This document shows, in pieces, positions 1-37,003 of a stretch of 37,003 bases of DNA (within the stretch, counting starts at the first letter, position 1; every line of letters starts with the position of its first letter). The notes under the pieces are model-generated. The model was given only the letters and a program-made list of their open reading frames with translations, did no database searches and was not told the origin of the DNA. This DNA comes from Candidatus Binatota bacterium (GTDB lineage Bacteria; Desulfobacterota; Binatia; UBA1149; CAITLU01), in NCBI GenBank assembly GCA_024276575.1, contig JAJRWY010000044.1, forward strand, positions 1 through 37,003. Reading direction: 5' to 3'. The translations under genes were made by a program, and so were the position numbers.

Positions 1-1228
1 ACTGCGTAGTAAAGGCCTTGGTACTGGCCACGCTAATCTCGGGACCGGCGTGGGTGTACAAGACCGCATCGGCTTTACGGGCGATACTCGAATCAACCAC
101 GTTGCAGATGGCCAAGACCGGAGATCCGCACTCCCGGGCCACTTCGAGCGCGGCCAAGGTATCGGCGGTCTCTCCCGACTGCGAGACTACCACCATCAGC
201 GTATCTCCGTTGAGGATCGGATCGCGATAACGAAACTCGCTGCCGTAGTCTACATCGGTGGGAAGACGGCTGACACGCTCACAGATGAACTTGCCGACCA
301 ATCCCGCGTGCCAGGCCGTACCACAAGCCACCACGCAAAGCCGCTTGATCCCCTGCAACCGGGGCCACAAGCCGTCGAGTTCCGGCAGCACCACGGTGCC
401 TGTGTCCTGGGAGATTCGCCCGCGCATGGTATCGATCAAAGCCTGCGGCTGTTCGTGTATCTCCTTGAGCAGGAAGTGCTTATAACCGCCTCGCTGAGCA
501 GTGACCGGGTCCCAGGCGATGCGCCGTGGCGCGCGCTCGAACTCTTTCCCGTCGAAGCTTCTCAGCGTCACCCGGTCGGCTGTTATCTCGGCCAGTTCCC
601 CATCTTCCAGAAACACCACATCGCGAGTGTAGTCGAGCAGCGCCGGAATGTCGGAAGCAATGAAGTTCTCGCCGTCGCCCAAACCCAAAACCACCGGCGT
701 CGCGTTCTTGGCCACCACCAAACGGCGCGGCTCGGCAGCCGACAACACTACGATGGCGAACGACCCACGCAGCCGCCTTATCGCCACGCGAGTGGCCTCG
801 GCAAGATCACTGCCGGCCTGTATCTCACGGTGTATGAGATGCGAGATAACCTCGGTATCGGTCTCCGACAACAACTCGTGCCCGGCAGCCGCCAGTTCCT
901 CGCGCAACTCCACGTAGTTCTCGATGATCCCGTTGTGAATCACCGCAACTTCATCGCCCGCCCGGTGCGGGTGGGCATTCATCTGCGACGGCCTACCGTG
1001 AGTGGCCCAACGCGTATGCCCGATGCCGATGGTACCTTGGTGCTGGTTTTCGCAGAGTTCGTTCTCGAGATTATCGAGCTTACCGACTTCGCGAGACAGG
1101 TGTAGGCCGTCCTCGTCGATAGTGGCAATACCGGCCGAGTCGTAACCGCGGTACTCGAGCTTACGCAAGCCGCTGAGCAGAATCCGGTCGGCGCGGCGCG
1201 CCCCCACATAACCTACGATACCGCACAT
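1..1228 (-). CDS. glmS: Glutamine--fructose-6-phosphate aminotransferase (isomerizing), 3' part cut off by window edge
   Basis: Reverse strand from 1228 reads MCGIVGYVGARRADRILLSGLRKLEYRGYDSAGIA..., then GIGHTRWATHG, HNGIIENY, SETDTEVISHLI, SQSGETADTLAAL. This is the N-terminal GATase plus SIS domain. Absent from the ORF track because it runs off the edge. Confidence 0.95.
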   Translation of the reverse strand, partial: MCGIVGYVGARRADRILLSGLRKLEYRGYDSAGIATIDEDGLHLSREVGKLDNLENELCENQHQGTIGIGHTRWATHGRPSQMNAHPHRAGDEVAVIHNGIIENYVELREELAAAGHELLSETDTEVISHLIHREIQAGSDLAEATRVAIRRLRGSFAIVVLSAAEPRRLVVAKNATPVVLGLGDGENFIASDIPALLDYTRDVVFLEDGELAEITADRVTLRSFDGKEFERAPRRIAWDPVTAQRGGYKHFLLKEIHEQPQALIDTMRGRISQDTGTVVLPELDGLWPRLQGIKRLCVVACGTAWHAGLVGKFICERVSRLPTDVDYGSEFRYRDPILNGDTLMVVVSQSGETADTLAALEVARECGSPVLAICNVVDSSIARKADAVLYTHAGPEISVASTKAFTTQ

Positions 1229-1233
1229 GGCTG

Positions 1234-2694
1234 CTAGCTCTTGGAGTCCGTAGCGCGCCCACTGCGCCGCTTGAAGGCGGCGACCCATCCTTCGCGTACC
1301 TTTTGGCGTTTGTCATTGAACGCCAACGCTCCGGCGGCCACATCCGAGGTAATCGTGGATCCCGCTGCAATGTATGCGTCGTCGCCGATTTTCACCGGCG
1401 CCACCAGTTGCGTGTCGCTACCGATCTGCACACGCTTGCCAATGCTACTTCGGTACTTTCTGACACCGTCATAGTTGCAGGTAATGGTACCGGCGCCGAT
1501 ATTGCTCCCCTCGCCAACTTCGGCATCTCCGATATAAGAAAGATGGTTAGCCTTGACGCCGCGCCGCAAGCGGCTCTTCTTCACTTCTACGAAGTTTCCT
1601 ACGTGCACGTCTTCATCGAGCCGCGCCTCCGGGCGCAGATGGGCATAGGGCCCTATGTTGACCCCGGAAGCGATGCGGGCGCTGTCCGCCACCACACCCC
1701 AGCGCACATGGACAGCACTGCCGACTACGGTGTCGCGCAGGTAGCTGCAACCGTCCAGAACACAGCCCTTGCCGATCCGCGTAGCCCCTTCCAGACGCAC
1801 GTTGGGACCGATCACGGTATCCCGCCCTATATGAACACCGGCCGATAAATAGGCGGCGCCGGGATCGAGAAAAGTCACTCCGCGATCCATCCACTTAGAC
1901 AGCAGGCGGTCTTGCGTGAGAGCCTCGGCAACCGCGAGATCGAAGCGCGAGTTTATGCCTATACCCTCGCCGGCATCATCGATCATCCGGCAATAGGCGG
2001 CATTGCGCGCCGAAGCCGCCTCGATGACATCGGTCAGGTAGTACTCGCCTTGCGCATTGTCGCGTCCGAGCCCCCTCAACGAGCGCCACAGAAAAGCCGC
2101 GTCGAAACAATAGATACCGCTGTTTACTTCGTCGATATGCTGTTGCGCCGGATCGGCATCGGCATCTTCGACAATGCGAAGCGCCGCCGAATCCGCGCTC
2201 CTCACGATGCGGCCGTAGCCACTGGGATCCTCGACCGTCATCGACAACACAGAGGCTAGAGCGCCACGTCTGCGATGCGCCGACAATAGCCCCCGCAGAG
2301 TCTTGGCACGCAGCAAGGGCACGTCCCCGCAAAGCACCAGAACCTCTCCGCGAAAGCCCCGCAAAGCCGAAGCCGCCTGCATTACGGCATGGCCGGTACC
2401 GAGTTGCGGCTCTTGTACCACGCAACGGGCCGAATCACCGACCACGCGCGAAACTTCACCACCTTGGTGGCCCACTACCACCACGATGCGCTCGGGCCGC
2501 AAAGTTCCGGCGGTATCGAGAACATGCAAGAGCATCGGCTTACCGGCCAGCTCGTGAAGAACCTTGGCCCGGTCCGATTTCATGCGAGTGCCGCGTCCTG
2601 CCGCCAGGACGACCACAGCCACCGCCTGCGTGCGCGCGGCCGCTTTTCGATTCGTCAGTATCTTGTTATCCACCGCTTTGCGCTTAACCCGCAT
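1234..2694 (-). CDS. glmU: Bifunctional UDP-N-acetylglucosamine pyrophosphorylase / glucosamine-1-phosphate N-acetyltransferase
   Basis: VVVLAAGRGTRMKSDRAKVLHELAGKPML, EVNSGIYCFD, hexapeptide-repeat C-terminus NHLSYIGDAEVGEGSNIGAGTITCNYDG. Start at 2694 (ATG overlapping the upstream stop) preferred over the long ORF start at 2784. Confidence 0.94.
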   Translation of the reverse strand: MRVKRKAVDNKILTNRKAAARTQAVAVVVLAAGRGTRMKSDRAKVLHELAGKPMLLHVLDTAGTLRPERIVVVVGHQGGEVSRVVGDSARCVVQEPQLGTGHAVMQAASALRGFRGEVLVLCGDVPLLRAKTLRGLLSAHRRRGALASVLSMTVEDPSGYGRIVRSADSAALRIVEDADADPAQQHIDEVNSGIYCFDAAFLWRSLRGLGRDNAQGEYYLTDVIEAASARNAAYCRMIDDAGEGIGINSRFDLAVAEALTQDRLLSKWMDRGVTFLDPGAAYLSAGVHIGRDTVIGPNVRLEGATRIGKGCVLDGCSYLRDTVVGSAVHVRWGVVADSARIASGVNIGPYAHLRPEARLDEDVHVGNFVEVKKSRLRRGVKANHLSYIGDAEVGEGSNIGAGTITCNYDGVRKYRSSIGKRVQIGSDTQLVAPVKIGDDAYIAAGSTITSDVAAGALAFNDKRQKVREGWVAAFKRRSGRATDSKS

Positions 2695-3577
2695 CCGGGC
2701 TCGCCTCTGCTCCACTCGAAGGCTTCGCACCGAAGGGGTTCGACGGCGGCCTCCACAAAACCAGACCGCCGCTATCCTGGGCAATCACGAAAGCCCCACC
2801 GGGAAGCGGGCTAAAACCTTCCGGCATCACTGCCGGGATCCTCACCGAGTTGCGATAGGTACCGTCGCTGTCGGTCACATAGACCTTGCGCCACAAGGCC
2901 GAGGCAATGAGGAAACCGTCGATATCCGGTGCCCATACGATGGAGGAAAGCGGCGCCGGTGCAACCTCCTTGGCCGCAACAATCCTGGCACTCTGGAATT
3001 TCTCGTCGGAACTGCGCAGAGCCAGCGCCAACTCGAGCAGCACCGGCGGGTCGTACTGGTTCACGGCATAGAAACGGCCGCCTTCCGGGTGGCCTGCCAC
3101 AGGAACAAAGGTCAGTCCCTCGATGCCGTCTCCCCCGCGGCGAAGATAGTTGGGGTCACCTGCAAAGTTCCGGTCGATCGAGAATCGCCGTAGAATCTTG
3201 AAATCCTCCGCCGCTATTTCGAAAATTATTTCGTGGCCTTCACGAACCACGTACAAGTTGCCGCTCGAGGGGTCGTAAGTGATGCCCTCGAGATCCCCGC
3301 CCAGGTGTGCACTGCGCAGCAACTTCCCTTGCAGTGAGACTTCGCCGATATCACCTTCGTCGCCGACCACGAAGATCGTGCCGCGGGCCTCGTGAAAAAC
3401 CAGCCCCGAAGGTTCCTCGAAGGTTTCCAGCGGCCATTCCTGCGCATTTTGCTCGAAGACGGTAAAGGAGCTGAGCACTCCGACCAGGGGAATCAGCAAT
3501 GCAGATGCCAACCACAAGCCCCGGTGACGCCGGAACAAGTCGCGGACTACGATGCTGCCCAAAAAGCTTCCCTTCAT
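2684..3577 (-). CDS. SdiA-regulated-domain-like membrane-anchored beta-propeller protein
   Basis: N-terminal TM segment, then EEPSGLVFHEARGTIFVVGDEGDIGEVSLQGKLLRSAHLGGDLEGITYDPSSGNLYVVREGHEIIFEI, which resembles the SdiA-regulated family. Start MKGSFLGSIV at 3577. Confidence 0.6.
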   Translation of the reverse strand: MKGSFLGSIVVRDLFRRHRGLWLASALLIPLVGVLSSFTVFEQNAQEWPLETFEEPSGLVFHEARGTIFVVGDEGDIGEVSLQGKLLRSAHLGGDLEGITYDPSSGNLYVVREGHEIIFEIAAEDFKILRRFSIDRNFAGDPNYLRRGGDGIEGLTFVPVAGHPEGGRFYAVNQYDPPVLLELALALRSSDEKFQSARIVAAKEVAPAPLSSIVWAPDIDGFLIASALWRKVYVTDSDGTYRNSVRIPAVMPEGFSPLPGGAFVIAQDSGGLVLWRPPSNPFGAKPSSGAEASPDAG

Positions 3578-3707
3578 GTTCCGGCGAATCCGACAATTGT
3601 TGCGCAGCACGGGCCGATGCCCGAGAATGGCGCTGCTGACCGGCCTTATGCCGCTCCTGCACTTATACGCCATGTACCGGCTGCCTTTCAATGCGCAACG
3701 CACTCGA

Positions 3708-4346
3708 ATGCAAGCGACCAAGCGGGCCTGCCTGCTTATGGCGGCCTGTCTGTGCTGGCCTGGCACAGCTGCGTTATCCCGAGCGGCCGCAATCCCGGCG
3801 CCGGTCTCGGCGGCGCCAACTTCGCCGCTGTTGCTAGCAGCCGCCGGTGCCACCTCAGGCCAGAATCGTTCCCAGGAAGATTTGGAAACACACGAGTGGG
3901 GACCCGTTCAAGTGGTGGTCTACAAGTCCAAACGAAAACTCTTGGTCTACCGCTACGGAAAGTTCTTCAAGCAATATCCGATAGTGCTCGGATTCAAACC
4001 GGAAGGGCGCAAGCGCTTCGCCCACGACGCACGCACCCCCGAGGGCTACTACCACATTATCAACATCCGGCCGCATCCGCGCTGGCAATACTTTATCACC
4101 TTCAGTTACCCCAACGCCGAAGACCGGCGCCTCTACAACGAAGAGCTTGCGGCCGGACGCATACCTGAACTCGACGGCTCACCGCTATCGATCGGCGGCA
4201 GCGTCGGCATTCACGGCAGCGACAAACCCGACAAACAGGCAGCCGGAACCGACTGGACCAAAGGCTGCATCGCGATGAACAGCATCGACGTAATCGAGTT
4301 GCGCTCGCTGGTGAGCGTCGGCACCCCGGTCTGGGTCTTGGAGTAG
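3708..4346 (+). CDS. L,D-transpeptidase (YkuD domain) with signal peptide
   Basis: VVYKSKRKLLVYRYGKFFKQYPIVLG, GIHGSDKPDKQAAGTDWTKGCIAMNSIDVIEL (HGS...KGCIAM active-site motif). Start MQATKRACLLMAACLCW taken as signal peptide; the ORF extends to 3552. Confidence 0.85.
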   Translation: MQATKRACLLMAACLCWPGTAALSRAAAIPAPVSAAPTSPLLLAAAGATSGQNRSQEDLETHEWGPVQVVVYKSKRKLLVYRYGKFFKQYPIVLGFKPEGRKRFAHDARTPEGYYHIINIRPHPRWQYFITFSYPNAEDRRLYNEELAAGRIPELDGSPLSIGGSVGIHGSDKPDKQAAGTDWTKGCIAMNSIDVIELRSLVSVGTPVWVLE

Positions 4347-4515
4347 CGGCCGATCGCAGCCAAAGCGCCCGATCGCAGCCAATAGCGGTCCCGTGGGATC
4401 CGGGAATTGCGGGGCAGCAATCCGTAGAAGTAGCGCCTAGCTCCCAGGCCTTCCCGGACAGCCTCTATCGTGCAACGCTCCGCTACGAATCCCGATCGCC
4501 CGCCGACCCAGCGAA

Positions 4516-4619
4516 AGAAACTCCTAGCCCGCGCCACCTTGAACGATCCGCACGGTCCGCCCCCTCGCCACCAACCCCTCGCCACCACACAGAAACTCCT
4601 AGCCCGCGCCGCCTTGAAC
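4516..4619. repeat. 29-bp direct repeat pair (4516-4544 and 4591-4619, 28/29 identical)
   Basis: agaaactcctagcccgcgccaccttgaac versus agaaactcctagcccgcgccgccttgaac. The second copy contains the stop codon end of the 4599-5099 CDS. Confidence 0.9.
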
Positions 4620-5099
4620 TAGATTACGCAGTACTTCCGGAATCAGCGGGCGCAACTGTTCGAGATAATCGACAGCAGATGCCTGCCGGTCGTCCAGAGC
4701 CGGACACTCTTCTCCGAGCAGTTCCGGCAGTAGCAGCACGATCTTGCCCCGGGCAACCGGGTGAGAGAGAAGCAGGCGGGCACAATCTTCGTCGTCGCTG
4801 ACGACGAGGTCGCAGTCCAGGGACCAATCACCGCACTTAGACAATTCCGGACACGATTCCGGAATCCCACTGAACCCCTCGGATTCCAGTAAGCGGGGTA
4901 CTTCGGGGGATACCTGTCCGGCACCGCGACCACTGCCACAGAGCCGAAGGGTGAGGCGTTCCGACCAGCCGCGCGAAGCCGAGCAGTCCGCGAGCATCGC
5001 AAAGAACAGCACCGAACGGTCCGGACTTTGTGCACCGACGAGCAGAACCTTCTTGGCAAGAGTAGTTTGCTTCACTGTTCCTCGCGAAATGAGCCCCAT
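4599..5099 (-). CDS. Small Rossmann-like protein, possibly a degenerate low-molecular-weight phosphotyrosine phosphatase-like protein
   Basis: KKVLLVGAQSPDRSVLFFAMLADCSAS...LTLRLCGSGRGAGQVSPEVPRLLESEGFSG...DCDLVVSDDEDCARLLLSHPVARGKIVLL. Overall LMW-PTP-like order but no canonical CX5R(S/T) loop. Confidence 0.35.
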   Translation of the reverse strand: MGLISRGTVKQTTLAKKVLLVGAQSPDRSVLFFAMLADCSASRGWSERLTLRLCGSGRGAGQVSPEVPRLLESEGFSGIPESCPELSKCGDWSLDCDLVVSDDEDCARLLLSHPVARGKIVLLLPELLGEECPALDDRQASAVDYLEQLRPLIPEVLRNLVQGGAG

Positions 5100-5106
5100 T
5101 CAAGGA

Positions 5107-5164
5107 GTATGGCGCGGCTTCGCGGCTTCACGCGGCCGGATCATCCGGCCGCGTGAAGCCATAC
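5107..5164. terminator. Very stable hairpin (perfect 17-bp stem, 3-nt loop) downstream of the thiolase gene
   Basis: ggcttcacgcggccgga TCA tccggccgcgtgaagcc at 5124-5160; outer gtatggc/gccatac also complementary. No strong T-tract, so terminator role is inferred. Confidence 0.6.
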
Positions 5165-5182
5165 CACACGATCCGCTGGAAC

Positions 5183-6366
5183 CTAGCAGGCTTCAAACAG
5201 TGCGGCCATGCCTTGGCCGCCGCCAATGCACATGGTCACGATACCGTAACGCTTCTTCTGGCGCCGCAATTCATAGAGCAAATGTCCAACCATACGGGAG
5301 CCGGTCATGCCGTAGGGATGGCCGATCGCGATCGCGCCGCCGTTGGGGTTTATCTGCTCGTCGCTGATGCCGAGTTCACGCATGCAATAGAGCAGTTGAA
5401 CGGCGAAAGCCTCATTGAGTTCCACGATGTCGATGTCTTCAATCTTCAAACCATGGCGCTTGAGCAGCTTCGGCACCGCAAAAACCGGCCCTATTCCCAT
5501 CTCCTCAGGACGGCAGCCGGCTACGGCGAATCCGCGGTAGACACCGAGCGGCTCGATACCGAGTTCTTTGGCGCGCCCGGCTTCCATCAGCACGGTGGCC
5601 GACGCCCCATCGCTCATCTGGCTGGCATTGCCGGCGGTAACCGTCCAACCCTCCGGTTTGAACACCGGAGGAAGCGAGGCAAGCCCCTCGAGCGTGGTCT
5701 GGGGCCGGTTGCACTCGTCACGTTCGACTACGGTCTCGACCATCGAGACATTGCCTTCCTTGTCCTTTTCGCCCATTGCACTGTCATCGGCACGATCTCG
5801 TCGGCGAACAAACCGGCTTCCTGTGCTGCGGCGGTGCGCTGCTGGCTGCGAAGCGCAAAAGCATCCTGGTCCTCGCGGCTGATATTGTAGCGCTCGGCCA
5901 CGACCTCGGCGGTCTCTCCCATGCCCATGTACACGCCTGGCCAAGTCTCCATTAGAGCCATGTTGATCATCCCATCGGCATTGGCCTTGCCCTGGCCCAT
6001 GGTAATGCTTTCGGTACCCGCACCGATCGCGGCCGTGGCACCTTCGGCAATAATCTGATGGGCGGCCATCGCAATCGCCTGCAGCCCCGAGGAGCAGAAG
6101 CGATTGACGGTAGTGGCGGCCACGGTCTCCGGAAAGCCCGCTCTGAGCGTGGCAATGCGTGCTACGTTCATCCCCTGGGCCCCCTCGGGGAAACCGCAAC
6201 CACAGATAACATCTTCGATTTCAGCCTTATCCAGCTTCGGGACTTGGTCCAAAGCCGCGCTCAGCACATGCGCGCAAAAATCGTCGGGACGCGTATTGTT
6301 GAAGGAACCACGGTAGGACTTGGCCAAACCCGTTCGTTTACTAGCTACGACTACAGCTTCTCTCAT
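5183..6366 (-). pseudogene. Acetyl-CoA acetyltransferase (thiolase), disrupted by a -1 frameshift near 5774-5780
   Basis: N-terminal frame (start 6366): MREAVVVASKRTGLAKSYRG...NRFCSSGLQAIAMAA...DEIVPMTVQ. The other frame continues MGEKDKEGNVSMVETVVERDE...GNASQMSDGASATVLMEAGRAKELG...ELNEAFAVQLL...NPNGGAIAIGHPYGMTGSRM...CIGGGQGMAALFE. Together they make one full thiolase. Confidence 0.9.
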
Positions 6367-6607
6367 GAAGACAACTCCTGCTGATCCGGTTGATAATACG
6401 TCGCCGGCGCCGCAGACGGGCACCGAAACGGCGAAAGAACCTACGGCAAACTGCGTCACGATGTAAACGCCGTGGGCAGAGCGCGATCCTTGGCGGGCAC
6501 TGTGTCCTTCACACGTCTGCGGCCACAAAGACTTGGTCGGCCTAATCCCGGGGTGGCCGCCGCAGCAGGTGTTCGATTAGCGCTCCCATACCCGTTATAG
6601 ATTCGGC

Positions 6608-7825
6608 ATGTATCGCAAGCTCGCGATTATCCTGGTCAGCGGCCGCAGCGCTTTGTTGCGTGTGGGCGGTGTACCCTCGGTAGCACGGCATGAGGCTGCG
6701 GTTCGCCGCTTGGGAATGGACCCCTTGGTCGTGTACCCCGACCGCCGCCGTGCCCTTGGAGCTGAAGCTGCGGGCTACCTCAGCAGTGGCACGCCTTGCA
6801 TCGCGGCCTCTGATCTCAGCGGCCGGGCCGGTGGCCCCGACGATACGGTTCTGGTCTTAGCGGCGGACTGGTACTTGTCTTTCCGCTCACTCGAAGCCTT
6901 CTGCGCAGCCGGAGAGGATGCAGCGCGGGCGAGGGTAGCCAGCGGAGAGCTGGCGTCGGTGCCGATGGCACGGTTAAGGGTCTCCAAACTGGAATCCTTG
7001 CTGCCCCACCTTGCCGAGCGTCCCGTGGGCGCCTTGATAGGCCGCAGCGGCAGTGACGGCGACGCCGTTTTCGAGTTGGCCAGCTCTGACCAGCAGCGGC
7101 TGAGTGACAACGTCTCCTTACGGCATGCGGAGGACAAGCTGTTTACCCCTACGCTCGGCCCGAACTCCGGCCTCAGTGCCGGACGCATCAAGCGTGCGCT
7201 CGCCGCCCCCCTGGTCCGTGCTTGCGCTCGAGTTGCGATGGGGCCGCTCCAAGTCTCGGCCATGAAGCTTCTCACCGGGTTTTACGCGGCGTACGTCCTG
7301 GCCAAACCTGGGTATGAGAACGCCATCGCCGGGGCGGTTCTATTCTTCGGCACACGGGTGCTCGATGGAGTTGCGGCCACACGCGCACGCGCGTCGTTGC
7401 GTGACAGCGCCCGCCGGCAGCGCTTCGATTTCGTGGGCGATGTCGCGGTTTTGCTCGCGGTTCTGTTGGGGGTTGGGCTCCACTGCAGCGCCGAGTCCGC
7501 TCTGCCAGGCCAGGCCACGCCGGCAGTGCTGGTCGCCCTTGCGAGTTCGGGCGTCGTAATCGGAAGCAGCATGGTTTACAAAGCGATATTCCCCAGCACG
7601 GCAGACGCGCTTTCGCCGGCCACGCATCCCGGTGGCGGTACGGCCTCGGCCCCACCTACACCCCGGCTGCTGCATCGTGACGGAGCAGCCTACGGCCTGC
7701 TGCTTGCGGCCGTGTTGGGCCGCCTGGACCTGTTCTTATGGTCGGCGGCCCTGGCCTCCCACCTCTTTTACATTTTATGGATGGCTCAGCGCGGACGTTC
7801 GGTAGCGCTGAAACCCTCGACCTGA
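6608..7825 (+). CDS. Putative bifunctional nucleotidyltransferase-like / CDP-alcohol phosphatidyltransferase-like membrane protein
   Basis: N-terminal MYRKLAIILVSGRSALLRVGGVPSVARHEAAVRRLGMDPLVVY (NTP-transferase-like) followed by LDGVAATRARASLRDSARRQRFDFVGDVAVLLAVLL, a divergent DGxxA...DxxxD CDP-alcohol phosphotransferase signature, plus TM segments. Confidence 0.5.
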   Translation: MYRKLAIILVSGRSALLRVGGVPSVARHEAAVRRLGMDPLVVYPDRRRALGAEAAGYLSSGTPCIAASDLSGRAGGPDDTVLVLAADWYLSFRSLEAFCAAGEDAARARVASGELASVPMARLRVSKLESLLPHLAERPVGALIGRSGSDGDAVFELASSDQQRLSDNVSLRHAEDKLFTPTLGPNSGLSAGRIKRALAAPLVRACARVAMGPLQVSAMKLLTGFYAAYVLAKPGYENAIAGAVLFFGTRVLDGVAATRARASLRDSARRQRFDFVGDVAVLLAVLLGVGLHCSAESALPGQATPAVLVALASSGVVIGSSMVYKAIFPSTADALSPATHPGGGTASAPPTPRLLHRDGAAYGLLLAAVLGRLDLFLWSAALASHLFYILWMAQRGRSVALKPST

Positions 7826-7900
7826 CTTACGCAAGGCCTGGAGAGCCGCCACCGTGAACCGCAACTCGACTTCAAAGCGTGATTTCTCGAGACAAACTGC

Positions 7901-8668
7901 TTGCAGCAATCGCGGTTTAGAGAATCAACCGGCCAGAGAAACAGCTTGAACGGGAACGAGACCACAGCCGCTGTGGCAGTCAAGGCCTGCGGTGTCGAGC
8001 GGCGTTTCAGCCACATGAGAGTGCTGCGCGGTCTGGACTTGGAACTCGAACGTGGACGTACGCTCTCCATCTTCGGCTCCAACGGGGCCGGCAAGACCAC
8101 TTTCCTCAACATCCTGGCCGGCTTGCTCCGGCCCGACCGCGGCAGTGTCGAACTCTTCGGAGAAACACTGCCGGGTTCGGCCGAACTGCGACGGCGTATA
8201 GGGGTGGTCGGCCACGAAGCCTTCGTGTACGGGGACATGAGCGCCTACGAGAACCTCGAATACTATTCACGCCTCTACAAAGTGGAGAAGACCGGCCGTG
8301 TGGAAGCGATTCTCGATGAAGTCGGGCTACGGGCGGCCGCGAAACGGCCCGCGCGTACTTACTCCAGGGGTATGCTGCAGCGCCTCGCGCTGGCCAGAGC
8401 GGTGCTCCACGAACCCGAATTACTATTGCTCGACGAACCTTTTACCGGCCTCGATCCCGTCGGCGCGCGGCTGCTTTCCACGCTGATAGGGGGCCTGCAC
8501 GAGCAGGGAGTCACCATCATACTGACCGTCCACGATTTCGAACGCGGCCTCGAAGTAGCCGACGACGTGGTAGTGCTACATCGCGGCCGCGTCGGTTGGC
8601 GCTCGGCGCAAGAGCTTCCCGACACGGCGCAGATGTCGGAGATTTACGAAAGCACGGTCGGCGCTTAG
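7901..8668 (+). CDS. ccmA: Heme ABC exporter ATP-binding protein CcmA
   Basis: IFGSNGAGKTTFLNILAGLLRPDRG (Walker A), YSRGMLQRLALARAVLHEPELLLLDEPFTGLD, immediately upstream of ccmB and ccmC. Start is non-ATG (TTG 7901 or 7946). Confidence 0.85.
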   Translation: MQQSRFRESTGQRNSLNGNETTAAVAVKACGVERRFSHMRVLRGLDLELERGRTLSIFGSNGAGKTTFLNILAGLLRPDRGSVELFGETLPGSAELRRRIGVVGHEAFVYGDMSAYENLEYYSRLYKVEKTGRVEAILDEVGLRAAAKRPARTYSRGMLQRLALARAVLHEPELLLLDEPFTGLDPVGARLLSTLIGGLHEQGVTIILTVHDFERGLEVADDVVVLHRGRVGWRSAQELPDTAQMSEIYESTVGA

Positions 8669-8674
8669 GGACCT

Positions 8675-9334
8675 ATGTTTGCTTTGATATGGAAAGACTT
8701 GATCCTCGAAGCCCGGCGCCGGGAAACCGTAACTTCACTGTTCATCCTCGGAGTCCTCATCCTGCTGGTCTTCAACTTCGCCATCGACATACAAAGCGAC
8801 AACGTCGCGGAGCTGGCGCCGGGATTGCTGTGGGCCTCCATAGTTTTCTCGGCCATGCTGGGACTTAGCCGCACGTTCCTGGTCGAGCGCGAAAACGGCT
8901 GCATGACGGCCTTGCTGATCGCCCCGCTCGACCGCGGCTCCCTCTACATCGCCAAGTTTTCGGTAAACCTACTGCTGATGCTGGTGTTCGAAGCGATGCT
9001 GCTGCCGATTTTCATTCTTTTCTTCGACCTCCCGGTAGCGGGCAAGCTGCTGAACTTGATAGTGGTCATTTTCGCAGGCTCGATCGGGCTGTCTTCAATC
9101 GGTACCCTGTTCGCACTGGCTGCCTTGGGCACCCGTGCGCGCGAGTTGATGCTGCCGCTTATCGTATTGCCGCTACAGGTCCCCTTGCTGATCGCCGCCG
9201 TGAAAGCCACTTCGATGGTGCTCGACGGTGCCTCGTTGGGTGAATTGGGCATTTGGGGGACCATGCTGGCGGCCTTCGGCATCTTGTTCGCCACGGTGGG
9301 TTGGCTTACTTTCGAGTTCATCTCCGTGGATTGA
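8675..9334 (+). CDS. ccmB: Heme exporter protein CcmB
   Basis: KDLILEARRRETVTSLFILGVLILLVFNFA...LERENGCMTALLIAPLDRGSLYIAKF-type permease, multi-TM, between ccmA and ccmC. Confidence 0.87.
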   Translation: MFALIWKDLILEARRRETVTSLFILGVLILLVFNFAIDIQSDNVAELAPGLLWASIVFSAMLGLSRTFLVERENGCMTALLIAPLDRGSLYIAKFSVNLLLMLVFEAMLLPIFILFFDLPVAGKLLNLIVVIFAGSIGLSSIGTLFALAALGTRARELMLPLIVLPLQVPLLIAAVKATSMVLDGASLGELGIWGTMLAAFGILFATVGWLTFEFISVD

Positions 9335-9410
9335 GCGGCGCGAACAGCCCGGCACCGTACGGAGATAACGGCGGTAGACTAATCAGGCGGACCGCCGCAC
9401 ACTGAAGATC

Positions 9411-10130
9411 ATGTTCCGAAAAGCCGAAAACCTCATCCTCAAGCTCTCACCGCCGCTGGTGGCAGTGGCGGTGCTGGTCAGTTCTCTGGCGGTGTTCATG
9501 TGGGTTCCGACCGACAAGGCTCTGGGAATCAGCCAGCGTATCTTTTACTACCATGTGCCCGCAGCCAGCACCTGCTTTGCAGCCTTCATCGGCGCCGGGC
9601 TCGCCAGCGCAATCTTTCTGAAGACGCGCAACGAGCAGTGGGACCACGCCGCCCACGCCGCCGCAGGGGTGGGTATGGTATATGCGACTATCGTACTGAT
9701 CACCGGTTCGATCTGGGCACGCACCGCATGGGGGACTTGGTGGACTTGGGACGCGCGGCTGACGACCTTCCTGATCTTATGGCTGATTTACGCGGTCTAT
9801 CTGCTGCTTCGCGCTTTCTCGCAAGGCAACGAAATGGGGCCCCGCTACGCCGCGGTGCTGGCCATCGCAGGCGCAGTCAACATACCCTTGGTGATGATGG
9901 CCACACGTTTGTGGCGCACCATCCATCCCAAAGTCATCAACAACCCTCAAGGGGGTATTCAAGATCCAAGAATGATCGCCACCTTGGTCCTCAGTATGGT
10001 CGCCCTGTTCACCCTGTTCCTGTGGTTGTGGGCATTGCGCATGCGGATGCTGCGCCTAGGCGACCGTGTCGAATTGTTGCTGGCCGACCACTACCAGTCA
10101 TCTCAAACTTTTTCGCGGAGTAACGGCTAA
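9411..10130 (+). CDS. ccmC: Heme exporter/cytochrome c biogenesis protein CcmC
   Basis: RIFYYHVPAASTCF...SIWARTAWGTWWTWDARLTTFLILWLIYAVYLLLR: tryptophan-rich WGTWWxWD motif. Confidence 0.92.
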   Translation: MFRKAENLILKLSPPLVAVAVLVSSLAVFMWVPTDKALGISQRIFYYHVPAASTCFAAFIGAGLASAIFLKTRNEQWDHAAHAAAGVGMVYATIVLITGSIWARTAWGTWWTWDARLTTFLILWLIYAVYLLLRAFSQGNEMGPRYAAVLAIAGAVNIPLVMMATRLWRTIHPKVINNPQGGIQDPRMIATLVLSMVALFTLFLWLWALRMRMLRLGDRVELLLADHYQSSQTFSRSNG

Positions 10131-10279
10131 TGAATGCGCTGACTTACGTTGGAGCCGCTTATGTGGTGCTGTGGATCCTTTTCATCGCCTATGCGTGGCG
10201 GCTGACCTCGGCATCGCAGAGGATCGAAAGGAAGCTCGAAGAGCTGGAGCGTGAAGTCGAACAACGCGACGGGAATTGA
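10130..10279 (+). CDS. ccmD: CcmD-like small membrane protein (49 aa), not in the supplied ORF track
   Basis: ATG overlaps the ccmC TAA (TAATG). Translation MNALTYVGAAYVVLWILFIAYAWRLTSASQRIERKLEELEREVEQRDGN*: one TM helix plus charged tail, right position for CcmD. Confidence 0.8.
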   Translation: MNALTYVGAAYVVLWILFIAYAWRLTSASQRIERKLEELEREVEQRDGN

Positions 10280-11648
10280 ACTCCCAAGACCGGTCCCAGC
10301 GCCTCTGCCGGGTGTAGGGCAAAAGCCCGGCGGCCGACCACTTTCACTTGGCCTGCGTATCGCGCGCTTTCTGGCGGTGGCCCGTATGGTCATCGTCATT
10401 TACGCCGGGTACAAGTCCTTGCAACTGTGGGGCAAGTTGAGCGGGCGCGGCTCGCGCAAGAACTTCTACCAAGCTCAGGACCGTCGCGCCGCCCGGCGCG
10501 TGCGCGACACCGCCGTACGCCAGGAAGGCCTGCTCATAAAGGCCTGCCAATTCGCTGGAAGCCGCGGTGACATCTTGCCTCCCGAGATCGTCGAGATACT
10601 CTCGGAGCTTCATGACCGCGTTCCGCCTCGCGATTTCACAGTGATCAAGCCCTGGCTGGAATCGCAATTAGGACGCTCCGTCGAAGAATGTTTCGAAACG
10701 CTGGAGCCGCTGCCGGTGGCCGCCGCCTCGCTGGCCCAGGTCCATCGCGGCACCCTACGCAGCGGGGAAACCGTTGCCGTAAAGATACAATACCCAGACA
10801 TCGACCGCATCATCGCTGCGGACCTGGCCAACATCGGCTTTTTCATCAGGCTTCTCGCCCGTATAGAACGCAGCTTCGACTTTCGCGTACTGCTCGAGGA
10901 ACTGCACCGTTACCTCCCACTAGAATTGGATTTCGTCAACGAGGCCGCCAACGCGCGGCGTTTCGCCGAGAACTTTGCGGACGACGACAGGGTCGTCTTC
11001 CCTACCCCGATACCGGAGTTGAGCTGCCGTACGGTCCTCACCATGAACTACATCGAGGGCATCAAGATATCGAGAGTCGAGCAACTGCAAGACGCGGGCA
11101 TAAACAAGCATGAGGTCGCGGAGTTGCTGGTCGATACTTACCTACGCCAGATCCTCTCCCACGGCTTCTTCCACGGCGATCCTCATCCGGGCAACCTACT
11201 GGTGCAGCCCGGACCGGTGCTGGTGATTCTGGATCTGGGTTTGGCCAAGGAGTTCACACCTGAATCACGCGACGGCTTGGTCGAACTCACAGCCGCAATC
11301 ATCGGCCGCGATGCGGCCTCTATCGGGCGAGCCTTCAGAAAGCTCGGCTTCGAAACTCGCGACCGCAACGACGATACCTTTCACACCCTCGCCGAATTGT
11401 TTCTGGGGCAAGCCCTGGCCGACGGCCGCGCCTACGCCGACCTGGCCATGATCGAGCGCATCAGCGATGAGTTACTCCGTGCCTTGCGCGCCAACCCCAT
11501 CGTCAAGGCTTCCTCGGAGTTGCTCCTGGTCCTGCGCGTAATGGGGCTGCTCAGCGGCATCGGCAAGCAACTGGACTCACAGGTCGATCCGCTGCAGGCA
11601 ATGATGCCCTTCATCTTCTCCGTTGAGCAACACGACGCCGCCGGGTAG
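10251..11648 (+). CDS. ABC1/AarF/UbiB-family atypical kinase
   Basis: GRGSRKNFYQAQDRRAARRVRDTAVRQEGLLIKACQFAGSRGDILPPEIVEILSELHDRVPP...PVAAASLAQVHRGTL...VAVKIQYP...HGFFHGDPHPGNLLVQPGPVLVILDLG. Confidence 0.92.
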   Translation: MKSNNATGIELPRPVPAPLPGVGQKPGGRPLSLGLRIARFLAVARMVIVIYAGYKSLQLWGKLSGRGSRKNFYQAQDRRAARRVRDTAVRQEGLLIKACQFAGSRGDILPPEIVEILSELHDRVPPRDFTVIKPWLESQLGRSVEECFETLEPLPVAAASLAQVHRGTLRSGETVAVKIQYPDIDRIIAADLANIGFFIRLLARIERSFDFRVLLEELHRYLPLELDFVNEAANARRFAENFADDDRVVFPTPIPELSCRTVLTMNYIEGIKISRVEQLQDAGINKHEVAELLVDTYLRQILSHGFFHGDPHPGNLLVQPGPVLVILDLGLAKEFTPESRDGLVELTAAIIGRDAASIGRAFRKLGFETRDRNDDTFHTLAELFLGQALADGRAYADLAMIERISDELLRALRANPIVKASSELLLVLRVMGLLSGIGKQLDSQVDPLQAMMPFIFSVEQHDAAG

Positions 11649-11853
11649 GCCTGAAATAAGGGCAAACCAAGAAATAGGGTCTGTCTCTGCCGTGATATTG
11701 TGGAGTTACAACACTTTGCAAGAACGCAGAGACAAGGGCCCAAAGTGAAAGAATCATCCCACCTGCAAGCCCGCCAAGTAAACGACGGGACAGCGATTGA
11801 TCCCAAACAACTCCACAGCGCGACGCTGTACCGACGGCGTCAATTTTCCGGGA

Positions 11854-12480
11854 TCAAGACTTTGCGGCGTTGGAACCCATGCGCTCTTCGATGGCGGCGT
11901 CCACGAGCTTGGCCACATACTTGCCTAGCACGTCGTTCTCCAGGTTTACCCGCGCACCGGGCTGATGAAGGCCAAGGGTCGTCACCTTCATGGTGTGGGG
12001 TATCACCGCCACGTCGAAACTATCTTGCGTGCAGTTGAAACAGGTCAGGCTGATACCATCGACGGCAATCGAACCCTTCTCCACCGTTAGTTTCGCAAGC
12101 TCAGAATCGAACGAGAAGGTGAAAATCGAAGACTCTCCTTCGGGACGGATCGAAAGTACCGAACCGGTGCCGTCGACGTGGCCGGAGACCATGTGGCCGC
12201 CCATCAGGTCGTTCATTCTCAGTGAACGCTCCAGATTGACCGGCACCCCGGGAGCTAGGTCCCCGAGTGTGGTCCTGCGCAACGATTCCGCAGACACGTC
12301 GACAGCAAAGGCCCCGTCTTCGACCGACACCACCGTCATGCAAGCTCCGTTGATCGCGATACTCTCGCCCATGGCGAGTTCCCCGACCGGCAGCGAAGTC
12401 TCCACTACCAAGCGCGAGCCTTGCTCCAAAGGCTCGACGCGCCGCAAACGCCCAAGATCTTCTATTATGCCCGTAAACAC
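11854..12480 (-). CDS. ribE: Riboflavin synthase alpha subunit
   Basis: MFTGIIEDLGRL...ESIAINGACMTVV...LMGGHMVSGHVDGTGSV...EKGSIAVDGISLTCF: two lumazine-binding repeats. Confidence 0.95.
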   Translation of the reverse strand: MFTGIIEDLGRLRRVEPLEQGSRLVVETSLPVGELAMGESIAINGACMTVVSVEDGAFAVDVSAESLRRTTLGDLAPGVPVNLERSLRMNDLMGGHMVSGHVDGTGSVLSIRPEGESSIFTFSFDSELAKLTVEKGSIAVDGISLTCFNCTQDSFDVAVIPHTMKVTTLGLHQPGARVNLENDVLGKYVAKLVDAAIEERMGSNAAKS

Positions 12481-12832
12481 CCGTCCCCTCGTCTAAGCTG
12501 TATTATTCACGAAAGCTCTGTTTCAAGCCGCAATCACCCGCCTCGGCATCACCACTACGCTTACAGGATCCCCGCCGCCCAATAACTCCACCTCAACCGC
12601 CGGAACCTCTCCTGCGCCAACAGCCGCCTGCTCGCCGCTTCGCGGCTCACCACTTTCCGGCTCTCGACGTGCTGTTGCTACACCTGCCGGCCTCATCGCT
12701 GCGTGTTGATCGATCCGGCCGATCTGGCCGATCTGGCCGATGCTTGTAAGACTCGCGACGAGCTATCATGGACAACGCAGGCTAAGCCAGATCGCGCAAC
12801 ATCGAACGCAACCACGAGGAGGCCCATCCTTC

Positions 12833-13102
12833 CTACATCCGTTCGCTCAGCATCTCGAGTTCTCCCCGGTCCAGCCATACCCCGCCACAGTCATGGCACT
12901 GGTCAATGGATACTCCTTCGCGTGTCTGCTCGTCCAGTTCCACGCAGCAACGCGGACATAGCCCCGGACGTACTCCCTGAGCGGCTTTCAAGGCCTCTAG
13001 ACGCGCTTTGTCCTGCTGGGCAAAGTAATGATCCTCGTCACCCCGTTGTTTATCCCTCAACTTGCTACCGAGTCTGTCTTTATCGTCTACCATCGCTACC
13101 AT
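12833..13102 (-). CDS. TFIIB-type zinc-ribbon protein
   Basis: CPRCCVELDEQTREGVSIDQCHDCGGVWLDRGELEML: CxxC...CxxCGGVWLDRGE motif of zf-TFIIB proteins. Confidence 0.85.
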   Translation of the reverse strand: MVAMVDDKDRLGSKLRDKQRGDEDHYFAQQDKARLEALKAAQGVRPGLCPRCCVELDEQTREGVSIDQCHDCGGVWLDRGELEMLSERM

Positions 13103-13169
13103 CCCTTATCGCCCGGCTACCGCCCGCGCCGCATGCGACCGGCACAACACCCCGCGGCAGCCCCTTCGC

Positions 13170-13547
13170 TCACTTCGCCGTATCGCCGCCGCTTGGACCG
13201 TCGAGTTTTTTGCCAGGCCTTTGCACATCCACGCTGCCAGGATCTACGCTGCCAGGATCCGAGGCTACGTCGCCACCGCTCGAAGCCGCCGTGTCGACCC
13301 CGGCCTTTTCCTTGGCCCAGTCCAGAAGCTCACGCGCCCGGCGGCTCTCCGGTGCCATCAGCGCGAGCCCGGCGAGGATGAACATCCAGCCCTGCAGTAC
13401 CGGCAGAAACCCGGAAATGACCCCGGCGATCAGCAGCAGAATCCCACCGCCCAAGCGCGCCACACGAACAACTCGTCGCTTCAATTCTCCATGTTCCTTT
13501 GCGAACCATACGCGGGCGCCGGCACCATCCACGCCGCAGCATCGCAA
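13170..13547 (-). CDS. PGPGW-like putative transmembrane protein
   Basis: GGGILLLIAGVISGFLPVLQGWMFILAGLALMAPESRRARELLDWAKEK: two-TM protein resembling the PGPGW family. C-terminal DPGSVDPGSVDV encoded by a 15-bp tandem duplication (13231-13260). Confidence 0.6.
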   Translation of the reverse strand: MRCCGVDGAGARVWFAKEHGELKRRVVRVARLGGGILLLIAGVISGFLPVLQGWMFILAGLALMAPESRRARELLDWAKEKAGVDTAASSGGDVASDPGSVDPGSVDVQRPGKKLDGPSGGDTAK

Positions 13548-13602
13548 AGGCCGCCTTGCGATCCGCCGTGCGATGCTTACATTTTCGCTAAGCGATCAAA
13601 AA

Positions 13603-13620
13603 CCAAGCGAAAGCGCTTGG
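13603..13620 (+). promoter_or_regulatory. Hairpin in the clpB 5' leader
   Basis: ccaagcg AAAG cgcttgg, perfect 7-bp stem, ending 2 nt before a likely Shine-Dalgarno AGGA (13623-13626) and 14 nt before the clpB ATG (13635). Confidence 0.4.
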
Positions 13621-13634
13621 CCAGGATAGTTATC

Positions 13635-16241
13635 ATGAACGAAAAGCTTACCGAAAAGAGCCGTGCCGCCATCACCGAGGCGCAAGGCCAAGCTCTTGAC
13701 CGCCATAATCCGACGCTGGAGCCGGAACATTTACTGGCAGCGCTGGCCAAACCGGCCGACGGCTTGCTCGCGACTTTGATCCGCAGCCTCGGGCGTGAAC
13801 CTTCGGCCCTGCAGGCCCGCATAGAAAGCAGCCTGGCGCGCCTACCGGTCGGACACGGCGACGAAGAACTGCGGGCGAGCAGCCGCTTCGCGCGGTTGAT
13901 GCGCGAAGCCGGCCGCGTAATGGAAGCACGCGGGGACTAGTTCGTCAGCGTAGAACACCTGATCCTGGCCCTATTGATCGATAAAGGGGCGGCCGGCGAC
14001 ATCCTCGCTGAATTCGGCGTAAACGCCGAGCAGGTGGAGCGCGTAATCGACGAGGTCCGTAAGGGACGCAAAGTGGATTCGGAGAACCCCGAAGCCACGG
14101 ACGCAGCGCTGGAGAAGTACGGCCGGGATCTCACCGCGGAAGCGGCCGAGGGCAAACTCGATCCCGTAATCGGACGCGATGAGGAGATCCGGCGCGTGAT
14201 CGAAGTGATATCGCGGCGGACCAAGAACAATCCGGTTCTTATCGGCGAACCCGGCGTAGGCAAGACTGCCATCGTCGAAGGCCTCGCCCGCCGCATCGTA
14301 GCGGGGGACGTACCGGAGGGGCTCAAGGACCGGCGTGTGGTGTCGCTGGACATGGGCGCACTGATAGCCGGCGCAAAGTTTCGCGGCGAGTTCGAGGAAC
14401 GGCTCAAGGCGGTACTCAACGAAGTGCGTGAAGCCGCCGGATCGATCATCCTGTTCATCGACGAGCTTCACACCGTGGTCGGAGCGGGAGCGGCCGAAGG
14501 CGCCATGGATGCCGGCAATCTTCTGAAGCCCATGCTCGCGCGCGGCGAACTTCACTGTATCGGCGCGACCACGCTATCCGAATACCGCAAGCATGTAGAA
14601 AAAGATGCGGCTCTCGAGCGGCGCTTCCAACCCGTCAAGGTAGACCCTCCCAGCGTAAGTGACACCGTGTCGATATTACGAGGACTCAAGGAACGTTACG
14701 AGATACACCACGGGGTCCGCATCAAAGACACCGCGCTGGTAACCGCCGCCGTGCTTTCCGACCGCTACATTTCGGACCGCTTCCTGCCGGACAAGGCCAT
14801 CGACCTTATCGATGAAGCGGCCGCACGGCTGCGCACTGAAATGGAATCGATGCCGACCGAACTCGACGAAGTTTCACGCCGTATCATGCAGTTGGAGATC
14901 GAGCGCGAGGCTCTCAAGCGCGAGAGCGATGATGCTTCCAAACGCCGCCTGGAACGGCTCGAGGAAGAACTCGCCGAGTTGCGTGGCGTGCATGACGAGA
15001 AGCGGGCCTTGTGGGAAGTCGAACGAAGCGAGAGCAGCAAGCTGCGCGATCTCAAGAGCGAGATAGACAACGTACGCACTGAAATCGAGCAAGCCGAAAG
15101 AGCCTACGATTTGAACCGGGCGGCCGAACTCAAGTACGGACGCCTAGTGGAACTGGAAAAACGCCTATCGGAAGCCGAAACCCGCGTCAATGAAAGTGCG
15201 GGGGGCCGCTTGGTTCGCGAAGAAGTCTCGGAAGACGATATCGCCGAGGTAGTATCGCGCTGGACCCACATACCGGTAGCGCGGCTTATGGAAGGCGAGG
15301 CCGAAAGACTCGTCCACCTTGCCGAGCGTCTTCATGAGCGGGTCATCGGCCAGGATGAGGCAGTGGAAGCCGTCGCGGATGCGATCTTGCGAGCCCGTTC
15401 CGGACTCGCTGAAGCCGGCCGGCCGCAAGGCTCCTTTCTGTTTCTCGGACCTACCGGGGTCGGCAAAACAGAGCTGGCCAAGGCGCTGGCGGCCGAACTC
15501 TTCGATGACGAGCAGGCGATGGTCCGTATCGACATGTCCGAGTACATGGAGAAGCATGCGGTCTCACGATTGATCGGCGCTCCCCCGGGATACGTCGGTT
15601 ACGAAGAGGGCGGGCAACTTACCGAAGCGGTTCGCCGCAAACCCTACTGCGTGATCTTGCTCGACGAAATCGAGAAGGCCCACCACGACGTCTTCAACAC
15701 TTTGTTGCAAGTGCTCGACGACGGGCGTCTGACCGACGGGCAGGGCCGCACCGTAAACTTTTCCAACACGGTCATCTTGATGACCTCCAACGTCGGCAGC
15801 AGTGAGATTCTGGCTTACGGCGCTACCGGTGAGAGTTCTTCGGGGAATTCTTACGAGGCGATGAAAGCGGAAGTGCTCGACCTGCTGAGGCGCGAGTTCC
15901 GGCCCGAGTTTCTGAACCGCCTCGACGAAATCGTGGTCTTCCATTCCCTCGACCGCGAGCAGTTGCGCGCCATCGTCGACCTGCAGATTGCCGGCTTGCG
16001 CGAGCGGCTGGAAGCCCGGGGCATCGAACTCGTATTGAACGACGAAGCCCGCGACTACCTCGCCGAGCGCGGCTACGACCCCAGCTACGGAGCCAGGCCG
16101 CTGAAGCGCATCATCCGCACAGAGATCGAGACCGAACTCGCCCGGCGCATAGTGGCCGGCGAGATCGGCGACGGAGCGCGGGTACTGGTAACGAGATCGG
16201 ACCACGGACCGGAGCCGCTGGCTTTCGACGTAGCAGCCTAA
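13635..16241 (+). pseudogene. clpB: ATP-dependent chaperone ClpB interrupted by in-frame TAG at 13938-13940
   Basis: MNEKLTEKSRAAITEAQGQALDRHNPTLEPEHLLAAL...[22 protein letters not shown]... continues in the same frame through [28 protein letters not shown]-domain coiled coil, [38 protein letters not shown]. Could be functional if the TAG is an error or bypassed. Confidence 0.93.
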
Positions 16242-16316
16242 GCGTTTACCGCCGACAGCGGCACCGAACTCGATATGCAACAATCGCTTGGTCCGGATGC
16301 CGCAGGGGCGGGCGCG

Positions 16317-17156
16317 TCACATGCTCGGGGTAGGGTCGGTCAGATGGTGGCGGGTCAACTCCGAGCTTACATACTCGAAAGCATCGTCCACACTATCCGA
16401 ACGATGGAACAAAGAGAGATCCTCGGGGCTGATTACGCCGAACTCCACCAAGGCATCAAAATTCATTACCCGGTCCCAGAAGTCGGCCCCATACAGGACC
16501 ACCGCCACCGGTTTCTTGATCTTGCGGTTCTGGACGAGGGTCAGCACTTCGAACATTTCATCGAGCGTGCCGAATCCTCCCGGCATCACCACCAGGGCTT
16601 TGGCCATGTACATGAACCAGTACTTACGCATGAAAAAATAATGGAACTCGAAAGCCAGTTCACGCGTAGTGTAATCATTGATGCCTTGCTCGGAGGGCAA
16701 GGAGATACCCAACCCGATATTGAGCCCGCGCGCTTCCGAAGCACCGCGGTTGGCGGCTTCCATGATACCCGGACCGCCGCCAGTGCATACTACGAAACGG
16801 CGGTCGTCGCGTTGCAAGCCCTTCGACCACTCGGTCAAGCGCCGGGATAGCTCGCGAGCATCCTCGTAATAACGCAATAAACTCAGCGAGGGATGCGACG
16901 CCCCCGAGTTGCGCAATAGCTCGGCTTGTTCGGGCGATGGGACGCGCGCCGATCCGAAGATTACGATAGTGTCGCTAACCTGATTGGCTCCGAAACGTGC
17001 TTCCGGATGTAAATACTCCGACAGTATCCGCAACGGCCGGCCCGCCCGGCTGCGCAAGAAGGCCGGATCCTCGTAGGCTTTCAAAAGTTTGAGTCGCTCG
17101 TCATCCACAGGCTTGGTCCTTCCCCCTACGGTTCGCGCGGTCTCCGCATTCCGCAC
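16317..17156 (-). CDS. LOG-family Rossmann-fold protein (TIGR00730-like)
   Basis: VIFGSARVPSPEQAE...CTGGGPGIMEAANRGASEA...MPGGFGTLDEMFEVLTLVQ (GGGxGxMxxA and PGGxGTxxE). Confidence 0.85.
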   Translation of the reverse strand: MRNAETARTVGGRTKPVDDERLKLLKAYEDPAFLRSRAGRPLRILSEYLHPEARFGANQVSDTIVIFGSARVPSPEQAELLRNSGASHPSLSLLRYYEDARELSRRLTEWSKGLQRDDRRFVVCTGGGPGIMEAANRGASEARGLNIGLGISLPSEQGINDYTTRELAFEFHYFFMRKYWFMYMAKALVVMPGGFGTLDEMFEVLTLVQNRKIKKPVAVVLYGADFWDRVMNFDALVEFGVISPEDLSLFHRSDSVDDAFEYVSSELTRHHLTDPTPSM

Positions 17157-17232
17157 AATCCCCGCAGTCAGACCGTTACCCCAAGCAATCCGGCAAACAA
17201 AGAGCCCACGGCACGCCGGCAGGCGCTTCGTC

Positions 17233-18024
17233 TCAACCGTTCATATCGAGATTCGCGAAATCACCCGCAGACGGGCCGGCAGTCATGCCACCGTCGATAG
17301 GCACGGCCGCCCCGGTAATGAAGGAGGCGTCGTCGCTGGCCAGGAAGCATATCAGCTTGGCCACTTCCGCCGCTTCGCCCAGCCGGCCCATGGGATGGGC
17401 GGTCTTGCCTACCTCTTCCAGCGAAATCATACCGCCGCTCATGGCCTCGAAACCCTCGGCCATCGGCGTGCGGATGATTCCCGGGCAAACCGCGTTCACA
17501 CGGATCCCGAAGGCGGCCACTTCCAAAGCCGCGTTCTTGGTCAACAACACCACCCCGCCCTTGGCAGCGTTGTAGCTCGACAGCCCCGGCGCTCCGATCA
17601 GGCCTGCTACAGAAGCGGTATTGACTATGGCGCCACGATCCGGACCCTCGTTGTTGATCATGGCACGGATCGCCGACTGCAAACCATAATAGACACCGTT
17701 GAGATTGACGTCGATCAGCCGGCAATGATCTTCCGGCGTAGTCGCCACCAACGGACTGTGTATCTCTATCCCCGCATTGTTGACGAAAACATCCAAGCGG
17801 CCGTAGTGCTCGACGGTTCTCGCCACCATGGCTTCAACCGCCTCGTGGTCGGCGACATCGACTTCTATGAAAATCGCGTCGAGTTCCGCAGCCAATTCGC
17901 TGCCGTCTTGGATATCGGCCAAGGCCAAGCGGGCACCGGCCTCTTTCATGCAGCGCGCGCTTGCTTCGCCGATGCCCGATACTGCGCCCGTGATCAAAGT
18001 AACCTTGTCTTGCAGGCTGTTCAT
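17233..18024 (-). CDS. SDR-family oxidoreductase
   Basis: MNSLQDKVTLITGAVSGIGEASARCMKEAGARLALADIQ...NNAG...YNAAKGGV...GAAVPIDGGMTAG. Confidence 0.9.
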   Translation of the reverse strand: MNSLQDKVTLITGAVSGIGEASARCMKEAGARLALADIQDGSELAAELDAIFIEVDVADHEAVEAMVARTVEHYGRLDVFVNNAGIEIHSPLVATTPEDHCRLIDVNLNGVYYGLQSAIRAMINNEGPDRGAIVNTASVAGLIGAPGLSSYNAAKGGVVLLTKNAALEVAAFGIRVNAVCPGIIRTPMAEGFEAMSGGMISLEEVGKTAHPMGRLGEAAEVAKLICFLASDDASFITGAAVPIDGGMTAGPSAGDFANLDMNG

Positions 18025-18225
18025 TCCTAAACCCCTATTCGTCGAGCCACCGGAGGCGCTCGAACCAGCGTTTTTCGTAGTGAAAGTCGAGAGTAGCCGC
18101 CCGAGCCGTACGCTTCGGGCTACCCCGACCATTCGATCGCATTTGATCGCCCGTGTAGCCGTCCGCCCCCGCTCACACAAGCAAGACGCACCATAGAAGC
18201 AGACGGTCCCGGGACTAACCTCGAT

Positions 18226-18294
18226 CGGACAATAATTCACTGCGCAAATCGCCTCCGGCTCGCGCCGGAGCACGCTATCCACGGCCGGACTCGC
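18226..18294. repeat. Dispersed repeat module B, copy 1 (69 nt)
   Basis: cggacaataattcactgcgcaaatcgcctccggctcgcgccggagcacgctatcc...ctcgc; 65/69 identical by eye to 35491-35559. Contains perfect hairpin ctccggc-tcgc-gccggag. Confidence 0.9.
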
Positions 18295-18346
18295 ACTAGG
18301 CCTAGCGATCAAACTTCATAGCAAGACGGACCACCGAAGATCCGAG

Positions 18347-19057
18347 TCAGGAGCGCAAGTGGTAAATGACTGACCCCACCGTGTAGTAGACAGGATAAAA
18401 TAATGACAGCAGCGCCAGCGTAGGCGAAGGATGCGGCAGGCGGGAAAGCATGACCAGACAGATCACGCCCCAGACGATGCCCAGGACAATGGTCAGCGCT
18501 CGCATTTTTTCCATCCGTGCTGGGTAGAGCCAACGCATCGGCACGAATACCAAGACCGCAAGCGCCAGCATCACTGCCAAATTCAACCACGGGTCGCTAT
18601 CGAGGACCACGAAGTAGAAAGCAACGACGTTCCAGTACGAAGGGAAACCCTGGAAGTAGTGTTCGACGAAACCTTTGGCATCGGTTTGGGCGAAACCGTA
18701 GGCGCTGGCCAACAGCACCACGAGCGCCAGATACTGCAACCCGTCGGGAAGAATTCCGGGCTGAATCATTACAGCGACCGGAACGACGACATAGCTGAGA
18801 TAATCGACGACATTATCGAGCAATTCGCCGTCCACCCAGGGCACTACCTGTTTGACGCGCAGCCTGCGCGCCATGGTACCGTCGCTGGCATCGATCACCA
18901 AGGCCGCCGCCAGCAGTGCAAAGGTGCTGAAGTAATCGGCGCGAAAAGCCGCCTCCAACGCAAGAAAACCCAACACCGCGCCCATGGCGGTGTAGAGATG
19001 TACTCCCCAGGCCAGAAGTACTGACAGATGGCTGGGAGCTTCCTGCGGCTTCAGCAT
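18347..19057 (-). CDS. pcs: CDP-alcohol phosphatidyltransferase, phosphatidylcholine synthase-like
   Basis: IDASDGTMARRLRVKQVVPWVDGELLDNVVDYLSYVVVPVAVM: DG..AR...D...D signature in the Pcs-type context; eight or so TM segments. Confidence 0.7.
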   Translation of the reverse strand: MLKPQEAPSHLSVLLAWGVHLYTAMGAVLGFLALEAAFRADYFSTFALLAAALVIDASDGTMARRLRVKQVVPWVDGELLDNVVDYLSYVVVPVAVMIQPGILPDGLQYLALVVLLASAYGFAQTDAKGFVEHYFQGFPSYWNVVAFYFVVLDSDPWLNLAVMLALAVLVFVPMRWLYPARMEKMRALTIVLGIVWGVICLVMLSRLPHPSPTLALLSLFYPVYYTVGSVIYHLRS

Positions 19058-19075
19058 GACGGCCTAAACCTAACC

Positions 19076-19942
19076 CTACGCGCTCTGCTCGGCAATGATC
19101 AAATCGGCGATTCGCTCCGGCTTTTCCTGGGGAACGAAATGAGAAGTCCCGTCCACAGTGAGTAGACGTGCACCCGGCGTGGTCTCACAGGCAAGCCGTG
19201 CCCGCTCGACCGGAAAAGTTTCGCTGCGCTCGCCACGCACGAACAGCACCGGCACCGCCAGTTTCGCCAAATAGGGAAAAGCGTCGGTGGCAGAGGCTTG
19301 CTGGTAAACCTGGGCCTCGATACGGCCTGGGCACAATAGTTCGATCTCCCCGTCCGGGCGCTCGAAAGTCCCGTAGTTGACATAATCCCACAACGCCTCG
19401 TCCAGCCAGGTGTTGTAAGGGGCACGCTTTCGGAAAGAGTCGAAAAGCTCTTGGCGCGAACGCCAGACTAGGCGCCGGGTGCGGGTACGCTCGGCCATGG
19501 GGTTGGCGCCGGCCGCGCGTATCAATTCGGCCAACTCCGGGTCGAAGAGCACGGGATCGATGAGGACCAGGCGCCGGAAACGCCGTGGGTTGCGCGCCGA
19601 AGCCAGCGCGCAACTCGTGGCCCCCGCACTGTGGCCCACTCCAAGTACCTGCTCGATCCCGAGTTCATCCAGCAAAGCCTCGAGGTCGTGAGCGAAGTTC
19701 AACCACTCGTATTGCTTGTCGGGTTTGGAACTCAAACCGTGGCCGCGCTGATCATAGGTGAAAATCCTACTCGAGCAGCCCTTGCGGCGAAGCGCACGTA
19801 TAACCGCTCCCCATACCGCCCCGAGAAAACCGGTAGGATGGGCAAAAATGATGGCCTCGTCCCGTCCTCCCCAATCGCTCAGGTAGAGGCGAACGCCGTT
19901 AGCTTCTATCCAGCGGCCCTCAGGCCCGTGCGAAATCTCCAT
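19076..19942 (-). CDS. Alpha/beta hydrolase
   Basis: MEISHGPEGRWIEANGVRLYLSDWGGRDEAIIFAHPTGF...YDQRGHGLSSKP...GVGHSAGATSCALAS...DGTSHFVPQEKPERIADLI (GHSAG nucleophile elbow). Confidence 0.9.
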   Translation of the reverse strand: MEISHGPEGRWIEANGVRLYLSDWGGRDEAIIFAHPTGFLGAVWGAVIRALRRKGCSSRIFTYDQRGHGLSSKPDKQYEWLNFAHDLEALLDELGIEQVLGVGHSAGATSCALASARNPRRFRRLVLIDPVLFDPELAELIRAAGANPMAERTRTRRLVWRSRQELFDSFRKRAPYNTWLDEALWDYVNYGTFERPDGEIELLCPGRIEAQVYQQASATDAFPYLAKLAVPVLFVRGERSETFPVERARLACETTPGARLLTVDGTSHFVPQEKPERIADLIIAEQSA

Positions 19943-20533
19943 CGCGGCTCCGAAACGAGCCTTGTTCCACCACCACCGTTCGCACGCAAACGCCGGGCCG
20001 GGCATGTGCGGACATGTCGCTAGAACACGGATTCTCGCCAAGCGGGGAATACGGCGAGGAGTTCGCGCTGATAGGATCATGCCCTCGAGTTTTCTCTATG
20101 CCAGGCCACCACGAAGTTCCCCGCACCATTACTTGCCGAACTCCAGAATCTGTCTTCCGCGTTGCCATCGGGCGTAGCATCGGTGTTTGGCGAGCCCAGG
20201 ACACGAGGGCTCGAGGCCTGTGGTTCGAAGGTCCGAAGTGTCGGGTCAATCCCCATACGGCCGGTGAGCAGAGCTTCACTGAATCGGCAGGCACGGCTGA
20301 AGCGGAGCGTGTAGTCCCTCTTGGATACGGCACTAAAATTTCAGAGTGTACATATTGAGCATTGTCCGGCGTATGCACTGCAAGATAGCGGTGCAAGACA
20401 CTGCTCCGGCCTCTGAAACGGCCGATCCCTGAGACATAACAGGAGACATCCAATAGTACGTATCCCGGACGACGAATCGTTTCGCGCGTCCCTGATCCGG
20501 TGGACGACCCACAATCTGTAATGGCTAGGAAGG

Positions 20534-21052
20534 GTGTGGTATCGTCTCAAGGTGGCAGACCTTGAGACGATATTCCGCGCGCTCAATCAATCGGGAGCAC
20601 GGTATCTAGTGGTCGGAGGCGTAGCGGTGGTTATTCACGGCCATCCACGATTTACCGCCGATCTTGACCTAGCTGCCCAAATGGATCGCGAGAACCTGCA
20701 GCGGCTGATCGGAGCGTTAAGCGGCCTCGGTTACCGGCCGCGGGCTCCCGTTGATGCAAACGACTTTGTCGAAGAGAAAATTCGTGAAGGCTGGATCAGG
20801 GACAAAGGACTCGTCGTCTTCACGCTATGGAGTCCGCGGTTCCCTACTACCGAAATCGATTTGTTCGTCAAGGAGCCTTTTGATTTCGAAATCGCTTACG
20901 AGCGTGCACTGTGTGCCGATCTAGAAGGGATCCTAGTGACTGTTGCGAGCATTGCCGATCTCATTGCCCTCAAACGCGCGGCGGGAAGACCACGAGACCT
21001 AGAAGACATCGAGGCCCTCGAAGCAATAGAGGTCGCTCTCAATGACAAATAG
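20534..21052 (+). CDS. Nucleotidyltransferase-fold protein (AbiEii/DUF6036-like), candidate toxin-antitoxin component
   Basis: VADLETIFRALNQSGARYLVVGGVAVVIHGHPRFTADLDLAAQMDRENLQRLIGAL: GG-x9-12-DxD nucleotidyltransferase signature. Start may be GTG 20534 or GTG 20552. Confidence 0.75.
   Translation: MWYRLKVADLETIFRALNQSGARYLVVGGVAVVIHGHPRFTADLDLAAQMDRENLQRLIGALSGLGYRPRAPVDANDFVEEKIREGWIRDKGLVVFTLWSPRFPTTEIDLFVKEPFDFEIAYERALCADLEGILVTVASIADLIALKRAAGRPRDLEDIEALEAIEVALNDK
20540..20572. promoter_or_regulatory. Perfect 13-bp inverted repeat across the nucleotidyltransferase start
   Basis: tatcgtctcaagg TGGCAGA ccttgagacgata. The alternative GTG start (20552-20554) sits at the loop boundary. Confidence 0.6.
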
Positions 21053-21245
21053 TAACAAAGAGAGTTCTGCTTGGCACGAGCATGAGCAAAAGCAAATCCG
21101 GGCCTGGTTGCGTTTGTCTTATGCCGACAGACTTCGCTGGCTTGACCAATCCAAGGCCTTCGTCGCCAAGGCCACAGCAGCAGCCCGAGCGCGTAGTTCG
21201 GGATCTCCACAGCGGGACGAGTATATTGGACGTATCCGATTTTAG
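21042..21245 (+). CDS. Small protein (67 aa) translationally coupled to the nucleotidyltransferase
   Basis: MTNSNKESSAWHEHEQKQIRAWLRLSYADRLRWLDQSKAFVAKATAAARARSSGSPQRDEYIGRIRF. ATG overlaps the upstream CDS by 11 nt, same strand. Confidence 0.55.
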   Translation: MTNSNKESSAWHEHEQKQIRAWLRLSYADRLRWLDQSKAFVAKATAAARARSSGSPQRDEYIGRIRF

Positions 21246-21364
21246 TAGCAGTATTGGGGCCCTGATTTGGCCTCGCTTACGCCCTTGATGATCACCTTCG
21301 CGATGAACAAGGCCGAACCGGTTGAAACCGAGAGTCAGCCGGGAAGACAACTCGGGGGGACTTA

Positions 21365-21460
21365 GACCGTATGGAGCAATGAGGCGACCGGCTCCGTTTC
21401 GCGATATTGGGGATATTCAAAAAAAACCCCGGCCGTAAAGCCGGAATGTCCGCGGGTTGC
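21365..21460. repeat. Dispersed repeat module A, copy 1 (96 nt)
   Basis: gaccgtatggagcaatgag...gatattggggatattcaa...ccccggccgtaaagccggaatgtccgcgggttgc; about 91/96 identical by eye to 35374-35469. Contains ccggc-cgtaaa-gccgg hairpin. Followed by cattattcatgaaacctcg (21479-21497). Confidence 0.9.
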
Positions 21461-21582
21461 CCCAAGGGGCAGAGCCCGCATTATTCATGAAACCTCGACG
21501 CCTGTCCCGATAGCAGCACCAACCACAGCATGCCCGGGGCCGGGTATGTGCCACTACCGCCGTTTCACTGCAAGATGAAAAG

Positions 21583-22164
21583 ATGAAAGGCTTTGTAGCT
21601 ATGGCGGATTCCAGCCACGACAAAGCGCCGGTGATTTCCGTATATGGAAGCTCGGCCACGCACGAGCACGAAGAGGGCTACCGGCAGGCTCAACGGCTGG
21701 GTGCGAGCCTGGCCGCGGCGGGAGCCTGCGTGGCTTGTGGAGGTTACGCGGGGATAATGGAAGCGGTAAGCCGCGGAGCTGCTGAAGCCGGGGGCCATGT
21801 GATCGGCTATACGCTCGACAAGAAACTACTCCCCGGCCGCAGCGCGAACCGCTACCTCAGTGAAGAACGGCCTTGCGCCGGCCTTCACGAGCGCTTACGC
21901 CACCTCATCCACGACAGCGATGCGCTAGTGGCATTGAACGGCGGTATCGGGACCATCGCGGAAGTCTTTCTTGCGTGGAACGAGATCTATCTCGGGCTTA
22001 TCGAACCGCGCCCGCTCATCGTCGTCGGCCCGTGCTGGTCTGAAGCCTTGGATAGCCTAGTAGCGCTAATGGAATTGACCAGCGCACATGAGCGCGTGCT
22101 TACCCGCTGCGAAGGAGTCTCCGACACGATGGCCGAGCTTCGCACACGAGGAGTCTTGAAATGA
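21583..22164 (+). CDS. LOG/SLOG-family nucleotide-binding protein (TIGR00725-like)
   Basis: ISVYGSSATHEHEEGYRQAQRLGASLAAAGACVACGGYAGIMEAVSRGAAEAGG...NGGIGTIAEVFLAWNEI. Confidence 0.85.
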   Translation: MKGFVAMADSSHDKAPVISVYGSSATHEHEEGYRQAQRLGASLAAAGACVACGGYAGIMEAVSRGAAEAGGHVIGYTLDKKLLPGRSANRYLSEERPCAGLHERLRHLIHDSDALVALNGGIGTIAEVFLAWNEIYLGLIEPRPLIVVGPCWSEALDSLVALMELTSAHERVLTRCEGVSDTMAELRTRGVLK

Positions 22165-22961
22165 GCGCCCCCGAAAAGCTGGAAAATCTGGAGAACCTGT
22201 TCGGATTGAGAGACAAAGTCGCGGTCGTTACCGGGGCGTCGTCAGGACTGGGAGTGGAGTTTGCCGAAGCTTTGGCGGCGGCCGTAGCCTCGGTGGCGCT
22301 GCTGGCACGGCGCGAGCAGCAACTGGCGGACGTGGCAAAGAGGCTCGAAAGCGAACACGGTGTGCGTGCCCTTCCGCTCTGCGTCGATATCACCGACCGG
22401 GAAGCGCTCGAGCACGCCTTCGAGCAAATAAAGGGGCAACTCGGCGGCACCGACATACTGGTAAACAATGCCGGAGTCTCGCCCACCGGCCGTGCCGAGA
22501 AGCAATGGCCCGAAGCCTGGGACCAAGCCCTGGCACTCAATCTGAGCGCCGTGTTTCACTGCTGCATACTGGCCGCCGGACAGATGCGCGAGTCGGGCCG
22601 CGGAGGGCGCATAATCAACATCAGCTCCATCTTCGGCCGCCTGGGCAGTTCGTTGTTCCGGCTTGCCGCCTATACGGCGACCAAAGGCGGTGTGGAGAAC
22701 CTGACCCGGCAGTTGGCGGCGGAATGGGCGGCCGACGGGATTACCGTAAACGCCATCGCGCCCGCTTGGTTCGCCAGTGAGATGACGGCCGAGAGCCTGG
22801 AGAAAGGCGACATCCAAGAGAAGATGGCGGCGGGCAACCCCATGCACCGTATCGGCCGGCCGGGCGAACTCAAGACCGCCTGTCTTTTTCTTGCAGCCCC
22901 GGCATCGAGCTACATCACCGGAGCGGTCATCCCCGTAGACGGCGGCCACACTTGCTGGTAG
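22161..22961 (+). CDS. SDR-family oxidoreductase
   Basis: LRDKVAVVTGASSGLGVEFAEALAAAVASVALLARRE...VNNAGVSPTG...YTATKGGVENLTRQLA...GAVIPVDGGHTCW; ATGA overlap with the upstream LOG gene. Confidence 0.92.
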   Translation: MSAPEKLENLENLFGLRDKVAVVTGASSGLGVEFAEALAAAVASVALLARREQQLADVAKRLESEHGVRALPLCVDITDREALEHAFEQIKGQLGGTDILVNNAGVSPTGRAEKQWPEAWDQALALNLSAVFHCCILAAGQMRESGRGGRIINISSIFGRLGSSLFRLAAYTATKGGVENLTRQLAAEWAADGITVNAIAPAWFASEMTAESLEKGDIQEKMAAGNPMHRIGRPGELKTACLFLAAPASSYITGAVIPVDGGHTCW

Positions 22962-23122
22962 CGGTAGCTGCTCAGCCTTGCCAAGAGCCGACACGCGGCG
23001 GCTACGCCCGGCTCGCTAGCATGAAGCGCTCTGCTGCAAAGCCTGATCGCAGACCATCGCGGACTGTTCGCTACTCGCCGACTTACGGCGCAGGCTCCCA
23101 GGATGGGCTGAGCCATGTTTCG

Positions 23123-24499
23123 TCAGGCCCGAGCGCTACGCGGAACCGGCAAGAACAACAAAGCGAAAGCGGCCAGGGCATAGGCGCCGAGATGAAGTAG
23201 AAACGCGTCGTTGTAGCTTCCGCTCAGGTCGTAGATGCGGCCGGTGAGCACCGGGCCAATGGCGGCACCCAGAGTTCCCGCAATCATGATTACGCCGAGT
23301 ATCTTGGCGAACGATTTCAGTCCGAAGCACTCGCCGACCAGCAACGGGATCATCACCGCACCGCCGCCCAAGCCCAGTCCGTACAAAGCCACGAAGGCCG
23401 CGAGAAAACCCGGCGTCGGAACCTTCAACAGGCACAGGATGGCCGCAATATGCAAGGCCAGCGCCGCCATCAAGATGTTGCGCTTCCCGTAACGGTCGGC
23501 CAGGAAGCCGAAGGACACTCGTCCGAACACGCTTATGCCGATAGCCGCCCCCAGAGTCGACGCCGCGGTCTGCGCCGCCACTCCGGTGTCGCTCAAGAAA
23601 GCCACCAGATGGCCGATAATCGAGAGGTTGCCGAAAACCCAAAGCAGGTGCGCAGCACAGATCACCCAGAAAGCACGCATGACGAAGACCTGCTTTAGAT
23701 CCACCCCGGCTACCGCAACATCCGTGCCGGCCGCCGACGCCGAAACCGTATCGGCAGACTTCGCAGAGCTTGCGGCAACCGCAGCCGAGGGCTTCGCGGA
23801 GCTTGCCGCTGCCTCCCCCGCCGAAGAACTTACACCCGGAGTCGCGGCTAGCTCCGTATCCGTCGTCCCTTCGGTTCGCGCACCGGCTTCGCCATCGGGC
23901 AACAGCCCCATATCCGCCGGGCTGCTGCGAATCACCGCCAGGATGACACCGCTGACGAGAACCAACATAACCGCACCGAGTGTGGCGAAGGCAGCGCGCC
24001 ATCCCCAGGCCGAGATGAACACTCCGGCCAAAGGCGCCATGAACAGTCCACCAAAGCCGATCCCGGTAAGCGCAGCGCCCATGGCCATGCCGCGCTTCTT
24101 GTCGAACCAAGTCGAGATGAGAGTCTGGTTGGGAACCCAAGCCGTGCAGGTAAGTCCCAAAGCAGCGAGCCCGTTGAGCACGTAGAGCTGCCACAACGAC
24201 TCTATGAAGGATAGCATGATGAAGGCCGAACCCATGGCGACGGCCCCGCAAACCATGACCTTGCGAGTTCCGAAACGGTCGATCCAAACGCCAACCAGAG
24301 GCGAAGACAGTCCGCTGATCAATGCCGCCACGGAAGATCCGGTAGCAATGGCGGCGCGACTCCAACCGAAATGCTCCTGCAATGGGACCAGGAACACCGG
24401 AGGGCAATAGAGGCCGAGCCCTACAGAGAGCAGCAGGATTACGAACGAGGCGGCAGTGATCCACCAACCGTAGAAAATCTTTGAACCGGACTCAGTCAT
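23123..24499 (-). CDS. MFS transporter (oxalate/formate or monocarboxylate-like) with low-complexity central loop
   Basis: FYGWWITAASFVILLLSVGLGLYCPPVFLVPLQEHFGWSRAAIATGSSVAALISGLSSPLVGVWIDRFGTRKVM; 12-TM pattern; Ala/Ser-rich insert SSAGEAAASSAKPSAAVAASSAKSADTVSASAAG between halves. Confidence 0.88.
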   Translation of the reverse strand: MTESGSKIFYGWWITAASFVILLLSVGLGLYCPPVFLVPLQEHFGWSRAAIATGSSVAALISGLSSPLVGVWIDRFGTRKVMVCGAVAMGSAFIMLSFIESLWQLYVLNGLAALGLTCTAWVPNQTLISTWFDKKRGMAMGAALTGIGFGGLFMAPLAGVFISAWGWRAAFATLGAVMLVLVSGVILAVIRSSPADMGLLPDGEAGARTEGTTDTELAATPGVSSSAGEAAASSAKPSAAVAASSAKSADTVSASAAGTDVAVAGVDLKQVFVMRAFWVICAAHLLWVFGNLSIIGHLVAFLSDTGVAAQTAASTLGAAIGISVFGRVSFGFLADRYGKRNILMAALALHIAAILCLLKVPTPGFLAAFVALYGLGLGGGAVMIPLLVGECFGLKSFAKILGVIMIAGTLGAAIGPVLTGRIYDLSGSYNDAFLLHLGAYALAAFALLFLPVPRSARA

Positions 24500-24518
24500 G
24501 CCGGACCTCCAGCGCGCA

Positions 24519-25676
24519 TCATGCGTGTGAGGGGCCGCACAGCAATAAACGGAACTCGCCCGGCAAGTTCAGATAGCCGGCTTCGAGGCCGGCACGCTCG
24601 CCCGATCCCCAGTATATGTCCGCGCGAGCCGGACCTTTTATCGCAGCGCCCGCGTCATGGCTAAAAGCGAAACTCTCGAGTGGTGTCCAGGATGCGACCC
24701 GCCCTTGCCCGTCAAGCACGGGACGGCGCGTTCTGATGTGGATGAGTATCCCGGGTGGAACAAATTCCTTGTCGGTGGCCAGGGAACGCCCCGCCACCAG
24801 CGGTATGCCCAAAGACCCCAGCGGGCCCTGGCCGTCAGCGACTTTCAGTTCTCTAAAGAAAATATAACGGGGGTTGCGAAACATTATTGCGTCACGAGTC
24901 TCAGGGTGGCTCCTGAGATAGGCGCGAATGCCCTGGGAAGAGCCCTGGCCGGGGCCGACGATGGCGTTGTCGATCATGTAACGCCCGATACTGTTGTAGG
25001 GAAGCTCATTGGAGCCGGCAAAACCCACACGTACGGTGCTGCCGTCACGCATCTCGAGACGGCCCGAACCCTGCACATGCAGGAAGTACAGCGCCACCGG
25101 ATCGTCCACCCAGGCCAACTCCAGACCTTTGCCGGCAAGCACGCCTTCGCCGTCGATTTGTTCGCGAGTCGGATACGGCACCTCTCCGCGTTCATCGGAG
25201 CTGCCCGCCACCACGGCCAGCGTCAAAAGGTCGGGTAAAGCGTAGATGGGATAGCGAAAGCGTTGGTCGCGAAGGCGGCTAGCTGCCAACACGGGCTCGT
25301 AGTAAGCCGTAAAATGGGCTTTCTCTGTGGCCGTATAGGACTCGCATGAGCGCGAAAGCAACGCCGCAGCCTCGCCGGGCCCGGCCCTTTCCAACAATGC
25401 CGCTATATACTCAGCGCTGTCCGCAAGTTCACGGCGCCCGATGCTGCGCGAGCCGATTCGATAGCGGAGCTGATCCTTTCCAGAGTCGCGAAAATATTGG
25501 CGAGTGAGCCGCGCCGCCTCGAGCAGGCTGGCCTGGTCGAGGTCGTCGATCAGCACGGCGTGGGGAGCGCTTCGATAGGGGGAAGACAGCATCGGACGCA
25601 TCACGAAACGGCCGCCGGCACAGCCGGCCAACACGAGTCCCGCCGCCAGCAACAACGCTGGGGATCTCATCCTCAT
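24519..25676 (-). CDS. mltA: Membrane-bound lytic murein transglycosylase A (lipoprotein)
   Basis: Lipobox MRMRSPALLLAAGLVLAGC; FTAYYEPVLAASRLRDQRFRYPIYALP, PTREQIDGEGVLAGKGLELAWVDDPVALYFLHVQGSGRLEM, VGFAGSNELPYNSIGRYMID. Confidence 0.92.
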   Translation of the reverse strand: MRMRSPALLLAAGLVLAGCAGGRFVMRPMLSSPYRSAPHAVLIDDLDQASLLEAARLTRQYFRDSGKDQLRYRIGSRSIGRRELADSAEYIAALLERAGPGEAAALLSRSCESYTATEKAHFTAYYEPVLAASRLRDQRFRYPIYALPDLLTLAVVAGSSDERGEVPYPTREQIDGEGVLAGKGLELAWVDDPVALYFLHVQGSGRLEMRDGSTVRVGFAGSNELPYNSIGRYMIDNAIVGPGQGSSQGIRAYLRSHPETRDAIMFRNPRYIFFRELKVADGQGPLGSLGIPLVAGRSLATDKEFVPPGILIHIRTRRPVLDGQGRVASWTPLESFAFSHDAGAAIKGPARADIYWGSGERAGLEAGYLNLPGEFRLLLCGPSHA

Positions 25677-25712
25677 GCCTGCGCCTCGCAGCGCCGGTGC
25701 CGGCACGTACAG

Positions 25713-26873
25713 CTAATGCGACTGTGCATATACCTGGTCGGCGGCATCCAATGCTGCGCTGGGGCCGGCGTCGAGTTCAGCAGACAGCGCGAGCAACAGC
25801 CGGCGGACATTGGTTTCGCGACTCGACTCGCCCATCAAGCCGATACGCCAGACTTTTCCCGCCAGGGGGCCGAGGCCGGGGCCGATCTCTATGCCATGGT
25901 CGAACAGCAGACGGCGGCGAATGACGGCTTCGTCGAGTCCCTCCGGAAGCTTGACGCTGTTTAGCATCCACAAACGATGGCCCTCGCGAGCAGCAGGCTC
26001 CAGGCCCAAGCGGGAGAGTCCGGCCATGAGCGCACGGTGGTTACGCTCATGACGCGCGAATCGCGCAGTCAAGCCTTCCTCCTCGATCAAACGCAGTGCT
26101 TCGGCCAACGCATAGATCATCGATACCGGCGCGGTGTGATGGTAAACGCGGTCGCTCCCGAAATAGTTGGCGATAAGACTCAGGTCGAGATACCAGCTAC
26201 GCACTTTACTACGGCGCGAGTCCAGCGCTTCCATCGCCCGCTCGTTGAAAGTGACGGGGGACAAGCCCGGCGGGCAGCTCAGGCATTTCTGCGTCCCGCT
26301 ATAGGCCACATCGATCCCGTTGGCGTCCACATCGACCGGACATCCTGCGAGCGAGGTCACCGTATCGGCCAGCATCAAGGCCCCGGCGTCGTGTGCTACG
26401 CCCGATATGCCGGCAAGCGGTTGCCAAGCACCGGTGGAAGTTTCGGCATGCACGACCGCTACGAGTTTCGGCTTGCCGCAAGAGGCCAGGGCCTTCGCAA
26501 CGTCCCCGTCTTCTATGACCTCCCCCCACTCGGCATCGACCGCCACGACCTTGGCGCCCAAGCGCGAAGCGACTTCGCACATACGCGTGCCGAAAACGCC
26601 GTTGCGGCCGATCACCACTTCATCGCCATCTTCGATCAAGTTGGCGAAACAGGCCTCCATACCCGCCGAGCCCGTTCCCGATATGGGGATGGTCATCGCA
26701 TTGCCGGTCCCGAACAAAGCTCGGAGGCTGTCTTGAACATCGTCGAGCAAACCGAGGAAATAAGGATCGAGATGCCCGACCAGGGGCGTAGACATCGCCG
26801 CGAGCACGCGTGGATGCACCATCGAAGGTCCGGGACCCAACAACAAGCGGGAGGGAGGAGCAATACAGTTCAT
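25713..26873 (-). CDS. Class V aminotransferase (alanine--glyoxylate / serine--pyruvate type)
   Basis: LLLGPGPSMVHPRVLAAMSTPLVGHLDPYF...PISGTGSAGMEACFANLIEDGDEVVIGRNGVFG...YSGTQKCLSCPPGLSPVTF (PLP lysine). Confidence 0.93.
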   Translation of the reverse strand: MNCIAPPSRLLLGPGPSMVHPRVLAAMSTPLVGHLDPYFLGLLDDVQDSLRALFGTGNAMTIPISGTGSAGMEACFANLIEDGDEVVIGRNGVFGTRMCEVASRLGAKVVAVDAEWGEVIEDGDVAKALASCGKPKLVAVVHAETSTGAWQPLAGISGVAHDAGALMLADTVTSLAGCPVDVDANGIDVAYSGTQKCLSCPPGLSPVTFNERAMEALDSRRSKVRSWYLDLSLIANYFGSDRVYHHTAPVSMIYALAEALRLIEEEGLTARFARHERNHRALMAGLSRLGLEPAAREGHRLWMLNSVKLPEGLDEAVIRRRLLFDHGIEIGPGLGPLAGKVWRIGLMGESSRETNVRRLLLALSAELDAGPSAALDAADQVYAQSH

Positions 26874-27033
26874 GCCTATAACCTAGCCTCGCGAAAAACA
26901 GCCTGCACCGCCGGGCTGCACCTAGGCCACCACCGAGCGTCCCAGTCGGCTCCGGGGGAAGCTAGTCTGAAAGGCCTGCGAAGTACATTTGCCGCGCCGG
27001 GACCGATACACCGCCGGCGTGGCAGCCGAAACT

Positions 27034-28120
27034 TCAGGCGCCGGCTTTGGCGTCCCTAAGGGCCTGCTTGAACGCAGCATGGTCCAGCGGCGGAGCCGGG
27101 TAGCCCGGCTTCGCCACCATCGATATACCATCCGTAGGGCAACAGGTGGCGCAAACGCCGCAACCGAAACACCTGTCTCTATCGAGTTCCGGCACATCCT
27201 CCTCGCCCATTTCCAGCGCTTCGGCCGGACAACTGTCAACGCACTCCTCACAGGCCGTACACTCATCGGGATCGATCTTGGGCTCGAAACCCGAGTTCAA
27301 GGCAAGCCCGGGTCGATCTTGAGCAAGCGCGGTTTTGATGATCACACAATGGTCCGCGCAGCAGTTACAGATGAACTCGATGTTCTGGCGATTAACGCTG
27401 CAGTGCACCAAGCCTTCTTCTTCGCAGTCCTTCAGGATTCGCAACGCTTCATCTTTGGAGATTTCACGGCCCATGCCGTGGTCGATGACAAAACGCGCGC
27501 CCTGCCCCAGTTGCATGCACACTTCGTTGGGTTTCCCACAGGTATCCGCAGGATCGATGAGTTGAGCCTCGTGCCGGCAGTAGCAAGTCGAAACCGCGAT
27601 CGGATCCGAATCGCGAACGTAGGCCACGACCTGGTCATAGGTATGAACCGTATTGCCGGTATCGACCTTCTCGTTGACGGTTATGACCCGGGCACCCGGG
27701 AACCTTATCTTGACCACGCCGCGCCGGGCATCGACTGCGTCTTTATAACTGCCGATCAACCTGGCCAGCTTGCGGTCCCTGTCGCTGTCACCGCCACGCA
27801 TGAACTGGAACTCGAAGATCCCGGGGACCAGCGGAGGCAACGCATACACCGACTCTCCGGAACTGCCCGCACATATGCAGAGCCCCTTATCCGCCATGGC
27901 CTCGAGCAAGGATTCTACTTCGCCGAGTTCCCCACCAAGAGCTTCGGCTAGTTGAGCAGCGCTAAACAAGCCCTTGGGCATGGCCGCCGCCGCGCGCGCC
28001 TCATCACGAGTGAACAGTTCTTCGGCCATGGCGTAGAACTCAGGTATATCCATGCCTGAATACACTCCGCCTTGCCTCGAAAACCTTTCCATCAAGGCCG
28101 TATAAATCTGGTCCGCCACT
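27034..28120 (-). CDS. Multi-cysteine 4Fe-4S protein with N-terminal winged-helix-like region and C-terminal 2x[4Fe-4S] ferredoxin
   Basis: GTG start at 28120 (VADQIYTALMERF). STCYCRHEAQL...FICNCCADHCVIIKTAL and CTACEECVDSCPAEALEMGEEDVPELDRDRCFGCGVCATCCP. Confidence 0.82.
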
Positions 28121-28130
28121 GTTATTCCCT

Positions 28131-28153
28131 CTAGAATTCCCTCTAGCGGCCCG
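28131..28153 (-). repeat. Short direct repeat attccctctag(a) x2 upstream of the Fe-S gene
   Basis: ...gttattccctctagaattccctctagcggc; on the minus strand this duplicates a Shine-Dalgarno-like AGAGGGA just before the GTG start at 28120. Ends approximate. Confidence 0.5.
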
Positions 28154-28198
28154 TCGACCCGCGGCCGGCGTGGCACACTCAACGTGTCCCGACGATAC

Positions 28199-28243
28199 AG
28201 CGAACGAAGCTTGCGACAACGCGAACGCCAAGTATCGTTCGCT
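28199..28243. promoter_or_regulatory. Imperfect 15-nt inverted repeat between divergent Fe-S and tesB genes
   Basis: agcgaacgaagcttg (28199-28213) and caagtatcgttcgct (28229-28243): 13/15 complementary, 15-nt spacer. Confidence 0.45.
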
Positions 28244-28395
28244 ACCACTGCCCATAGCATGCTGGGCGACGCGGGCTAATGAAAGCTCCCGGCCGCTGCC
28301 AAGCCGCCATAGCATACCGCGCCATACGCCACCCCCACCGCAGCTTCGCACTTGCCTGCTGCCTTGGTGTCGCCTGGGTACGGCTGCTAGCCTTG

Positions 28396-29208
28396 ATGGT
28401 CGTGAAACAAAGCGCCCTCGACCTCAGCAAGGTCTTCAAGCTCGAGCCGCACGGTCCGGATGTTTATGTAGGAGAAAGCCCTACATATCCCTGGGGGCGG
28501 GTTTACGGCGGGCTGGTCATAGCTCAAGCGCTATGGGCCGCCTCACGCAGCGTCTCGAACGAGTACCAGGTTCACTCGTTGCACGCCTATTTCATCCTCG
28601 GAGGCGACTTGCGCGAACCGATACGCTACGAGGTCGATCGCATACGCAACGGCCGTTCTTTTAGCACCCGGCGTGTGGTCGCACGACAGAGCGCCGGGGC
28701 TATACTCACCCTAGGTTGCTCCTTCCAAGTGGATGAATCCGGGGCGCAGACACAGTCGGCGGTATTTCCAGAGTCAGTTCCCAACCCATCGTCGCTCGAG
28801 CCGGAGTGGGATGCAGGCGTGGAGCGCTGCGACCTGCCAAGCAGCGGGGAACCGCCGCGCTCACTAATTTGGGCGCGCTACCCGGAGACACTCGACAGCG
28901 ACCGCACTCTCCATGCTTGCGCCCTGGCTTACGTCTCGGATTTAAATCCCATGAACGCCGCGCTGACCGCCCACCCGAACTGGACCCCGGACGACGGTGA
29001 GTGGGATGAATACTTCATGGGTGCCAGCCTCGACCACAGCATGTGGTTCCACCGTCCGCTTCGAGCCGACGACTGGCTGCTGCTGGAAATGACCAGCCAC
29101 GGAATAATCGGCAGCCGCGGCCTCGCTACCGGCCCGGTGTTCACGGCCGCGGGCGTACATGTGGCCACCGTGGCCCAAGAAGTATTGATCCGCGAGCGCA
29201 AGCGTTAG
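28396..29208 (+). CDS. tesB: Acyl-CoA thioesterase II (TesB-like)
   Basis: RVYGGLVIAQALWAASRSVSNEYQVHSLHAYFILGGDLREPIRYEVDRIRNGRSFSTRRVVARQ...SLDHSMWFHRPLRADDWLLLEM: double hot-dog TesB pattern. Confidence 0.92.
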   Translation: MVVKQSALDLSKVFKLEPHGPDVYVGESPTYPWGRVYGGLVIAQALWAASRSVSNEYQVHSLHAYFILGGDLREPIRYEVDRIRNGRSFSTRRVVARQSAGAILTLGCSFQVDESGAQTQSAVFPESVPNPSSLEPEWDAGVERCDLPSSGEPPRSLIWARYPETLDSDRTLHACALAYVSDLNPMNAALTAHPNWTPDDGEWDEYFMGASLDHSMWFHRPLRADDWLLLEMTSHGIIGSRGLATGPVFTAAGVHVATVAQEVLIRERKR

Positions 29209-29282
29209 CCTACTAATTCATTGAGGCTTTGCCGCGGGTTTTCACTAGCGGCACAGATCAACGGGCCGGTTCCTGCCTTGAC

Positions 29283-29324
29283 CATTATTCATGAAACCTC
29301 TGCTACGAGGTTTCATGAATAATG
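29283..29324. repeat. Perfect 18-bp inverted repeat with 6-nt loop
   Basis: cattattcatgaaacctc TGCTAC gaggtttcatgaataatg. The end motif also occurs at 21479-21497 and a diverged form at about 12501-12520. Confidence 0.95.
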
Positions 29325-30064
29325 CCGGTCAACGCAGCTAACGCGGCGTTGCCTTCCGGAAGATCCAGCAACGTGCGGCCGCAGGCGTTGTAATCATGGA
29401 CCTCACTATCGTCGGGAACGAAGGCCGAGACTTCCAAACCCAGGGCCGCGGCAAGATCACCGGCACGGCTTCGATCTTCGTCGCTACGCACTCTGTTCAC
29501 CAGCAAGCGAAGCTCGATGGGCTTCCCCTCGTTATAGCTCACGGCAATGTCTCTGACCTTGGCAACCGATTCCATCGCCCGCCGGGAGGTGTCGGCGACC
29601 AGAATCAGTTCATCAATGCGATGGAGGGCCCGGCGGTTCACCTGTTCAATCCCGGCCTCACAGTCCACCAGCACCGTGTCGTAGTCCGAGCACAGCGATT
29701 CCACCCCAAAACGGAGCAGTTCGTTGACTCCGCAGAAACAGCCCTTGCCTTCCGCACGCCCCATGGCAAGTAGGTCATAGCCCCTACTGCTTACGGTGAT
29801 CAGTTCTTTGATCGCATCCTTGACCGGCCTCGCTTCGAGATCACGCTGACGCCGCGGTGATTCGATCAGCGACTGGCGAAAATCCCCCAGTGTTGCCGAC
29901 GGCTCCTCGCCCAGAGTGTAGGCCACACTTATTACCGGGTCCGCGTCGATGAGCAGCAATCGCGTGCCGCTGGCGAGCAACAGCTTGACCAGCATCGCCG
30001 ACACCGAAGTCTTGCCGACGCCGCCTTTTCCACCGACCGTAATTATGTGTGCCTGAGTGCTCAT
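29303..30064 (-). CDS. CooC-type (MinD/Mrp superfamily) P-loop metallocluster ATPase
   Basis: MSTQAHIITVGGKGGVGKTSVSAMLVKLLLASGTRLLLIDADP, then LLAMGRAEGKGCFCGVNELLRFGVE (CxC in CooC-like context), DCEAGIEQVNRRALHRIDELILVAD. Confidence 0.85.
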   Translation of the reverse strand: MSTQAHIITVGGKGGVGKTSVSAMLVKLLLASGTRLLLIDADPVISVAYTLGEEPSATLGDFRQSLIESPRRQRDLEARPVKDAIKELITVSSRGYDLLAMGRAEGKGCFCGVNELLRFGVESLCSDYDTVLVDCEAGIEQVNRRALHRIDELILVADTSRRAMESVAKVRDIAVSYNEGKPIELRLLVNRVRSDEDRSRAGDLAAALGLEVSAFVPDDSEVHDYNACGRTLLDLPEGNAALAALTGIIHETS

Positions 30065-30071
30065 AGCACGC

Positions 30072-30881
30072 TCAAGAGGCCGCTGTCGCCGTCTCGTTAA
30101 CGGCACGCGCACGCCGCTCACGAGCGAACAAAGCAGCCCCCAGCGCTCCGACTATTTGCGGATCGATCCCCAGCGAGCACATTTCATGTCCGACTATTTT
30201 CTCGCAGGCCTTGACCACGGCCTGATTCTTGGCAACGCCGCCGGTGATGCAAACCTCGGACTCGACGCCGACCCTCTTTACCAAGCGATTGACCCGCACG
30301 GCGAGTGCTTCGGCCACACCGAAACAAATGTCCTCGCGGCTTCTACCGTCGGCCAGGAAAGTCATCACATCGAATTGGGTGAACACGGTGCAGATACTCG
30401 TGATCGCGACCGGGTCCACACCCTTCAACGCCAAGGCGCCGAGATCGGAAACATGAAGGCCCAGCGTCTTGGCGACGCCCTCCAGGAAACGCCCGGTTCC
30501 GGCCGCGCATTTATCGTTCATCACGAAGTCTTTGAGATCTCCTTCGCTGTCGATACGGATGACCTTACAGTCCTGGCCGCCCACGTCGATGATGGTCCGT
30601 ATCCCGGGATTGGCCCAGAATGCCCCCTTACCGTGGCATGAAATCTCGGAAATATCGTGTTGCGCAAACTCGATTCTTTCGCGCCCGTAGCCGGTACTGA
30701 CACAGTAGTCGATATCCTCGTAGTCCAGGCCGCTTTCGCGCAAAACGGTATCCATTACAGTGGCCGCCGAAAGCACCGGATTGGGAGTCACCACGATGAC
30801 TGAAGATGCGCGAATCCCGTCGTCGTCGAGCAATACCGCCTCGGCGGTCATCGAACCAACGTCTACACCTGCAAATATCAT
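30072..30881 (-). CDS. BadF/BcrA-type CoA-enzyme activase ATPase (BcrA-like)
   Basis: MIFAGVDVGSMTAEAVL, IIDVGGQDCKVIRID, FVMNDKCAAGTGRFLEGVAKTLG, ITSICTVFTQFDVMTFLADG, CITGGVAKNQAVV; conserved Cys residues for an interface [4Fe-4S] cluster. Confidence 0.88.
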   Translation of the reverse strand: MIFAGVDVGSMTAEAVLLDDDGIRASSVIVVTPNPVLSAATVMDTVLRESGLDYEDIDYCVSTGYGRERIEFAQHDISEISCHGKGAFWANPGIRTIIDVGGQDCKVIRIDSEGDLKDFVMNDKCAAGTGRFLEGVAKTLGLHVSDLGALALKGVDPVAITSICTVFTQFDVMTFLADGRSREDICFGVAEALAVRVNRLVKRVGVESEVCITGGVAKNQAVVKACEKIVGHEMCSLGIDPQIVGALGAALFARERRARAVNETATAAS

Positions 30882-31648
30882 AGCGCCGCCTCCACACTCA
30901 GAGCTGCGCCTATCGCTCCCATCAGATCCGGCCCGGCGCCGAACACCTGCACCGGCTTGCCGGTGACGGCCTCGATGCCGCCGACGATTCTCGAATTGTT
31001 CGCCAAGCCGCCGCCCACCAATACCGGACCACGCGTCTTCACCTTCTTGCACAGGGTTCCGACAGTCTTGGTAAGAGCTTCGAAGATCGCCTCGGTGATG
31101 TTGGCGACCGACTCACCGGCGTTGATCAAACTGACCACGTCGCTTTCGTAAAACACCGCACACTGGCCGCTCAGCGTAATCTTCTTGTCGGCGGCTTCGG
31201 CGATCGCCACGCTCTCTTCAACGCTGATATCCAAAGCTTCGAAAATGATCTCCAGGAACTTCCCGCAGCCCGACGCGCATTTGTCGTTCATGCGGTACTC
31301 CATCACACGGCCCTTGTCGTTGAGGCTCAACACCACGCTGTTCTGCGCCCCCAAACACAGTACGCAACGGCAAGGTGGATCGTTCCACAGCGAAGCGCGG
31401 GCCAGTGAGTTCAACACGCTGAACGAAGCGTGCGGCATGGACACCCGGCTCTCGCCCCACCCGGTCACAACGGTTTCGTCGAAATCGAGGCTGTCAAGCT
31501 TGCTCTGTTCGCGTAGCCCGTCGAGCACCGCCCGCATCGCTTTGTCCGGATTGGCCTCGGTGGGGACTCGTATCGAATCTACCAACTCGCCTCCGTCGAG
31601 TACTGCGCCCTTGGTGAAGGAAGTGCCTATGTCACAGCCAAGTATCAT
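30878..31648 (-). CDS. Second BadF/BcrD-type activase ATPase (BcrD-like)
   Basis: MILGCDIGTSFTKGAVL, LCLGAQNSVVLSLNDKGRVMEYRMNDKCASGCGKFLEIIFEALD, LSGQCAVFYESDVVSLINAGESVANI; lacks GGQD. ATGA overlap with the next gene. Confidence 0.85.
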   Translation of the reverse strand: MILGCDIGTSFTKGAVLDGGELVDSIRVPTEANPDKAMRAVLDGLREQSKLDSLDFDETVVTGWGESRVSMPHASFSVLNSLARASLWNDPPCRCVLCLGAQNSVVLSLNDKGRVMEYRMNDKCASGCGKFLEIIFEALDISVEESVAIAEAADKKITLSGQCAVFYESDVVSLINAGESVANITEAIFEALTKTVGTLCKKVKTRGPVLVGGGLANNSRIVGGIEAVTGKPVQVFGAGPDLMGAIGAALSVEAAL

Positions 31649-31685
31649 CGCCGCTTTCCTCGTTCACTACCCGAACCCGCCCGGG

Positions 31686-33095
31686 CTAGATAAGCGTTTC
31701 GAAAAACTCGGCGAGTTGCGCCTTGGCCGAAGCGTGAGGTGTAAAGCGCGTGTCGAGCAGATCGGTTTCCCATTTGAAACTGGGGATGCCGGCTTGCTCC
31801 TGCAAGGCGTCTCCCAGCATCTTCGCAACCGCCCAACTATGCTTACAAGCCATGTGCCCCGAAAACACAGCGGCATCGGCGTGGTAGCTCTTCGCGATGC
31901 CCACGAAATCCTCGATCATGACATCGGCATGGGTCATACCGGTTCTTCCCATCGGCATGTGGAAAGAACGCCATGCCAAGCCCTCTATCATCGAGTCTAT
32001 GGAAGAAGTATCAACGTAACCCACAATATCGGCCGGAAGGAACGACAGCCCGCACTCGAGGAAACTCATTCCATAGTTGTCTTCGAGCCAGTCGGGAAGA
32101 TAGATCATGTGCGGGGTCAGACCCCAAGTCCAAACCGTGCGAATCTCTTTCTTGCCGGCGGGAAGGATGCTTTCACCGCGCTCGGCGCGGCCCTGGGCTT
32201 CTTCGAAGCAGATCTTCGTATACTCGACCATCTCGCGGTTGACACCCGACAGATACAGCGCCGCCACGTCCAGCGCGCGATGCATCCCGGGATCCGGATT
32301 GGGCACCTGCCTTCGCAACTCTTGTAGCCTGTAGAGATAGCTCAACTGTTCGTTGCCCAGTTCGACATGATGGCGAAGCAGGCCTTCGTCGAGAGTTCTG
32401 CCGGTGGTCTTCTCGACCTGCTTCACCATGTTCTTCCACTCCTCGAGATAGTAGTCGAAGGCACGGCGGTTCGCGTAGTAGGGGCTGTCGAGCAGTATCA
32501 ACTCGCCGCCATACTCCTGCTGAGCCCACTGGTACATCATGTTGCTCGAATTGCAGGGTACCGTACTCTTTACCAGCAGATCGGGAAGCGGCATCTTGCC
32601 GGACTTGATCGCGCCGTTGGGCGCTTTCTGAGCAGAACATATGTGGCCGGGCAGGCCTTCGTCCTCGGTGGTGTCGATGTCGTCATCCACACCACCGACG
32701 AAAGTTGCGGCAATATATATCGGTAGCAGTTCGTAACACACCGGGATCATATCCATACCGAGGAAAATCTCCGGCGTCGTTACCGCAAAGTTGTAGATCA
32801 CCGGCTGCCCTTCATCGATGCGGGAAGCCAGATCGCCCACGAAGCGCTTTACCGCCGACATGTGGGCGACAATCGTGTTTTTGTTCTTCGGCTTGAGGAT
32901 GGACTCGATCACCTCCGGGTGGATCTGCGGCACCAGCGATGCGTGATACTCGGGAAGAACTTGCATCAGCATGGGGATGTCGAGTTCGCCGGGGCTATTG
33001 GCGCCCGTGGCGATCGCCATCTGGAACAGATCGCAGACGGCGTCGACCTTGCGGAAATACTCGTACTTGGCCATGGAACTCTCTTGATCTGCCAT
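31686..33095 (-). CDS. 2-hydroxyacyl-CoA dehydratase / benzoyl-CoA reductase BcrB-like subunit
   Basis: PVIYNFAVTTPEIFLGMDMIPVCYELLP...DEGLPGHICSAQKAPNGAIKSGKMPLPDLLVKSTVPCNSSNMMYQW...AAVFSGHMACKHSWAVAKMLGDAL. Confidence 0.88.
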   Translation of the reverse strand: MADQESSMAKYEYFRKVDAVCDLFQMAIATGANSPGELDIPMLMQVLPEYHASLVPQIHPEVIESILKPKNKNTIVAHMSAVKRFVGDLASRIDEGQPVIYNFAVTTPEIFLGMDMIPVCYELLPIYIAATFVGGVDDDIDTTEDEGLPGHICSAQKAPNGAIKSGKMPLPDLLVKSTVPCNSSNMMYQWAQQEYGGELILLDSPYYANRRAFDYYLEEWKNMVKQVEKTTGRTLDEGLLRHHVELGNEQLSYLYRLQELRRQVPNPDPGMHRALDVAALYLSGVNREMVEYTKICFEEAQGRAERGESILPAGKKEIRTVWTWGLTPHMIYLPDWLEDNYGMSFLECGLSFLPADIVGYVDTSSIDSMIEGLAWRSFHMPMGRTGMTHADVMIEDFVGIAKSYHADAAVFSGHMACKHSWAVAKMLGDALQEQAGIPSFKWETDLLDTRFTPHASAKAQLAEFFETLI

Positions 33096-33112
33096 TGGAA
33101 ACGTCCTTGTCG

Positions 33113-34348
33113 TTACTTGCCTATCTTTTCGAGGAAGGCCTGCACTCTGGTCTTGATACGGCCTTCGTCGGTTGCAACGTATTCGCTTTCGAGGTTGAGA
33201 GTCGCGAAACCGAGCTTTTCCAACTCGCGACCTTCCATGGTGTTCTCGACCGCGTGATTGTCGCAGAAGGGGAGGCGGTGAAAGATGATCCCGTCTACCG
33301 ACGCTTCCTCGGCAATGCGGCGGGTAAAGTCGAGCCGGGAGGCGAACTGCCCCATCATCCGCGGGCAAGCGATATGCTTGAAATATCTATCGGCCAGGGC
33401 CTCCATGGGGTCGCCTTCTTCATCCACCATCGAGTCCACATACTTGCGGCCCGAACACAGCGTGTCGCTCACCACTAGCGCCCCTGTGCTTTCGATGATG
33501 TCGATCAAAAAAGTGTCGTCCAGATAGCTGCCTCCTATCATGATGCGCGCGCGGCAATCATCGAGAGCAGGACGCGAAGACAACTCCGAGATGGCCTGCT
33601 CGAGTTTCTCGTTGAACAACTCTTTGGGCATGTTGAAACCGGCGCGGGCAATGCGCATGGCTTCGGAGCCGCTAAGCTTGGGGTGGGCGCAACTGCGGAG
33701 AGTGTATAGCTCGAGCATCAGCTTCCGGTAGCGATTATAGACCGCAATCGATTCCCGGAGGCGTTGGCTGGACGGATAGCTACCGTACTTCTCGGCAATG
33801 GATTCGCCCATTCTGCGAACTTCTTCCAAGTACCAGGCGAAACGATGCTCGCCCTCGATGGAATGAGGAACGCTCAACATGGTGAGAAAGTCCATGCCTA
33901 CTTCGTCGCGCCAATATTCGTAGGTTCTGCGCATTTGATCGCAGGCATCGGTAATCACCATACCGTCGAGAAATTCGAACTCTCCCTCGATCCCGAGCTG
34001 CAGCAGACAGCGTGTAAAGCTGCATATGTACTTGTGCAGGTAGATATCGGCGTCTTCCGTACCACTGCAGCCCACCGCTCCCATCCTCACCGGCAAGATC
34101 TTGCAGGGCTGGGCGTGGAGCAGTTCTTCGGGCATGTAGCTGCAGGTATAACCGATTACTTTGCCGCCCATGCTCTTCCAATCCTCGATGTAGGGATTGT
34201 CTCCGCGCAGAGCCAAGCCGGCTAGCTCTTCCACCGCGCCGGTGGGTGCTTTGCCGCAATCGCCGCTTTGAGTACTGCCTACCGTAGCGCCTGACGTGCA
34301 GACTGCGTTGCCGGCATCTTCAGCAACTGGGGTTCCATCGATGTTCAT
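33113..34348 (-). CDS. 2-hydroxyacyl-CoA dehydratase / benzoyl-CoA reductase BcrC-like subunit
   Basis: GGKVIGYTCSYMPEELLHAQPCKILPVRMGAVGCSGTEDADIYLHKYICSFTRCLLQLG...IMIGGSYLDDTFLIDIIESTGALVVSDTLCSGRKY...DGIIFHRLPFCDNHAVENTMEGRELEKLGFATLNLESEY. Confidence 0.88.
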   Translation of the reverse strand: MNIDGTPVAEDAGNAVCTSGATVGSTQSGDCGKAPTGAVEELAGLALRGDNPYIEDWKSMGGKVIGYTCSYMPEELLHAQPCKILPVRMGAVGCSGTEDADIYLHKYICSFTRCLLQLGIEGEFEFLDGMVITDACDQMRRTYEYWRDEVGMDFLTMLSVPHSIEGEHRFAWYLEEVRRMGESIAEKYGSYPSSQRLRESIAVYNRYRKLMLELYTLRSCAHPKLSGSEAMRIARAGFNMPKELFNEKLEQAISELSSRPALDDCRARIMIGGSYLDDTFLIDIIESTGALVVSDTLCSGRKYVDSMVDEEGDPMEALADRYFKHIACPRMMGQFASRLDFTRRIAEEASVDGIIFHRLPFCDNHAVENTMEGRELEKLGFATLNLESEYVATDEGRIKTRVQAFLEKIGK

Positions 34349-34370
34349 GGCGACTCCTGTTTGATGAGAG

Positions 34371-35189
34371 CTATTGGGCAGTGAGCCCGCCGTCTACGAG
34401 ATACTCGGCGCCGGTGATGAATCCTGCGGCATCGGAAGCCAGGAACACTATGGTCCGGGCAACGTCGGCGGGCTGGCCGAGGCGTCCGAGCGGGTGCATG
34501 GCGGCCAGCATCGCATCGCCTTCGGCTTCGTTCGCGGCCGACCCTGCAGCCTGAAGCTCGCGCGAAAGACTATCGGCCATGGCGGTTTCTATAACCCCGG
34601 GGTGCACGGAGTTTACTCTGATCCCCAATCCTGCGGCGGCGCACTCGAGCGCGGCTGCTTTGGTGAACAAACGTACCGCGCCTTTGGAAGCTACATAAGC
34701 GCTCAAACCCGGCGAGCCGACGAAACCGGCCACCGAAGAAAGGTTGATGATGGAGCCGCCTTGGCCGCAAAGCCCGCCTGGCATCATGGCCTTGATCGCG
34801 TACTTCGCACCGAGAAAAACTCCGTCCACGTTGACGGATTGGAGTCCCCGCCACTGTTCGAGGCTGGTTTCGACGATCGGCTTCATGAACTCCACGCCCG
34901 CGTTATTGACCAACACGTGCAGGCCACCTAGCCGCTCCACGGTGGCGCCGACGGCGGCTTCCCACTGCGTCTCGTCGGTCACGTCCAGCGATAGGCAATC
35001 GGCTTGTCCTCCGGCCTCACGGATCTTGGCCGCGACCTCTTGGCCACCTTCGTCTCTGATGTCGCTGAGCATCACCTTTGCGCCTGCTTGCGCCAGCGCC
35101 TGCGCCGTAGCCGCGCCGATGCCGCGGGAGGCGCCGCTAACCAGAGCAACTTTTCCGTCAAGACCGAATGCTGCATCCATCGTGCTCAC
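34371..35189 (-). CDS. SDR-family oxidoreductase, first gene of the Bcr-like operon
   Basis: LDGKVALVSGASRGIGAATAQALAQAGAKVMLSDIRDEGG...LVNNAGVEFMKP...YVASKGAVRLFTKAAALE...GAEYLVDGGLTAQ. Confidence 0.92.
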   Translation of the reverse strand: MSTMDAAFGLDGKVALVSGASRGIGAATAQALAQAGAKVMLSDIRDEGGQEVAAKIREAGGQADCLSLDVTDETQWEAAVGATVERLGGLHVLVNNAGVEFMKPIVETSLEQWRGLQSVNVDGVFLGAKYAIKAMMPGGLCGQGGSIINLSSVAGFVGSPGLSAYVASKGAVRLFTKAAALECAAAGLGIRVNSVHPGVIETAMADSLSRELQAAGSAANEAEGDAMLAAMHPLGRLGQPADVARTIVFLASDAAGFITGAEYLVDGGLTAQ

Positions 35190-35373
35190 ATCTCCTTTTA
35201 TATCTATGAATTCAAGGCTTTACGCCGATTGTCGACACCTGCGCCAAGAGCGTGGCCGAGGCCAGCCCTCTATTGCGCAGTTGGTCAATAAGTTCGCTAT
35301 CGCACCATAGCTCCCCGCCGAGGCTGTCACGAATGAGACGCAACCCCACGACTACACGGCTATTCGAGACCGA

Positions 35374-35469
35374 GACCGTATGGAGCAATGAGGTGGCCGG
35401 CTCCGTTTCTCGATATTGGGGATATTCAAAGAAACCCCCGGCCGTAAAGCCGGAATGTCCGCGGGTTGC
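35374..35469. repeat. Dispersed repeat module A, copy 2 (96 nt)
   Basis: gaccgtatggagcaatgaggtggccggctccgtttctcgatattggggatattcaaagaaacccccggccgtaaagccggaatgtccgcgggttgc; partner 21365-21460. Confidence 0.9.
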
Positions 35470-35490
35470 GACAAGGTGCACAGCCTTGAC

Positions 35491-35559
35491 CGGACAATAA
35501 TTCACGGCGCAAATCGCCTCCGGCTCGCGCCGGAGCACGCCATCCGCGGCCGTACTCGC
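35491..35559. repeat. Dispersed repeat module B, copy 2 (69 nt)
   Basis: cggacaataattcacggcgcaaatcgcctccggctcgcgccggagcacgccatccgcggccgtactcgc; partner 18226-18294. Here it lies directly after module A. Confidence 0.9.
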
Positions 35560-35580
35560 TACCGTGTTGCGCCCGCAGTG

Positions 35581-36867
35581 CTATCCTTTCGACTTGACAC
35601 CAGCACCGACCAGAAGGTCGGCGAAGGTGCCTAGAGATTTCGGCCGGTTGAGTTCCTCGATCATGCGCTGCTCATCCTGGCGCTCGCTTTGAGCCTTCGC
35701 TTCGTCGGCGCGCTTGGCTTGCTCGATCATCGAAAGGCTGATCCTGCGCGCTTCCGTATCGATCGATACGACAGTGACCTGGACCTCCTGTCCTTCCGCA
35801 AGCGCCTGGCGCGCATGGGCTAGGCGGCGGCCACTGCCGATCTTCGAAATATGCACGAGCCCGTCGAGGCCCGGTTGCAGTTCGACGAAAGCGCCGTAGG
35901 ACTCGAGCCTGCGCACGATGCCGGACACGGTGGCGCCGGCCGGGTAGCGCTCGGGAGCTGTGGCCCAGGGGTCGTCCGCCAAGGCCTTGAGGGAAAGTCC
36001 AACTTGCCTGCGGCCGCGGCTATCTACGGTCTCGGCAACTTTGACCACCTGCACCTCCACGGTCTGGCCGGCCTCGAGCACTTCGCTCGGGTGTGCGACA
36101 CGCTGGTATCCCAGCTCGCTCACATGGATCATGCCCTCGACACCGCCGAGATCGACGAAGGCGCCGAAGTCGCGAATAGAGACGACGGTCCCCGTAAGCA
36201 CTGCACCTACATGGATGGCCGCCCAGGTGGCGTCGGCCTTGGCCGCGGCTTCCTCCTCGAGGATATCACGGCGCGACACCACCACGTTGCGGGCACGCTC
36301 GTCGAACTTGGTGATTCGAAAAGGGAAACGCTTCCCTACGTATTCGGCGGCAGGGATTCTTTCACCGCCGCGGCGAAGGTCGATCTGCGAGCCGGGGCAA
36401 AAGGCCCGAACGGCGCCTATCTGCACTTCGAAACCACCCTTGACCTCGCCGCTGACCATCCCTTCGATGGGAATACCGTGCTCAGCCGCCTGTTCGAGTT
36501 CAGCCGAGAACTGCGCGCCGCGGCCGAGCACCCGGCGCAGCACCGCGCTTCCCGAGCGGGAGCCGTCGTCAACCACCGTGGCTTCGACAGTGTCGCCGAC
36601 CACGACGCTAAGCTCACCGCTGACCGGATCCCGAAGCTCGGCGGCGTCCAGCGTCGCCTCGCCCTTGCCACCGATGGCAACGAACACTGTCGCGTCATCG
36701 ATCGCGATTACCCGCCCGGACACACGGTCCCCGACGACTATGTTGCGGCGCTCACCGCTATCCTCAGTGGCTGCAAACAAGGCCGCGAAGTCCTCTTCGG
36801 CCGCTTGCGAGCCGCTTGTGTCCGGGCCTTGCGAAGAACCACCTGCCTGCTTTTCGGGATCATTCAT
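35581..36867 (-). CDS. Multi-S1-domain RNA-binding protein (RpsA-like)
   Basis: Four S1-like repeats: GDRVSGRVIAIDDATVFVAIGGKGEATLDAAEL; GMVSGEVKGGFEVQIGAVRAFCPGSQID; GAVLTGTVVSIRDFGAFVDLGGVEGMIHVSEL; GATVSGIVRRLESYGAFVELQPGLDGLVHISKI. Start MNDPEKQ at 36867. Confidence 0.88.
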   Translation of the reverse strand: MNDPEKQAGGSSQGPDTSGSQAAEEDFAALFAATEDSGERRNIVVGDRVSGRVIAIDDATVFVAIGGKGEATLDAAELRDPVSGELSVVVGDTVEATVVDDGSRSGSAVLRRVLGRGAQFSAELEQAAEHGIPIEGMVSGEVKGGFEVQIGAVRAFCPGSQIDLRRGGERIPAAEYVGKRFPFRITKFDERARNVVVSRRDILEEEAAAKADATWAAIHVGAVLTGTVVSIRDFGAFVDLGGVEGMIHVSELGYQRVAHPSEVLEAGQTVEVQVVKVAETVDSRGRRQVGLSLKALADDPWATAPERYPAGATVSGIVRRLESYGAFVELQPGLDGLVHISKIGSGRRLAHARQALAEGQEVQVTVVSIDTEARRISLSMIEQAKRADEAKAQSERQDEQRMIEELNRPKSLGTFADLLVGAGVKSKG

Positions 36868-36904
36868 TACCAACACCTCGAGGGGAAAGGATATGTAGAA
36901 CTCC

Positions 36905-37003
36905 ATGGAAAAGCCCGCTAATCGCGAGCCGCCTCCGATTTTCTCCCGCGGCCAGCGTTTCAGCGAGGCCGTGTCGGTGCTATACCGCCTCGTCTTGGAC
37001 CTG
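36905..37003 (+). CDS. N-terminus of a divergent gene running off the window edge, product unknown
   Basis: ATG at 36905: MEKPANREPPPIFSRGQRFSEAVSVLYRLVLDL..., open to the window end. Confidence 0.3.
   Translation, partial: MEKPANREPPPIFSRGQRFSEAVSVLYRLVLDL

Follow-up and report, generated by a model that had tools for sequence, protein, structure and literature searches.

The best reading of the operon studied here, judged from its sequence, is that its two unequal activases form a heterodimeric activator for a double-cubane reductase, which would resemble the BZD type in its working and is not of the BcrA/BcrD type. As a whole explanation, we consider it probable, though well short of certain, that this ATP-driven P0001-P0002 activator charges the double-cubane cluster of P0004 for the reduction of an acyl-CoA by P0003. 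The operon lies on the minus strand of the window (i.e., the whole stretch of 37,003 nucleotides that was analysed), with the gene order SDR, P0004, P0003, P0002, P0001, P0005. The relevant features are:

27034 to 28119, minus strand: P0006, a two-cluster ferredoxin-like protein with an uncertain start codon; candidate electron donor.
29303 to 30064, minus strand: P0005, a P-loop ATPase resembling CooC and MinD, in which a GC(F/Y)C motif is conserved; it closes the operon in family f1.
30072 to 30881, minus strand: P0001, an activase subunit of 269 aa with an intact phosphate-2 motif (D99-VGGQD104) and Glu14 replacing the phosphate-1 Lys; Cys125 and Cys164 are the cluster ligands predicted from the alignment.
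30878 to 30881, minus strand: ATGA overlap of 4 bases between the P0002 stop and the P0001 start, conserved in five loci.
30878 to 31648, minus strand: P0002, a degenerate activase subunit of 256 aa that keeps Lys13 and has Cys98 replacing the phosphate-2 Asp; in the alignment GGQD has become GAQN and TGYGR has become TGWGE; Cys124 and Cys163 are the predicted cluster ligands, and the extra Cys128 is not conserved.
31686 to 33095, minus strand: P0003, an HGD-D subunit that profile, alignment and predicted fold place in the catalytic position (that of HadB, BzdO and MbdO).
33113 to 34348, minus strand: P0004, an HGD-D subunit resembling BzdN and DCCP, for which six double-cubane ligands are predicted.
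34371 to 35189, minus strand: P0007, an SDR dehydrogenase by profile matches; it opens the operon.

Next to the operon, no genes of a benzoyl-CoA pathway were recognised. Elsewhere in the window, a cytochrome c maturation-type trio (ABC ATPase, CcmB and cytochrome c assembly protein) occupies positions 7901-10127.

The first-pass annotation had described two non-identical activases, and these are indeed real frames, arranged head to tail, that both pass the curated cut-offs of PF01869 (E 2.6e-60 for P0001 and 1.2e-32 for P0002) and TIGR00241. The motifs it had listed are present as well: GGQD, CAAGTGRFLE and the second Cys in ICTVF for P0001, and LGAQNS, CASGCGKFLE and the second Cys in QCAVF for P0002. 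Alignment of 46 activases, later extended to 60, revealed that both predicted cluster cysteines are kept in all five orthologs of either protein. The additional Cys of CASGCGKFLE, to which attention had also been drawn, occurs only in the three f1 orthologs, whereas CASGAGMF is found in both f18 orthologs; as these have Ala at this position, the idea that Cys128 is a fifth cluster ligand was rejected as a general feature. The alignment further brought out the substitutions Glu14 in P0001 and Cys98 and TGWGE in P0002, which the first-pass annotation had not noted. Almost all aligned activases retain the phosphate-1 motif DxGSxxxK, whereas the sequence is DVGSM(T/S)AE in P0001 and each of its four orthologs. 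The phosphate-2 motif of the five P0002 orthologs reads C-L-GAQN (twice), S-L-GAQN, C-M-GTQQ and C-L-GTQQ, so that the position of the Asp is taken by Cys or Ser in every one of them. By analogy with actin-like ATPases, the phosphate-1 lysine contacts the phosphates, while the phosphate-2 aspartate takes part in the handling of metal and water. P0002 may still bind a nucleotide but, having lost this Asp, is probably a slow or dead ATPase. P0001 is probably the ATP-hydrolysing subunit, although, because it lacks the phosphate-1 Lys, sequence does not settle which ATP site works. Despite its degeneration, P0002 is predicted to adopt a complete activase fold (AF2 model, pLDDT 90; TM 0.90 to HadI and 0.91 to MbdP/MbdQ), and its best sequence match is HadI, an activase of the homodimer type. 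The short length of both proteins, which had been remarked on as well, is evidence neither way: HgdC, HadI, MbdP and MbdQ, with 269-276 aa, are equally short.

The search for orthologs covered 148 genomes of the same class and a set of 395 from the phylum. P0002 was found in two further genomes of the family of the window, f1 (G001 and G005, one of which is a public groundwater MAG labelled Deltaproteobacteria), and in G187 and G222, two of the three genomes that represent a different class of the phylum (f18). In all five genomes, window included, the order P0004-P0003-P0002-P0001 is kept, P0005 follows P0001 in the three f1 copies, and an SDR gene stands before P0004 wherever the contig reaches far enough, as in the window and both f18 genomes. 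No P0002 without an adjoining P0001 was encountered in the genomes searched, and the ATGA overlap is preserved in all four orthologous loci looked at. P0001 and P0002 are thus probably translationally coupled, and belong with the two HGD-D subunits to one conserved operon. Both are under purifying selection: dN/dS is 0.09 for P0001 and 0.22 for P0002 against the nearest ortholog measured, values that are rough because dS is large (and near saturation for the more distant orthologs). It might be argued that P0002 is a regulator or assembly factor outside the activator, and that P0001 works as a homodimer, since P0002 has lost both the phosphate-2 Asp and TGYGR and the activases of the C121 type, which are near P0001 in the tree, stand alone. 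The genome of the window itself contains, as its third activase, such a single one; its operon, on C121, also encodes a separate six-cysteine subunit and a CdhC-like and a CooC-like protein. However, the cluster cysteines of P0002 and their flanking motifs are conserved in five out of five orthologs, and a parallel loss is seen in BzdP, an accepted activator subunit, which makes a role outside the activator improbable. Homodimers of P0001 and of P0002 are nevertheless possible.

The assignment of the pair to the BcrA/BcrD type, as first proposed, did not survive phylogenetic analysis. In trees calculated with LG+C20 models the five P0001 and the five P0002 sequences form two separate clades. 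The AU test rejected grouping of P0001 with the BcrA/MbdQ type (p 0.007), of P0002 with the BcrD/MbdP type (p 0.0027) and of all four groups together (p 0.022); in these tests the Bcr types were represented by the solved MbdP and MbdQ and by relatives of the same class whose matches to the Bcr models lie below cut-off, rather than by BcrA and BcrD of Thauera themselves. A sister arrangement of P0001 and P0002 was not rejected (p 0.24). P0001 scores 168 bits against the BcrA model TIGR02259 (cut-off 578) and P0002 105 bits against the BcrD model TIGR02261 (cut-off 312.85), although BcrA/BcrD-like controls of the class also remain below these cut-offs; among the activase and subunit models only the generic activase model was passed. 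A genuine activator of a class I benzoyl-CoA reductase, either of the BcrA/BcrD (Thauera) or of the MbdQ/MbdP type, would share with the window pair the presence of two unequal activases, one of them without a full GGQD, and there is some profile similarity. The earlier statement on the absence of GGQD from BcrD holds approximately for proteins of the BcrD/MbdP type, as the D/P subunit has GAQS or GGQT and thus also misses the final Asp. However, proteins of these types have intact lysines and, unlike P0002, the D/P subunit still has the phosphate-2 Asp. Moreover, the small subunit of BcrABCD and MbdONQP has three cluster cysteines, P0004 has six, and in the small-subunit tree P0004 and BcrC/MbdN lie on opposite sides. 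With the trees and these cysteines in agreement, BcrA/BcrD identity was rejected and seems highly improbable for this pair.

The closest working likeness of the pair is instead BzdP/BzdQ. The cut-off of the BzdQ model is exceeded in 51 of the 395 genomes of the phylum. All 14 BzdQ sequences compared have Glu or Gln in place of the phosphate-1 lysine and an intact GGQD, and all 14 neighbouring BzdP proteins keep Lys or Arg and read GAEE at the GGQD position. On the evidence of these motifs, the window pair displays the BZD kind of division of the ATP site between subunits: as in BzdNOPQ of Aromatoleum sp. CIB (PMC11971306), the lysine is lost in one activase and GGQD in the other. The six-cysteine double-cubane small subunit and the four-gene order (small, large, P-like, Q-like) are also shared. 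There are differences, however: BzdP keeps an acidic phosphate-2 residue (D or E) whereas P0002 has lost it, P0003 is weakly related to BzdO and has Ser at BzdO His131, and the window operon has additional SDR and CooC-like genes. Could P0001 and P0002 have descended from BzdQ and BzdP, the operon being a divergent BZD-type reductase? Apart from the same split of motif losses, P0004 is nearest to BzdN, and the best score of P0001 among the subunit models is that against BzdQ, but with 203.6 bits it misses the cut-off of 380.2. In a tree extended with BzdP and BzdQ, the window pair, the f46 pairs and the single activases of the C121 type are joined on one side of a branch supported by 98/95. 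Grouping of P0001 with BzdQ alone was weakly rejected (p 0.038), whereas P0001 with BzdQ and two neighbours (p 0.255) and P0002 with BzdP (p 0.158) were not; P0002 sits on a long branch and its placement is uncertain. Furthermore, P0003 is not recognisably a BzdO (22.6 bits against a cut-off of 448.6). We therefore regard descent from BzdPQ as rather unlikely, although it deserves more weight than the BcrA/BcrD assignment; going by the trees, the lineage of the pair may be separate from BzdPQ or may share its ancestry. In the literature searched, no paper was found on such an operon type or on the split of lysine and GGQD.

The reading as a reductase is, on sequence grounds, backed more strongly by P0004 than by the activases. 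Among solved chains BzdN is the closest to it (E 1.9e-50; HadC 6.9e-31, MbdN 3e-29), and Cys69, 109, 136, 298, 328 and 362 align with all six cluster cysteines of BzdN and DCCP. These six are also found in the P0004 orthologs, the C121, C54 and C133 paralogs and the f46 proteins, whereas MbdN and BcrC-type proteins have three and HadC has four; the small-subunit tree places P0004 on the BzdN/DCCP side, apart from BcrC/MbdN (98/98). The [8Fe-9S] cluster of BzdN is ligated by six cysteine thiolates, and HAD enzymes are without this cluster (PMC11971306). The six-cysteine double-cubane signature of P0004 thus speaks for a reductase rather than for a simple 2-hydroxyacyl-CoA dehydratase. The original argument had run from the two activases to a reductase; its conclusion is favoured by P0004, but the step itself is weak, as the single-activase C121 operon of the same genome also has a six-cysteine partner. 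DCCP with DCCP-R and YjiM/YjiL likewise share the six double-cubane cysteines with P0004, but combine a single activase with only one type of catalytic subunit.

P0003 resembles BzdO, MbdO, HadB and DCCP about equally in profile and predicted fold, and its Cys154, Cys182 and Cys418 (in a numbering that includes one residue before Met) correspond in the alignment to the three [4Fe-4S] ligands of BzdO. The Ser at the position of BzdO His131 means that benzoyl-CoA chemistry is not implied, but this His is not diagnostic as a test of benzoyl-CoA use, since MbdO also lacks it at the aligned place. The catalytic-position subunits on contigs C121 and C54 of the same genome (L012:2881-4188 and L013:7509-8807) have His at the third [4Fe-4S] cysteine (PGHMGHKDG versus SGHMACKHS), possibly a His-ligated cluster.

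An ordinary ATP-dependent 2-hydroxyacyl-CoA dehydratase whose activator was duplicated by chance would belong to the same superfamily. The enzymes with HgdC/HadI activators share with the window the fold of P0002 and P0003 and the canonical GGQD of P0001; the best fold match of P0003 is HadB, P0002 matches the homodimer-type HadI best, and a hydroxyacid dehydrogenase is a possible identity of the SDR. These dehydratases, however, lack a double-cubane cluster (four cysteines in HadC, six in P0004) and, to our knowledge, have one homodimeric activator, whereas the window has two adjoining, unequal and conserved activases, of which P0002 is divergent yet under purifying selection. A dehydratase with a fortuitous second activase thus appears improbable.

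The nearest tree neighbours of P0001 and P0004 are found in operons of the f46/C121 type, which comprise one or more activases, a six-Cys HGD-D, a further HGD-D and CdhC-like and CooC-like genes. They share the CooC-like gene with the window, but their activases keep all motifs and the window operon has no CdhC-like gene. In two activase operons the short CdhC-like protein (acetyl-CoA synthase beta) adjoins the CooC-like ATPase (L012:4188-5030 and L061:1411-2142). The GC(F/Y)C motif of P0005 is common to its CooC-like relatives. The CooC-like gene might be taken to indicate a CO dehydrogenase; we rejected this because G005 carries the operon and no CODH/prismane match was found in its genome, which suggests that there the CooC-like protein may serve this enzyme; in the genome of the window the sole CODH/prismane match is one homologue of 468 aa. 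A weak homologue of P0006 directly follows P0001 in G222.

The observed gene set, motifs, conserved cysteines and tree position, together with the predicted folds, are consistent with the following mechanism of the proposed heterodimeric activator. P0001 and P0002 would form a heterodimer around a shared [4Fe-4S] cluster, to which each contributes two cysteines. Reduced ferredoxin, perhaps P0006, would charge this cluster, upon which binding and hydrolysis of ATP would open the dimer and lower the potential. The electron would then pass to the double-cubane [8Fe-9S] cluster of P0004, serving as an electron store for P0003, at whose single [4Fe-4S] site an acyl-CoA would be reduced rather than dehydrated. 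A step next to this one, on the same acyl-CoA, is probably the task of the SDR, and P0005 probably helps in building a cluster. The pair bears on how ATP hydrolysis yields an electron of very low potential, and on why some activators are heterodimers, with one ATP per electron. As a different part of the ATP site is missing in each half of the pair, the division of labour is open to analysis with point mutants. In addition, the operon suggests that uncultured deltaproteobacteria possess a double-cubane reductase that is so far uncharacterised.

We tentatively suggest, as a speculation that may well prove wrong, that heterodimeric activators arose more than once in this superfamily (in the lineage of the window, in BzdPQ and possibly in a pair on a Rhizobium plasmid), each time by splitting the ATP machinery, so that one subunit lost the phosphate-1 lysine or stayed normal while the other lost the phosphate-2 motif. 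P0002 would then be a pseudo-ATPase, one ATP would be spent per electron, and the double-cubane reductase would act on a new substrate class.

Several other loci deserve mention. The plasmid of Rhizobium leguminosarum (NZ_CP030763.1; L056:6147-7873), a nominally aerobic soil bacterium, carries an adjacent activase pair beside two HGD-D genes, and one of the pair is degenerate, with VLYIGADSS at phosphate-2 and no TGYGR. Plasmids of Azoarcus KH32C, Sphingopyxis, Rhodococcus ruber and Rhodobacteraceae QY30 (L055, L057, L058 and L067), largely aerobic genera among them, bear an activase with two HGD-D genes, the small subunit having 4/6 cysteines; those that are annotated have SDR, CaiB, acyl-CoA dehydrogenase or thiolase genes nearby. 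On a plasmid of Azoarcus KH32C an activase gene is followed by a fused activase-dehydratase gene (L070:7003-9962). Finally, a glycyl radical enzyme of 952 aa (PFL-like plus Gly_radical) is encoded downstream of one orthologous operon (L045:9140-11998), and a frame of 993 aa at L036:5511-8492, with a radical SAM gene nearby, is by its N-terminus its apparent counterpart.
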